Position numbers and translations under genes: made by a program | The notes under the pieces: generated by a model | Database searches by the model: none | The model's input: only the letters and a program-made list of their open reading frames with translations | What the model was told of the DNA's origin: nothing | Shown here: in pieces, positions 1-64,000 of the stretch | Layout: each line of letters opens with the position of its first letter | How positions within the stretch are numbered: the first letter of the stretch is position 1 | Assembly: GCA_016870775.1 (NCBI GenBank) | Contig: VGAK01000001.1 | Span: 124,001 to 188,000, forward strand | Reading direction: 5' to 3' | Source: Actinomycetota bacterium | GTDB taxonomy: Bacteria; Actinomycetota; Acidimicrobiia; Acidimicrobiales; Ilumatobacteraceae | Length of the DNA stretch: 64,000 bases

Positions 1-555
1 GTTCATGGTGACATCGGGATCGGGTGCGGCCGCCGCCAGACGCTCGACCCACGGACTCGACACGGTTCCGGGCGACACGCAATTCACCCGCACTCCATGG
101 ACTATTTCGTCGGCGGCCATCGCCCGGGTGAGGGCGAGCACGGCACCCTTGGACGCGGAGTAGACCGCCCGCTCGACCAGACCGACCGACGCGGCCACCG
201 AGCAGACGTTCACGATCACCCCCGAACGCGCTGATCGCATCGCGGGCAGAACAGCCGCGCTCATGTGGGCGAGGCCGAACACATTGACGGAAAAGACCCC
301 CTGCCAATCGGACTCGTCGGCTGCCACCACATCACCGACCGCGCCGATGCCGGCAATGTTGCACAACACGTCGATGCGGCCGTGAGTGCCGATGATCTCC
401 GCGACCACTCCCTCGCAACCCCGACGATCACGGACATCGAATCCGTCGGTGATGTCGAGCCCGATCACCTCATCGCCGAGATCCCGAAAACGTGCGGCCG
501 TCCTCTCTCCGATTCCGCCTGCCGCACCCGTGATCACGACGACTCGACGACTCAT
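1..555 (-). CDS. SDR-family oxidoreductase, likely 2-keto-3-deoxy-L-fuconate dehydrogenase (C-terminus cut off by window edge)
   Basis: Hand translation from ATG at 555 (minus): MSRRVVVITGAAGGIGERTAARF..NIAGIGAVGDV..YSASKGAVLALTRAMAADEIVHGVRVNCVSPGTVSSPWVERLAA; Rossmann TGxxxGIG, YxxxK, and VSPGTVxSPW typical of KDF dehydrogenases; divergent from fuconate dehydratase. Confidence 0.8.
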   Translation of the reverse strand, partial: MSRRVVVITGAAGGIGERTAARFRDLGDEVIGLDITDGFDVRDRRGCEGVVAEIIGTHGRIDVLCNIAGIGAVGDVVAADESDWQGVFSVNVFGLAHMSAAVLPAMRSARSGVIVNVCSVAASVGLVERAVYSASKGAVLALTRAMAADEIVHGVRVNCVSPGTVSSPWVERLAAAAPDPDVTMN

Positions 556-564
556 GTCCGCACC

Positions 565-574
565 ACTGCGCAGT
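565..574. promoter_or_regulatory. Perfect 10-bp palindrome ACTGCGCAGT, candidate operator in the SDR/fuconate dehydratase divergent region
   Basis: Read directly; abuts the -35-like hexamer at 576. Confidence 0.4.
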
Positions 575-575
575 C

Positions 576-604
576 TTGCACGGTTTTTGAGGTTCGTCTA
601 GGGT
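576..604 (+). promoter_or_regulatory. Candidate sigma70-type promoter TTGCAC-N17-TAGGGT for fuconate dehydratase
   Basis: Hexamers and 17-nt spacing read directly, 15 nt upstream of ATG 620. Confidence 0.45.
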
Positions 605-619
605 CCGTCGACCATCTCC

Positions 620-1912
620 ATGACGACAATCACCCACGTCACGACACACGATCTTCGTGCCCGCACATCTCGCACACTCGCCGGATCGGACGCGGTCCAC
701 GTCGACCCCGATTACTCGGCTGCCTACGTGGTGCTGCACACGAACGGAAACCACCAGGGCCATGGAATGACCTTCACGATCGGTCAGGGAAACGATCTGT
801 GTTGCGCGGCCATCGAGATGTTGTCGACCATGGTCGTTGGACGTCGCCTGTCCGACATCGTCGACGACATGGGCGGGTTCTGGCGTCAAGTCACGAACCA
901 TTCGCAATTGCGCTGGCTCGGGCCCGACAAGGGCGTGATGCATCTGGCGACGGCGGCACTCGTGAACGCCGTGTGGGATCTGTGGGCCAAGGAGCGCGGT
1001 GTCCCGGTGTGGAAGCTGATCGTCGACCTCTCGCCCGAGCAGTTCGTCGATTGCATCGACTTCCGTTATCTGCACGATGCACTGCCACCCGATCGTGCAC
1101 TCGAGATCCTGGGCTCGCGGCGCGCCGGACGTGACGATCGGTTGGCCGAACTGCGTCGTGACGGCTACCCGGCGTACATAACGTCGGCGGGATGGCTCGG
1201 ATACAGCGAACAGCAAGTGCGCGACCTCTGTCGCTCGATGCGCACCGACGGTTGGACCAGTTTCAAGACCAAGGTGGGTGTCAGTGTCGAGAGCGACATT
1301 CGACGATGCGAACTCATGCGCGAGGAGTTGGGGGACGGAATCCAGTTGATGGCCGATGCGAATCAGGTGTGGGAGGTTCCGGAAGCCATCTCATGGCTGG
1401 GCCACCTCCGCAGATTCGATCTGCGATGGATCGAGGAGCCCACGAGCCCCGACGACGTGCTCGGCCACGCGGCCATCCGTCGCGCAGTCGCCCCGCTCAA
1501 GGTGGCAACGGGTGAGCACGCGGCCAATCGGGTGGTCTTCAAGCAACTCATGCAGGCCGGCGCCATCGACTATTGCCAGGTCGACGCCTGTCGCCTCGGA
1601 GGGTTGAACGAGGTGCTCGCGGTCCTCCTGCTGGCCGAGCACTTCGGAGTGCCGGTGTGCCCGCACGCCGGCGGCCTCGGACTCTGCGAGTACGTCCAGC
1701 ACATTTCAGTGGTCGACTACCTCTGTGTGAGCGGATCCCTCGCTGATCGAACCACCGAGTACGCCTCTCATCTGCACGAGCACTTCGTCGACCCGGCACG
1801 GGTGCACGACGGGCGTTACCTCGTCCCGGAGGCACCCGGTTACTCGATCCAAATGAGGGCCGATTCGATCGCCGCCCTCGCGTACCCGACTGGTTCGGAA
1901 TGGGAGAATTGA
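620..1912 (+). CDS. L-fuconate dehydratase (enolase superfamily)
   Basis: 430 aa; FKTKVG, MADANQVW, WIEEPTSPDD, VATGEHAANRVVFKQL, CPHAGGLGLCEYVQH motifs. Confidence 0.9.
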   Translation: MTTITHVTTHDLRARTSRTLAGSDAVHVDPDYSAAYVVLHTNGNHQGHGMTFTIGQGNDLCCAAIEMLSTMVVGRRLSDIVDDMGGFWRQVTNHSQLRWLGPDKGVMHLATAALVNAVWDLWAKERGVPVWKLIVDLSPEQFVDCIDFRYLHDALPPDRALEILGSRRAGRDDRLAELRRDGYPAYITSAGWLGYSEQQVRDLCRSMRTDGWTSFKTKVGVSVESDIRRCELMREELGDGIQLMADANQVWEVPEAISWLGHLRRFDLRWIEEPTSPDDVLGHAAIRRAVAPLKVATGEHAANRVVFKQLMQAGAIDYCQVDACRLGGLNEVLAVLLLAEHFGVPVCPHAGGLGLCEYVQHISVVDYLCVSGSLADRTTEYASHLHEHFVDPARVHDGRYLVPEAPGYSIQMRADSIAALAYPTGSEWEN

Positions 1913-2865
1913 GCGGAGCACTCACCGTCCTCGGTGAGCGACCGTTGGGGCGTCGCGGTCAGCGGGTGACGGCACTCGGCCTGGGTTGCGCGCCACTCGG
2001 GAATCTCTACCGCGCCATCGACGACGAGTCCGCCGCGGCCGTGGTCGATGCCGCCTGGGAGGCGGGGATCCGATTCTTCGACACCGCGCCGTTGTACGGG
2101 AACGGCTTGTCGGAACGCCGGGTCGGGGCGGCATTGGCCAGACGACCGCGCGACGAGTTCATGTTGTGCACGAAAGTGGGTCGGTTGTTGCGGGAGCCGG
2201 CAGCCGGGGCGGAACTCACGACGATTTTCGCCGACGCACCCCGACTCGACCCGGCACACGCCTACTCACGGGACTCTGTGCTCCGTTCGATCGAGGAGAG
2301 CCTGTCGAGGCTCGGGCTCGATCGAATCGACGTCGTGCACGTCCATGACCCGGATGATCATGAGCACGAGGCGCTCACCGGTGCGTTTCCCGCGCTCATC
2401 GAATTGCGCGAGCAGGGAGTGATTTCCGCGGTGGGTTGCGGAATGAACCAGTGGCAGATGCTCGACCGATTCGTGCAACGTGTCGACCTCGACTGCGTCC
2501 TGCTCGCAGGGCGCTACACACTGCTCGATCAAAGCGGCGGGGAGGTTTTGTTGCCCCGGTGCGTCGAGCGCGGAGTCGGCGTCGTGATCGGAGGCGTCTT
2601 CAACAGCGGACTGCTGGCCGATCCGGTCGCGAATTCGATGTTCGATTACGGACCGGCTCCCGCAGCGATGCGCGACAGGGCGCGCGAGCTGGTGGGGGTG
2701 TGCGCGGCGCGAGGGGTGTCGATCGTGGCGGCCGCGGTGCAGTTCGCCCTGCGACACGGGGCGGTCTCATCGGTCGTGGTGGGAGCCCAGACGGTGGCCG
2801 AGTTGGAGATGGACGTGGGGGCCGCGGTGGCTTCGCTGCCGGCCGACCTCTGGGTGAATTTCTGA
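1900..2865 (+). CDS. Aldo/keto reductase (possible L-fucose/aldose 1-dehydrogenase)
   Basis: 321 aa; GLGCAPLGNL, FFDTAPLYGNGLSERRVG, DRIDVVHVHDPD; overlaps the end of the upstream gene. Confidence 0.82.
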   Translation: MGELSGALTVLGERPLGRRGQRVTALGLGCAPLGNLYRAIDDESAAAVVDAAWEAGIRFFDTAPLYGNGLSERRVGAALARRPRDEFMLCTKVGRLLREPAAGAELTTIFADAPRLDPAHAYSRDSVLRSIEESLSRLGLDRIDVVHVHDPDDHEHEALTGAFPALIELREQGVISAVGCGMNQWQMLDRFVQRVDLDCVLLAGRYTLLDQSGGEVLLPRCVERGVGVVIGGVFNSGLLADPVANSMFDYGPAPAAMRDRARELVGVCAARGVSIVAAAVQFALRHGAVSSVVVGAQTVAELEMDVGAAVASLPADLWVNF

Positions 2866-2914
2866 GCCTCGGGCCCGCTTCGGCTGTCATCGGAGTCGGG
2901 CACCCCGATCGAAC

Positions 2915-3349
2915 TCACCCGGGTGGAGCCATTCGTGCCACATCCCGGAACCCGAACCCGTTGTCGCTCGCGCCGTGGGCCATGTAGTGGTCGAGTCGCC
3001 TCTTGCCCTCCCCGAGCGAGGGCCTCTCACCCGGATCCACCCACCACAGCACGACAGCTGAGGAGTCGAACCACTCCTTCCGTCGACGGAAGACGTCCCG
3101 ATGGAAGCCGCCGTAGACAAAGTCCTTCAGGTGTTCGACCGAGACCCACACCGACAGGTTCACCGTGACCAACGGGTCGCCGTAGACGTCCTCGTCCGGG
3201 GCGCGGGTGTCAATGCCGTGACGCCACACGAACCCCGGACTGGCCTCGGCACGGGCATTCGTCTCGTCGATGAGATCCTCGAACGGCTTGGTCAGCGGGT
3301 GACCGAGCGGATGCCGGAGGCGCGCGATGTTGAACTGTGCGAGGTGCAG
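2915..3349 (-). CDS. DUF3291 family protein (start uncertain)
   Basis: Frame reads ..RILHLAQFNIARLRHPLGHPLTKPFEDLIDETNARAEASPGFVWRHG..GDPLVTVNLSVWVSVEHLKDFVYGGFHRDVFRRRKEWF; homologous region extends upstream of the ORF-track ATG. Confidence 0.7.
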   Translation of the reverse strand: MHLAQFNIARLRHPLGHPLTKPFEDLIDETNARAEASPGFVWRHGIDTRAPDEDVYGDPLVTVNLSVWVSVEHLKDFVYGGFHRDVFRRRKEWFDSSAVVLWWVDPGERPSLGEGKRRLDHYMAHGASDNGFGFRDVARMAPPG

Positions 3350-3493
3350 GATTCGCTCAGGTGATCCGGGTGCGATCGCAGAACGTTACTTGCAACCCGT
3401 GGCCACGATCGACCGCACACACCCCGCTCACGCCACTCGCAGGCCCGCGACCATCAGGTCGGGGCATCGCTCCGGGTGTGCCACACTTTGGCG

Positions 3494-4648
3494 ATGTCGA
3501 CACGCTCCGAGCACCTCGCCTCGTGGGTGAGCCGCCTCGTGCAGATCCCGAGCGTCAACCCTCTTCATGCGGGCCCGCGCGCGGGTGAAGTCGGGGAGGC
3601 GCGACTGGCGCGCAGTCTCGCCCAATGGTTCGCCGACATGGGTGCTGATTCGGTCGAACTGGTCGACGTGGTGGAGGGTCGGCCGAATGTGTACGGGATC
3701 TGGGAGGGCACGAGCGACAGGTGGGTCGTGCTCGACGTGCACACCGACACCGTCACCGTGGAGCACTGCACGGGTGATCCATTCGACGGACGCATCGCCG
3801 ACGGTCGGGTCTACGGACGCGGTGCCGTCGACACCAAGGCCTCGCTCGGGGTGATGCTCGCGGTGCTCGAGCGCGCACGTGGCGAGGGTCGCCGACCCGT
3901 GCCGAATCTCGTCGTGGTCGGGTCGATCTCGGAAGAGGCGGGTGGTCTGCTCGGGGCGCGCGGATTCCGCGAGTGGGCCGAGCGCCGGGGCCTGCGCCCC
4001 GACGAGGTGATCGTGGCCGAGCCGACGATGTGCGAGCCGATCCACGGACACAAGGGCGGGGCATCGCTCGAGATCGAAGTGAAGGGGCTCGCCTCCCATT
4101 CGGCAAACCCGCACCTGGGCCAGAACGCGATCACCGGCGCGGCGGCCCTCGTGCTCGCCCTCGACGCCGAGAACCGCCGGCTCCAGACGCTGACCCCCGC
4201 CACCGAAGTCGGCAACGGGACCCTCACCGTCACCCTGGTGAGGGGTGGCACGGGCGGCAACGTCGTGCCCGACTCCTGCACGATCACCGTCGGACGCCGT
4301 ATCGCCCCGGGTGAGAACAATGCCGAGGTCGTGTCGCAACTCAAGGAACTGGTGGAGCGGGAATGCCCGCTGCCGGTCGAGTTCGTACGCACCCACGTCG
4401 GCGCACCGGCGTTCTATCGATCGCCCGATTCCGAACTCGTGCGACGGCTCGCCGGATGGGCGGGCACGCAACCCGCGGTCGCGGCCTACGGCACGAATGC
4501 GCTGCGCTACGAGGGTTTCGCCGACGAGATGGTGGTGTTCGGTCCGGGCTCGATCGACAACGCCCACACCGCGGTTGAATACGTCGAAATCGCACAACTC
4601 GAGTTGTGCGCCGACGTCTTCACCGAGTGGCTCGGTCTGGGCTCCTGA
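3494..4648 (+). CDS. M20 family metallopeptidase (ArgE/DapE-like)
   Basis: VVLDVHTDTV, GRGAVDTKAS, GSISEEAGG, GHKGGASLEIEVKGLASHSANPHLGQNAI. Confidence 0.88.
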   Translation: MSTRSEHLASWVSRLVQIPSVNPLHAGPRAGEVGEARLARSLAQWFADMGADSVELVDVVEGRPNVYGIWEGTSDRWVVLDVHTDTVTVEHCTGDPFDGRIADGRVYGRGAVDTKASLGVMLAVLERARGEGRRPVPNLVVVGSISEEAGGLLGARGFREWAERRGLRPDEVIVAEPTMCEPIHGHKGGASLEIEVKGLASHSANPHLGQNAITGAAALVLALDAENRRLQTLTPATEVGNGTLTVTLVRGGTGGNVVPDSCTITVGRRIAPGENNAEVVSQLKELVERECPLPVEFVRTHVGAPAFYRSPDSELVRRLAGWAGTQPAVAAYGTNALRYEGFADEMVVFGPGSIDNAHTAVEYVEIAQLELCADVFTEWLGLGS

Positions 4649-4653
4649 GCCGA

Positions 4654-4686
4654 CCGGGAAATCCCGGGTGCCCCGACGCGCGGGGC
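4654..4686. terminator. Two adjacent GC hairpins between convergent genes (ccggg-aaat-cccgg and gccccg-acgcg-cggggc)
   Basis: Complementary arms read directly; convergent intergenic location. Confidence 0.5.
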
Positions 4687-4705
4687 CCAACCGGGGGGAT
4701 GGTCG

Positions 4706-6112
4706 TCAGCGGCCGCGGATCACGCCGTCGGCGATCGCGGCCGCGGCAACGGCCGGCGCCACGCGCTCGACCACGCTGCGATCGAACACCGACGGAACCA
4801 CGAACTCGGGCTTGAGGTCGGCCTCGGTCACCGAGTCGGCGATCGCGACGGCCGCGGCCAGTTTCATGTTCTCGGTGATGTCGGTCGCCTGCACATCGAG
4901 CGCCCCGCGGAAGATGCCGGGGAAGGCGAGCACGTTGTTGATCTGGTTCGGGTAGTCGCTGCGGCCCGTCGCCATCACAGCGGCGAGTCCGTCGGCCTGC
5001 TCGGGTCGGATCTCGGGGTTGGGGTTCGCCATCGCGAACACGATCGGATCCACGGCCATCGCGCGCACATCGGCCGCGGTGATGAGGTCCGGTCCACTCA
5101 CGCCGACGAACACATCGGCCCCACGCATCACCTCGCCGATGGTTCCCATGCGGCGGTCACGGTTGGTGTGCTCCGCGAACCACTCCTTGGCCCAGTTCAT
5201 GTCGCCGCGGCCCGAGTAGATGGCCCCCACACGGTCGCACCCGATCACCTCGCCGATTCCGGCATTGAGCAGGATCTTGCCGATCGCGACGCCGGCTGCG
5301 CCGACACCGGCGATGACGACGGTGAGGTCCTCCATCTTCTTGCCGGTGATCTTGAGCGAGTTCCACAGTGCCGCGAGCGTGACGACGGCGGTTCCGTGTT
5401 GATCGTCGTGGAATACCGGGATGTCGAGGCTCGCGCGCAGGCGCTCCTCGATCTCGAAGCATTCCGGGGCCTTGATGTCCTCGAGGTTGATGCCGCCGAA
5501 GGTCGGGGCGATTCGCTCAACGAACTCCACGACCTCGCTGGCCGTGCGCGCGTTGATGCACACCGGGAAACCGTCGACCCCCCCGAACTCCTTGAAGAGC
5601 AGCGCCTTGCCCTCCATCACCGGCATCGCACCCTCCGGGCCGATGTCGCCGAGACCGAGCACCGCGGTGCCGTTCGAGACGATCGCCACGGTGTTCTTGC
5701 GGATCGTGAACCGGTGCGACAGCGCCGGGTCGTTCTCTATCGCGGTGCACACGCGAGCCACGCCGGGTGTGTAGGCCATGGACAGGTCCTCGCGATCGTT
5801 CACGGGCGCGGTCGACAGCACTTGGATCTTGCCGGCCTCGTGCATCCGGAAGGTGCGATCCCACCAATCGATGAGCGTCACGCTCTTGAGCGCGCGCACG
5901 GCCTCCACGACGACCTTCTGGTGCTCCTCGTCGCGACAGTGCACCACCACCGTGCGCCGCAACACGGGCCCGCGCACGTCGAAGCCGTCGAGGGCGCCGA
6001 TGTTGCCGCCGGCATCACCGATCGCAGAGCAGAGGCGCCCGAGAGTGCCGGGAACGTTGTCCAACTGACAGTCGAGGGCGATTGAGAAGGCGGCGGTGGG
6101 GAGAGCCGGCAT
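4706..6112 (-). CDS. NAD-dependent malic enzyme with N-terminal ACT-like domain
   Basis: 468 aa; [52 protein letters not shown]. Confidence 0.93.
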
Positions 6113-6161
6113 ACGAGTACCCGAGGCTACGCAGCATTTGCCGGGGTGGGGCGGGCCCGGG

Positions 6162-8396
6162 TCAGCCGATCCGGCGCAGCACCCACCGACCCCCTGCGAG
6201 GGGGCGTCGGGCCGTCCAGAAGGTGACTTCGTGGTCCCCCGGGCCGATCAGACGTGACATGAGGGACGCCGAGAAGTGCGTCCACTCCCCCGGCCGAGCG
6301 TCGGAGGCCTCCCGGACCTCGCCGACGATGATGCCATCGACGGCGACCAGCACCTCCGTGCCGTCGGGCAGGGCCGTGGACGCCTTGATCGTGCCGACGG
6401 CGCGCGTGGGGACCGGCTCGAACGGCGCTGACCCGACGCCCGTGAACTCCTCGTCGTTCCCGAGGCGCACCCGGAACCGTTCGTCACGTCCCGCGTCGGT
6501 TGGCGCACGCGTGCCGACGAGTTCTCCGGCCGGTCCGGTGCGGTAGATCGCATCCACGTCACCGTCCGCGTCGACCCATCGTCCATACCACGCGACGCGC
6601 TCCTCGAGGTCGTCGGTGTTCACAGTCATGGGGGTCGAGCCGCCGGGCCACGTGGCGACCCGGTTGCGCTCGTCGGGGCACGACGAAGAGAGATCGAGCC
6701 CATCGGTCTCCCATCCGGAGTCGATGCGCAGGGTCGCCTGCACCGTGGCGAACAGATCCAGCGTCGAGGCTGCGCACTCGTCCACGAGTCCCTCGCGCTG
6801 ACCGGGATACTTCACGAAGAACGGCACCCGGTAGATGTCGTCGAGGGTCGATCGGTTTTGTGGGTTGACCGTGTCGCGGTACGACTGACCGGGCACGAAG
6901 GTGATCCCGTGGTCGGCGGTGACGATCAGCATCAGGTCGTCCCAAACGGGCGATGCCGACAGGGACCCGATCATGCGGGAGATGATCCCGTCGACGGCGA
7001 CGTATTGGTTCAGGAGCGACTGGTAGTTGTCACGGCGACGGTCGGGGATCGTGTCGGGGCGCGGATCGGCCGACATCTTCTGCGACTTGCGCAGGTCGGG
7101 TGCGAGCACCCACGGCCGGTGCGGCAGCAGGACATGGATGAACCGGAAGGCTGGGTCGGTCGATGCCAGGGTGCGCGTCACCATCGCCTCGATCGCGGCC
7201 GTGCGCCCGGCATGCCCGCGCGGCTTCTCACGCGACGGGGCCACCGAGGCTGCACCACCGGGGCTCGGCTGATTCGCGCCCGGCTCCGTGTCGTCATCGG
7301 TGCCGATGTTCCCGGAGCCGCCGGCCTGGTCGCCGAATCCTCCCCACCCCTCGTCGATCGGGGGAAGCCAGTCACGCAAGCCTGCGGGAAGGAGTCGATG
7401 GCCGAGAACCACGGCGGCGTCGCTCAGGAAGGCACCGAACGACGCGCGCCGCCGAACCACTGGCCCAGAATTGTCGGTCCCGCGCTGGCCCGGGGCCGAT
7501 GTCGGGGTGACCGCCCCCGCGACGCACTCGATGCCCGGACACAGTGCCGTGACTTCCTCGACGACATCGAGCACGTGCGACGACCCGACGAGAGAGAACA
7601 CATTCCTCCGGTGGTCGCCCGACACGGGCTGGCGCGAGTAGTCGGGCGCGAGGCCGCTCAACATCGAGGGGACTGCGACGGCTGTGTGCTGGGAGACGGT
7701 GAGGGCGTTGGGGTACCACGTGGACCGGGCCGCGAGCGCGGCGAACCCCGGAAAACGAGCGGCATTCGCGGCACCATCGGCACCGACCAGCGGGAACAAC
7801 GGGGCCTCGTCGAGTTGGATCCACAGCACGCTCGTCGTCTGTGCACCGCCACCGGGGGTCGCCTCCACGGTCTCTGGAGCCGGCACCCACACGAGAGACG
7901 ACACAGAGACGACGAACAGCACCAGGACAGCCGGGGCCAGCGGTGAGATCCAGGTCAGCCAGGTGCGCACCGGGGCGACCCTCCGATATCCCACGACCCC
8001 AGCGACGGCCACCGCCGCAGTGAGGATCGCATCGATGGGCCACGGACCGACCGACACCGAGTGGAACACCGATGCCATGCAGGCCCACAACCCGACAAAG
8101 ACAACGGCGGGATGCGCGGCCGACGCGAGGCGCGGGGCACGCCGGGACAGGGCGGCGGTGATCCCGACATCGAGGATCGTGAGCACCAACGGCGGCACCA
8201 GGATCGCGGCCACCGCGAACCACACGATCACCGCACCCTGGAACCGCGCAGAGGTGAACACGGCAAGGTTCTCCCCGTAGAGACCGAGCAGGGGTTGAGC
8301 GATCGCAACCGTGGAGAGCGACAGGTGCACGAGTCCGCGGCGCGCGAACTCGCGCACGGGGAACCGCGTCAGCACCTCGTCGGTCACCGGGGACAC
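6162..8396 (-). CDS. Sulfatase/alkaline-phosphatase-superfamily membrane protein
   Basis: 744 aa; N-terminal TM segments, LWIQLDEAPLFPLV, FIHVLLPHRPW, MLIVTADHGITFVPG. Confidence 0.78.
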   Translation of the reverse strand: MSPVTDEVLTRFPVREFARRGLVHLSLSTVAIAQPLLGLYGENLAVFTSARFQGAVIVWFAVAAILVPPLVLTILDVGITAALSRRAPRLASAAHPAVVFVGLWACMASVFHSVSVGPWPIDAILTAAVAVAGVVGYRRVAPVRTWLTWISPLAPAVLVLFVVSVSSLVWVPAPETVEATPGGGAQTTSVLWIQLDEAPLFPLVGADGAANAARFPGFAALAARSTWYPNALTVSQHTAVAVPSMLSGLAPDYSRQPVSGDHRRNVFSLVGSSHVLDVVEEVTALCPGIECVAGAVTPTSAPGQRGTDNSGPVVRRRASFGAFLSDAAVVLGHRLLPAGLRDWLPPIDEGWGGFGDQAGGSGNIGTDDDTEPGANQPSPGGAASVAPSREKPRGHAGRTAAIEAMVTRTLASTDPAFRFIHVLLPHRPWVLAPDLRKSQKMSADPRPDTIPDRRRDNYQSLLNQYVAVDGIISRMIGSLSASPVWDDLMLIVTADHGITFVPGQSYRDTVNPQNRSTLDDIYRVPFFVKYPGQREGLVDECAASTLDLFATVQATLRIDSGWETDGLDLSSSCPDERNRVATWPGGSTPMTVNTDDLEERVAWYGRWVDADGDVDAIYRTGPAGELVGTRAPTDAGRDERFRVRLGNDEEFTGVGSAPFEPVPTRAVGTIKASTALPDGTEVLVAVDGIIVGEVREASDARPGEWTHFSASLMSRLIGPGDHEVTFWTARRPLAGGRWVLRRIG

Positions 8397-8406
8397 CCGG
8401 GCGATG

Positions 8407-9168
8407 TCAGTTCTCCGAATCGGCGGTGATGCGTTCGCGCAGGTGCACCGGCTCGACGTGCTGCTTCTTGTTTTTGCGAGACCCGATGTTCAGGACCTCG
8501 ACGAAGATCGAGAATGTCATCGCCGCGTAGACGTAACCCTTCGGAATCTTCTCGCCCATTCCCTCTGCGATCAGGGTGAGACCGATCAGCAACAGGAACG
8601 CGAGCGCGAGCATCTTCACGGTCGGGTGACGGTTCACGAACGAATAGATCACCCCCGAGGCGACCAACATCACCACGACCGACCCGATGACGGCGATCAC
8701 CATCACCGGAACGTAGGGTGTCATCCCGACGGCCGTGATGACCGAGTCGATCGAGAACACGAAGTCGAGAATCAACACCTGACCGATCACGGCAGCAAAG
8801 GTCGGTGCGGCCTTGCCGGCTCCATGCCCCTCTTCGCCTTCGAGTTTGTTGTGGATCTCCTTGGTGGCCTTGAAGATGAGGAACAGACCACCTGCGAGCA
8901 GGATCAGCTCTTTCCCGCTGAACCCGAGCGAGCCGACGGTGAACACTTCCTTCTTCAGGGTCACGATCCATCCCACGAGAAGGAGCAGCACGATCCGGAT
9001 GCCGGCGGCCATGACAATCCCCAGCCGGCGTGCCTTGTCCTGGCTTTCTGCGGGGAGCTTGGCCGCGAGGATCGAGATGAAGATGACGTTGTCGACGCCG
9101 AGGACGATCTCGAGGGTCAAGAGAGCCGCGAGCGCACTCCATGCATCAGGGTCAGAGAACCAGTCCAT
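8407..9168 (-). CDS. TerC family integral membrane protein
   Basis: LEIVLGVDNVIFISILAAKLP, VLILDFVFSIDSVITAVGM; multiple TM segments. Confidence 0.92.
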   Translation of the reverse strand: MDWFSDPDAWSALAALLTLEIVLGVDNVIFISILAAKLPAESQDKARRLGIVMAAGIRIVLLLLVGWIVTLKKEVFTVGSLGFSGKELILLAGGLFLIFKATKEIHNKLEGEEGHGAGKAAPTFAAVIGQVLILDFVFSIDSVITAVGMTPYVPVMVIAVIGSVVVMLVASGVIYSFVNRHPTVKMLALAFLLLIGLTLIAEGMGEKIPKGYVYAAMTFSIFVEVLNIGSRKNKKQHVEPVHLRERITADSEN

Positions 9169-9171
9169 GGG

Positions 9172-10881
9172 TCACTCTCCGATCAATTCCTTGCGCAGGT
9201 CGCGCTTGACGAACTTGCCGTTCGCGTTCCGTGGCAACGGCTCGGTGCGGAACCAGATCCGCGAGGGGATCTTGTGCTTGGCGATGCTCTTGGCGAGGAA
9301 CTTGCGCAGCTCGTCCTCACCCACGGTCTTGCCGGGTTGGAGAACGACGGCGGCTGCGACCTCCTCCCCGAGGCGCTCATCGGGGATTCCGAAGACGGCC
9401 GCCTCGGCCACCGCATCGTGGTGGTAGATCGCGGTCTCCACCTCGCTGCAATAGACGTTCTCGCCACCCCGGATCACCATGTCCTTGGCGCGGTCCACCA
9501 GGTAGATGAAACCGTCGACATCGATGCGGGCGATGTCGCCTGTGTTCAGCCAGCCGTCCTTGATCGTCTCGGCGGTGGCCTCCGGGCGGTTGAGGTAGCC
9601 CTTGATGGTCACTCCCCCGCGCACGCAGAGCACGCCCACGGTGTCGGGCCCGGGCGGAAGGTCGTTGCCATCCTCGTCGACGAGCTTGCCCTCGAGTGTC
9701 GGCACGAGCGGGCCGCACGACTCGGGCTTGGCGATGAAGAACCGCGCTCCGTTCGCAGTGATGATGCCGTGGGTCTCGGTCATGCCGTACCCGGTGGAGG
9801 GCGCACCGTTCTTGAGCGCACCTGCGATCTTGTGCACGAGGTCGGGCTGGAGCGCGGCTCCACCACCGCCCATTCCCTGCAGCGACGACGTGTCGCGCGT
9901 CGCCCAGTCGGGGTGCAGGAGCAACTCGCGACTCATCGTCGGAACGCCCGAGAAGTTCGTGACGCGCTCGCGCTCGATCAACTCGAGTGCGCGACCCGGG
10001 TCCCACTTGTACATCAGAACGAACTTGGCACCCGATGCGGTCGCTGGGTGCAGGAGACAGTTGCACGCGGTGACATGGAACAGTGGCGTCGGTGCCATGA
10101 AGACCGGCGGCAACGCGGCCGGCACTTCCTTTGGCGGCTCGACATCACCAGCGGCGATCGCTTTCTGCTCTGCCATCGTCATTGCCGTCGTCATCGCGAC
10201 GAGATTCAAGACGTTCGTCACCGAGCCGCGGTTGGTCAGCTGTGCTCCCTTCGGGAACCCCGTGGTTCCGGAGGTGTAGAAGATCGTCGCATCATCGTCG
10301 GGATCGATGTCGACGGCGGGGAGCGCGCCGGGGTCGTCGGTGGCCATCACCTGTTGCCACGAGGTGCCTCCGGCAGGCACCCGGTCGCTCCGGACAGCGA
10401 TCACGTGCATGTCCGGGCGCGGGTCGAGTTGTGCGAGGCGCTCGAGGCGCTCATCGTCGCCGATGAAAGCGGTCGGCACCGAGTCATTGAGTGCGTACTC
10501 CATCTCGGGTGCTGTCCACCATGCGTTCATTCCGACGACCGCCGCACCCATCGACACGACCGCCCAGTAACCCACCACCCACTCGGGGTAGTTGCGCATC
10601 GCGAGCGCAACCCTGTCGTGGCGCTTGACACCGTTCGCGGACAGGTGTGCGACGAGCTTGCGCACCTGTGCGTGCACCTCGGCGTAGGTGTAGCGCTCGT
10701 CCTCGTAGACCAGGTAGTCATTGTCGCCGTGGGCGGCGGCGAGCTCCCAGAAGAAACGCATGTGCGGTGGTGCGGCGGCAAAGACCCTGGTGGGTGCTCC
10801 ACGCAGTTCAATCGTCATGACGGCCAGGGGCGAGCCCTCGGCCTCGAGTTCACGCCGGGCGGCCAGGTAGTGCTCGATCAT
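9172..10881 (-). CDS. Acyl-CoA synthetase (AMP-forming)
   Basis: TIFYTSGTTGFPKGA, GYGMTETHG, GWLNTGDIARID, DRAKDMVIRGGENVYCSEVE; start set at MIEHYLAA. Confidence 0.92.
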   Translation of the reverse strand: MIEHYLAARRELEAEGSPLAVMTIELRGAPTRVFAAAPPHMRFFWELAAAHGDNDYLVYEDERYTYAEVHAQVRKLVAHLSANGVKRHDRVALAMRNYPEWVVGYWAVVSMGAAVVGMNAWWTAPEMEYALNDSVPTAFIGDDERLERLAQLDPRPDMHVIAVRSDRVPAGGTSWQQVMATDDPGALPAVDIDPDDDATIFYTSGTTGFPKGAQLTNRGSVTNVLNLVAMTTAMTMAEQKAIAAGDVEPPKEVPAALPPVFMAPTPLFHVTACNCLLHPATASGAKFVLMYKWDPGRALELIERERVTNFSGVPTMSRELLLHPDWATRDTSSLQGMGGGGAALQPDLVHKIAGALKNGAPSTGYGMTETHGIITANGARFFIAKPESCGPLVPTLEGKLVDEDGNDLPPGPDTVGVLCVRGGVTIKGYLNRPEATAETIKDGWLNTGDIARIDVDGFIYLVDRAKDMVIRGGENVYCSEVETAIYHHDAVAEAAVFGIPDERLGEEVAAAVVLQPGKTVGEDELRKFLAKSIAKHKIPSRIWFRTEPLPRNANGKFVKRDLRKELIGE

Positions 10882-10993
10882 GCCCCCATCATTGCGGGAC
10901 TCGGGGTTCAACCAACAATCAGAGGAGTCCACTGCGGCGACCGGAGATGACCGCACGGGCAACTATGGTCGCCGCCGAGAGCAGGAGGCTTCC

Positions 10994-11884
10994 GTGTCAT
11001 CCACCACCAGCACACCGGTCAGCGTCGTCACCGGGGCCAACTCGGGCATCGGCCGGGCGACGGCCATTCATCTCGCGACCGAGGGCCACCGGGTGTTCGG
11101 CACCGTCCGCTCGCTCGATAAGGCCGCCAAGTTGAACGCGATGGCCGAGGCTGCCGGGGCCGACATCGAACTAGTCGTGCTCGATGTCGCCGACGACGAC
11201 TCGGTCGAGCGCGGTTGGGCCGAGATCGTCGACCGTGCCGGTCGGGTGGACACCCTCGTCAACAACGCCGGCGTCGGCGGGAACGCAGTCACCGAGGAGT
11301 GCCCCGTTTCGTTGTACGCCGAGGTGATGAACGTGAACTTCTACGGTGCGGTGCGCCTCATCCAGCGGGTGCTGCCCCAGATGCGCGAGCGGCGCGGGGG
11401 CACGATCGTGAACATCTCGTCGGTGGTCGGTCGTGTCGCGGCCATCGCCCAGCAGCCGTATGTCACCTCGAAGTGGGCGCTCGAGGCAATGAGCGAGGGT
11501 CTCGCCCAGGAGGTCGCCCCGTTCGGCATCCGCGTGGCGATCGTGGAGCCGGGCATCACCAAGTCGGCGATCTTTGCCAAGAACATCGACGCTCCGAATC
11601 AGACCGGCGCGTACGACGCGCATTACCGGCGCCTCTTCCAGTTCTACGCGCGCGGCATCGCCGAGGCGACCGACCCGATGGAGGTCGCCCGCACGGTCCA
11701 TCACGCGATCACGACCTCTAACCCGGTGCTGCGGTACGCAGTCTCGTGGGGAGGACCCGAGATGGTGGCGAGGCGCCGCGCGATGACCGACGAGGAGTGG
11801 GTGGCAATGGGGGCCCACGCCGACGATGCCGACTACTACGGCGACTTCGAGCGACTGCTCGGGGTGGACATCAGTCCACAGTGA
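10994..11884 (+). CDS. SDR-family oxidoreductase
   Basis: VVTGANSGIGRATA, NNAGVGG, YVTSKWALEAMSEGLA; GTG start with aggagg upstream. Confidence 0.85.
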   Translation: MSSTTSTPVSVVTGANSGIGRATAIHLATEGHRVFGTVRSLDKAAKLNAMAEAAGADIELVVLDVADDDSVERGWAEIVDRAGRVDTLVNNAGVGGNAVTEECPVSLYAEVMNVNFYGAVRLIQRVLPQMRERRGGTIVNISSVVGRVAAIAQQPYVTSKWALEAMSEGLAQEVAPFGIRVAIVEPGITKSAIFAKNIDAPNQTGAYDAHYRRLFQFYARGIAEATDPMEVARTVHHAITTSNPVLRYAVSWGGPEMVARRRAMTDEEWVAMGAHADDADYYGDFERLLGVDISPQ

Positions 11885-11917
11885 GCCAACCGGTGGCGCG
11901 ACGTGCGTCGACAGGCG

Positions 11918-13234
11918 TCAATGCGGCAGTGCGGCAATCGATGCCGCGTACACCCGACTGCGCGACTCCCAATCACCGAGTGCCTTGGGTGTCGGCGCAC
12001 CGGGGCTGAACGAGACCGTCATTCCCGGTCGGGCGAGCCCGTGTGCGGTGCGCACCGCAGCATCGATGTCGTGACCGCGAATGCGCACAATCGGAAGTGG
12101 TGCCACCGTCAGCACCCGCACGAGGGTCTCGTCGTCACCACCCATGAGCACGATCGCCTCGATGTTCGTCGCGGCAACGAGATCAGCGACCAGCGGGGAC
12201 AGATCGATCCCGCGATCCTCGCCGCCCATGAGCAGTATCAGCCCCTCCCCCGCGAACGACTCGAGTGCGGCAGCGACACCGGTGGGGTTGCTCGCGAGCA
12301 GGTCGTCGACCCATCTGACACCGTCCACCACCTCGACCACCCTCTGGCGCGACGGGAGTGCCTCGAAACCCACCACCGCGGCGGCCACGTGCGCGCTTCG
12401 CACACCGGCCGACCACGCCTCGGCTGCGTTCGCCGCGAGCAGAAGGTTGCGTCTCACATGGGCGGGCACCGATCCGGTGTCGACTGGCGCATCACCGTCC
12501 CGAACGGCGAGCACCCCATCGAGGCGCCACGGACCGTCCACGAACACATCCACGCCGAGCGCCGCGAGTCGATCGCGCCCCACGGAGGTGACCATCGCCC
12601 GCAGACCGGGATGCGCGAAAAGGTTCAATTTGTCCGCGTGGTAGCGCCCCACCGAGCCGTGCCACGACACGTGATCCTCGCCGAGCGCGGTGAGCACACC
12701 GACACACGGGGATGTGGCGCAGTCACTCGCCTGGTACGAGGACACCTCCACCACGGCCACCTCGGACCCCGCGGGAACCGCTGTGACCGGCACTCCGATG
12801 TTCCCGGCGAGGTGCACCCCGCGACCAGCCGCCGAGAGAATCCCCGCGATCAGCGATGTCGTCGTGCTCTTGCCCTTGGTGCCGGTGACACCGATGACGG
12901 TCTCGGGATCCCTCTCGGCGAGCCACAGAGAGAGCAGGCCCGATGAGCGAATCCCGGCGGCGCGCCACGCGGCGACCTCGGGGCGGTAGCGCGAGATGCC
13001 CGGCGACCGCACCACGAAACTGACGCCGGAGGAACCCACGTCGGCCGGACCGCGCACCTCGAGACCGTGTTCGGCGGCGAGACCCCGCGCGGCATCGTCG
13101 ATCTCGTCCACGACCAGGACGATGTCGCAGCCGAGTCGACGGAGCTCTCCGATCGCGGCTCGACCCTCGCGGCCGGCCCCCCACACTGCGACGCGCACGG
13201 CGGCCAGATCGGACAGACGCACGATCTCGTTCAC
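11918..13234 (-). CDS. murD: MurD-like UDP-MurNAc-L-alanine:glutamate ligase (MurD2-type candidate)
   Basis: GVTGTKGKSTTTSLIAGIL, EVSSYQ, GEDHVSWHGSVGRYHADKLNL; 4-bp GTGA overlap with MurL. Confidence 0.85.
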   Translation of the reverse strand: MNEIVRLSDLAAVRVAVWGAGREGRAAIGELRRLGCDIVLVVDEIDDAARGLAAEHGLEVRGPADVGSSGVSFVVRSPGISRYRPEVAAWRAAGIRSSGLLSLWLAERDPETVIGVTGTKGKSTTTSLIAGILSAAGRGVHLAGNIGVPVTAVPAGSEVAVVEVSSYQASDCATSPCVGVLTALGEDHVSWHGSVGRYHADKLNLFAHPGLRAMVTSVGRDRLAALGVDVFVDGPWRLDGVLAVRDGDAPVDTGSVPAHVRRNLLLAANAAEAWSAGVRSAHVAAAVVGFEALPSRQRVVEVVDGVRWVDDLLASNPTGVAAALESFAGEGLILLMGGEDRGIDLSPLVADLVAATNIEAIVLMGGDDETLVRVLTVAPLPIVRIRGHDIDAAVRTAHGLARPGMTVSFSPGAPTPKALGDWESRSRVYAASIAALPH

Positions 13235-14526
13235 GCGAAGAAGCCCCCCATCGCCTCGCGGACCGCGGACGGCACGTGGTCCCCGAGCGCACCCTGAGAC
13301 ACCCGGTGCGCCGGGCCGGCGAGATGTGCGAGTCGTCGCACGACCTCGTGGTTGCTCCACGACGCCGAGGCCGTGAGCGTCCCGATGGCGGCACGCGCTT
13401 CTTCGACGGTCTGAACGCACTCGAAGGGCCTCCGTTCATCGTCCAGAAGGTCCGCGAATCCCCCGACCTGGGATGCATCGTCGAGCATGTCGACCCCGAG
13501 GATCGCCGTCAGCGCCGCCGGCGCCATGTGTGGGGCGAGCGAGAGCGTGATCGATCGGCACTTCGCGCAGTCACCACACCATCGCACCGATCGCCTCGAG
13601 CCGTCGCGCACCCCGACCCTGTTGCAGGAGACGAATTCCGGGTGGAGGGGCGCGCAACGCGCCGCGAAAACCCGTGCGATCTCGGCGTCGCTGCGGTCAC
13701 GGAGCGCAGAGACACAGGCAGCCGACGATCCGATGCCGTGCAGTGCCGCCACGAGCAGCATCTCGAAGGCGTGCGACTTGCTGTGCTGGTGGTTGATCGT
13801 GCGGCCCCCGACGGTGCGCGTGGGGATCGACGCCGAGGCCTCGTTCGCCATCACGACGACGGGTGAGCCGAGGAGTATCGCAGACACGGTCGAGGCGAGC
13901 ATCGTGATGGCGGTGATCGGGATGTGACCGTTCGGTGCGCCGGCCGCGTTCAACTCGAGAATCCCCGGGTCGATCGCCCGATCCACGACCACGAGGTTCG
14001 AGCCGAGGGTCGAGGCGACTCGTCGCGCGGCATCTGACCCGCCCACCGAGAGCAGGATCGGATCGAGTGGACGAAGTGCGGTCGCGACCACGCACGAGTC
14101 CCTCCCGCCGCCCACCGGGATCAACGGGCGACCCGGAGACTCACCGACCGGGATTGCGCTCCGTGCCCCGGGCCTGTGAGCCGTCCCGCCGAGCACGATC
14201 GGGTCGACGATTCCGCTGGTGTGGGCGAACTCGGCCATCCCCTCGCCGAATGCGGACTCCACGAGCGCGCGACCCTCTGATGTGAGGGCGATGTCGGGTG
14301 CTTCGACGATGCACGGCGCGAAAGCCTTCGCATAACTCACCGCCGCCACCATCGCCAGAAGATCCAGGACCGCGACCACCGGTTCCCCGACCTCGTCGGG
14401 GAACCGGAACGACTCGCGGAAAGTCCTTCCACCGGCGGTGCAAAGAAGGTCGACCTCGGCCCCGCGGGCGCGCCACCGCTCCACGACGAGGCGCGCGCGA
14501 CCGGGCGTGTTCGTCACCGTCGGCAC
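13231..14526 (-). CDS. murL: MurL-like UDP-MurNAc-L-Ala-L-Glu epimerase
   Basis: IPVGGGRDSCVV, VVMANEASASIPT, INHQHSKSHAFEMLL, WCGDCAKC; coupled to murD. Family recognised from motifs, not searched. Confidence 0.72.
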   Translation of the reverse strand: MPTVTNTPGRARLVVERWRARGAEVDLLCTAGGRTFRESFRFPDEVGEPVVAVLDLLAMVAAVSYAKAFAPCIVEAPDIALTSEGRALVESAFGEGMAEFAHTSGIVDPIVLGGTAHRPGARSAIPVGESPGRPLIPVGGGRDSCVVATALRPLDPILLSVGGSDAARRVASTLGSNLVVVDRAIDPGILELNAAGAPNGHIPITAITMLASTVSAILLGSPVVVMANEASASIPTRTVGGRTINHQHSKSHAFEMLLVAALHGIGSSAACVSALRDRSDAEIARVFAARCAPLHPEFVSCNRVGVRDGSRRSVRWCGDCAKCRSITLSLAPHMAPAALTAILGVDMLDDASQVGGFADLLDDERRPFECVQTVEEARAAIGTLTASASWSNHEVVRRLAHLAGPAHRVSQGALGDHVPSAVREAMGGFFA

Positions 14527-14633
14527 GTGATCGAGACTATGACACCGGCAGCGGATGGAGCCGGGCACCACCCGGCGATGCCCCGCGGGACATCTCGGAC
14601 CCGGCACTGGTCCGCCGTTAGCATCGTTTTTCA

Positions 14634-16622
14634 GTGGGTTCCGACAACACCGTCAATGCCGAATCGATCGCTCTCGCGAAGGCGCGGGCCGAAGCCGCGG
14701 CCGCGGCGCTTGCGGCTCAATCCGCGGGTCAGGACGACTCGCACGGCCATGGACCTGTCTCGGGGATCAGCAACCTGGCTCTGACGCTCGGTGCGCTCGG
14801 CATCGTCTACGGCGATATCGGCACGAGCCCGCTGTACGCGCTGAAAGAAGCCTTCACGGAGGAGGGCCACGTCCTCACCGTGGACAGGATCAACGTCTTT
14901 GGCGTGTGCTCACTCGCGTTCTGGTCGCTCGTCATCATCATCTCGATCAAGTACCTGATGTTCGTGATGAAGGCCAACAACAAGGGGGAGGGTGGCATCC
15001 TCGCGCTCACGGTGCTCGTGATGCAGCGCAAGGACACCAAGAAGGTCCGTGGGGCGGGCGCTCTGATCTCGCTCGGGGTCTTCGGAACCGCGCTCCTGTA
15101 CGGAGACGGTGTGATCACCCCGGCGATATCGGTGCTCTCGGCCGTCGAGGGGCTCGAGGAGGTGTCTGCATCGTTCGCAGACTGGGTGGTGCCGATCGCC
15201 ATCGTCATCCTCGTGTTGCTGTTCGTGGTGCAGAGTCGTGGAACCGGCGCCGTCGGCAAGGTGTTCGGCCCGGTCATGCTGCTCTGGTTCACCGTGCTCG
15301 CCCTGCTCGGTCTCTCCAAGATCGCCACCGCCCCAGAGATCCTCCAGTCGGTCAACCCACTGCATGCGGTGCGCTTCTTCCGGCACGAGACGCAACACGC
15401 GTTCCTCTCGCTCGGGTCGATCTTCCTCGTCGTCACCGGTGGCGAGGCCCTGTACGCCGACATGGGCCACTTCGGCCGTCGCCCAATCGCCATGGGCTGG
15501 TACTCGATGGTGCTCCCCGCTCTCGTGCTCAACTACTGGGGCCAGGGTGCGTTCCTGATGAATAACCCCGGGGACATCGAGAGCGTCTTCTTTCGCATGG
15601 CCCCCGATGCCCTTCTCCTGCCGCTGGTGCTCCTGGCGACCATGGCAACGATCATCGCATCGCAGGCACTCATCTCGGGGGTGTTCTCCTTGACGCACCA
15701 GGCGGTGCAGCTCGACTACCTACCGCGCATCAAGATCCGCCACACATCGTCGCAGCACTTCGGGCAGATCTACGTGCCGCTCGTCAACTGGATCCTGATG
15801 GTGGCCTGCGTCGGACTCGTGCTCGGGTTCCGCTCGGCGAGCAACCTGGCCGCGGCCTACGGGATCGCAGTGACGATGACGATGGCGATCACCACATTGA
15901 TCTTCTACCGGGTGCTCACCGACCGATGGAATTGGAGCACACCGCGGGCACTCGCGGTGTGCGCACCGTTCATCATCATCGAGGCCGGATTCCTCGGCGC
16001 GAACATCGTCAAGATTCCCCACGGCGGCTGGTTCGCCCTCGCAGTCGGGGTGATCCTCATGGTGCAGATGCAGACCTGGCGACGCGGTCGCGCGCTTGTC
16101 GCGGCACGCATCCAGCGTGGCGAGCGACCGATCGAAGAGGTCCTCGATGGGACCGGCGAGGTGAAGCGGGTTCCGGGCACCGCAGTGTTCATGTTCAAGG
16201 ATCTCGGCAAGGCACCCCCGGCGCTCGTCAACAACCTGCGGCACAACAAGGTGCTGCACAAGTGCACCCTGCTGGTGTCGGTCGACACCGCCGGGGACCC
16301 CCGGGTCGCACCGCAGGACCGGACCGTGATCACGCGCGTCGAGCCCGGTGTGTTCCAGATCCAACTGGAGTTCGGCTTCATGGAGGAGCCCGACGTGCCG
16401 AGGGCCCTCGCTGCGATCGACCACGCGGGACTCGACTTCGACCCGGAGGACGTGACGTACTTCCTCGGCCACGAGTCGATCATCGCGGGCAAGGCACCGG
16501 GGATGAACCCGGCACAAGAATGGTTGTTCGTGTTCCTGAACCGAGGAGCCGACAGTGCGGCCCGCTTCTTCAACCTGCCGGCGGATCGCGTCTTCGAGGT
16601 CGGGACGCAGGTCGTCATCTGA
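14634..16622 (+). CDS. kup: KUP/HAK potassium uptake transporter
   Basis: LGALGIVYGDIGTSPLYALKEAF, GEGGILALTVLVMQR, YGDGVITPAISVLSAVEGLE, GGEALYADMGHFG. Confidence 0.96.
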   Translation: MGSDNTVNAESIALAKARAEAAAAALAAQSAGQDDSHGHGPVSGISNLALTLGALGIVYGDIGTSPLYALKEAFTEEGHVLTVDRINVFGVCSLAFWSLVIIISIKYLMFVMKANNKGEGGILALTVLVMQRKDTKKVRGAGALISLGVFGTALLYGDGVITPAISVLSAVEGLEEVSASFADWVVPIAIVILVLLFVVQSRGTGAVGKVFGPVMLLWFTVLALLGLSKIATAPEILQSVNPLHAVRFFRHETQHAFLSLGSIFLVVTGGEALYADMGHFGRRPIAMGWYSMVLPALVLNYWGQGAFLMNNPGDIESVFFRMAPDALLLPLVLLATMATIIASQALISGVFSLTHQAVQLDYLPRIKIRHTSSQHFGQIYVPLVNWILMVACVGLVLGFRSASNLAAAYGIAVTMTMAITTLIFYRVLTDRWNWSTPRALAVCAPFIIIEAGFLGANIVKIPHGGWFALAVGVILMVQMQTWRRGRALVAARIQRGERPIEEVLDGTGEVKRVPGTAVFMFKDLGKAPPALVNNLRHNKVLHKCTLLVSVDTAGDPRVAPQDRTVITRVEPGVFQIQLEFGFMEEPDVPRALAAIDHAGLDFDPEDVTYFLGHESIIAGKAPGMNPAQEWLFVFLNRGADSAARFFNLPADRVFEVGTQVVI

Positions 16623-16672
16623 GCACTCCGGCGGCGATCTAGAGTCGGATCGCACGCACCGGAGGCTCGCCG

Positions 16673-19018
16673 ATGTCGAACAGTGCCGCGTCCATAGGCA
16701 ACGATCCGCTCTCTCGCATCGCCGTCCTCGAAGTGATCGAGAGGCGCATCCTCTGGCTCGCCACGAGGATGATCGACTGGGCGAACCACGACAGACCGGC
16801 CGATGAGATCAAGGTGGGTGGACATCAGGCATCGTCGGCTTCGATGGCCAGCATCATGACCGCGCTCTGGTTCGGCCACCTCGGGGGCGACGACAAGGTC
16901 GCCGTGAAGCCGCACGCCTCCCCGGTGTACCACGCGATCAAGTACCTCACGGGCGAACTCGATCGCTCTCACCTCACCCGACTGCGCAGTCTCGGGGGCC
17001 TGCAGGCATACCCGAGTCGCACGAAGGATCCCGATGTCGCCGACTTCTCGACGGGTTCGGTGGGACTGGGCGTTGTGGCACCACTGTTCGCCGCAGCGGC
17101 ACGCCGGTACGCCGAGTCGCACTTCGGCGCGGCCTCCGACCGTGGCGCACGGTTCATCGCGCTCGCGGGCGACGCCGAACTCGATGAGGGGAACATCTGG
17201 GAGGCGATTGCCGACCCGTCCCTCCAGGATCTGGGCAACGTGATGTGGGTGGTGGATGCGAACCGCCAGAGCCTCGACCGGGTCGTGCCCGGCCAGAAAA
17301 TCAAGAAGCTCATCCAGTTCTTCCGCGACGCTGGCTGGCACGTGGAGGAGATCAAGTACGGACGACGCCTCCAGGAGGCCTTCGCACGCCCCGGCGGCGA
17401 GCATTTGCGCCGACACATCGATGAGATGTCGAACGAGGAGTACCAGTCGCTCTTCGCCCACGACGGGGCCGACCTGCGGGAGCGCTTCCTCGCCGGAGCC
17501 GAGCCCAGCATGCGGGAATTCCTCGCCCAATGGGACGACGCGTCCGTCGGTGCGCTGATCCGCAACCTCGGGGGCCACGACCTGGGTGCGCTGATCCAGG
17601 CGTACAGGCGCTGCGATGAGGTCGCAGATCGACCGAGCGTGGTGTTCGCCTACACCGTGAAGGGACACGGACTACCGATCGCTGGCGACCCGTTGAACCA
17701 TGCGGCACTCCTCACCGCGGGGCAGATGGATGCGTTGCGCTCCGCGGTGGGTCTGACGCCCGGGACCGAGTGGGATCGGTTCGACCCGGACTCCGACGAG
17801 GGTCGGGTGTGCGCCTCGACCGGGGGCGAATTGAACAACCGCGCCGTCGAGCCGAGGCCGCGCCTGCCCATCCCGGTCTCGGTTGGGGGCGCACCATCAA
17901 CGCGGACGAGCACCCAGGAGACGTTCGGGCGGCTGCTCGTGCGACTCGGTGGGATCGAGGGCGTCGGGAGCCGGATGGTGACAACGTCCCCCGATGTGAG
18001 CGTGAGCACCAACCTGGGTGGCTGGATCAACAAGATGGGGGTCTTCGACCCGGCGGGGGCACACGACTGGCTCGGCGACGGGCGCCTCCTGCGCTGGAAG
18101 CAGACCGCATCCGGTCACCACATTGAACTCGGCATCAGCGAGATGAACCTGTTCCTGATGCTGCACGCGCTCGGGCTCGGGCACGAACTGCACGGCCGGC
18201 ACCTGTTGCCCATCGGCACGGTGTACGACCCGTTCGTGTGTCGTGGACTCGACGCACTCATCTACGCGCTCTACAACGGGTCGCGCTTCGTGGTGGTGGG
18301 CACCCCGGCTGGAATCACGCTCGCGCCCGAGGGTGGCGCCCACCAGAGCAGCATCACCCCCTCCATCGGACTCGAGCTGCCGGGACTCACCTATTCAGAG
18401 CCCGCGTACGCCGCCGCGCTCGACTGGATCCTGTGCGACGCGCTCGAGGCGCTGGCCCGACCCTCGGGTGGGTCGGCGTACCTGCGTCTCTCGACGCGAC
18501 CGATCGAGCAGTCCCCCTTCGAGGAAGCCCGGCGCCGAAGGGGTGAAGTGGAACTCCGCTCCGACGTGCTCGCCGGCGGGTACCGGCTCCGCGAGCCGGG
18601 ACGCCCCGCCGACGTGGTGCTCGCCACGTGCGGACCGGTGGTCCCAGAGGTGCTCGATGCCGCGGTGCAACTCGCCGACGAGGGAGTGGAGGCCCTGGTG
18701 CTCGACATCACGAGCAGCGATCTCCTCTACCGGGGCTGGCGAAACGGATTGCGCGATGCGACGCGCGTCGCGGGCACCAGTGGCGGCGGGCACCATCTCC
18801 AGTCGTTGCTCGAACCCCACGAGCGGCGCCTGCCGATCGTCACCGTGCACGATGCTGCCAGCCACCACCTCGCCTGGCTCGGGTCGGTCTTCGGCGCACG
18901 CACCATCCCCGTTGGCGTCGACGAGTTCGGCCAATCGGGCACGATCGCCGAGCTCTACGGGGTGTTCGACCTTCTGGCCGGTCAGATCGTCAACGCGGCA
19001 CTGCTCGCGCTCGCGTGA
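16673..19018 (+). CDS. AceE-like homodimeric 2-oxoacid dehydrogenase E1 / transketolase-like protein
   Basis: 781 aa; GGHQASSASMASIMTALWF, LAGDAELDEGNIWEA, YTVKGHGLPIAGDPLNH, GISEMNLFLMLHALG, PEGGAHQSSITPSIG. Confidence 0.82.
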   Translation: MSNSAASIGNDPLSRIAVLEVIERRILWLATRMIDWANHDRPADEIKVGGHQASSASMASIMTALWFGHLGGDDKVAVKPHASPVYHAIKYLTGELDRSHLTRLRSLGGLQAYPSRTKDPDVADFSTGSVGLGVVAPLFAAAARRYAESHFGAASDRGARFIALAGDAELDEGNIWEAIADPSLQDLGNVMWVVDANRQSLDRVVPGQKIKKLIQFFRDAGWHVEEIKYGRRLQEAFARPGGEHLRRHIDEMSNEEYQSLFAHDGADLRERFLAGAEPSMREFLAQWDDASVGALIRNLGGHDLGALIQAYRRCDEVADRPSVVFAYTVKGHGLPIAGDPLNHAALLTAGQMDALRSAVGLTPGTEWDRFDPDSDEGRVCASTGGELNNRAVEPRPRLPIPVSVGGAPSTRTSTQETFGRLLVRLGGIEGVGSRMVTTSPDVSVSTNLGGWINKMGVFDPAGAHDWLGDGRLLRWKQTASGHHIELGISEMNLFLMLHALGLGHELHGRHLLPIGTVYDPFVCRGLDALIYALYNGSRFVVVGTPAGITLAPEGGAHQSSITPSIGLELPGLTYSEPAYAAALDWILCDALEALARPSGGSAYLRLSTRPIEQSPFEEARRRRGEVELRSDVLAGGYRLREPGRPADVVLATCGPVVPEVLDAAVQLADEGVEALVLDITSSDLLYRGWRNGLRDATRVAGTSGGGHHLQSLLEPHERRLPIVTVHDAASHHLAWLGSVFGARTIPVGVDEFGQSGTIAELYGVFDLLAGQIVNAALLALA

Positions 19019-19031
19019 CGTTTCCGGTGCC

Positions 19032-20543
19032 TCACTTGAGTGTCGCGATGACCTTGCCCGTCGAGCTGCGCACGGTGTAGACCGATCCCTTCGCATATCT
19101 CACCACCGTGGAGTTGACGCCGGCCTTGGCCTTGACGGTCTTGACGAGGGTGGTCTTGCCCTTCAGTTTGCGATAGATCTTGATCGTGCCGGCCTTGGCC
19201 ATGCGCACAGAGATCGTGGCCTTGGTGCCCGCCACCTTGAGCGTCGCCACGGCCCCGCTCGGGTTGGAGCCACCAGTCGTCGAGCCACCAGTCGTCGAGC
19301 CACCAGTCGTCGAGCCACCAGTCGTCGAGCCCGCAGAGGCCGCGCGCAGGAGGCTCTTCAAGATGTAGTCGGGGTTCGAGAACGTCATCTCAGCCACCGA
19401 GACAACGACGCCCGCCACCGGCGTGGTCACCGCCTCGGAGGTGAATGTCGGGGTGGAGGTTCCCTCCGACGCTTCGGTGCGGGTGAGCGTGAGTTGCTTG
19501 GCGATGTCGGCGAGCGAACTCGTGGAGGTGCCGAAACACTTGGTGGCGATCGGGGACGGAATGAAGATCTTCAGCGACCCCCTGTTGATCGTGACCCCGT
19601 CGGACTTGAAGCGCGGCGTGCCCTCCATCGAAACCTTCAACTCCGGTGCCGAGGTGCCGCCTCCGGTCGATCCTCCCGACAATGCCATGAGTTGGTCCTG
19701 TGTGTACTCGTTCCCGTCCGGTCCCCGGAACTTTCCACTCGGTAGCCGCGTGTAGGTCTTGCCTCCGATGGTGACCGTGTCCTGGGTCGGCTGGGCACTC
19801 GCTCCCGACGTTCCACCCGAGCACGACATGCTGATCTGGAAGCTATTCACGTTCGCCCCCACCCACAGACCCCGCATCGTCTCCTCCATGGAGTTCAACG
19901 CCGCGTCGGTGTACCCGACGTGCTGGATGATCGTTGCCACGTAATCCTCATCGGCCTTCACCACCGAGCACTTGTTGATCGTGCTCGTGTCGAGGGATGC
20001 ACACTCGGGGTGGCGGTTCTTGAAGGCCGCGATCGAGTCCATGTTGATCTTGGACAGACTCGCCGGCTTGGCCTCGACGAGCGCAGACCCGGTCTGCTCC
20101 ACGTAGCTGACCATCGTCGAGTATCCCGCCACATACGTCGTGGTGTCTCCGGTCCTGGTGGGGATGGTCGCACGGAACTGCAGACCCGCCGCCTGACCCG
20201 CGCTCGCCATGTCCTTGATGCTCCCCGTGGAGGGTCCGATGATGAACCAGTACTGCTTCATCGGCGTGGTCGTGCGGCAGACCACGATTCCCCACGGGGA
20301 CCCCGACGCTGACGCATAGCTCGAGCCGCCGTTGGTGGAGAACTCGAGGCTCGGTTTTGCCCATGTCCAGCTGGCCGTGCTCGCGTCGATGCCGTTGCAG
20401 GCACCCGTCAACGACGAACTTGAGTCGATCGCGCGCAGACCGTCACCCGGCGCGGCCGACACCGGTGGGACCGGCGCGACAGCCACCGAGGCGATGCCCG
20501 AGAACAGGAACACTCCCGCCACAGCAAACTTGCGGACACGCAT
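19032..20543 (-). CDS. Secreted/surface protein with GGSTT repeat linker
   Basis: Signal peptide MRVRKFAVAGVFLFSGIASVAVAPVPPVSAAPGD; STTGGSTTGGSTTGGSTTGGS linker; C-terminal beta-rich domain. Confidence 0.72.
   Translation of the reverse strand: MRVRKFAVAGVFLFSGIASVAVAPVPPVSAAPGDGLRAIDSSSSLTGACNGIDASTASWTWAKPSLEFSTNGGSSYASASGSPWGIVVCRTTTPMKQYWFIIGPSTGSIKDMASAGQAAGLQFRATIPTRTGDTTTYVAGYSTMVSYVEQTGSALVEAKPASLSKINMDSIAAFKNRHPECASLDTSTINKCSVVKADEDYVATIIQHVGYTDAALNSMEETMRGLWVGANVNSFQISMSCSGGTSGASAQPTQDTVTIGGKTYTRLPSGKFRGPDGNEYTQDQLMALSGGSTGGGTSAPELKVSMEGTPRFKSDGVTINRGSLKIFIPSPIATKCFGTSTSSLADIAKQLTLTRTEASEGTSTPTFTSEAVTTPVAGVVVSVAEMTFSNPDYILKSLLRAASAGSTTGGSTTGGSTTGGSTTGGSNPSGAVATLKVAGTKATISVRMAKAGTIKIYRKLKGKTTLVKTVKAKAGVNSTVVRYAKGSVYTVRSSTGKVIATLK
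19270..19329. repeat. 4 x 15-bp perfect tandem repeat (ccaccagtcgtcgag), in frame, coding Gly-Gly-Ser-Thr-Thr
   Basis: Read directly; unit starts 19270, 19285, 19300, 19315. Confidence 0.95.
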
Positions 20544-20569
20544 CTGCACCCCCGGAATTCTTGTCTGCA

Positions 20570-20598
20570 ATCTTAGTCCCGAGTCGCCATCGTGTGAA
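20570..20598 (-). promoter_or_regulatory. Candidate promoter TTCACA-N17-TAAGAT for the secreted repeat protein
   Basis: Read on minus strand; about 26 nt upstream of ATG 20543. Confidence 0.45.
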
Positions 20599-20798
20599 CC
20601 ACTTGTGCTGGGCATCTCACCGGCTGGGCATGGCCGTTCCCGGGGAACCGTGGACTCCCACGTTCATCGCCTGTGCGGTCGCGCGACGAGAAGACGCAGA
20701 ACATCCTCGATGCTGGCCCGACCCGATCCGCCCGCTCGGTCCACGGGTGCTGAAGGTGCGCCGCTCGGTAGCCGCGTTCACCATCGACGGCACTCGAC

Positions 20799-22235
20799 TC
20801 AGATGCGCTCGGCACGCAAGGCGGCGCGGCGAACCTTGCCCGCGTCGTCGCGGAGGGGTCGGTCCACCCATTCGAAGGTGCGGGGGATCTTGTAGGTCAC
20901 GAGCCGCTCGGCGAGGAACAACCGCAGGGCATCCTCGTCGACCGCGGTGGGATCAGCCTCGACGATGGCGTGCACCGTGTTGCCCTTGTCGTCGTCGGGA
21001 AGCCCGATCACCGCGCACGAACGCACCTCGGGATGCTCCTGGATGGCGGACTCGACCTCGGCCGGGTAGATGTTCGCCCCACCGGACAGGATCATGTCGG
21101 CAGCGCGATCACCGAGATAGAGGTAACCATCCTCGTCGAGACGCCCCATGTCGCCGAGGGACTCCCATCCACCCTCGAGCGTGCGCGCCGACGCACCGAC
21201 GTACCTGTACGTGGGGGTTTCGCGCAGACTGCGCAACCACACCTCGCCCATCACGCCGGCGGCCACCTCGTTGCCGTCGTCATCGGTGATCTTGACCGTC
21301 CCTGGCTGGACACGACCGACCGATCCCCGGTGAGCGAGCCACTCCGGGCCTGAGATGACCGTGGCGGTCTGGCCCTCGGTTCCGGCGTAGAGCTCGAAGA
21401 TTCGCTCGGCGCCGAGCCAATCGATCCAGGCCTGCTTCAACCACTCGGGGCACGGCTCGGCGAGGTGCCACACCACGCGCAGACTCGCCAGATCGTGAAC
21501 CCCGCGCACGTCCTCGGGAAGCCGCCAAATGCGCTTCATCATCGTGGGCACCATGTAGAGAACCGACCCCCGGTGCTCGGCGATCGCAGCCAACGTCCCC
21601 TCGGCATCGAAACGGGGCAGGATCACCACCTTGAGTCCGTTCAGCCACGCCTGACAACTCCACACCGCGGGACCGTTGTGATAGAGGGGTCCGGGCATCA
21701 CGAGGCATCCGCCCGGATCCATCAGCAACGGTGGTGGAGCGTCGTCGTCCAGTTGCGCCGGATCCCCGGACACGATCAACTTCGGCCGGCCCGTCGACCC
21801 ACCCGACGTGGGGGCCTTCCATGCGCGCGAGACCGACTTCGGAATGTGCGAGACATCGCGGTCCCGCGCGCGATGCCCGGTCGGGATGCACGTGCGCCCC
21901 GGGATCGACCCCCCCGGGACACCCACGACGGCCGATGGGTCGGCGAGTTCGATGATGGCGTCCAATTCACGCTGCGGAAGCCGCGACGAGATGGGTTGGG
22001 GCGTGGCACCCAACCGCCACGCCGCGACATAAGCGATGAAGAAGTCCACCGAGTTCGGCACGGCGACGGTGACCATGTCCCCCTCGCGGGTTCCCGCATC
22101 GTGGAGTTCCGCGGCGAGGTTGTATCCGAGTCTCAGCACCTCGGTGCGCGTGAGACGGTCCTGCCCGCACACGAACGCGATCGCGTCGGGATCTTTAGTT
22201 GCGAGCCGTTCGAGCCGGTCGATGAACGAAATCAC
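20799..22235 (-). CDS. AMP-dependent acyl-CoA synthetase/ligase
   Basis: APTSGGSTGRPKLIVSG, LYAGTEGQTATVISG, ESLGDMGRLDEDGYLYLGDRAADMILSGGANIYPAEVE. Confidence 0.88.
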   Translation of the reverse strand: MISFIDRLERLATKDPDAIAFVCGQDRLTRTEVLRLGYNLAAELHDAGTREGDMVTVAVPNSVDFFIAYVAAWRLGATPQPISSRLPQRELDAIIELADPSAVVGVPGGSIPGRTCIPTGHRARDRDVSHIPKSVSRAWKAPTSGGSTGRPKLIVSGDPAQLDDDAPPPLLMDPGGCLVMPGPLYHNGPAVWSCQAWLNGLKVVILPRFDAEGTLAAIAEHRGSVLYMVPTMMKRIWRLPEDVRGVHDLASLRVVWHLAEPCPEWLKQAWIDWLGAERIFELYAGTEGQTATVISGPEWLAHRGSVGRVQPGTVKITDDDGNEVAAGVMGEVWLRSLRETPTYRYVGASARTLEGGWESLGDMGRLDEDGYLYLGDRAADMILSGGANIYPAEVESAIQEHPEVRSCAVIGLPDDDKGNTVHAIVEADPTAVDEDALRLFLAERLVTYKIPRTFEWVDRPLRDDAGKVRRAALRAERI

Positions 22236-22285
22236 GACTGCACGGTAGTCAGACGCGGCCACCCGTGTCGTCCCGGGAACCGGTC

Positions 22286-23176
22286 CTAGAGCAACAACGA
22301 AACCAGCGGCACCCACGCGAACGCGGCGAGCGTCCCGAGCCCGACGAGAGTCGTGGACACATCCTCGTCGAGGCTGGCAGCGACCGCGAGGAGCCCGGCG
22401 CTCGCCATCGGTGGCGCAGCCGCCTGGAGGATCGAGGACTCCCACGCGGTCTCACCCCATGCGCCGGCGAGCACGGCCGCCAGTGCCACCGCCGCGGGAG
22501 CCAGCACCATCTTGACTGCGACGCCGACGAGCACGGGAGGCGAGCCGATACCCCGCAAGCGCGGCACGAACCGGAGCCCGACCGCGGCCATCGCCACCGG
22601 TGCGACGGTGCGGGCGAGCGCATCGAGAATGCCCCAGACCGGCTCGGGGGGCGAGAGTCGTCGCACCGGGATCGACACGAGCAGCGCGATGAAGGGCGGG
22701 AATGTGACGAGTCTCGTCACCACCGGCCGCCACCCCGCGCCCCCCGATCCCCACCGACTCGCCACGAGAGCGCCCCACGTGGCCAGAGCCAGGAACGTGC
22801 CCGGCTGGTCGTAGGCAACCGCAGCGAAGAGATGCTCGCGCCCGAGGAGACCCTCGGTCATCCCGAGGCCGAGGAAGCTCGTGTTGCCGAGCACCCCGAC
22901 CAGCAGGAGCGCACCGGTCGTCTCGCGCGTCCAGCCGGCACGACGGCACACCAGGGCGATCACGGCCGCACACAACGCCATCACACCCCAGGCGGAGGCG
23001 ATCGGAACGACCAGATCTGCACCGATCTCGATCCGGGCCATCGTCGACACCACCATCGCCGGCAGCGCGATCCGCAGGACCCACGAGTCCGCGAGCGACA
23101 AGACCCGCGCCGGCACCTCGATGCGTGACCGGGCGGCCCAACCGACGAGGAAGACACCGATGACGATCCCGATCAT
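22286..23176 (-). CDS. AEC (auxin efflux carrier) family transporter
   Basis: 296 aa hydrophobic; LGNTSFLGLGMTEGLLG and LQAAAPPMASAGLLA typical of the family. Confidence 0.78.
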   Translation of the reverse strand: MIGIVIGVFLVGWAARSRIEVPARVLSLADSWVLRIALPAMVVSTMARIEIGADLVVPIASAWGVMALCAAVIALVCRRAGWTRETTGALLLVGVLGNTSFLGLGMTEGLLGREHLFAAVAYDQPGTFLALATWGALVASRWGSGGAGWRPVVTRLVTFPPFIALLVSIPVRRLSPPEPVWGILDALARTVAPVAMAAVGLRFVPRLRGIGSPPVLVGVAVKMVLAPAAVALAAVLAGAWGETAWESSILQAAAPPMASAGLLAVAASLDEDVSTTLVGLGTLAAFAWVPLVSLLL

Positions 23177-23197
23177 CTGATCACCGGCGAAATCCGG

Positions 23198-24838
23198 TCA
23201 CTGCGGGGGGCACGCCTCGGCGCGACCGGGGAGGTCCCCACCGACCCGGTACAGCGTGAATTCGGCGTTCGACCACACCTTCACGAGCCCGTACCCCGCG
23301 TGGTTGGACTCGTTCACCTTGGGTTCGTAGTAGTCCACGTCGTCGTTCGAGAGCACCATCCAGTCGGCACGTTGGAGACCGAGGTTCACGTCCCCGGTCT
23401 GGATCGCGCGGCGGTTGGTGTAGAGGTTCATCGCGCGCGCCCGGGCGAACAGCACCACGTCGTCGCCCCGTGTGCAGCGCACCACCGCGTCGAACATCTC
23501 CCGGGCCGTGGGGTTCTCCGGGCCATGGACGGTGTAGTCGTATTCGCGGTGGTACGACCACGAGTGATGGAATCCGTCGGCGTTCTGCACGATGAGCGGT
23601 GCGACGAGCAGGAGCGGCGCGACGGTGGCGAGCGCCCCCCGGCCGCCCGAGTCCCCCCGGCCGGGCGAGACCAGCCACGAGACTGCGATCCACGAAAAGA
23701 AGAGCAGCATGGGGCTGAGGGCAAAGATGTACCTCCCCTCGTGGAACGGCCGGGTGAGGATGACCCACGAGACGCAGACGGCATAGACCGCGAGCGCGAA
23801 CTCGGACTCGCGCCGGCGCAGCATTGCCACGACCAGCCCGAGTGCGCCCGAGAGGGCGAGCACGCCGATCAACCAGAGCCCGAGCCGGTGGCTCCCGAAG
23901 ACCTCAATCTCGTTGGGGCCGATCTCCTTCAGGCCGACGTGCTCAGCGAGGATGTCGCGGTACCACGTGAGGTTGCCCCAGATCTCCCCGACGCCGCCTC
24001 CATCGACCTGCTGCTCCAGACTCGCCGGGAGCACGAGATGGAACGTGCCCGTCGAGAGAGCGAACGTCCAGTAGGGAGCGGCGACATCCAGCCATCGCGA
24101 GCGCGGGCCCTCACCGCTCGGGGAGACCCCTGAAACTTGCGTGTCCGTCCCCGGCGCACGGCGGCGTGCACGGTGAAGCTCGAGCGCCTGCACCGCGGCC
24201 GCGGCGAACAGCACCACGACCACCTCGCGACGGATCGCGAACGCCCACGTCGCCAGGAGACCGACCACGACGAGGGGCGTGCGTGTGGACGCCGCGAAGT
24301 GACCCAGCCTCCGACACCGGTCGATCCACCAGAGCGCGACCATCACCGACGCGATCGCGGGGAAATCCGAGGTGACCGATCCCGACCACCACACGTACGG
24401 GGTGGACAACGCGATGACCGCGGTGATCGACGTCGCGCCGAGCGACCCAATGACGGGTGCGACCAACCGGCGGAACAGCCAGAGGAAGACGACCAACGAG
24501 ATCACCGTGACCCATGCGAAGGCGCGGTAGTTGATGCCCGCGACCAGGTACACCGGGGCGAGCAGGATCGGCAGACCCCATGGATAGACGAAGGGACTGA
24601 AGGAGTCGGTGCCCGAGTTCTGCAGGATGTAGCGGGTGTCCGAGACGACCTGGCCCACGTCGCCCCGCACCAGTGCGCGGGCCTGGTTGATGTACAGGGA
24701 GAAATCATCGCCCCAGTCGTGGCCCTCCTCGAGGAACGACCGATACACGAGGACGATCCCAACCAACACCATCCCGACGCCGATGTGCCTCCAAGAGGGA
24801 CGGCGCCGACTCACCCGCGCGAAACTACCAGTCCTCAT
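23198..24838 (-). CDS. Multi-pass membrane protein, GT-C/ArnT-like glycosyltransferase candidate
   Basis: EEGHDWGDDFSLYINQAR acidic loop, about 10 hydrophobic segments. Confidence 0.6.
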   Translation of the reverse strand: MRTGSFARVSRRRPSWRHIGVGMVLVGIVLVYRSFLEEGHDWGDDFSLYINQARALVRGDVGQVVSDTRYILQNSGTDSFSPFVYPWGLPILLAPVYLVAGINYRAFAWVTVISLVVFLWLFRRLVAPVIGSLGATSITAVIALSTPYVWWSGSVTSDFPAIASVMVALWWIDRCRRLGHFAASTRTPLVVVGLLATWAFAIRREVVVVLFAAAAVQALELHRARRRAPGTDTQVSGVSPSGEGPRSRWLDVAAPYWTFALSTGTFHLVLPASLEQQVDGGGVGEIWGNLTWYRDILAEHVGLKEIGPNEIEVFGSHRLGLWLIGVLALSGALGLVVAMLRRRESEFALAVYAVCVSWVILTRPFHEGRYIFALSPMLLFFSWIAVSWLVSPGRGDSGGRGALATVAPLLLVAPLIVQNADGFHHSWSYHREYDYTVHGPENPTAREMFDAVVRCTRGDDVVLFARARAMNLYTNRRAIQTGDVNLGLQRADWMVLSNDDVDYYEPKVNESNHAGYGLVKVWSNAEFTLYRVGGDLPGRAEACPPQ

Positions 24839-24902
24839 CGTTGGCGCCGAGGGACCCCACACCGCTGAGAATCAGCGACATCGCCTGTGGGACAATGAAC
24901 AC

Positions 24903-26735
24903 ATGTCCGAGGCGCAGCACCGTGTGGTCTCTCCCCTCATAGGAACGGTTGCGCGCATTCTCGTCGGGCCCGGCGACGAGGTGCATGCCGGCGACGAGGT
25001 CGTGGTCATCGAGTCGATGAAGATGGAGCATCCGGTGACGGCGGGATGCGACGGCATCATCGCCGCGGTCGGCGTCGCAGAGGGCGAGACCGTCTCCGCC
25101 GGCCAGATTCTGCTGTCGGTGGAACCCGGAGTCGTCGGTTCGGCCGCCACTGCGGACCGCGGCGCGACGCACACCGGCGAGCGCTCCGATCTCACGCGGT
25201 GGCGTGAACGACGCGACCTCACGCTCGACACCGCGCGACCCGACGCCGTGGCACGGCGCGCAGCGAAGGGACAGCGCACCGCGCGTGCAAACATCGCCGA
25301 CCTGGTCGACGAGGGCTCCTTCGTCGAGTACGGGACATTCGCGATCGCCGCCCAGCGTCGCCGCCGCGGGCTCGACGATCTGATCCGCAACACTCCCGCC
25401 GACGGACTCGTGGGCGGGCTCGCCACGATCGGGCGCGAGACCTTCGGCGAGGATGCATCGCGCGTCGCCGTCGCCTCGTACGACTACACGGTGCTCGCCG
25501 GCACCCAGGGTCAGTTGAACCACCGCAAGAAGGACCGCCTCTTCACCGTGGCCGAACACTTGCGACTGCCGTTCGTGCTCTTTGCCGAGGGCGGCGGGGG
25601 CCGGCCGGGCGACACCGATGCGATTGGTGTGGCCGGGCTCGACTGCATGGCCTTCGCGCTCTTTGCGCGACTCTCTGGCCTCGTGCCGCTGGTGGGGATC
25701 ACCTCGGGCTACTGCTTCGCGGGGAATGCGGCCCTCCTCGGCTGTTGTGACGTCATCATCGCAACGGAGAACTCGAACATCGGCATGGCCGGCCCGGCGA
25801 TGATCGAGGGTGGCGGACTCGGAACCGTCGCCCCCACCGACATTGGACCGATCGACGTGCAAGTGGGCAACGGCGTGGTGGATGTCCGCGTCACCGACGA
25901 GGCCGAGGCGGTGCGAGTCGCCAAGAAATACCTCGCTTTCTTCCAGGGCCCGTCGCGTGACTGGCGTCGCCACGAGGACTCGGTCCTGCGCGACGTGGTC
26001 CCCGAGCAACGCACCCGCGTCTACGACGTGCGTCGCGCTGTCGAGGGACTCGCAGACATTGACTCGACGCTCGAGTTGCGCCCCGAGTTCGGCATCGGGG
26101 TCCTCACGGTCCTCGCGCGCATGGAGGGGCGCCCCGTGGGCATCATCGCGAACAATCCGGCTCACCTCGGTGGCGCGATCGACTCGAACGCGGCCGACAA
26201 GGCGTCCCGGTTCATGCAACTGTGCGACGCCTTCGACCTGCCGATCGTGAGCCTCTGCGACACCCCCGGGTTCATGGTGGGACCCGATGCGGAGAAGTCC
26301 GCCCAGGTGCGACACTTCGGCCGGATGTTCGTTACAGCGGCCAGCATCGAGGTGCCGTGGGTGACGGTGGTTCTGCGCAAGGGATACGGCCTTGGTGCAC
26401 AGGCGATGGCGGGTGGGAGCTTCCACGGCAATGCAATGACCGTCTCGTGGCCGACCGGGGAGTTCGGCGGGATGGGACTCGAGGGATCCGTGCGACTCGG
26501 TTACAGGCGCGAACTGGACGCCGAGCCGACCGAGCAGGCGCGAGCCGACCTCGAGGCGCGACTGATCGCGGCTGCCTACGAGCGCGGCGGTGCGCTGAAC
26601 ATGGCGAGCCACAACGAGATCGACGATGTCATCGACCCCGCCGACACCCGCGCACGGATCCTGTCGGTGATCGGATCACCCCGCGATTGGCGGTTGCACC
26701 CCCAAAAGAAGAGGCCCATGATCGACGCGTGGTGA
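24903..26735 (+). CDS. Fused biotinyl domain + acyl-CoA carboxylase carboxyltransferase
   Basis: N-terminal VVIESMKMEHPVTAG biotinylation motif; then carboxyltransferase: EYGTFAIAAQRRRRGLDDL, NPAHLGGAIDSNAADKASRFMQLCDAFDLPIVSLCDTPGFMVG. Confidence 0.88.
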   Translation: MSEAQHRVVSPLIGTVARILVGPGDEVHAGDEVVVIESMKMEHPVTAGCDGIIAAVGVAEGETVSAGQILLSVEPGVVGSAATADRGATHTGERSDLTRWRERRDLTLDTARPDAVARRAAKGQRTARANIADLVDEGSFVEYGTFAIAAQRRRRGLDDLIRNTPADGLVGGLATIGRETFGEDASRVAVASYDYTVLAGTQGQLNHRKKDRLFTVAEHLRLPFVLFAEGGGGRPGDTDAIGVAGLDCMAFALFARLSGLVPLVGITSGYCFAGNAALLGCCDVIIATENSNIGMAGPAMIEGGGLGTVAPTDIGPIDVQVGNGVVDVRVTDEAEAVRVAKKYLAFFQGPSRDWRRHEDSVLRDVVPEQRTRVYDVRRAVEGLADIDSTLELRPEFGIGVLTVLARMEGRPVGIIANNPAHLGGAIDSNAADKASRFMQLCDAFDLPIVSLCDTPGFMVGPDAEKSAQVRHFGRMFVTAASIEVPWVTVVLRKGYGLGAQAMAGGSFHGNAMTVSWPTGEFGGMGLEGSVRLGYRRELDAEPTEQARADLEARLIAAAYERGGALNMASHNEIDDVIDPADTRARILSVIGSPRDWRLHPQKKRPMIDAW

Positions 26736-26757
26736 ACCACGCACGGTTCGCCCCGCC

Positions 26758-27279
26758 TCAGAATGCGGCGAGCCCGTTGCTCAGATCGGTCGCCAGCTCG
26801 TCGTCGGTGATCACATCGGAATCCGGCGCGAACTTCTCGTGGACCTTCGCCGCCCCGACGCTGGCCACCACGGTTCCGCCGAGAAGGCCGAGCAACTTGC
26901 CGAGGTCCTCGAGGCAGTGCCTCCCACCGCCCGGTCCGGGACCGACGGCGATGACCATCGACTTCTTGCCGAGGATTGGCCCCTGCATCAGCGGGCGCGA
27001 CGCCCAGTCGATGATGTTCTTCGTGACAGCCGAGTAGGAATGGTTGTACTCCGGCGAGGCGATCACCACGCCATCGGCCTCGGCGACCGCGGTGCGCAGT
27101 GCCGCGACAACCTCGGGGACCGTCTCGCCGTCGAGGTCCTGGTTGTAGAAGGGCAGGTCTGTCACGTCGAATTGCACGATGCTCACGCCCTCGGGTGCGA
27201 GTGCCGGCAGGGCCCGGATCACGCGGGAGTTGAACGAGGCGGCACGGAGCGAGCCGGAAAAGGCGAGCAGGGTGGTCAC
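26758..27279 (-). CDS. NADPH-dependent FMN reductase family protein
   Basis: LLAFSGSLRAASFNSRVIRAL, ASPEYNHSYSAVTKNIIDWAS. Confidence 0.88.
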   Translation of the reverse strand: MTTLLAFSGSLRAASFNSRVIRALPALAPEGVSIVQFDVTDLPFYNQDLDGETVPEVVAALRTAVAEADGVVIASPEYNHSYSAVTKNIIDWASRPLMQGPILGKKSMVIAVGPGPGGGRHCLEDLGKLLGLLGGTVVASVGAAKVHEKFAPDSDVITDDELATDLSNGLAAF

Positions 27280-27368
27280 GGGATGGAAAGGGTATGCAAT
27301 CGGGCGCAGGGGCCTCGTATCGGACTGTGACGAAGGCTCCGCGACCGTCACCGTGCGGGGAGGCACCC

Positions 27369-27385
27369 GTCACCGGTGTGGTGAC
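27369..27385. promoter_or_regulatory. Inverted repeat GTCACC-GGTGT-GGTGAC in the FMN reductase/menB divergent region
   Basis: Perfect 6-bp arms read directly. Confidence 0.35.
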
Positions 27386-27413
27386 CCGACCTCTGTGCTG
27401 GAACAATGGAGCC

Positions 27414-28316
27414 GTGAGCGTCTCGGCCCTGTTCGATCCCTCCGCGTGGCGCGAGGTCCCCGGCTTCTCCTTCACCGACATCACGTACCACCGCGCGCTC
27501 GACCAGGGCACGGTCCGCATCGCCTTCAACCGTCCCGAGGTGCGCAACGCCTTCCGGCCGCACACAGTGGACGAACTCTTCGCCGCCCTCGACCACGCCC
27601 GGATGTCCACCGACGTCGGCTGCGTGCTGCTCACAGGCAACGGTCCCTCCCCGAGGGACGGCGGCTGGGCGTTCTGCAGCGGTGGTGACCAGCGCATCCG
27701 GGGCAAGGACGGCTACAAGTACGCCGATGGGGAGACTGCCGAGACCGTGGAAGCGGGCCGGGCGGGGCGGCTCCACATCCTGGAGGTCCAGCGACTGATC
27801 CGGTTCATGCCAAAGATCGTCGTCTGCGTGGTTCCCGGGTGGGCCGCCGGCGGTGGGCACAGCCTGCACGTGGTGTGCGATCTGACCCTCGCGAGTCGTG
27901 AGCACGCGCGGTTCAAGCAGACCGACGCCGACGTCGCATCGTTCGACGGTGGGTACGGCTCGGCCTATCTGGCGCGCATGATCGGCCAGAAGTTCGCGCG
28001 GGAGATCTTCTTCCTCGGCCGCGAGTACAGCGCCGACGAGATGCACGCGATGGGTGCGGTCAATGCCGTCGTGCCCCACGCCGACCTCGAGCGGACCGCG
28101 CTCGAGTGGGCCCGCGAGATCAACGGCAAGAGCCCCACCGCACAGCGCATGCTGAAGTTCGCCTTCAATCTCGTCGATGACGGGCTCGTGGGACAACAGA
28201 TCTTCGCCGGGGAGGCGACCCGACTCGCCTACGGGACCGACGAGGCCGAGGAGGGGCGACGCTCGTTCCTGGAGAAGCGTGATCCTGACTGGTCGGGTCA
28301 CCCCTGGCACTTCTGA
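27414..28316 (+). CDS. menB: 1,4-dihydroxy-2-naphthoyl-CoA synthase
   Basis: DITYHRALDQGTVRIAFNRPEVRNAFRPHTVDEL, FCSGGDQRIRGKDGYKYADGE, VPGWAAGGGHSLHVVCDLTLAS. Confidence 0.94.
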   Translation: MSVSALFDPSAWREVPGFSFTDITYHRALDQGTVRIAFNRPEVRNAFRPHTVDELFAALDHARMSTDVGCVLLTGNGPSPRDGGWAFCSGGDQRIRGKDGYKYADGETAETVEAGRAGRLHILEVQRLIRFMPKIVVCVVPGWAAGGGHSLHVVCDLTLASREHARFKQTDADVASFDGGYGSAYLARMIGQKFAREIFFLGREYSADEMHAMGAVNAVVPHADLERTALEWAREINGKSPTAQRMLKFAFNLVDDGLVGQQIFAGEATRLAYGTDEAEEGRRSFLEKRDPDWSGHPWHF

Positions 28317-28350
28317 GTCCCGATTGGGTCGCTTCGGGAGGGGTGATCCC

Positions 28351-29169
28351 GTGATCGTTCACGTCGAGCGCGCCGACGACACGAGACTTGATGCGTTCCG
28401 CTGGCGCGAGCGCCAACTCGCCAGCCGCGCGGATCGTCTCGAGACGGTCGGCTCGGGGTTGTTCGTCGCCGAGGGCGACCTGGTGGTCGAGCGGGCACTC
28501 GCGTTGGGAAACCAGCCCGTTGCCCTCCTGTGCGCCGAGCGGGTCGCACCGGGATTCGCGATGCGGGTCGTCGATGACGTGCCCGTCTATGTGGGCGACG
28601 ACGACCTCAGGCGCGACGTCACGGGACTCGGGGTGCCCCTCGGCGTGACAGGGCTCTTCCGCAGGCCGCCGATGCGTGACCCGGACTCCCTGTTCGCCGC
28701 ATCGCGGCGGGTCGTGCTCATGGAGTCGGTCGACAATCCCACCAACCTCGGGGCAGTGGTGCGCAGTGCAGCCGCGCTCGGGTGGGATGCGCTCGTGCTC
28801 GATGCGACGAGTGCCGATCCCCTCGCACGGCGCGCACTGCGCGTTTCGATGGGAACCGCACTGGTGCTCCCCTACGCGCGGCTCACCCCAGGGGACTCGA
28901 TCGCCTCGCTCCTGGGCCGGCACGCGTGCTCCGCGCTCGCCCTCACCCCCGATCCCTCCGCACGTGCGATCGGATCTTTCCGGGACGACATCTTTGGCCA
29001 CGAGCGGATCGCGCTCGTGCTCGGCAGCGAGCGGGAGGGCCTCTCACCGAGCGCACTGGCCGCCGCGACGGAGCACGTGCGCGTCCCGATGCACGCTGGT
29101 GTCGACTCACTCAACGTCGGCGCTGCCGCCGCGATCGCGCTGCACGCGTTCGGACCCGACGCACCCTGA
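28351..29169 (+). CDS. TrmH/SpoU-family RNA methyltransferase
   Basis: NPTNLGAVVRSAAALG, LVLGSEREGLSPSAL, VPMHAGVDSLNVGAAAAIALHAF. Confidence 0.92.
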   Translation: MIVHVERADDTRLDAFRWRERQLASRADRLETVGSGLFVAEGDLVVERALALGNQPVALLCAERVAPGFAMRVVDDVPVYVGDDDLRRDVTGLGVPLGVTGLFRRPPMRDPDSLFAASRRVVLMESVDNPTNLGAVVRSAAALGWDALVLDATSADPLARRALRVSMGTALVLPYARLTPGDSIASLLGRHACSALALTPDPSARAIGSFRDDIFGHERIALVLGSEREGLSPSALAAATEHVRVPMHAGVDSLNVGAAAAIALHAFGPDAP

Positions 29170-29182
29170 ACTCGGACGCGCA

Positions 29183-29209
29183 GCCGGGGCCGCGTTCGCG
29201 GGCGCCGGC
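29183..29209. terminator. GC hairpin between convergent genes (gccgg...ccggc with inner ccgcg-tt-cgcgg)
   Basis: Arms read directly; no T-tract. Confidence 0.35.
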
Positions 29210-29212
29210 CCG

Positions 29213-29617
29213 TCAGTCGCTGTTGCGGAGGTGCTCGGCGGTGTTCACCACGTAGACGGCCAGTTGGTGCACCACATCGTCGCGGTCCGACTCGGGGATC
29301 AGATGCATAGTGGCCTCGATTGCCGCCGCCATGTGCACGAGCCACCGGTCGCGCTCGAGCGGGCCCACGACGAATGGAGCGTGGCGCATCCGCAGGCGCG
29401 GGTGGCCACGCTCCTCCATGTAGTCGTGCGGGCCCCCCCAGTACTGGCGCAGGAACATCGCGAGACGTCTCCGGGCACCGACGGTGTCGCTGCCCTCGGG
29501 ATAGAGACGGATGAGGACCTCGTCGTGTTCCACCCCGTCGTAGAAGGCGTTCACGAGCGCGTCGAAGAACTCACTGCCCACGATGTCGTGGACACTGCGC
29601 TGGATCGACCCAGTCAT
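29213..29617 (-). CDS. Truncated hemoglobin (group II/GlbO-like)
   Basis: FFDALVNAFYDGVEHDEVLIRLYPE, FLRQYWGGPHDYMEERGHPRLRMRHAPF. Confidence 0.9.
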   Translation of the reverse strand: MTGSIQRSVHDIVGSEFFDALVNAFYDGVEHDEVLIRLYPEGSDTVGARRRLAMFLRQYWGGPHDYMEERGHPRLRMRHAPFVVGPLERDRWLVHMAAAIEATMHLIPESDRDDVVHQLAVYVVNTAEHLRNSD

Positions 29618-29621
29618 CGGC

Positions 29622-30479
29622 TCAGGAGAACTCCGGGGCGTCCCAACCCGGGAAGATGTCGGGCAACCCCGCCGAGACTCGATCCGGGTAGAGCGCCGCT
29701 CGCTTCTCGAGAAAACTCGTCACGCCCTCGCGGGCATCGTCGCTGCGACCGCGCTCCATGATGCCGCGGGAGTCCACGCGGTGTGCCTCCATCGGGTGCG
29801 ATGCCCCGAGCATCCGCCACAGCATCCGTCGGGACAGCGCCACCGAGACGGGCGCGGTGTTGTCGGCGATCTCTCGCGCGATCGCGCGTGCCGCAGGCAG
29901 CAGATCGTCGGGCGCATGGACACTGCGCACGAGACCAGCCTCGAGCGCCTCGCTCGCTGGGAACACCCGACCGGTGAAGACCCACTCCGTCGCCCGCTGG
30001 ATGCCGACAACCCGCGGGAGGAAGTAGCTCGAGCAGGCTTCGGGCACGATGCCGCGGCGGGCGAACACGAAGCCGAACCGTGCGGCCTCGCTCGCGAGGC
30101 GCAAGTCCATCGGCAGGGTCATGGTCGCACCCACCCCCACGGCTGCGCCGTTGATCGCGCCGATCACCGGCTTGAGCGACTCGAAGATGCGCAGTGCGAG
30201 GAGGCCGCCGCCGTCGCGCGGGATCTCCCGCTCCACGGTCTCACTGCCGCCCCGCGAGAATGTCGACCCACCCGCCGACAGGTCGGCCCCGGCGCAGAAT
30301 GCGCGGCCCTCGCCCGTGACGATCACCGCGCGCACCGAGTCATCGGCGTCGGTGGCGTCGAACGCTCCGATCAACTCGGCCATCATCTGGCCGGTGAAGG
30401 CGTTCATCTTGTCCGGACGGTGGAGGGTGATGGTGGCGATCCCATCCCCGACGGCGTAGCGAATCTGCTCGAACTTCAT
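29622..30479 (-). CDS. Enoyl-CoA hydratase/isomerase family protein
   Basis: ITLHRPDKMNAFTGQMM, GRAFCAGADLSAGG, AINGAAVGVGATMTLPMDLRLAS. Confidence 0.92.
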   Translation of the reverse strand: MKFEQIRYAVGDGIATITLHRPDKMNAFTGQMMAELIGAFDATDADDSVRAVIVTGEGRAFCAGADLSAGGSTFSRGGSETVEREIPRDGGGLLALRIFESLKPVIGAINGAAVGVGATMTLPMDLRLASEAARFGFVFARRGIVPEACSSYFLPRVVGIQRATEWVFTGRVFPASEALEAGLVRSVHAPDDLLPAARAIAREIADNTAPVSVALSRRMLWRMLGASHPMEAHRVDSRGIMERGRSDDAREGVTSFLEKRAALYPDRVSAGLPDIFPGWDAPEFS

Positions 30480-30542
30480 GCGACCGACCATAGTGATCGT
30501 GCCGGTCGGCACCACAACCCCGGATCCCGGGCACGGGAGCGG

Positions 30543-31448
30543 TCAGACGTCGAGGAATTTGCTCGAGGCGACCCCCGAGCCGACCGCACCGGCGACTGCC
30601 CCGATCACGAGGAGTGCGACCATGACGCCGTTCGCATACGAGTCGGGAACGATCAACGACGACACTCCCGTGCCCGGTTTGAACCCCGCGACACCGCCCG
30701 TCCACGCTTGGTTGAGACCCCACAGACCCGCACACGACACGAGCGCACCGAGCAACCCCTGGAAGAGGCCCTCGAGGATGAAGGGCACCCTGATGAACCA
30801 GTCGGTGGCCCCGACGAGCTTCATCACCTCGATCTCCCGCCGCCGGGCGAAGATCGCGGTGCGGATCGTGTTCCAGATCAGGATCACCGCGACGAGGAGC
30901 AGCACGAGGGACATCCCGATCGTGACCGTGCGCACGAACGACGACAGCGTGGAGATCACCTCGAACTCGTCCTCGGCGAGCGACACTCCGGCCACGCCCG
31001 GCAGCGTGCGGTACTGGTTCGCGAGGCTCCGCACGAGCTCTGCATCCGTGGTGATGGGCACGACCTTGAACTGTGACGGGATCGTGTCGATCGACAGCAA
31101 CGAGAGCGTGGTGGGATCCCCCGCGAAGACGCGCTTGGCCTCCTCGTAGCTCTGGGTGCGGTCGAGATAGACGAGCTCGTCGACATCGATGACGTTCGGC
31201 TGTGACTCGAGGTTCTGCCGGATGAAGAGACGCGCCTCCTCGGTCACGTCCGGACGCACGAACACGATCATCCCGACATCACCGCGCCACTGCACGAGCA
31301 GGTTGTCGAAGGCGCGCTGGATGAGGAATGTCGTCCCCACCAGCAGGAGCGACACCGCCGAGGTGACCACTGCCGCCACGGAGAGGGTCACGTTCCGCCG
31401 GAAGTTCGCGATCGTCTCGCGGAAGGCGTAGGAGATGCGCTGTATCAC
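30543..31448 (-). CDS. ftsX: Cell division protein FtsX
   Basis: 301 aa, FtsX topology, FARRREIEVMKLVGATDWFIRVPFILEG; 4-bp overlap with ftsE. Confidence 0.95.
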   Translation of the reverse strand: MIQRISYAFRETIANFRRNVTLSVAAVVTSAVSLLLVGTTFLIQRAFDNLLVQWRGDVGMIVFVRPDVTEEARLFIRQNLESQPNVIDVDELVYLDRTQSYEEAKRVFAGDPTTLSLLSIDTIPSQFKVVPITTDAELVRSLANQYRTLPGVAGVSLAEDEFEVISTLSSFVRTVTIGMSLVLLLVAVILIWNTIRTAIFARRREIEVMKLVGATDWFIRVPFILEGLFQGLLGALVSCAGLWGLNQAWTGGVAGFKPGTGVSSLIVPDSYANGVMVALLVIGAVAGAVGSGVASSKFLDV

Positions 31449-32122
31449 TCGTACACCCCGCGCTCCTGGTCTCGCACGATGACGCCACGGTCGAGCTGGA
31501 TCACGCGCTTGCGCATCGCGTTCACGACGCGGTGGTCGTGCGTCGCCATCACGATCGTGGTGCCCGTCGAGTTGATTGCCTCGAGGAGCGACATGATTCC
31601 CTCGCCAGTGGCCGGGTCGAGGTTCCCCGTCGGCTCGTCGGCCAGGAGGATGAGCGGGCGGTTCACGAAGGCACGGGCAATCGAGACTCGCTGCTGCTCA
31701 CCGCCCGAGAGCTGATCGGGGAAGCGATCCTCCTTGCCGGCAAGACCGACGAGCTCGAGCACCTGGGGCACCTGCTGGGACACCAAATGACGCGGCTTTC
31801 CGATCACCTCGAGCGCGAAGGCCACGTTCTCGAAGAGGGTCTTGTTGGGGAGCAACTTGTAGTCCTGGAAGACGTTGCCGAGTTGGCGTCTCAACTGGGG
31901 AATCTGGCTGTTGGCGAGCTCACCGATGTTCCTGCCGGCCACCCACACGTTGCCCCGCTCGGGGCGCTCCTGCCTGTTCATCAGGCGCAACAGGGTCGAT
32001 TTGCCCGATCCAGAGGGACCAACGAGGAAGACGAACTCACCCTTGGCCACCTCGAACGACGCGTCGCGGACAGCGACGATCTCTGCGCCGTAGCGCTTGG
32101 AGACGTTCTCCAGCCGAATCAT
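31445..32122 (-). CDS. ftsE: Cell division ATP-binding protein FtsE
   Basis: MIRLENVSKRYG, GPSGSGKSTLLRLM, LSGGEQQRVSIARA, LLADEPTGNLDP. Confidence 0.96.
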   Translation of the reverse strand: MIRLENVSKRYGAEIVAVRDASFEVAKGEFVFLVGPSGSGKSTLLRLMNRQERPERGNVWVAGRNIGELANSQIPQLRRQLGNVFQDYKLLPNKTLFENVAFALEVIGKPRHLVSQQVPQVLELVGLAGKEDRFPDQLSGGEQQRVSIARAFVNRPLILLADEPTGNLDPATGEGIMSLLEAINSTGTTIVMATHDHRVVNAMRKRVIQLDRGVIVRDQERGVYE

Positions 32123-32201
32123 GAAGCATTCAACCTACCCCGCCTCTCGGGGACGCAGAGGTCGCCGGTCGACGAGCGATCCGGGACTGGTTGCGGGCTC
32201 G

Positions 32202-33311
32202 TCAACGAGACGTCTCGGACTGGGCGCGACGCCAGCGGAGGAATCCCTCCATGAAGTCGTCGATGTCACCGTCGAGGACCGCGGCCACGTTGCCCGACTC
32301 GACCTCGGTGCGCAAGTCCTTGACCATCTGGTACGGCTGGAGCACGTACGAGCGGATCTGGCTCCCCCATCCCACCTTGGCGGGACGACCCGCGATGCGG
32401 TCCTTCTCGGCCTGGCGCTCCTCTTCGAGTCGCGCCGCGATCATCGCGCGCAACCGCGCCATCGCCTTCTCACGGTTCTGCAGCTGGCTGCGCTCCTCCT
32501 GGCTCGAGGCCACCACACCGGTCGGCTCGTGGATGAGTCGCACCGCCGACGACGTCTTGTTGACGTGCTGGCCACCCGCACCCGAGGCGCGGAACACCTC
32601 CATCCGGATGTCGGCGTCGTTGATCTCGACGTCTGGTTCGGCCATGTCGGGCCACACCTGCACGAGGGCGAAGCTGGTCTGGCGCCGACCCTGGTTGTCG
32701 AAGGGGCTGATGCGCACCAACCGGTGCATTCCGCGCTCCGAGGTCAACAACCCGTAGGCGTAGCGACCGCGCACGGTGAACTGTGCCGACAGGAGCCCCG
32801 CCTCGGTCCCCTCGCTCGTCTCCTCGACCTCGAGCGAGAAACCCCGGCGCTCGGCCCACCGCGAGTACATCCTGAGGAGGATCTCGGTCCAGTCCTGCGC
32901 GTCCACACCACCGTCCTTGGCGTTGATCTGCACGATCGCATCGTCGGCGTCGTGCTCGCCGGTGAACAGGCTGCGCATCTCGAGGATCGACAGGCTGGTT
33001 GCGACCGAGGCGATGCCCGATTCGATCTCGGGCTCCTGGGTCGCGTCGTCCTCGTCGCGGGCCAATTCGTGCAGGACCTCGAGATCCTCGATCTGGGACC
33101 GCAGCGAGTCCCATCCGTCGATGTCGGACTTCAGGTTCGAGTACTCGGCGGTGACGCGGCGCGCATTGTCCTGGTCGTCCCACAGGTCGGGGCGTGCGAC
33201 ATCGGTCTCCAGTTCGGCGAGGCGCGCCTTGGACTCCTCGATGCGGAGATACCCGCGCGCCTCGTCGAGGCGTCGTGCGACATCGGCGAGATCGGTGGTG
33301 AAGTCGCGCAC
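32202..33311 (-). CDS. prfB: Peptide chain release factor 2
   Basis: GGVDAQDWTEILLRMY, FRASGAGGQHVNKTSSAVRLIHEPTG; start set at VRDFTTDLADV. Confidence 0.95.
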   Translation of the reverse strand: MRDFTTDLADVARRLDEARGYLRIEESKARLAELETDVARPDLWDDQDNARRVTAEYSNLKSDIDGWDSLRSQIEDLEVLHELARDEDDATQEPEIESGIASVATSLSILEMRSLFTGEHDADDAIVQINAKDGGVDAQDWTEILLRMYSRWAERRGFSLEVEETSEGTEAGLLSAQFTVRGRYAYGLLTSERGMHRLVRISPFDNQGRRQTSFALVQVWPDMAEPDVEINDADIRMEVFRASGAGGQHVNKTSSAVRLIHEPTGVVASSQEERSQLQNREKAMARLRAMIAARLEEERQAEKDRIAGRPAKVGWGSQIRSYVLQPYQMVKDLRTEVESGNVAAVLDGDIDDFMEGFLRWRRAQSETSR

Positions 33312-33318
33312 GGGTTCC

Positions 33319-36099
<2,781 letters not shown>

Positions 36100-36175
36100 G
36101 CGAAGCACGAGCCTACCGGTGGGCGTTCACGGGGATGGTTCGCCCCCGGGACGAGTCCGGGATGATACTTGTGCC

Positions 36176-36826
36176 GTGACGACTGCGACCGTGGACACCG
36201 TGATCTTCGACCTCGGCGGGGTGATCATGCGAAACGGAGGTCCACGCGATTTCACGAGGAGATTCCCCGACCACGATCCGGCGGTCGTGGCGGAGATCGT
36301 GATGGGTCCGCATCACCTCGACACCGACCACCAGTGGCACCGGGTCGAACGCGGCGAGATCACGCTCGCCGAGTGCCGCGAGATCACCAAGAACTTGCTC
36401 GACGCGGCCGGGATCAGGGCGTCGATCCCCCCGGACAAGCCGCCCACGAGCGGCGGTCCGGCGTTCACGTTCGCGCTCAATGACGACATGGTGCGACTCA
36501 TCCATGACCTGCGCGGGGCGGGACGGAGGATCGGCATCCTCACCAACAACGTGCGCGAGTTCCGCGAGTGGTGGTGGCCGCTCATGGACTTCGAGGCGGT
36601 GTTCGACGTGATCGTCGACAGCCACGAAGTCGGCATGCGCAAGCCCAACCCGGCGATCTACGAGCTCACCATGGAACGGCTCGGCGCGACCGCGACCCGC
36701 ACCGCGTTCCTTGACGACCTCGAGGCGAACGTGAACGCCGCGCTCGCCCTCGGGATGCACGGCATCCATGTCGGAGAGGATTCGAGGCCTGCGATCGCCG
36801 AGGCGCGCCGACTCGCTCTCGGCTGA
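36176..36826 (+). CDS. HAD-family hydrolase
   Basis: VIFDLGGVIM, ILTNNVREFREWW, GMRKPNPAIYELTMERLG, FLDDLEANVNAA. Confidence 0.92.
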   Translation: MTTATVDTVIFDLGGVIMRNGGPRDFTRRFPDHDPAVVAEIVMGPHHLDTDHQWHRVERGEITLAECREITKNLLDAAGIRASIPPDKPPTSGGPAFTFALNDDMVRLIHDLRGAGRRIGILTNNVREFREWWWPLMDFEAVFDVIVDSHEVGMRKPNPAIYELTMERLGATATRTAFLDDLEANVNAALALGMHGIHVGEDSRPAIAEARRLALG

Positions 36827-36836
36827 ACCACGCCCC

Positions 36837-37391
36837 TCACCCCACGGACGCCACACACACGCAGGCCGCGCCCGCCGCCCCCGCGAGCATGACCGCCGAC
36901 GCCGCTCCGCGCACCGTGGCCCCCGTCGTGACGACATCGTCCACCAGCACCACGGTGCGCCCCCGACATCCCCGACCCGCCGCGAGTCGGGGCCCCGTTT
37001 CGCGCACGCGCTTGCTGGCCCCGGTCTGTCGCGACTCATCCACCCTGCGAAGGAGTCTCCGACACCGCAGACCAGCGGTGCGCGCGGCCCGGCGCGCGAT
37101 GAGTTCGGCGTGATCGAACCCGCGCCGTCTCGCGCGGGACGGCGCGGTGGGGATCCACGTCACGACACACCGGGCGTGGAGCGGCAATTCCGACACGAGA
37201 GCCGTCAACGGGACGGCGACGAGATCACCGAGGTCGCGAGCGATGCGACGATTGCGCCCGTACTTGAGCGCCGTCACCGCCTCGCGCAGCGCACCCTCGA
37301 AGACACCCGCGGCCCTGATCGGAACCTCGATCACGCTCTGGTGATATTCACCGGTGACCATCGTGGCGAGTTCGGTACGTTGAATCACCAT
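36837..37391 (-). CDS. ComF-like phosphoribosyltransferase-fold protein (no N-terminal zinc finger; alternative start 37361)
   Basis: ALKYGRNRRIARDLGD, WIPTAPSRARRRGFDHAELIAR, TVVLVDDVVTTGATVRGAA. Confidence 0.85.
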   Translation of the reverse strand: MVIQRTELATMVTGEYHQSVIEVPIRAAGVFEGALREAVTALKYGRNRRIARDLGDLVAVPLTALVSELPLHARCVVTWIPTAPSRARRRGFDHAELIARRAARTAGLRCRRLLRRVDESRQTGASKRVRETGPRLAAGRGCRGRTVVLVDDVVTTGATVRGAASAVMLAGAAGAACVCVASVG

Positions 37392-38046
37392 GGTGTCGGG
37401 CTCCTCCCCCACGGCCGCACGGCCGCTCGCCGAGAGATTCCCCGAGCGACTCGCGCGGTGTGTGACCGGTCTCGCGTTCTTCGGCATCGGCATCGCCTTC
37501 TTCATCGTCTCCGACATCGGCGTGCCACCGTGGGACGTCTTCCACCAGGGCGTCTCCTCGCGGAGCGGTCTCGCGGTGGGGACCGTCATCGTGATCACCG
37601 GGTTCGCGGTCCTGCTGTTGTGGATCCCCCTGCGGCTGCGCCCGGGAATCGGCACGGTGCTGAACGCCCTGCAGATCGGGATCGTCGAGAATCTCGCAGA
37701 ACCGCTGATCCCCGAGACGTCCAGCATCACGGGTCGGGCCCTCTACGTCGGGCTCGGGATGCTCGCGATCGCGGCGGGCTCGGGGTTGTACATCGGCGCA
37801 GAACTCGGCCCGGGACCCCGCGACGGACTGATGGTGGGCCTGAGCGTGCGCTGCGGCATCAGCGTGCGCCTCGCACGCACGGTCGTGGAGCTCGCGGTGC
37901 TCGCCGTCGGTGTCGCACTCGGCGGAACCGTCGGGTTCGGCACCGTGGTCTTCGCACTCGGCATCGGGCCCCTGGTGCAGATCACCCTGCGCCTGTTCGA
38001 GATGTCGTCGGCAACGGCCACCGAACGAGGGGCGGTCGATCAGTAG
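37390..38046 (+). CDS. YczE/YitT-like integral membrane protein
   Basis: [60 protein letters not shown]. Confidence 0.82.
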
Positions 38047-39488
38047 CGGTAATGGTCCGGCTTGAACGGACCCGCGGGATCCATGTCGAGGTACTCGGCC
38101 TGCTCGTCGGTGAGCTTGGTCAGCTTCACACCGAGCGCATCGAGATGTGCGCGAGCGACTTGCTCGTCGAGCCGTTTCGGTAGCACGTAGACGCCCGTCG
38201 GGTAGTTCTCGAGGTTGTTGAACAACTCGATCTGCGCGATGACCTGGTTCGAGAAGGAGCACGACATCACGAAGCTCGGGTGGCCGGTGGCGCACCCGAG
38301 GTTCACGAGTCGGCCCTCGGCAAGGATGATCACCGCGTGACCGTCGGGGAACGTCCACAGGTCGGTCCCGGGCTTCAATTCGTCACGGGTGGCCCCGCTG
38401 CGGGCGAGACCGGCCATGTCGATCTCGTTGTCGAAGTGCCCGATGTTGCACACGATCGCGTTGTGCTTCATGCCCGCCATGTGGTCGACGGTGACGATGG
38501 CCTCGTTGCCGGTCGCGGTCACGAAGATGTCGGCCTCGCCGAGCACCGACTCGAGTGTGTCGACCTGGTAGCCCTCCATCGCGGCCTGCAGGGCGTTGAT
38601 CGGATCGATCTCGGTGACGATGACGCGCGCGCCCTGGCCGCGCAGCGACTGTGCGCAGCCCTTGCCGACGTCGCCGTATCCGCACACGACCGCGAGCTTG
38701 CCCGCGATCATCACGTCGGTGGCGCGGTTGATCGCATCGATCAGGGAGTGGCGGCAGCCGTAGAGGTTGTCGAACTTGCTCTTGGTCACCGAGTCGTTCA
38801 CGTTGATAGCGGGGAACAGCAACTCGCCGTCCTTGGCCATCTTGTAGAGGCGCTTGACTCCCGTCGTGGTCTCCTCGGTGACGCCCCTGATCTGGCGCCC
38901 CATCTCGGTCCACTTGTTCGGCTCGTTCCTGAGCGAGCGCTGCAACAGGCCGAGCACGATCGCGAGCTCGACGTTCGACGCCGACCCCGGATCGGGCACT
39001 GCACCGGCGCGCTCGTACTCGGTCCCCTTGTGGATGAGCAGGGTCGCATCACCGCCGTCGTCGAGGATCATGTTGGCGTGGCCGCCGTCGGGCCAGGTGA
39101 GCATCTGCTCGGTGCACCACCAGTACTCCTCCAGCGTCTCGCCCTTCCAGGCGAACACCGGGACACCCTGCGGATTGTCAGCGGAGCCGTTCGGGCCCAC
39201 CACCACGGCCGCAGCCGCGTGGTCCTGGGTGGAGAAGATGTTGCAGGAGGCCCAGCGCACCTCTGCACCGAGTTCCACGAGGGTCTCGATCAGCACCGCG
39301 GTCTGGATTGTCATGTGCAGCGACCCCGAGATCCGTGCTCCGGCGAGCGGCTTGGACGGACCGAACTGCTTGCGGAGCCAGCGCAGACCAGGCATCTCGT
39401 GCTCGGCGAGGTGGATCTCCTTGCGGCCAAACGGTGCGAGGGAGAGATCTGCGACCCGGTAGTCGGAGCGCGAGGCGGTGGTGGTCAT
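38040..39488 (-). CDS. ahcY: Adenosylhomocysteinase
   Basis: [63 protein letters not shown]-terminal KPDHYRY. Confidence 0.98.
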
Positions 39489-39622
39489 GGTGTCTCCAAT
39501 GGTCGGTGCGCGGGGCTGCGCGGGCTCGTCGGACGGGCGCGGGGAATCCGCGATCCGCGGAGGCTGGGGCCCACTGGCACCTCTCTGTTCAGCCCGACCG
39601 CCAGCAGAGTCTAGCGAGACGC

Positions 39623-39862
39623 TCAGAGCGACGAAGTCATGCGACCCGCGGCGATCGACGCCTCGAGATGTGCGTGTTCGGCGTCGTCGACGCGCCGGGC
39701 CTCGTCGGCCAGCATCACAGGGATTGCCTCGCGAACCTCGTAGGCCAGACGCAGCCGCGGGTTGTAGAGGAAGGAACCATCCTCGGCGAGCCACAAGCGG
39801 CCCTTGTCCACGGGGCAGGCGAGAATCCTCATGAGCGATGGCTCCACGGTCACACACCCCAT
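39623..39862 (-). CDS. Trm112/UPF0434-like small protein
   Basis: [46 protein letters not shown]. Confidence 0.85.
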
Positions 39863-39925
39863 TCAACCACGGACCGGTCACTGGCCAACCCGGCGTGTGA
39901 TCGCGCGGGCCGATGTCAGGCCTCG

Positions 39926-41293
39926 TCAGACCGACGTGACGATCGCGAGCACCTCGGCGACCCGCGTGTCGCAGACCTCGCGGGTGGGTGCCTCGAGGTT
40001 GAGGCGAAGCAACGGCTCGGTGTTCGAGGGCCTGAGGTTGAACCACCAGTCACCACAGTCCACGGTGAGTCCGTCGATCCTGTCCTGGGGGAACGCGCCG
40101 AACCGGTCGGCGACCTCGTCGAGGACACGACTCACGCTGGCCACGCTCGTGTTGATCTCACCGCTCGCCTCGTAGCGCTCGAAGGGTCGCCGCAACTCCG
40201 ACAGGGGAACCCCGGCCCTCGACACCTCGGCGAGCATTAACATCGCGGCGATGATGCCCGAGTCCGCTCGGTAGTTGTCGAGGAAGTAGTAGTGCGCGGA
40301 GTGCTCCCCGCCGAACACCGCGCCCGTCTCGGCCATCACCTGCTTGATGTTCGAGTGACCGACCTTGGTGCGCACCGGCACACCACCGCTCTCGCGGATC
40401 ACCTCGGACACCGCACGGGAACAGATCAGGTTGTGCAGCACCGTCGCACCCGGGTGGTTCCTCAGCATCGCGGCCGCCAGGATCGCCGTCGTCGTCGAAC
40501 CCGAGAGACCCCGACCCTTCTCGTCCACCACGAACACGCGGTCCGCGTCACCATCGAAGGCGAGGCCCACATCGAAGCCGCCCGCCACGACGCGTGCCTG
40601 GAGATCGCGCTGATTCGCGGGCTGGAGGGGATCGGCGGGATGGTTCGGGAACGAACCATCGAGCTCGGGGTACATCACCTCGAGATCGACCATCGGCAGC
40701 CGCGAGAACACCGCCGGGACGATGAGGCCACCCATGCCGTTGGCCGTGTCGGCCACCACCCTCATCGGCGCGATCGACGAGCGGTCGATGAACCCGACCA
40801 CGTGATCGGCGAATTCGTCCAGCATGTCGTGTCGCGAGAGCGAGCCGCGCACCGCAGCCGGCGCCGGGCCGTTCCCCGCGAGGACCGATTTGGCCGTGTC
40901 GCGGATCTGGGCGAGTCCGGTGTCGATGCCCACCGGCCGCGCACCGGCGAGACAGAACTTGATGCCGTTGTACTCGGCCGGGTTGTGCGATGCCGTGAAC
41001 ATCGCCCCGGGGGCGTCGAGGCGACCCGCGGCGAAGGAGACGAGGTCGGTGCTCGCGAGTCCGAGGTGCACGACATCGGCACCGTGGCTCATCGCACCGT
41101 CGGCGAAGGCGGTGGCGAGTTCCTCACCGGTGAGGCGCATGTCGCGACCGACGAGGACGGTCGACGCACCGCAGAACCGCGCGAAGGCGACCCCGAGAGC
41201 GCGCGCGATGTCCGCATTCATCCGCTCGGGTGTGGTGCCCCGCACGTCATAGGCCATGACGATCTCGTCGAGGATCGCCGGATCAACGGTCAT
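39926..41293 (-). CDS. manB: Phosphomannomutase/phosphoglucomutase
   Basis: [54 protein letters not shown]. Confidence 0.93.
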
Positions 41294-43791
41294 TGTCGAT
41301 GCCCCTCCCCGTCGGCTGCCGCATCCGAGGACGGGGCATCGAACACCGATGCCGGAGCAGCGTCCGGAGCCCTCGGGGGCATCGCGACCCCGTAGCGGAA
41401 CCTCCGCCGGAAGAACAGCGTCACGACGACGATCCCCACGACGGTGAGGAACCATGCGAATCGATCGATGAAGGACGAGCCGTAGCGGATGTTCACCTCG
41501 TTCGAGGTCGGCACCACCACCAGCATGTTCGGGGCGGCGCGGTGCACCGCATCGGCCCCGTCGACGCGCCACGTCGGGAAGTAACTGACTTTCACCACCA
41601 CCGGGACACCGACCTTGTCGACCCTGAACGACACCGACTCATTCCCCATCACGACGTCGGAGACGGTCACCCCCGGGAGCGCCCGCTTCTCGATGTTGCC
41701 CAGCGGCTCGACGATGTCGACCTGCCGACCCGAAGACCCCGGCTCACCCACGCGCCGCTCGACGTCCGGTGCGACGTCGATGCGCTGCCACTGCCCCGGA
41801 CCGGTCTCGACGGGGAGCGCCGACCACTCATCGCCGCGCTGGAACCACGAGGTGCCGACCTCGAGCCACCGCTCACGACGGTCACCGGGGCGCGGGTTCA
41901 CCACGATCGGCTCGACCGTGAGTGGCTCGACGATCGCATGGTCGACCAGCTCGTAGATCCGCCACGGCCCGGAGGTCGCGACCTCGACCAGATCGGGCTG
42001 GGTCTTGGCCTCGGCGATCGCCTCGGGGGTGAAGGCCATGTAGTACCGGATGCCGAGCGATCGCATGTAGGTGACCCCGCGCTCGGCGTCGTTGTTGTCG
42101 TAGCGCAACTCGCGAACGGGGTTCGACGATTGCTTCGAGAGCGCGGCGGCGGCGATGAAGTGGTACGGCGTGGTGCCCGCCGCCTCGAAGAAGAGTCCCT
42201 CCATCGACCCGATGCAACTCTTCGTCCAGTGCGGCAGCAGCATCAGTGCCATCGTGGTGCCGTACTTGTTCAGCTCGCCGTTGTTCTCCCACAGCGCGCG
42301 CCCGCACCCGCGCTCGCGCCCCAGCCGGTCCATCGTCTGGACGACACCGTGGTACTCCCCGTAGGCCGGCTTGCCCTCGTAGCCCTCGAAGTTCCACCGC
42401 GCCCACCCGTCGGAGAAGGCCCTGTGCGCCGGCATCTCGATCGGTCCCCACGCGTAGTTCGACCCCGAGTCGTCACTGACCACCTTTCCGCCGGGGAGGG
42501 CCTGGTAGCGGAAGCCGAGCACGATCAGGCACGACAGTGCGACGAGCCACGCGAACCCGGTCTGGGTGTTGGTGCTGAGCGTGCGCGTGGCATGCACGGG
42601 GTCGCGCTGGGCCGCGACGGCGCGCGCGAGGAACACACAGACCTCCCACAACCCGATCGCGGCCAGCATGTAACGCAGGAGGTAGAGGAAGGGGAGCAAT
42701 CGCGGATTCCACAGCAGTCCGATGATCGGGAGGCTCTCCTGGGCGACGTTCACGCCGATCATCAGGATCACCGAGTAGATGCCCATCCACACACCGAGGA
42801 GGCGTCGTCGTCCCCACGAGACCGCAAAGCCGATCACCGACAGCGCGAACAGGGCCGCGTCGAAGGCAGGGTGCAGGGGGAAGTACATCGCCCACAGCGA
42901 GTCGGATGCTCCGCTCGGTCGCGGCTCGTACTTCATGTCGGTCATGTAGGCATGGCCACCGAGGAACGGCAGGACCCAGAACGACGAGAGCAGCACGGCT
43001 GTGGCGAGCGTCGTGATGCCGAACCACAACCTCTGACGATCGAGGCGCATCAGGACCATCAGCGCGGCCCCGAAGAAACTGAACAGCAACACGATGCCGT
43101 GCGACAGGGCGCTGAGCGCGATCAGGAGCGCCGCCCATCCGCGGTGCTTGCCGTCGTCGAGTCCGCGCGCGAACATCCCCAGCCCGACGAGTGCGAGTGC
43201 GAGCGCGATCGAGAACGAGAACTCACCCGCCATCGTCGAGGGGATGTTCCCGCCGTAGATCGTGAAGCTCTCATCGAAGAGGAACATCACCGCACCCACC
43301 GTGAGGAGTTCGGGGAACGGGTACGGGAGTCTGGCGACCCGACCCATCACCCACGCGCTCGCGGGGAACGCCACGAGACCCGCGACCGCCACGAGTTTGA
43401 AGGCGATCCCGTGCGGGAGCACGACATCGACGAGCACGATGAGGAGCGCGGGCACCACCATGTAGAAGCGGTAGGCCGGGAACCCCGCGTACCAGTCCAT
43501 CGACCACCCGGTCAGTCGCCAGTGCGGGAGGAGCACATCGCGCAGGTACGCCGGTCCCCACACATGGGCGCCCATGTCGCCCCCCGTCGGGGTGTTGTCG
43601 CGCAGGACGAGCGCGGGCTGCACGACCGCCATCACGATCAGTGTCGCCCCCAGCACGATCGCCGTGGTCGTCATCGACTTGAACGTGAGAGCCCACTCGG
43701 ACCGGCGCGCGTCGGGATCGATCGCCTTGCCGATCGGGGCTGCGGCGATTGCATCGTCCGCGGGATCGTGGATGGTCGAGGGATCGCTCAT
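41290..43791 (-). CDS. Large multi-pass membrane protein, GT-C/PTPS_related-like
   Basis: 833 aa; about 12 hydrophobic segments, YAGFPAYRFYMVVPALLIVLVDVVLPHGIAFK; 4-bp overlap with manB. Confidence 0.65.
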   Translation of the reverse strand: MSDPSTIHDPADDAIAAAPIGKAIDPDARRSEWALTFKSMTTTAIVLGATLIVMAVVQPALVLRDNTPTGGDMGAHVWGPAYLRDVLLPHWRLTGWSMDWYAGFPAYRFYMVVPALLIVLVDVVLPHGIAFKLVAVAGLVAFPASAWVMGRVARLPYPFPELLTVGAVMFLFDESFTIYGGNIPSTMAGEFSFSIALALALVGLGMFARGLDDGKHRGWAALLIALSALSHGIVLLFSFFGAALMVLMRLDRQRLWFGITTLATAVLLSSFWVLPFLGGHAYMTDMKYEPRPSGASDSLWAMYFPLHPAFDAALFALSVIGFAVSWGRRRLLGVWMGIYSVILMIGVNVAQESLPIIGLLWNPRLLPFLYLLRYMLAAIGLWEVCVFLARAVAAQRDPVHATRTLSTNTQTGFAWLVALSCLIVLGFRYQALPGGKVVSDDSGSNYAWGPIEMPAHRAFSDGWARWNFEGYEGKPAYGEYHGVVQTMDRLGRERGCGRALWENNGELNKYGTTMALMLLPHWTKSCIGSMEGLFFEAAGTTPYHFIAAAALSKQSSNPVRELRYDNNDAERGVTYMRSLGIRYYMAFTPEAIAEAKTQPDLVEVATSGPWRIYELVDHAIVEPLTVEPIVVNPRPGDRRERWLEVGTSWFQRGDEWSALPVETGPGQWQRIDVAPDVERRVGEPGSSGRQVDIVEPLGNIEKRALPGVTVSDVVMGNESVSFRVDKVGVPVVVKVSYFPTWRVDGADAVHRAAPNMLVVVPTSNEVNIRYGSSFIDRFAWFLTVVGIVVVTLFFRRRFRYGVAMPPRAPDAAPASVFDAPSSDAAADGEGHRQ

Positions 43792-43809
43792 GATGGTGGG
43801 TCCGCCGAC

Positions 43810-44580
43810 CTACAGCGCCGCCACCGCCAAGAGGCCGCAGGCATTGAAACCCACGTGCGCCATGATCGCCGGTCCCAGTCTGCCAGCACGGTGGCGCCCC
43901 GCACCGAGCACGAGCGCGAATGCGAACAACGCCGGGAACTCGGACCAGCTGAGGTGGACACCCGCAAAGATCGCAGAGGTCGCCACGACACCGGCGACCG
44001 GGCCCCAACTCGCGACGAACCCCGTCTGGATCATCCCCCGATAGACGATCTCTTCCACCAACGGTGCCCCCACGACGACAACCAGCACGAGGGCGGCCAC
44101 CCAGATGCCCGTCGCACTGTCGGCGAGGGTCTCGGCGCGTTCCGAGACCCTTTCGGCCGAGAACTGCTCGGGGAACAGCCGCTGCAGCGGCCAGTTCACC
44201 ATCGCCATCAAGATGAATTGGCACGCGGCTCCCACCAGCAGCCACCACGCATCGCGCGATCGCACGGTCAGACCCGTTGCGCGCGCGAGATCGGTCCCCA
44301 TCGAACGCCCCGCCCACCACGCCACCGCGACGAGCTGGAACGCCCACATCACCACGGCGAGCAGGGTGTTCACCGACATCGGGAGGTCGTCCACATCCTC
44401 GAGATAGCCGGTGGAGACCAGCACGACGGCGCTCACGATCTGCACCGTGACGAAAGCGACCAGCCACGCGGTCAGTGCGTTGGCTGCGCCGGCCCGCTTC
44501 GACCCGGGAGGTGGCGGAGGCAGTGTCCCGCCCGAGGGGGGCGGCACAGACGGCGGGGGCGGAGGGGGAAATTCGGTCAC
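43810..44580 (-). CDS. CPBP-family intramembrane metalloprotease with proline-rich N-terminus
   Basis: VVGAPLVEEIVYRGMIQTGF, SAIFAGVHLSW; N-terminus VTEFPPPPPPSVPPPSGGTLPPPPPG. Confidence 0.88.
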   Translation of the reverse strand: MTEFPPPPPPSVPPPSGGTLPPPPPGSKRAGAANALTAWLVAFVTVQIVSAVVLVSTGYLEDVDDLPMSVNTLLAVVMWAFQLVAVAWWAGRSMGTDLARATGLTVRSRDAWWLLVGAACQFILMAMVNWPLQRLFPEQFSAERVSERAETLADSATGIWVAALVLVVVVGAPLVEEIVYRGMIQTGFVASWGPVAGVVATSAIFAGVHLSWSEFPALFAFALVLGAGRHRAGRLGPAIMAHVGFNACGLLAVAAL

Positions 44581-44602
44581 CGGATGCTCCGGGTCGCCGC
44601 GA

Positions 44603-44833
44603 TCAGCCGGCGAGCCGACCCGGATCGTAGACGTGAACGCGCACCCGGCGATCCTCGAGGTGCCACCCAGAGGGGGGCGAGAGACGGTCGGCATGAGTCG
44701 TGCACAAGTCGTAGGAGTGCGGGTCGCGCTCGGGGCTCAGGTCTTCCAGCCACACCAACGAGCGGGCGTACTGGTACGACAGTGTGACCGATGCGACTCG
44801 GACACAACCTTGGCGAGTGCACTGGCGCAACAT
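44603..44833 (-). CDS. DUF3499-family actinobacterial small protein
   Basis: MLRQCTRQGCVRVASVTLSYQYARSLVWLEDLSPERDPHSYDLCTTHADRLSPPSGW; paired Cys motifs. Confidence 0.82.
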   Translation of the reverse strand: MLRQCTRQGCVRVASVTLSYQYARSLVWLEDLSPERDPHSYDLCTTHADRLSPPSGWHLEDRRVRVHVYDPGRLAG

Positions 44834-44886
44834 GCCGGAAAAGGTAGTTGTGCACGTGACATGAGTGGTTGATACCCGGTGGCCCA

Positions 44887-44915
44887 TTCAGACCGTTCCA
44901 CGTCGGCCGTAGCAT
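44887..44915 (+). promoter_or_regulatory. Candidate leaderless promoter TTCAGA-N17-TAGCAT for ftsH
   Basis: -10 hexamer ends 6 nt before ATG 44922. Confidence 0.5.
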
Positions 44916-44921
44916 GGGGTC

Positions 44922-46862
44922 ATGAGCGAGTCACCTCCCCCGCCGCCTCCGCCCCACGCTCCCAAGGGAGGGCCCCGCATGCCGGGTCGCAATCCCTTCG
45001 CCAAGGACCGCGCCCCCAAGACACCGACACCCGGTGATGCACAGCGTCCACCGATGCCCAAGTGGGCGATCTGGGTCATCGTGTCGGCGCTCGTCGTTGC
45101 TCTGTTCGCCTCCCAGTTCGTGTCACGGCCCGTCGGCGAGAAACTGTCCTACACCGAGTTCCTCGCCCAGGTGCGCGACGGCAAGGTCGTCGAGATCACC
45201 ATCAACAACTCCACCAACACCATCGAGGGAACCTTCCGAAACGGCGGCAAGTTCATCACGACGGGTTCAGCGTCGCTCTCCGACGCCGACGAGACCCTGT
45301 TGAAGGAGAATCAGGTCGACTACGACTACGTGACGCCCCAGCCCAACTGGATCGCATCGTTGGTCCCGATCCTCTTGCCGTTCCTCCTGATCGTTGGCTT
45401 CTTCGTGTGGATGCAGCGGCGCGCCATGGGTCAGGCCGGCAACATCATGTCGGTGGGCCGCAGTCGCGCGAAGCCCTACCAGGCCGACAAGCCCTCGACC
45501 ACGTTCGCCGATGTCGCCGGATACGACGGTGTGAAGTTGGAGATCAAGGAGGTCGTCGACTTCCTGCGCATGCCGGAGCGGTTCAGGGAGATCGGCGCAC
45601 GGGTGCCCAAGGGGATCCTGCTGGTCGGTCCCCCGGGAACCGGAAAGACTCTGTTCGCCCGCGCGGTCGCCGGTGAGGCCGGCGTGGGTTTCCTGTCGGT
45701 CACCGGCTCGGACTTCATGGAGATGTTCGTGGGTGTCGGTGCGAGCCGCGTCCGCGATCTTTTCCAGCAGGCGCGCAAGATGGGCAAGGCGATCATCTTC
45801 GTGGACGAGATCGACTCGATCGGCCGCAAGCGCGGCGCCGGGCTCGGCGGTGGGCACGACGAGCGCGAGCAGACCCTGAACCAGATGCTCGCCGAGATGG
45901 ACGGATTCGAAACGAGTGAGGGGGTCGTGATCCTCGCGGCGACGAACCGGCCCGACATTCTCGACCCGGCACTCCTGCGTCCGGGACGCTTCGACCGCCA
46001 GATCGTGGTTCCCTTGCCCGAGTACGAGGAGCGCCTCGCGATCCTCAAGGTTCACTCTCGCGACAAGCGGATGGGGCCCGACGTCGATCTCGAGACGATG
46101 GCCAAGGCCACCCCGGGGATGAGCGGTGCCGATCTCGCCAACCTCGTGAACGAGGCTGCGCTGTTTGCCGTGCGTCGCGGGTCGGCCGTGATCGAGCGGA
46201 TCGATTTCGAGAACGCTCGCGACCGCGTCGTCATGGGGGCACGCCGCGAGAGTCTCGTGCTCACCGCCGAGGAGAAGCGAGCCACCGCCTACCACGAGGG
46301 TGGCCACGCCGTGCTCGCGACGGTTCTCCCCCATTCCGATCCTCTGCACAAGGTGACGATCCTGCCCCGGGGCATGGCACTGGGTGTCACCTGGACCCTG
46401 CCAGAGGAGCGCCACACGTATTCGCGCGAATACTTCGAGGATGTCATCTGCAAGGCGATGGGTGGTCGCGCCGCCGAGAAGGTGGTCTACGGCCACCTCA
46501 ACTCGGGGGCCGCGAACGATCTCGAGCAGTCCACCAACATCGCGCGTCGAATGGTGCGCGAGTGGGGCATGTCGGACCGCATCGGCCCACAAGCGTGGAA
46601 CAGCCAGCAGCAGGTCTTCCTCGGCGAGGACCTGATGACGAGCGGTCGGGAGTACTCCGACTCGACCGCCCAACTGATCGACGAGGAGATTACGCGCATC
46701 CTCACCGAACAGGAGGCGCGCGCCATCGAGGTGCTCACCAAGCACCGAAAGGGTCTCGATCTCGTGGCAGAGGCCCTGCTCGAGCACGAGACGATCGATG
46801 GGCCCACGGTCGGTCGGCTCGTCCAACAGGCGCTCGATGCGCCGTCGCACTCCGAGGTCTGA
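44922..46862 (+). CDS. ftsH: ATP-dependent zinc metalloprotease FtsH
   Basis: [60 protein letters not shown]. Confidence 0.98.
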
Positions 46863-46951
46863 CCCACATCGTCATTGCCTGAACGGTCGGGTACCGGGTC
46901 GAACCGGGTCCCCCCGCCCGACGTGTCCGGTTGATGGATCGAGATGTTGGA

Positions 46952-47413
46952 TCAGTCGGCGGGTTGATCGGGTCTCTGGCACGTCTCGGGAGTCGAGCCG
47001 GGATCCCTGCATTCTGCGACTGCAGCCCACAGATCTTGTGCCTTGACGGGACCGAGGAACGACCGGCGCACGACCCCGTCGGAGTCGGCGATCACAACGC
47101 ACGGCACCGCATCGATGCGGTAGCGAAGGTGAAGATCCCGGTTGTCGGCGTAGTCGACCCGCGCCGTCACCACCTCGCGCGACCCGAGTACATCGACCTT
47201 GGCCGCCACATCGGCGCACGTCGAGCAGGTGGACGACGTGAATGCGACCACGATCCACGGCGCGTCGACCCGCGGGAAATCGGCGCGGTCCAATTGGGAT
47301 GGTGCCGACCAGCCGGCCTGGGTCGGCCCGGCCGGCCTGCCGCGCCGGCGCAACACCGAGGCGATCCCCACGGCAACCAGGACCGCAACGAGCACCGCGG
47401 CGACATCGCTCAT
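46952..47413 (-). CDS. Membrane-anchored thioredoxin-fold protein
   Basis: N-terminal TM, WIVVAFTSSTCSTCADVAAKVDVL, YRIDAVPCVVIADSDGVV. Confidence 0.75.
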   Translation of the reverse strand: MSDVAAVLVAVLVAVGIASVLRRRGRPAGPTQAGWSAPSQLDRADFPRVDAPWIVVAFTSSTCSTCADVAAKVDVLGSREVVTARVDYADNRDLHLRYRIDAVPCVVIADSDGVVRRSFLGPVKAQDLWAAVAECRDPGSTPETCQRPDQPAD

Positions 47414-47432
47414 CGGGTGTCCGGGCCCATCA

Positions 47433-48908
47433 TCAACGTGACTCCCTGACGGGCAGTGCGCCCACGACCCCGAATCCCGGGAGACCATGACCTCGCGTGG
47501 TGCGGCGTTGCACCACGACGGGAACCGTCGACCGGATCACCACCTCGCCATTGGCCGCGCCATCGGGCACGTCGTGCAACGCCAGTGACGCACCCTCGAT
47601 CGGGAGGTTCTCGGCACCGGGCAACGCGACCTCGCCCCCCGGTCCCACGGCTGCGATCGTGAATGTGCCCGCCTCGGCGGTGGTGTTCAGGATCGTGAGG
47701 GCATTGCGCGCACCGCGCGCGAGACCGCTCGGCACCCGCCACACCCGCGACGACAGACCCTCGGGAACCCCGTTTGTGACCGCAGTGAAGTACCCGGTGA
47801 CGGTCTTCTGGCTGAGCACGTGCTCGACGACGACACCGGGACCCTCGACCACGTCGACGACCATCGCATGGTCACCCTTTGGCAGATCGGCGACAGCGTT
47901 CGTGTCGATCGCGACGGTGCCGCCCGCCGGCACCTCGACCGCCGCGGACGGCAGCGCCCCGGTTGCGTCGACCGGGGCTGCGTTGGTGATTCCCTCGCCG
48001 AAGAACGACACCGTGACCCTCGATGCCCGGTCGCCCGGATTGTGCACGACGAGTTCTTCCGTGACGAGCGGGCCGGTGCGGCCCGACGTGAACCACCACT
48101 GGCGGCCGGTGGCGGGCACTCCGAGGGTCGTCGAGTAACCCAGTCGACCGGCACCGAGATAGTGCTGTGTCCGCGAGGCGATCACCTGCCCCGAGGTGGC
48201 CGTGACCGTGACCGCGAGACGCTTTTCGTCGCGGGCACCCTGCTCGACGAGTGGGATGCTCCGCGCGGTCCCGGGTGCCAGGATCATGCCCTGCAGCTGT
48301 GCCGGCGCGCGTTGTCCGTCGACCGTGGTGAACACCACCCCCACAACGGCGCTCTCCGGGTAGGGATTGGCGATCACCAACCGGTGCGTGGACCCCTCGG
48401 CGGTGAAGCCGTCGGCGAAGTGCCATGTCGACGAGGTCTGCGATACGCACTGTGCGGTGACGTCACCGGCCGCGTAGAACAACTCCTGCTCGACCGTTCC
48501 GACCGGGCCGACCAGTTCCACGACCGGCACGACCACCCCGACGGTGCGTCCACGCAGCACATCCACCTCGAGGCGCGACCGCGGCTCCACGACGATCCGC
48601 TCGAGCGGCGCGGTCTCCTCGGAGAGCAGTCGCAGGGTCGCGGTGATCTGCTCGTCCCCCGGGTTCACGATGACGAGGTTGCCGGCCGCGACACCGTCAC
48701 CGGCCGCGACACCGGGGCAGAACCAACTTGTCGAGATCCGCCTGTCCGATGACACCTGCGGAAAGCCGGCGTACTTGTCGATCGCTGCCGAGGCTCCCTC
48801 GCGAGCGCCACGCTCACGGATGTCCACGGCCACGACTCCGGCCCCCACCGCGGCCACGACGATGGTGCTCGCGATGCGACGGACAACCGCGCGCCTGACC
48901 CGGATCAC
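47433..48908 (-). CDS. DUF5719-like membrane-anchored extracellular protein
   Basis: N-terminal TM, repeated beta-sandwich segments with NLVIVNPGDEQ / RLVIANPYPES / ELVVHNPGDRASRV; 4-bp GTGA overlap with upstream GT. Confidence 0.72.
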   Translation of the reverse strand: MIRVRRAVVRRIASTIVVAAVGAGVVAVDIRERGAREGASAAIDKYAGFPQVSSDRRISTSWFCPGVAAGDGVAAGNLVIVNPGDEQITATLRLLSEETAPLERIVVEPRSRLEVDVLRGRTVGVVVPVVELVGPVGTVEQELFYAAGDVTAQCVSQTSSTWHFADGFTAEGSTHRLVIANPYPESAVVGVVFTTVDGQRAPAQLQGMILAPGTARSIPLVEQGARDEKRLAVTVTATSGQVIASRTQHYLGAGRLGYSTTLGVPATGRQWWFTSGRTGPLVTEELVVHNPGDRASRVTVSFFGEGITNAAPVDATGALPSAAVEVPAGGTVAIDTNAVADLPKGDHAMVVDVVEGPGVVVEHVLSQKTVTGYFTAVTNGVPEGLSSRVWRVPSGLARGARNALTILNTTAEAGTFTIAAVGPGGEVALPGAENLPIEGASLALHDVPDGAANGEVVIRSTVPVVVQRRTTRGHGLPGFGVVGALPVRESR

Positions 48909-51900
48909 AGAACACCCTCCCGACCTTGATCCATCGACATCACGGCGGACTGCTCTGTGGCCGTGGGTGCGGAGGTGAGTCGTCGTGGGCGACGACCGCG
49001 GGCGACAGCGAGCCATGCGAGCACGCACCACGCGGCGAACTGCAGGATGACCCCTGCGCTCTGCAGTGCTCCGGTGTCGAACGAGAGCATGTGTCTCCCC
49101 GCTGTGGTGATGTCCCATGCATTCGTCAGGCCGAATGCCGGTCGCATCGGGATTCCGCGACCATCGGGGCCGGTGAGCCGCCAACGGTCGTTGAACGACA
49201 CCGCGGCGTGGAACGTCCCGACGGGGAGATCACCCGTCACCGATGCCACGGGATCCTCGGAGTGGAGTGCCGGTACGGCACCGGCGAGATCTGCCGAGAT
49301 CACGGATTCGGCACCGGCGCGCGCACTCGCGTCCGCGGTGGGTGCCGCGAGCACCGAGCGCACCGGAATCCACGATGCGTTCTCGAAGATGACGAGGTCG
49401 GGTGAGGAGTAGCGGCGCTTCAGGTCGAGCTGGCGCGACAGAGCCTCCTCGAGTCCGTCAGGCGCCGCGATCGGCGACTCGCGCCGTGATTCGCCTCCAT
49501 CGATGATCGGGACCACGACGTACCGCACACCGAGCGGAGCGAGCAGTCGACCGGAACGCGCCGTCTGGCCGCGCACGATTCCGTACAGGGCGACGAGTGC
49601 CTGGTCGCGCGCCCGAGTCGGACCTGTCTCCCACATCTCGGTCACATCCGGCGCACGACCGTTGACGACGGACCACCCGATGCCCCAGCCCAGGTTGTTG
49701 GGCGCACCGGGGAGCACACGGGGGTCACCGATGAACAACGTGCGGTATCCCCCGTCGACGTCCTCTCCGGGCAATTGGTTCATCAACTGCACGACCGCGA
49801 GCGACGGCTGGTTCCACCCACCGTCGACGGCGTTGGTGGCCACGGGCACGGTTCCGACCGCGAATGCGGCCGTCACAACGAGCCCGAGTGGTTGTCGCCA
49901 CGAGAACTTGCCCCGTCGCAGGTCGACCGAGAGGGCAGCCCCCATCGATGCCGCACAGATCGAGATACCCAGAGCAGCGGGCACGAGCATCACGGCCGGC
50001 TCGGGGAGGTGCACGGGCAGGAGGGCCGCATCGTCGAGCACGACCAGCAGCAGGTTCACCCCGGTGAGCAGCGCTCCACGCAGTGCCCACGGGACCTTGG
50101 CACCGCGCACGAGGAACACCGCCCCGGCCACGGCGACGTACAACGCGATCGACAGCGGTGCGAAGAGGAACCGACCGACCGAGAACGAAGCCAGTGCCAC
50201 GAGGCCCAGGTCGCGCCCGCCCTCCACGGGGGCCCCGGTCAAGGCCTCCCACCAGCCGCTCCTGACGTACGTGGCTGACCACGGCAGATTCAGAACCGCC
50301 GCCGACCCGACGATCCCCGCGCCGACACCGAGCCAACGCAATGACCGCAGTGCCGGTGCGCCGTGAACCCACGTGGCCAGCCACAGGGCCGCAACCGTCA
50401 CCGGAACCACGACCACGATCCCGGGCTCGAAAGCCGCGACCGAGGAGGCAACGAGCGCGAGTGCGGCGCAATGTCGGCGCATCCGCGTGGGTGGCGCGTC
50501 GACGAAGAGATCCCGATCGACCTCCACGACACGATTGCCCGCGGCATCGAGATACGCGCGGCCGAGATCGACGTGACCGACCACGAGCCGCGACAGGTGC
50601 ACGATCCACGGCAACCCCGCATAGACCGCGAGCGCCCCCCATCGACCCGATGCGATCGCTGCGTACGGCAGCGGCACCGCCGCGTAGGCGAGGGTGCCCG
50701 CCACGCGCGCCGCGCGCGTGCCCAACACAGAGGCGAGCCGCCAGGCCCCGAGCCAGCCCACGAGGGGCAGCGCGACGACGAACAGCATCCGCGCCACGTC
50801 CAGGTCACCCAGCGAGACGACACCGCCGATCGCCCACAGCAGCACGCCTGTCGGCACCGCCGAGGCCTGCCCAAATCCCGCCGACCACCAGCCGGAGACA
50901 TGCGCCGAGACGAGGTCGCGCACACCACCCTCCGTGCGCGCCATCTGACCGACCTCGGCGATTCCACCGGTGATCAAGGAACGTGACCCGACGACGAGCA
51001 GGACGGCGAGGAGCACCCACAGGGTCACGACGGCCCGTGGCGTGGCCTCACGCACCACCGGTCCAGCCGCTTGGGCGATGCCGGCAGCCCGCGCTCGCGC
51101 TCGCAACCACGAGGTGACATGCGCACTTCCCTGCAATTGGAGCGCGCGCACCTCGGCACCAGAGACGCGACGAACAGCGGCGGCGTGGCGGCGGCGCGCG
51201 ATGACGCCACCGAGACCGACGACCGATGACAGGAGCGCGCGCACCTCGACGCCAGCAGGCCCGACACGACCCGTGAACAGCAGGATCAACGAACGGATGA
51301 CGGTGTGGGCGATCAATTGTGCGATGAGAAGTGGCAACTGGGGCGCCGGCGTGAGCGACAGCACCGTGCGCACCCGCGTCGACTCGGCCTCGGCGTCGAC
51401 GAGCGGTGGCCCTGTGGCGGCAAGTGTGTCGTCACGTGTGTCAGTCGGTGCGTCACGCAGCATTGACTCCCTGTGTCGGGCCACGGCCGCCGGGACGACG
51501 ACGACACGGGCAGCTGCCGCATGGCACCGCCAGCACAGATCGAGATCGGCCCCGTGGATCGCGAGATCGGCGGTGAACCCCCCCACGGCACGGAAAAGAT
51601 CGGCCCGCACCATGAGACACGCGCCCGAGAGAGCGAACACGTCGCGAACCGCATCGTGCTGCTCCTGGTCCAACTCGCCCACGTCGGCGACGGCGACACC
51701 GACACCGAACCGGTCGACCATCGTGCCGACCGACTGGATCATTCTGACCTCGTCCCAATAGACGAGCTTGGGTCCCGCGACCCCGACGTTCGACCGGTAC
51801 CCCTCCTCGACGAGCCGCGAGATCGCATCCGGCGCGAGGGCCACATCGTCGTGGAGGAAACAGAAAAAGCCGCTCTCCCCCTCGACGAGGTCGAGCACCC

Positions 51901-52222
51901 GATTGCAGGCGGCTGCAAATCCGGGGTTTCCTCCGAGGAGACGCACCACTGCTCCGGGCAGGTTCGTTGCGACGAGATCCAACACCGCCCGGCGGCCCGG
52001 GTCGGACTCCGACCCGGTCACGAGGACCAGGTGTTGGAGACCGGGACAGTCCTGCCCCGCGAGGGCAGCCAGAGTCTCACCCAGCCAGTCGCCCGGCTCA
52101 TGGATCACGACCACTGCCACCACCGGAGGCACCGGCATCCCCGGTGCGGTCCCCGTCGGAGGGACCTCGGGGTTCACCGCCTGCGACGGGACCGCATCTG
52201 GGGTCGAGGTGGGCTCTGACAC
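48905..52222 (-). CDS. GT2 glycosyltransferase fused to large multi-pass membrane region
   Basis: 1105 aa; VVAVVVIHEPGDWLGETLAALAGQDCPGL, FCFLHDDVALAPDAI, GADLDLCWRCHAAAARVVVVP, then many TM segments. Confidence 0.85.
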   Translation of the reverse strand: MSEPTSTPDAVPSQAVNPEVPPTGTAPGMPVPPVVAVVVIHEPGDWLGETLAALAGQDCPGLQHLVLVTGSESDPGRRAVLDLVATNLPGAVVRLLGGNPGFAAACNRVLDLVEGESGFFCFLHDDVALAPDAISRLVEEGYRSNVGVAGPKLVYWDEVRMIQSVGTMVDRFGVGVAVADVGELDQEQHDAVRDVFALSGACLMVRADLFRAVGGFTADLAIHGADLDLCWRCHAAAARVVVVPAAVARHRESMLRDAPTDTRDDTLAATGPPLVDAEAESTRVRTVLSLTPAPQLPLLIAQLIAHTVIRSLILLFTGRVGPAGVEVRALLSSVVGLGGVIARRRHAAAVRRVSGAEVRALQLQGSAHVTSWLRARARAAGIAQAAGPVVREATPRAVVTLWVLLAVLLVVGSRSLITGGIAEVGQMARTEGGVRDLVSAHVSGWWSAGFGQASAVPTGVLLWAIGGVVSLGDLDVARMLFVVALPLVGWLGAWRLASVLGTRAARVAGTLAYAAVPLPYAAIASGRWGALAVYAGLPWIVHLSRLVVGHVDLGRAYLDAAGNRVVEVDRDLFVDAPPTRMRRHCAALALVASSVAAFEPGIVVVVPVTVAALWLATWVHGAPALRSLRWLGVGAGIVGSAAVLNLPWSATYVRSGWWEALTGAPVEGGRDLGLVALASFSVGRFLFAPLSIALYVAVAGAVFLVRGAKVPWALRGALLTGVNLLLVVLDDAALLPVHLPEPAVMLVPAALGISICAASMGAALSVDLRRGKFSWRQPLGLVVTAAFAVGTVPVATNAVDGGWNQPSLAVVQLMNQLPGEDVDGGYRTLFIGDPRVLPGAPNNLGWGIGWSVVNGRAPDVTEMWETGPTRARDQALVALYGIVRGQTARSGRLLAPLGVRYVVVPIIDGGESRRESPIAAPDGLEEALSRQLDLKRRYSSPDLVIFENASWIPVRSVLAAPTADASARAGAESVISADLAGAVPALHSEDPVASVTGDLPVGTFHAAVSFNDRWRLTGPDGRGIPMRPAFGLTNAWDITTAGRHMLSFDTGALQSAGVILQFAAWCVLAWLAVARGRRPRRLTSAPTATEQSAVMSMDQGREGVL

Positions 52223-52238
52223 GCCGGACCGAGGCTAG

Positions 52239-52258
52239 TGGGGGCAGAAAAACCCCCA
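52239..52258. terminator. Hairpin tggggg-cagaaaaa-ccccca in a divergent intergenic region (role unclear)
   Basis: 6-bp perfect arms. Confidence 0.35.
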
Positions 52259-52267
52259 AGATCAGGC

Positions 52268-52283
52268 TGTGACAAACGTCAGA
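52268..52283 (+). promoter_or_regulatory. CRP/FNR-family-like site TGTGA-N6-TCAGA
   Basis: One mismatch from TGTGA-N6-TCACA; upstream of the -35 at 52295. Confidence 0.4.
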
Positions 52284-52294
52284 GCGCACTGTGC

Positions 52295-52323
52295 TTGCTT
52301 TTGCTAGCGCCTCTCCTTAGTAT
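52295..52323 (+). promoter_or_regulatory. Candidate leaderless promoter TTGCTT-N17-TAGTAT
   Basis: -10 ends 6 nt before ATG 52330; no SD. Confidence 0.55.
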
Positions 52324-52329
52324 GTCGGC

Positions 52330-52650
52330 ATGCCAAAGTTGACCCTTCCTCCCCTGCCCAACATCAAATTCCCGAAGATCGATCTCTCGACACTCGACGT
52401 GCGCAAGATCGACCTGCCCAAGATCGACCTGCCGAAGGTGCGAGTTCCCCAGTTCCACTCGATCGACATCACGAACGTGGACCTCGCGAAGCTGGATCCG
52501 CGCAAGGTGCTCGAGGCACCGGTTGTCAAGCAGGTCACCGAGGCCGGCTACACCGCCGTCGGCTTTGCGGTGCTCGGCTTCCAGAAAGCCCAGGTTCGCC
52601 GGCGCGAGGTTCTCGAGTCGTTGAAGAACCGCCTCAACACCGCCCAGTGA
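52330..52650 (+). CDS. Small protein with 5-residue-periodic N-terminus and hydrophobic/basic C-terminal helix
   Basis: MPKLTLPPLPNIKFPKIDLSTLDVRKIDLPKIDLPKVRVPQ..GYTAVGFAVLGFQKAQVRRREVLESLKNRL; own promoter-like sequence. Confidence 0.7.
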   Translation: MPKLTLPPLPNIKFPKIDLSTLDVRKIDLPKIDLPKVRVPQFHSIDITNVDLAKLDPRKVLEAPVVKQVTEAGYTAVGFAVLGFQKAQVRRREVLESLKNRLNTAQ

Positions 52651-52760
52651 CGACTCCGTCCTGCCGATAGCGGGACACGTCTTTCGTCCACACGCACAGC
52701 GGCACGCATCTGTGCCCAGTGTCAACCACCACTAGCCTCGGAGTCCGTGTCCGGAGCCCG

Positions 52761-54083
52761 ATGGTGAGCAACAGCGACGCGTCGTTGAACAAGGCTCCAC
52801 TCCCCGAGGGAACTCTGTCGGTTGGCGTTGGTCTGTTCATCTCCGGGATCACGGCCTACGTCTTTTTCAAGGTGGGTCAGGAGGCGTTGGGCAAAGAGGG
52901 CTTCAAACCCATTGTGGTGCTGTGGTTCGCCGCGTTCGCCCTGATGCCGGGCTTCTTCATGCCGGTCGAGCAGGAACTCGGCCGGGCTCTCGCCCACCGT
53001 CGTGCGCTCGACCAGGGCGGACGCCCCGTGCTGGTGCGGATGCTCATGCTCGCAACCGGGTTGGGTGCGCTCCTGCTGACTGGCCTGCTCATCGCATCTC
53101 CTTGGCTCACCCGCGAGTTTTTCGAGGGATACGGCATCGTCACGCTCGCACTCATCATCGCGTTGTTCGCCTATGTGCCGTTCCACCTGGTGCGCGGGAT
53201 CGCCTCCGGCTCGGGACGCTTCGTCGCCTACGGACTCACACTCGGGATCGACGGGACCGCGCGGCTCGCAGCCTGCACCGTGCTGTGGCTCGCTGGCATC
53301 GACAGCCCGGGCCCGTATGCGCTGGCAGTCGTGCTGGCACCGATCGCTGCGATCGCTGTCGTTGCCGCGCGCCACGAGACTCGCACCGACGACGGTCCGC
53401 CCGCGGAATTCTCCGAGGTCTCGGGGAACCTCGGGTGGTTGCTTCTCGGATCGGTGATGGGGGCCGCACTCGTGAACGCCGGTCCCCTCGGGGTCGATGT
53501 CCTTGCCGATTCCACCGAGACCGCCAAGGTGACGGTGTTCGGCAACGGAGTCCTTCTCGCGCGGGTGCCGCTTTTCCTGTTCCAAGCCGTGCAGGCTGCC
53601 CTGCTTCCGCGACTCGCGCGGTTGGCCGCCAAGGGCGACCTCGACGAGTTCAGGGAAGGCCTCTCGCTCCTCCTCAAGGTCGTGGCCGCCGTCGCGGTCC
53701 TCGGCACGATCGGTGCATTCGCGCTCGGTCCCCCGGTGCTCGACTTGGTCTACGAGGGTGGACTCGACCGGCGCACGATCACCCTGCTGGCACTCGCGAG
53801 CGGGGTGTACATGGTCGCTCTCGCGATCGCACAGGCCGTGATCGCATTGCGCGGACACCGACTCGTCGCGCTCGGGTGGGCCACTGGTGTCGCCGCGTTC
53901 CTCGTGGTCACCGCGGTGTCGAGCGACGATCTCTACCTGCGCGTCGAGGCCGGTCTGGTCGCCGCGTCCACGGTCGCGCTGGTCATCTTCGGGATGTCAC
54001 TTCGCTCGCTGATGTCGGCGGGTCACGCACCGGACGCCGACGGCTTCAGCGACGGCATCGCAGACGCACCGCTGAAGCCTTGA
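52761..54083 (+). CDS. Polysaccharide flippase-like (MOP/MATE superfamily) membrane protein
   Basis: 454 aa, about 12 TM; GVGLFISGITAYVFFKVGQ; located in glycan locus. Confidence 0.68.
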   Translation: MVSNSDASLNKAPLPEGTLSVGVGLFISGITAYVFFKVGQEALGKEGFKPIVVLWFAAFALMPGFFMPVEQELGRALAHRRALDQGGRPVLVRMLMLATGLGALLLTGLLIASPWLTREFFEGYGIVTLALIIALFAYVPFHLVRGIASGSGRFVAYGLTLGIDGTARLAACTVLWLAGIDSPGPYALAVVLAPIAAIAVVAARHETRTDDGPPAEFSEVSGNLGWLLLGSVMGAALVNAGPLGVDVLADSTETAKVTVFGNGVLLARVPLFLFQAVQAALLPRLARLAAKGDLDEFREGLSLLLKVVAAVAVLGTIGAFALGPPVLDLVYEGGLDRRTITLLALASGVYMVALAIAQAVIALRGHRLVALGWATGVAAFLVVTAVSSDDLYLRVEAGLVAASTVALVIFGMSLRSLMSAGHAPDADGFSDGIADAPLKP

Positions 54084-54107
54084 ATCGGGCCTGCCAGCCC
54101 GTGCCCC

Positions 54108-55094
54108 TTATTTCTTGACGCGCGATGACTCGAAGGCGAGATCGTGCTCGACCATCATCTTGACGAGCCCGGGGAAGTCGACCTCGGGGCGCCAGCCGAG
54201 TTTGGTGTGGGCCTTGGTCGGGTCACCGATCAACAGGTCCACCTCGGCGGGGCGGAAGAACCGCGGGTCCTGGCGCACGTAGTTTGACCAATCGCCGAGC
54301 CCTGCCTCGGCGAAAGCCAACGTCAGGAACTCCTCGATCGAGTGCGTCTGGCCGGTGGCGACCACGTAGTCGTCGGGCTCGTCCTGCTGGAGCATCATCC
54401 ACATCGCCCGTACATAGTCGCCCGCGTAGCCCCAGTCCCGCTTCGCATCGAGGTTTCCCATCACGAGCTCGGATTCGAGGCCGAGTTTGATGCGCGCCGC
54501 GGTGTTGGTGATCTTGCGCGTCACGAACTCGAGTCCGCGGCGGGGCCCCTCGTGGTTGAAGAGAATTCCCGAGCACGCATAGATGCCGTAGCTCTCCCGG
54601 TAGTTGACCGTGATGGCGTGCCCGAAGACCTTGGCGCACCCGTAGGGAGAGCGGGGATGGAACGGCGTCAATTCGGTCTGGGGCACCTCGCGCACCTTGC
54701 CGAACATCTCCGACGACGACGCTTGGTAGAAGCGGATGGGGTTGTTCTGTGCACCACCGACCATGCGGATGGCCTCGAGCATGCGCAGCACGCCCAGACC
54801 CGTGATGTTCGAGGTCAGCTCGGGCTGGCCGAATGAGATCGCCACGAACGAGATGGCACCGAGGTTGTAGACCTCGTCGGGGCGCACGTACTCGAGTGTC
54901 GACACGAGGCTCGGCAGGTCGGCGAGGTCGCCCTGCACCAACTCGACATAGGGGAACTCGTCCCGTAGCTGGAGGGCACGGGGGTTGTTCTGGCCCTTCA
55001 TCATCCCGAAGACCTGGTAGCCCTGGCCGTGGAGGAACTCTGCGAGGTGCTGGCCGTCCTGGCCGGTGATTCCGGTGATGAGTGCGCGGGGCAT
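54108..55094 (-). CDS. gmd: GDP-mannose 4,6-dehydratase
   Basis: [83 protein letters not shown]. Confidence 0.95.
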
Positions 55095-55241
55095 CGACGA
55101 ACCTTCGTGTGCGAGTCGAACGGAGACTCACCGACGCTACCACCGGCCCCACCGCGCCGACGGCGAGGCCCGAACGCATCTCGAGCCCGTCGCGCGTCCA
55201 TGGTGGGGTCCAAACGACCGTGCGGTCCTACGCTTCGGGAC

Positions 55242-56216
55242 ATGATTTGCGTGCTCGCCGGCGGCGTCGGCGCGGCCCGATTCCTCAGGGGTCTCGTGGA
55301 GGTCGTCGAACCGGAGCGGATCACCGCGATCGTGAACACCGCCGATGACACCGTGCTGCACGGGTTGTCGATCTCGCCCGATCTGGACACCGTCGTCTAC
55401 ACGCTCTCCGATGCGATCGACCCGGCGCGCGGGTGGGGACTGCGTGACGAGACCTGGCGCGCGATGGAGGGATTGGCACGATTCGCGCGCGTCCGGCCGG
55501 ATGGTTCCTCGGCGGGTGGTGCGTGGTTCAACCTCGGTGACACCGACCTCGCCACGCACTTCTACCGGACGGGTCGGCTCGCCGAAGGTGCCAGGCCCTC
55601 CGAGGTGGCAGCAGAGATCGCGCGTGCGTTCGGCGTCGGGGTCCGCATCCTGCCGATGACCGAGCAACGGGTGCGCACAATGGTCGACACCGAGGTCGGT
55701 CGCATGGGATTCCAGGAGTACTTCGTGGGGATGCACCACGACGTCGGGGTGCGCTCGATCGAGTTCGCGGGGGTGTCCGGGGCGTCGTTCATCGATCCGA
55801 TCGTGCTGGAGGCAGCAGAGTGCGTGGTGATCGCCCCGTCCAATCCAGTCGTGTCGATCGGTCCGATTCGTGCGCTCACCGGGGTCGATGCCGCTCTCGC
55901 CGCGCGACGCGACTCGGTGGTGGCGATCTCACCGATCGTGGCCGGTGCCGCCCTGAAGGGGCCGGCGGACCGGATGCTCACCGATCTCGGGCACGAGGCG
56001 AGCGTCGTGGGGGTGGCGCGGATGTACGCCGGCGTGTGTGGCACGCTCGTCATCGACGCCCAGGATGCCCCGCTCGCCGGTGCCGTCGAACGCGAGGGTG
56101 TGCGGTGCGTCGTCGTCGACACCATCATGTCGAGACCGGGTGTGGCCGCGGCACTGGCCGCGACCGCGCTCGAAGCGGCGGGGGTGCGGCTCCCGCGAGG
56201 AGGAAACCGACAATGA
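55242..56216 (+). CDS. fbiA: 2-phospho-L-lactate-type transferase (F420 biosynthesis)
   Basis: MICVLAGGVGAARFLRGL, IVNTADDTVLHGLSISPDLDTVVYTL, FNLGDTDLATHFYRTGRL, APSNPVVSIGPI. Confidence 0.94.
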   Translation: MICVLAGGVGAARFLRGLVEVVEPERITAIVNTADDTVLHGLSISPDLDTVVYTLSDAIDPARGWGLRDETWRAMEGLARFARVRPDGSSAGGAWFNLGDTDLATHFYRTGRLAEGARPSEVAAEIARAFGVGVRILPMTEQRVRTMVDTEVGRMGFQEYFVGMHHDVGVRSIEFAGVSGASFIDPIVLEAAECVVIAPSNPVVSIGPIRALTGVDAALAARRDSVVAISPIVAGAALKGPADRMLTDLGHEASVVGVARMYAGVCGTLVIDAQDAPLAGAVEREGVRCVVVDTIMSRPGVAAALAATALEAAGVRLPRGGNRQ

Positions 56217-56926
56217 CACGCCTCACCGCATGGGGAATACAGGGCATCGGAGAGATCGTTCCCGGCCAGCAACTGGGCGAGGTGATCGCCGATGCGTGCA
56301 CGGATGAGCCGAACGGACCGCTCGCCGACCACGACGTGCTGGTGGTGACCCAGAAGATCGTCTCCAAGGCCGAGGGACGACTCGTGGCGATCGACCCAGA
56401 GGACCCGCTCAGCCACAAGGCACTCGTGGAGCAGGAGGCGGTGCGCATCGTGCGCCGTCGCGGTGATCTCATCATCACCGAGACCGCGCAGGGTTTCATC
56501 TGCGCCAACAGCGGGATCGATCTCTCGAACGTCGAGCGGGGCTGGGCCGCGCTCCTGCCGATCGACTCGGACAGGTCCGCGCGACGCATCCGCGACATCG
56601 TGCGTGCCCGGCTCGGCGTGTCGGTCGGCGTGATCGTCTCCGACACCTTCGGTCGTCCGTGGCGCAGGGGTCTCACCGATGTCGCGATCGGTGTGGCGGG
56701 CATCGCCGGTGTCGTCGACCTGCGCGGCACACCCGATGCCCTCGGTCGCACGATGCAGGTCACCGAGGTCGCGGTCGCCGACGAACTGGCCTCGGCCGCA
56801 GAACTGGTGATGGGCAAGTCGAGCGGCATCCCAGTCGCCGTCGTGCGTGGCGCCGATCCCGAGTGGTTCAGGGACTCGAGCATCGGGGAACTGGTGCGAC
56901 CACCGTCGGAGGACCTGTTCCGCTGA
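56213..56926 (+). CDS. fbiB: Coenzyme F420-0:L-glutamate ligase (CofE domain only)
   Basis: IQGIGEIVPGQQLGEVI, VVTQKIVSKAEGRL, SGIDLSNVERGWAALLP, VIVSDTFGRPWRRGLTDVAIG; ATGA overlap with fbiA. Confidence 0.93.
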   Translation: MTRLTAWGIQGIGEIVPGQQLGEVIADACTDEPNGPLADHDVLVVTQKIVSKAEGRLVAIDPEDPLSHKALVEQEAVRIVRRRGDLIITETAQGFICANSGIDLSNVERGWAALLPIDSDRSARRIRDIVRARLGVSVGVIVSDTFGRPWRRGLTDVAIGVAGIAGVVDLRGTPDALGRTMQVTEVAVADELASAAELVMGKSSGIPVAVVRGADPEWFRDSSIGELVRPPSEDLFR

Positions 56927-56931
56927 CCGTG

Positions 56932-57843
56932 TCAGCGCAGTCGCGTGAGCCCGTCGCGGAGCGCGGTGAAGGGCGACCACCCGAGTTGGATGCGTGCCCG
57001 CGTCGGCGAGAGTGACAGGCGCAGGAGATCGTTCGGACGCGCCGCGGACGTGCGCGGCGCGGGTGAGGCGGCCCCGCCCATCGTGTCCCACAGGTCGGCG
57101 ATGCTCACCGCCCGTCCCGTGCCCACGTTGATCACCAGACCACCGCCACGCTCGAGCGCCCGCACGAGGGCATCGACGGTGTCGTCCACATGGATGAAGT
57201 CGCGTGTCTGCTTGCCGTTCCCGTGCACGATCGGCGCACGACCGGCCGCGAGTGCATCGGCAAAGGCCGCAACGACGCCGTCATCGGCGCGCTGGCGCGA
57301 GCCGTAGACGTTCGCCATCGCCAGGACCGTGAACTCGACCCCGTGCCTGTCGCGATAGACCGAGTGCAAGTCGGAGGCGGCGCGCGCCAGCACCTCCTGA
57401 CTCGTGCGCGCATCGGAGATGTGGCCCTCCTTGATCGGCAGGTCGCGCGCGGCAACCTCGCCGTAGAGGAGACCCGCGGGAAGACCGGTGACGACCTTGC
57501 CCACCGAGGCAAGCCGGGCGGCCTCGAGCACCGCCACCACCGCGCGCACCGACCCGAGCGAACCGTTCAGGTGGCACGCGCCCGGGTGGAACACCGCCAG
57601 GTTCACCAGAACCTCCGGACGCCGCAGCGACACCAGCTCGGAGAACTCGGCTGATTCAGTGGCGATGTTCTGGAACTTGAACCGCCCGGTCGCGGCGCGC
57701 GCATCGGCGAGGTTGGTGATCGACCCAGTCGAGAGATCATCGACGACATCGACCTCGTGGCCCTCGGCGAGCAGTCTGTCGACGAGGTGCGAGCCGATGA
57801 AACCCGCCCCACCGATCACCATCGCCCGTCTCCTCGGAGTCAC
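56932..57843 (-). CDS. NAD-dependent epimerase/dehydratase
   Basis: VIGGAGFIGSHLVDRLLAEGHEVDVVDDLSTG, RDFIHVDDTVDALVRALE. Confidence 0.9.
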   Translation of the reverse strand: MTPRRRAMVIGGAGFIGSHLVDRLLAEGHEVDVVDDLSTGSITNLADARAATGRFKFQNIATESAEFSELVSLRRPEVLVNLAVFHPGACHLNGSLGSVRAVVAVLEAARLASVGKVVTGLPAGLLYGEVAARDLPIKEGHISDARTSQEVLARAASDLHSVYRDRHGVEFTVLAMANVYGSRQRADDGVVAAFADALAAGRAPIVHGNGKQTRDFIHVDDTVDALVRALERGGGLVINVGTGRAVSIADLWDTMGGAASPAPRTSAARPNDLLRLSLSPTRARIQLGWSPFTALRDGLTRLR

Positions 57844-57853
57844 GAAACCATTC

Positions 57854-58861
57854 TCACCATGACGACCGTGCCGGATCGGGGATACGCACCCCTTTCGCCA
57901 CGGTCCCCGCGGACACCACCGCGTCGGCGCCGATCACGCACTCTGTGAGGTCGCATCCGTCGCCGACCGTGCCCATCACGAGACTGCGCTCGAGCCGGAC
58001 ACCGTCGCCGAGGCGCGCACCGGGCAGCACGACCGAGTCCACCAGCACGCAACCGGCCCCGATCACCGCGTTCTCCCCCACGACCGTGTGCACGAGCGAC
58101 GCAGTGGCCGCGACATGGGCCTGGGGTCCGACCGAGGACAGGATCAGCCGGCGCGATCCATCGATCAGGTCGAGGTTCGCGCGCAGGTACGTCTCGGCCC
58201 TGCCGGTGTCGATCCAATAGTCCTCGGTCGCCATCGCAGCGAGGTGGCCGTCGGCGACCATCGCCGGGAAGATCTCGCGCTCGATCGAGACCTTGCGTCC
58301 CGGGTCGATGCGCTCGACCACCGATGCCTCGAGCACATAGGTTCCCGCGTTGATGACCCGGCTCTCTGTCTCACCGGGTGCCGGCTTCTCGACGAATCTG
58401 CGGACCCAGCCGTCCGCGTCGGTCTCGACCACCCCGTACTGGGAAGGGTCGTCGACCGGTGTGAGGTGGATCGTGCCCTCCGCTCCCCGCTCGCGGTGGA
58501 ACGCCACCAGCGAGGCCACGTCGAGGTCGCAGAGGATGTCACCGTTCATCGCCACGAAGGTCGAATCGATGCCTGCATCACGTGCGGCGAATGCGATCGC
58601 GCCGGCGGTGTCGAGTGGCTCGGGCTCCACCGCGTAGTGCAGGTCCACTCCGGCACAGAGGCCCTCGGGGAACGCCTCGAAGAACGGCTCGGGCTTGAAC
58701 CCGAGCGCGAGGACCACGCGCGAGACCCCCGCACGACCGAGACCAGCGACCAAATGCTCGAGCTGGCGGACGTTGGCGATCGGAAGCAGGGGCTTGGGGA
58801 TCGAGTACGTGAGCGGTCGCAGCCGGGTTCCGAATCCCCCGACGAGGACGACCGCGTGCAT
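57854..58861 (-). CDS. Sugar-phosphate nucleotidyltransferase (mannose-1-phosphate guanylyltransferase-like)
   Basis: MHAVVLVGGFGTRLRPLTYSIPKPLLPIAN, FVAMNGDILCDLD, C-terminal left-handed beta-helix repeats. Confidence 0.9.
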   Translation of the reverse strand: MHAVVLVGGFGTRLRPLTYSIPKPLLPIANVRQLEHLVAGLGRAGVSRVVLALGFKPEPFFEAFPEGLCAGVDLHYAVEPEPLDTAGAIAFAARDAGIDSTFVAMNGDILCDLDVASLVAFHRERGAEGTIHLTPVDDPSQYGVVETDADGWVRRFVEKPAPGETESRVINAGTYVLEASVVERIDPGRKVSIEREIFPAMVADGHLAAMATEDYWIDTGRAETYLRANLDLIDGSRRLILSSVGPQAHVAATASLVHTVVGENAVIGAGCVLVDSVVLPGARLGDGVRLERSLVMGTVGDGCDLTECVIGADAVVSAGTVAKGVRIPDPARSSW

Positions 58862-59670
58862 CAGCCACCCGTCGTGTCGCTCGCCACCGTGGTGGTCGGC
58901 GAACCAGCCACCGTGGTGGTCGGCGAACCAGCGACTGTGGTGGCAGAGCCGGCGACCGTTGTGGTGGGCGCGGGTCCACCAGCATCGACTGCGCCGAGCT
59001 CGGGCAGGTTCGCAGCGCTCGGAGGCAACGGAATCTCCGTGCCGGGTGCGATGTAGGCGACGGTGATCGCCATCTGGTCCTTGTCGATGCGTATGTTGTC
59101 GAAGTCGGCGATGTACTTCTTGCTCACATCGGGTTTGTCGTAGGAGTCCCACACCACGACCTGGACCTGGGCGTCGACTTCCTTGCCGGACTCGTCCTTG
59201 CACTTGTCAGTGCCCACCGTGTAGGACTTCCCCTCGTTCTGTGCAATCGGGAATCCGATGCCGTCGGGAGAGACCCTCAGGCTGTAGGAGTCGAAGAAGA
59301 CGCCGAACTTGGCGCGCCGCCCGGTGGCGAGCGCCTGCGGGTGCCAGTGGATCACGCCGTCCTCGTGGCTGTGCACGCCGTACTTCAGGTAGTTCGGATC
59401 GACCGGCTCATCGTCGAGAGTCCCCTTCAAATCGTCGATGAACTGGTCGCACGCATAGAACCCGTAGGAGACATGCCAGTGGTCGTTGACCGTCGGAGGC
59501 TCGTCGCTGTCGGGGGCGGCCTGGCGGGCGTACCCCACCAAGACCAGACCCAGCACGACGACGATCGCCATGACGGACGGGAACAGTGTCCCGCCCTGGA
59601 ACCGGACCTTTCGGCCCTTGCCCTTCTGCGCGAGACGCGCAACCTTCCTCGCCGACGAACTGTTTGCCAC
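58861..59670 (-). CDS. Membrane-anchored His-rich extracellular protein with TTTVAGSP repeat tail
   Basis: N-terminal basic segment + TM (LFPSVMAIVVVLGLVLVGYA), DHWHVSYGFYACDQFI, YGVHSHEDGVIHWHP; 1-nt overlap with the next gene. Confidence 0.65.
   Translation of the reverse strand: MANSSSARKVARLAQKGKGRKVRFQGGTLFPSVMAIVVVLGLVLVGYARQAAPDSDEPPTVNDHWHVSYGFYACDQFIDDLKGTLDDEPVDPNYLKYGVHSHEDGVIHWHPQALATGRRAKFGVFFDSYSLRVSPDGIGFPIAQNEGKSYTVGTDKCKDESGKEVDAQVQVVVWDSYDKPDVSKKYIADFDNIRIDKDQMAITVAYIAPGTEIPLPPSAANLPELGAVDAGGPAPTTTVAGSATTVAGSPTTTVAGSPTTTVASDTTGG
58883..58930. repeat. 2 perfect copies of a 24-bp unit (gccaccgtggtggtcggcgaacca), degenerate copy following, coding SPTTTVAG
   Basis: Read directly. 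Confidence 0.93.
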
Positions 59671-59792
59671 GAGTACACGAGGCTACCGGCTGGGACCGAG
59701 CGCCCGGGAGCGCGGCGACCGAGCATGTGCCGACGCGATCCGGCGAATCACGGACCCGAACGACCCTCGCGGTCGGCCACTTGGCTCGACGA

Positions 59793-61055
59793 TCAGGTGT
59801 GGTCGTCGGTGCCGGTGCCCCGGCGACGACCCGAGACGAGATCGGCGACGAGCGAGAGGTACTCGCGCGACACGCCCTCGGGGGTCGCATGGGTCTCCAC
59901 CCATCGGCGACCCGATGCCCCCATCGAGGAGCGCCGACCGGAATCACCGACGAGCCCTTGGATCGCAGCGACGAACGCGTCCGTGTCATCGGGTGGGACA
60001 GCGACTCCCGCGCCGCTCAAGGCGAGTATGCGCGTCACTTCGGTGCCCGGATCGATCGCGGCGACCAGGCACCGACCCGCCGCGAGGATCGAATACGTCT
60101 TCGACGGAACGCTGACGGCACCGAGCCCCGCGCGCAGGGGCACGACATGGATGTCACCGGTCGCCAGGACCTCGGGAAGCCTGTCCATCGGTTGATAGCC
60201 GGAGAACCTCACGTTGACCAGTTCCGCTGCCTCGGCCTCGAGTGCACTGCGGGCCGCGCCGTCGCCATTCACGACGAATGTCGCATCGGGAATCCTGCGC
60301 GCGGCCTCGAGGAGCATGCCGAGCGACTGGGAGAAGCCGACGTTGCCCGCATACATCACCACCGGTTCGTCTCCGATCATGAGTTCGCGACGGAATGCGG
60401 TCGTGCGATCAGCCGGAACGATCGTGGCTGTGTCGACGAAGTTCGGTATCACCGCCACCTTGGCCCGGTGCCTCGGTGCGACCTTGGCGGCGACGTTGGC
60501 CCGCATGTCCTCCGACAGCACCACGACCGCATCGGATCGTTCGTACGAGACGCGCTCGAGCCAGCGCGCCAGCGAGATGATCCGGTGGTTGGAGATGGCC
60601 CCGGTCTCGACTGCCGCATCGGGGAACACGTCCTGGATGTTGAACACCGCCCTCGCGCGTCGCAGGCGCGCCACCACCCACCCGATGAGACCGAGCGTGA
60701 GTGGGGGCGACATCGAGATCACCGCGGCGGGCCTGTGGCGCACCCCACCGGCCATCAGTGCGCAGACACCGGCGACCACGCTGAACAACGCGAAGCCCAC
60801 CGTCCGGCGCAGCAGATTCGACTTGTCCCTCCCGGGGAAGGGATGCACACGGCTGATCGTGCCCCACGTGGTTCTCTCGCGCCGCACGAGACGCCCCGAC
60901 CATCCCGGCTCGATCGCATGCCCGCGGTACCACGGGAGAGCCGTCACCACGTGGACCTCCTCGCCGGCCCCGACGAATCCCTCGACGATCCTCGTGAAGA
61001 CCTCCCCCGTGGGTGCGGTGTCCGGCGCAAAATGGGGGCAAAGCACCACGATCAT
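59793..61055 (-). CDS. GT4-family glycosyltransferase
   Basis: GEVFTRIVEGFVGAGEEVHVVTALPWYRGH, VFNIQDVFPDAA, VMYAGNVGFSQSLGMLLEAA, PSKTYSILAAGRCLVA. Confidence 0.9.
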   Translation of the reverse strand: MIVVLCPHFAPDTAPTGEVFTRIVEGFVGAGEEVHVVTALPWYRGHAIEPGWSGRLVRRERTTWGTISRVHPFPGRDKSNLLRRTVGFALFSVVAGVCALMAGGVRHRPAAVISMSPPLTLGLIGWVVARLRRARAVFNIQDVFPDAAVETGAISNHRIISLARWLERVSYERSDAVVVLSEDMRANVAAKVAPRHRAKVAVIPNFVDTATIVPADRTTAFRRELMIGDEPVVMYAGNVGFSQSLGMLLEAARRIPDATFVVNGDGAARSALEAEAAELVNVRFSGYQPMDRLPEVLATGDIHVVPLRAGLGAVSVPSKTYSILAAGRCLVAAIDPGTEVTRILALSGAGVAVPPDDTDAFVAAIQGLVGDSGRRSSMGASGRRWVETHATPEGVSREYLSLVADLVSGRRRGTGTDDHT

Positions 61056-62182
61056 CGGGGTTCACCGCCACCGAGCACGGCACCGTAGGCACCGAGGAGG
61101 TCCTCAGCGGACCTCTCGGCGCTGAACTCGACCGCACGCGCGCGACCACGCGCGACGAGTTCATCGCGCTTCTCGCGCACACGATCGAGCGCGTCGGCCC
61201 ATGCGTCCACGTCGGGCTCGACGACGAGCGCGGCATCACCCGCGACCTCGGGGAGACTCCCCCGATCGGCACACACGACCGGTGTGCCGATTCTCATCGC
61301 CTCGATCACCGGGGCACCGAACCCCTCGTAGAGGCTCGGAAACACCATCGCCTCGGCGAGTGCGAGCAGACCGTCCCGGTCGGCGTCGCTGACCCGGCCC
61401 ACCATCACGACCCGATCCCCCAGGCCGCGCGCCGAGATCGCGGCGCGCACCTCGTCCTCGGCGCGGCCGGGCGACCCGGCGAACACGAGTCGCAGCACGG
61501 GATCGGCCCACGCACCCGAGCCTCGCGCGAGCAGGTCGAGCAGCAACGCGTGGTTCTTGTGCGGGTGGGTGTTGGCCGGATACACGAGCACCGGCCCCGA
61601 CCCGAGACCGAGCCTCGAGCGCAACTCGACTCCCGATGTCGGCGCGGCGCCGACGGCCCGTTGCAGACCGTGGCGCACCACCGAGATGCGCGAGGGATCG
61701 ATGCCGAATTCGGCGGTCAGCGTCTGGGCGACGAAGTGCGACGGCACCGCGATACGCGTCGCGCGGCGCAGCGACGAGGGCACCATGGAGCGCAGGTAGC
61801 GCAGTTTCGTCGGACCGACATGCTCGGGGTATGCGGTCCACTGCACGTCGTGCAGGGTCACCAGTGTCGTCGGATTGCCGAGGCGCGGCACCGTCCCTCC
61901 CCCGTGGTGGACCAGATCGAACCCGCGCGCGGCGAACGCGAGCCAACTGTGCTCCATCGCGATCCGTGTCACGCGGCTGGTGTTGTGGGTGCGCACCTCG
62001 CGCACGTGGACGGCACGGGCCACGTCGGGGCGCCGCTCGGTGAACCCGCGCGGTGCGAACACCTCGATGTCCAGATCGGCCCCGATCGATGCGAGCCCCA
62101 GCATCTGTCGCGCGAGGTACTCCTCGCTCCCGCCGACGCCGGACACGCTCCAGAGCATGTTGACCGCGACGCGCATGCTCAT
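61052..62182 (-). CDS. GT4-family glycosyltransferase
   Basis: RVAVNMLWSVSGVGGSEEYLARQML, LVYPANTHPHKNHALLLDLLA, FPSLYEGFGAPVIEAMRIGTPVVCAD. Confidence 0.9.
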   Translation of the reverse strand: MSMRVAVNMLWSVSGVGGSEEYLARQMLGLASIGADLDIEVFAPRGFTERRPDVARAVHVREVRTHNTSRVTRIAMEHSWLAFAARGFDLVHHGGGTVPRLGNPTTLVTLHDVQWTAYPEHVGPTKLRYLRSMVPSSLRRATRIAVPSHFVAQTLTAEFGIDPSRISVVRHGLQRAVGAAPTSGVELRSRLGLGSGPVLVYPANTHPHKNHALLLDLLARGSGAWADPVLRLVFAGSPGRAEDEVRAAISARGLGDRVVMVGRVSDADRDGLLALAEAMVFPSLYEGFGAPVIEAMRIGTPVVCADRGSLPEVAGDAALVVEPDVDAWADALDRVREKRDELVARGRARAVEFSAERSAEDLLGAYGAVLGGGEPR

Positions 62183-63243
62183 CGGAGAACCTCGGCGTAG
62201 GCCGCGACCGTGGCGGCGACCGTCGACTCCCACGTGCACTCGGCGGCGCGGTGCCGACCCGTGGCACTGAGTGCGTCACGGTCGGCGAGCGCGCGCTCGA
62301 TGCCGGCCGCAATCGAGTCCACATCGAGTGGGTCGACCAGGACGGCGGCACCCCCGGCGACCTCCTCGGTGGATGTGCCCCTCGAGGTCACCACCGGCGC
62401 ACCGTGTGCCATCGCCTCGATCACGGGCAGGCCGTATCCCTCCCACACCGACGGGAAAGCGAACACCGTCGCAGCCTCGTAGATGGCCCCGAGGTTGTGC
62501 CGCGGCACGAACCCGAGGAACCGCACTTCGTGTGCGTGCGCGGGCACTGCATCGCCCCAACCCTCCATGCCGACCACGACCAGGGGTGGCGCTCCGCGCA
62601 TTGAGGCGAGCGCCGCGACGAGTCGCGCGAGGTTCTTGCGCGGCTCGAGTGTCCCGACGAAGAGCACGAACCGCGGCGGCAGCTCGTACGTGGCCGCGAC
62701 GCGCGCGCGGTCCGCATCGGTGACGGGCCCCGCCCCGACTCCGAGCGGCACATGACGGAGGCGCGCCGAGTCGATCCCCGCGTCACGGCAGTCGTCCATG
62801 GTCGCCCGCGACGAGCACAGCACGAGGCGCGCCGAGTCGCGCACGATCGCCAGACTGCGGCGGAAGTTCCGGTTGCCGCGGTCGGTGAAGAACTCCGGGT
62901 GACGCAGGAATGCGAGGTCGTGGATCGTCACCACATGGGGCAGGCGCGTCGCGGCCGGAATGAGCGTCGTGGAGTGCACGACGTCGACGTCGACCACCGA
63001 CTCGACCTTCGGCCATCCGAACCTCAACCATGTCTCGTAGAGCAGCGGTCGACCCACGGGCAACGTGGCAACCGGGACGGGGGGCTCGAACCCCTTGGTC
63101 GCGGGCGTGCGATGGCGTCCGGCCACCGCGTGCAGATCCACAACGGGGTTCCCGGCCAGTCGACGCGCGACCTCGATCGCTGCGACCGCAGTGCCCCCCG
63201 GGACAGCGTGCCAGCACTGTTCGAGTGTGTAGGCGACGCGCAC
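62179..63243 (-). CDS. GT4-family glycosyltransferase
   Basis: FVGTLEPRKNLARLVAAL, FAFPSVWEGYGLPVIEAMAHGAPVVTS; ATGA-type overlap. Confidence 0.9.
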   Translation of the reverse strand: MRVAYTLEQCWHAVPGGTAVAAIEVARRLAGNPVVDLHAVAGRHRTPATKGFEPPVPVATLPVGRPLLYETWLRFGWPKVESVVDVDVVHSTTLIPAATRLPHVVTIHDLAFLRHPEFFTDRGNRNFRRSLAIVRDSARLVLCSSRATMDDCRDAGIDSARLRHVPLGVGAGPVTDADRARVAATYELPPRFVLFVGTLEPRKNLARLVAALASMRGAPPLVVVGMEGWGDAVPAHAHEVRFLGFVPRHNLGAIYEAATVFAFPSVWEGYGLPVIEAMAHGAPVVTSRGTSTEEVAGGAAVLVDPLDVDSIAAGIERALADRDALSATGRHRAAECTWESTVAATVAAYAEVLR

Positions 63244-63281
63244 ACGCTCATTCTGTCGGTTCCCGTCCTACGATGGGCTTC

Positions 63282-64000
63282 ATGTCGGGTTTCTGGCAGG
63301 GCCGACGCGTGATCGTCACCGGAGGGCACGGATTCCTCGGTCGCGTCGTGGTGGATCGACTCCGTCGTGCCGAGGCCGACGTGTGGGCCCCGACCCACGA
63401 CGAACACGATCTCGTGATCCCCGGCGCCGCGGAGGTGATGATCGCACATCACCGACCGAGCCATGTCATCCACCTCGCGGCACGCGTCGGAGGAATCGGG
63501 TACAACCAGGTCGATCCCGCGCGGCTGTACCTGGACAACCTCCTCATGGGCACGCATGTCATCGAGGCCGCCCGCGCACTCGGCACCGACAAGACGGTGC
63601 TGCTCGGCACGGTGTGCTCGTACCCGAAGTTCACGCCCGTGCCCTTCAAGGAGGAGTCGCTCTGGGACGGCTACCCCGAGGAGACCAACGCGCCCTACGG
63701 CATCGCCAAGAAGGCCCACCTCGTGCACGCCCAGGTCAACGCCGCGCAATACGGCCAGAGGTTCGCGTACCTGATCCCGACGAACCTCTACGGACCGGGC
63801 GACAAGTTCCATCCCGCCGTGTCCCACGTGATCCCGGCCCTCATCAAGAAGTGCATCGAGGCGATCGAGGTGGGTGACGACCAGATCGACGTCTGGGGCA
63901 CGGGCGCGGCGAGCCGCGAGTACCTGTACGTCGAGGACGCGGCGCGCGCCATCGTGATGGCTGCCGAGTCGCACGAGGGCACCGAGCCGATCAACCTGGG
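63282..64000 (+). CDS. fcl: GDP-L-fucose synthase (C-terminus cut off by window edge)
   Basis: VIVTGGHGFLGRVVVDRL, HLAARVGGIGYNQVDPARLYLDNLLMGTHVIEAA, GTVCSYPKFTPVPFKEESLWDGYPEETNAPYGIAKKA. Confidence 0.93.
   Translation, partial: MSGFWQGRRVIVTGGHGFLGRVVVDRLRRAEADVWAPTHDEHDLVIPGAAEVMIAHHRPSHVIHLAARVGGIGYNQVDPARLYLDNLLMGTHVIEAARALGTDKTVLLGTVCSYPKFTPVPFKEESLWDGYPEETNAPYGIAKKAHLVHAQVNAAQYGQRFAYLIPTNLYGPGDKFHPAVSHVIPALIKKCIEAIEVGDDQIDVWGTGAASREYLYVEDAARAIVMAAESHEGTEPINL

What the first reader, a model, noticed from the sequence alone, without database searches (positions are those of the whole stretch)
11918..14526. Alternative D-glutamate route to peptidoglycan: translationally coupled MurD2/MurL-like pair
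The MurL-like protein (GGGRDS, NEASAS, NHQHSKSHAFE, WCGDCAKC) overlaps the MurD-like gene by GTGA. In canonical MurD the D-Glu-binding segments read about DSKATN and LSPACASFDMF; here they read DDLLASNPTG and FSPGAPTPKALGDW, so the usual lysine/threonine and Ser-Phe contacts are replaced. That is what one expects if this MurD adds L-Glu and MurL epimerises the product, a pathway described in Xanthomonas (MurD2/MurL) and otherwise rarely characterised. If so, MurI racemase may be dispensable here.
Basis: partly seen in the sequence, partly recalled or inferred. Interest (0 to 1): 0.78.

Follow-up and report, generated by a model that had tools for sequence, protein, structure and literature searches.

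The report
Alternative cell-wall D-glutamate gene pair
This bacterium has apparently lost the two usual genes for putting D-glutamate into its cell wall and uses a known but rarer two-gene route instead, in which L-glutamate is attached first and then flipped; close relatives in the same genus still use the usual route, so the swap can be seen gene by gene.

Summary
Two minus-strand genes overlap by GTGA: murL (13231-14526) and a MurD-type ligase (11918-13234). MurL matches NCBIfam MurL at 1.1e-72; the ligase is the genome's only MurD. No MurI and no D-amino-acid transaminase were found. This is not an assembly gap: both native loci are assembled and lack exactly these genes (murD between mraY and ftsW, murI between cysM and rph). 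MurI-bearing congeners have murI and murD there, and in three of them kup and an acyl-CoA ligase gene are neighbours where murL-murD2 sits here. Of 395 genomes of the class, 46 carry MurL and none of these has a MurI above cut-off. All MurL-paired MurDs surveyed have E. coli K319 changed to Leu/Ile, and all but one have K348 changed to Arg, residues that mutagenesis ties to L-Glu use; 44 of 44 MurDs from MurL-lacking genomes keep both lysines. The pathway is already described (Xanthomonas, Micromonospora), so this is a new member, not a new kind. New as far as I could read: the lineage, within-genus switching, MurL-MurD2 fusions, a likely PP-loop core in MurL, and Asp rather than Glu at position 182. 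No enzyme was assayed.

The parts
13231..14526 (-). [quoted passage not shown]
   Evidence: NCBIfam NF041275 E 1.1e-72; 35-40 invariant residues shared with Xanthomonas, Micromonospora and Acidimicrobiia homologues; AlphaFold pLDDT 93
11918..13234 (-). [quoted passage not shown]
   Evidence: TIGR01087 E 5.2e-62; the only MurD in the genome; MurL-partner signature residues L319, R348, A413, P414 in E. coli numbering
13231..13234 (-). GTGA overlap of the murL stop and the murD2 start (likely translational coupling)
   Evidence: sequence
14095..14112 (-). MurL GGGRDS, PP-loop-like ATP-pyrophosphatase motif (residues 139-144)
   Evidence: profile match to TtuA SGGKDS, E 0.0012; Foldseek top hits are PP-loop enzymes; coordinates
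13558..13629 (-). MurL invariant Cys cluster SCN...WCGDCAKC (C301, C317, C320, C323)
   Evidence: invariant in alignments A1 and A2; metal binding is inferred only
12287..12307 (-). MurD2 DDLLASN: E. coli K319 position is Leu
   Evidence: Leu/Ile in all MurL-paired MurDs (51 from the genome search, 73 named loci); Lys in 30/30 and 14/14 MurDs of MurL-lacking genomes
12209..12226 (-). MurD2 GGEDRG: E. coli K348 position is Arg (R358 in X. oryzae MurD2)
   Evidence: Arg in 51/51 and 72/73 MurL-paired MurDs; Lys in 44/44 MurDs of MurL-lacking genomes
12662..12682 (-). MurD2 GEDHVSW: E. coli D182 position is Asp (Glu197 in X. oryzae MurD2)
11987..12010 (-). MurD2 FSPGAPTP: C413 to Ala, A414 to Pro, S415 to Thr
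14634..16622 (+). kup potassium transporter, one boundary of the insertion site (neighbour, not part of the system)
   Evidence: Pfam K_trans; neighbour of the acyl-CoA ligase gene in three MurI congeners
9172..10962 (-). AMP-binding ligase, other boundary of the insertion site (neighbour, not part of the system)
   Evidence: Pfam AMP-binding; in G012 it lies about 90 bp from kup

Best explanation
The two genes are a MurL/MurD2 operon that replaces murI and murD. [quoted passage not shown] Shown here: family membership, pairing, loss of murI and of the native murD at their own loci, the specificity-residue signature, and the empty insertion site in congeners. Inferred: substrate stereochemistry, the epimerase reaction and the adenylate intermediate (proposed for X. 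oryzae MurL in PMC8788868).
For: MurL family hit at 1.1e-72. No MurI and the only fold-IV aminotransferase is IlvE. The only MurD in the genome is this one. In MurL genomes mraY is followed directly by ftsW (6 of 6 checked), while murD lies between them in all 9 MurL-lacking loci checked. murI is missing from an intact cysM-rph-rdgB block in all four MurL congeners. MurL and MurI exclude each other: 8 MurL genomes in 61 relatives with no MurI, and 46 in 395 of the class with none having MurI above cut-off (Fisher p 2e-18 ignoring ancestry). K319 to L/I and K348 to R occur only in MurL-paired MurDs. Nearly every MurL locus has MurD beside it, including Xanthomonas and Micromonospora. MurL and MurD2 are fused into one protein in two class genomes.
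Against: Position 182 is Asp as in canonical MurD, whereas X. oryzae MurD2 has Glu197, and its E197D mutant had altered stereospecificity (PMC8788868). MurL scores 245 bits against a cut-off of 700, but that model is built for Xanthomonadales and every actinobacterial homologue found also scores below it. No enzyme assay exists for this lineage that I could find. The genome is 80% complete.
Confidence: 0.93

Rival explanations
1. The ligase is an ordinary D-Glu-adding MurD that has moved, and D-Glu comes from an unrecognised source (divergent racemase, transaminase, DapF side activity, or uptake); the MurL-like protein does something else.
For: Asp at position 182 is the canonical residue. Some other class genomes lack both MurI and MurL and must have another D-Glu source.
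Against: Those checked keep K319 and K348 in MurD (14 of 14), so losing MurI alone does not produce the signature seen here. MurL sits next to MurD in nearly every genome surveyed and is fused to it in two. No PF01177 or TIGR00067 hit, and the only fold-IV aminotransferase is IlvE.
Confidence: 0.05
2. The pair makes a specialised metabolite or modifies peptidoglycan rather than supplying the main precursor.
For: MurL orthologues of low similarity are reported in a fungus, cyanobacteria and an amoeba (PMC5808125).
Against: It is the only MurD in the genome and the rest of the dcw cluster is intact. Neighbours look like housekeeping genes (kup, AMP ligase, transketolase-like). The native murD is absent.
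Confidence: 0.02
3. Absence of murI and the dcw murD is an artefact of an incomplete metagenome-assembled genome.
For: Completeness 80%.
Against: Both native loci are on contiguous contigs with their flanking genes and lack the genes; the same holds for murI in three more congeners and for murD in two more.
Confidence: 0.02

Closest known systems
MurD2/MurL of Xanthomonas oryzae (XOO_1320/XOO_1319; Feng 2017, reviewed in PMC8788868)
   Same: Paired genes, no MurI or D-amino-acid transaminase, R358-equivalent Arg, Pro at 414, MurL invariants including GGGxDS and WCxxCxKC
   Different: Position 182 Asp rather than Glu, position 416 Pro rather than Phe (compared with Xanthomonas loci L175 and L178); about 35% identity in MurL; a different phylum
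MurD2/MurL of Micromonospora and Salinispora (in vitro confirmed, PMC8788868)
   Same: Same phylum, same K319L and K348R signature
   Different: In most Micromonosporaceae loci seen here the two genes are divergent, and position 182 is Glu in the Micromonospora examined
Canonical MurI plus MurD, as in congeners of the same genus
   Different: Free D-Glu made first, MurD with K319 and K348, murD located in dcw
PP-loop ATPases such as TtuA
   Same: PP-loop motif (GGGKDS versus SGGKDS); AMP-forming chemistry
   Different: Weak similarity over about 40 residues only (E 0.0012; Foldseek best E 0.005); different substrate

Membership tests
MurL | Sequence membership in the MurL family | tested here: met
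   NF041275 E 1.1e-72, 245 bits over residues 50-406; below the model's 700-bit cut-off, as are all other actinobacterial members seen
MurL | Invariant residues shared with validated lineages (GGGxDS, NGHxPxT, NHQxSK, SCN, WCxxCxKC) | tested here: met
   alignments with Xanthomonas, Stenotrophomonas and Micromonospora
MurL | Encoded with MurD2 in genomes lacking MurI | tested here: met
[quoted passage not shown]
   needs enzyme assay
MurD2 | MurD homologue with Arg at E. coli position 348 | tested here: met
   R in window; 51/51 and 72/73 MurL-paired versus 0/44 in MurL-lacking genomes
MurD2 | K319 replaced (K319T lets E. coli MurD accept L-Glu, PMC8788868) | tested here: met
   Leu in window; Leu/Ile in all MurL-paired MurDs
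MurD2 | Glu at E. coli position 182 (X. oryzae E197); a known determinant, not treated as defining because most MurL-paired Acidimicrobiia MurDs lack it | tested here: not met
   Asp in window and in 43/51 of the class and phylum set; Glu in 60/73 of the named set
MurD2 | Only MurD in the genome | tested here: met
   five Mur_ligase_M hits: MurC, MurE, MurF, FolC-type and this one
MurD2 | Prefers L-Glu over D-Glu | not testable with these tools
   needs enzyme assay
PP-loop ATPase superfamily (for MurL) | SGGxDS-type motif between a strand and a helix in a matching fold | tested here: inconclusive
   motif lies between strand 135-137 and helix 142-150; weak profile and Foldseek support

The most novel reading that the evidence does not exclude
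Within one genus of aquatic Acidimicrobiales the route to cell-wall D-glutamate has been switched more than once by a coordinated three-locus exchange (murL-murD2 in at the kup site, murI and dcw murD out). Its MurD2 selects L-Glu with Asp182 plus Arg348 and Leu319, a chiral gate different from the Glu197/Arg358 pair of Xanthomonas. MurL is a PP-loop adenylating enzyme.
Probability: 0.5. Interest if true: 0.6.

Novelty: new member of a known kind. Interest (0 to 1): 0.5.

Why it matters
D-Glu supply is treated as an essential and conserved drug target (MurI). This locus gives a natural before-and-after experiment in one genus: same genomic sites, two routes, clean gains and losses. It gives a two-residue marker (K319L/I plus K348R) that separated MurL-paired from other MurDs in all but one of the cases checked, and a testable idea for the unexplained ATP use of MurL. 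It also widens the route from the few genera named in the 2021 review to 43 of 267 high-quality genomes in this class sample, which bears on the claim that inhibitors of it would be narrow-spectrum.

Tried and rejected
Assembly-gap explanation for missing murI and murD: rejected by synteny. Second MurD elsewhere: none. D-amino-acid transaminase: the only candidate is IlvE, 319 bits versus 87 bits for D_amino_aminoT. Close relatives of MurL in viral contigs: none confirmed. Pfam domains in MurL: none significant. Rfam in the window: none. One clade of MurL-using species inside the genus: rejected on two marker sets (p-AU 0.031 and 0.0003), although their MurL proteins form one clade at one insertion site; I did not settle whether this is repeated gain by recombination or gain followed by reversion. 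The first marker set (mraY, ftsW) flanks murD, and the second lies near murI and the insertion site, so neither is free of linked recombination.

Full report
What is there. On the minus strand, 14526..13231 encodes a 431-aa protein and 13234..11918 a 438-aa MurD-type ligase; the TGA stop of the first overlaps the GTG start of the second as GTGA. The first matches only one NCBIfam model, MurL (NF041275, E 1.1e-72, 245 bits), and the second matches murD (TIGR01087, E 5.2e-62). Pfam finds Mur ligase domains in the second and nothing in the first.

Genome context. The genome (G000, 1.74 Mb, 80% complete) has no Asp/Glu racemase family hit (PF01177; TIGR00067). Five Mur ligase domains are found: MurE, MurC, MurF, a FolC-type enzyme and the window protein (assigned by me from sequence and context). 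The only fold-IV aminotransferase is a branched-chain one. So there is one MurD and no recognised source of free D-Glu.

It is not an assembly gap. The dcw cluster is on one contig and reads ftsI, murE, mraY, ftsW, murG, murC, murB, ftsQ, ftsZ, ileS: murD is missing from its usual place. In all six MurL-bearing genomes checked mraY is followed by ftsW; in all nine MurL-lacking loci checked murD lies between them. Two MurI-bearing congeners (G003, G007) carry murI between cysM and rph. In this genome and three MurL-bearing congeners the same block (smpB, cysM, rph, rdgB and neighbours) is intact without murI. murL-murD2 sits between kup and an acyl-CoA ligase gene in the MurL congeners; in three MurI congeners (G007, G012, G030) kup and that ligase gene are neighbours, about 90 bp apart in G012. 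In the window an extra SDR gene (10880-11884) also lies between them. In other MurI congeners (G003, G011, G017) kup was not found in the stretch fetched.

Distribution. In 61 relatives, 8 have MurL and none of these has MurI; 50 of the other 53 have MurI. In 395 genomes of the class, 46 have MurL; none has MurI above the curated cut-off, and one (G193) has a weak racemase-family hit at 4e-7. Fisher exact p is 2e-18, ignoring shared ancestry. In the phylum sample 27 of 397 have MurL. A scan of genome contigs gave 80 named loci, among them Xanthomonas, Stenotrophomonas, Rhodanobacter, Dyella, Micromonospora, Actinoplanes, Nocardioides, Gordonia, Solirubrobacter and Acidimicrobiales. Nearly all have a MurD homologue next to MurL, divergent in most Micromonosporaceae. 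Two class genomes encode MurL and MurD2 as one polypeptide of 861 and 877 aa. The congener G008 is the record of an Acidimicrobiaceae bin named ErkenSummer (L105 and L013 are identical), which suggests that the window comes from a freshwater Acidimicrobiales genus; I did not determine its name.

MurD residues. The review of this pathway (PMC8788868) reports that in X. oryzae MurD2 E197 and R358 (E. coli D182 and K348) set L-Glu specificity, that the double mutant E197D/R358K reverts to D-Glu, and that K319T lets E. coli MurD accept L-Glu. My alignment reproduces the published pairs in Xanthomonas (D182E, K348R, A414P, L416F). The window ligase has Leu at 319, Arg at 348, Ala at 413, Pro at 414, Thr at 415 and Asp at 182. 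Position 319 is Leu or Ile in all MurL-paired MurDs examined and position 348 is Arg in all but one. Both are Lys in 30 of 30 canonical MurDs of the relatives. As a control for specificity, I looked at 14 class genomes that lack MurL and lack MurI or have only a weak hit: all 14 keep Lys at both places. The signature therefore follows MurL, not the loss of MurI. The MurL-paired sequences are related to each other, so these counts are not independent events. Asp at 182, shared by most class members, means that the Xanthomonas rule is not the whole story.

MurL mechanism. An AlphaFold model built from the window protein and fetched homologues has mean pLDDT 93. The GGGRDS motif lies between a strand and a helix. 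A MurL profile finds TtuA, a PP-loop enzyme, at E 0.0012 over that motif, and Foldseek's best PDB hits are PP-loop enzymes (TtuA, MnmA, and further down GMP synthetase), though only at E 0.005 and with low TM-scores. PP-loop enzymes adenylate their substrate and release pyrophosphate and AMP (established knowledge), which fits the AMP-forming reaction and the acyl-adenylate proposed for X. oryzae MurL. The two reviews I could read say that MurL lacks known domains (PMC8788868, PMC5808125); the original papers of 2017 and 2019 were not in the library. The Cys cluster C301/C317/C320/C323 is invariant and may bind a metal; that is inference. I regard the PP-loop assignment as likely but not proven.

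Evolution. The four MurL proteins of the genus form one clade at one insertion site, yet the species do not form a clade on two sets of neighbouring housekeeping genes (p-AU 0.031 and 0.0003). The route has probably changed more than once within the genus. The markers lie near the exchanged loci, so recombination could distort this, and direction was not resolved.

Verdict. The finding is real and its interpretation is supported: this is the MurD2/MurL pathway, a new member of a known kind. Interest is moderate: the pathway is known, but the lineage, the clean three-locus exchange inside one genus, the fusion proteins and the specificity marker are useful.

Noticed in passing
class sample, e.g. 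G219, G236, G231, G139, G196, G226: Roughly 46 of 267 high-quality genomes of the class have neither MurL nor a MurI match, and others have only weak racemase hits; those checked keep canonical K319/K348 MurD, so another D-Glu source is likely.
   Followed up: partly
L072 (G069), L066 (G216) and L116 (same protein as L066): MurL and MurD2 are fused into one 861-877 aa protein; position 182 there is Cys, neither Asp nor Glu.
   Followed up: partly
L119 (MurD next to MurL): The only MurL-paired MurD examined without Arg at position 348 (Val instead).
   Followed up: no
window 13231-14526 and 11918-13234: MurL and MurD2 differ more between congeners (43-47% identity between G000 and G001) than canonical MurD does between MurI congeners (55-71%).
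   Followed up: partly
window 10880-11884: An SDR gene lies between murD2 and the acyl-CoA ligase gene in this genome but was not found there in the congener G001.
   Followed up: no
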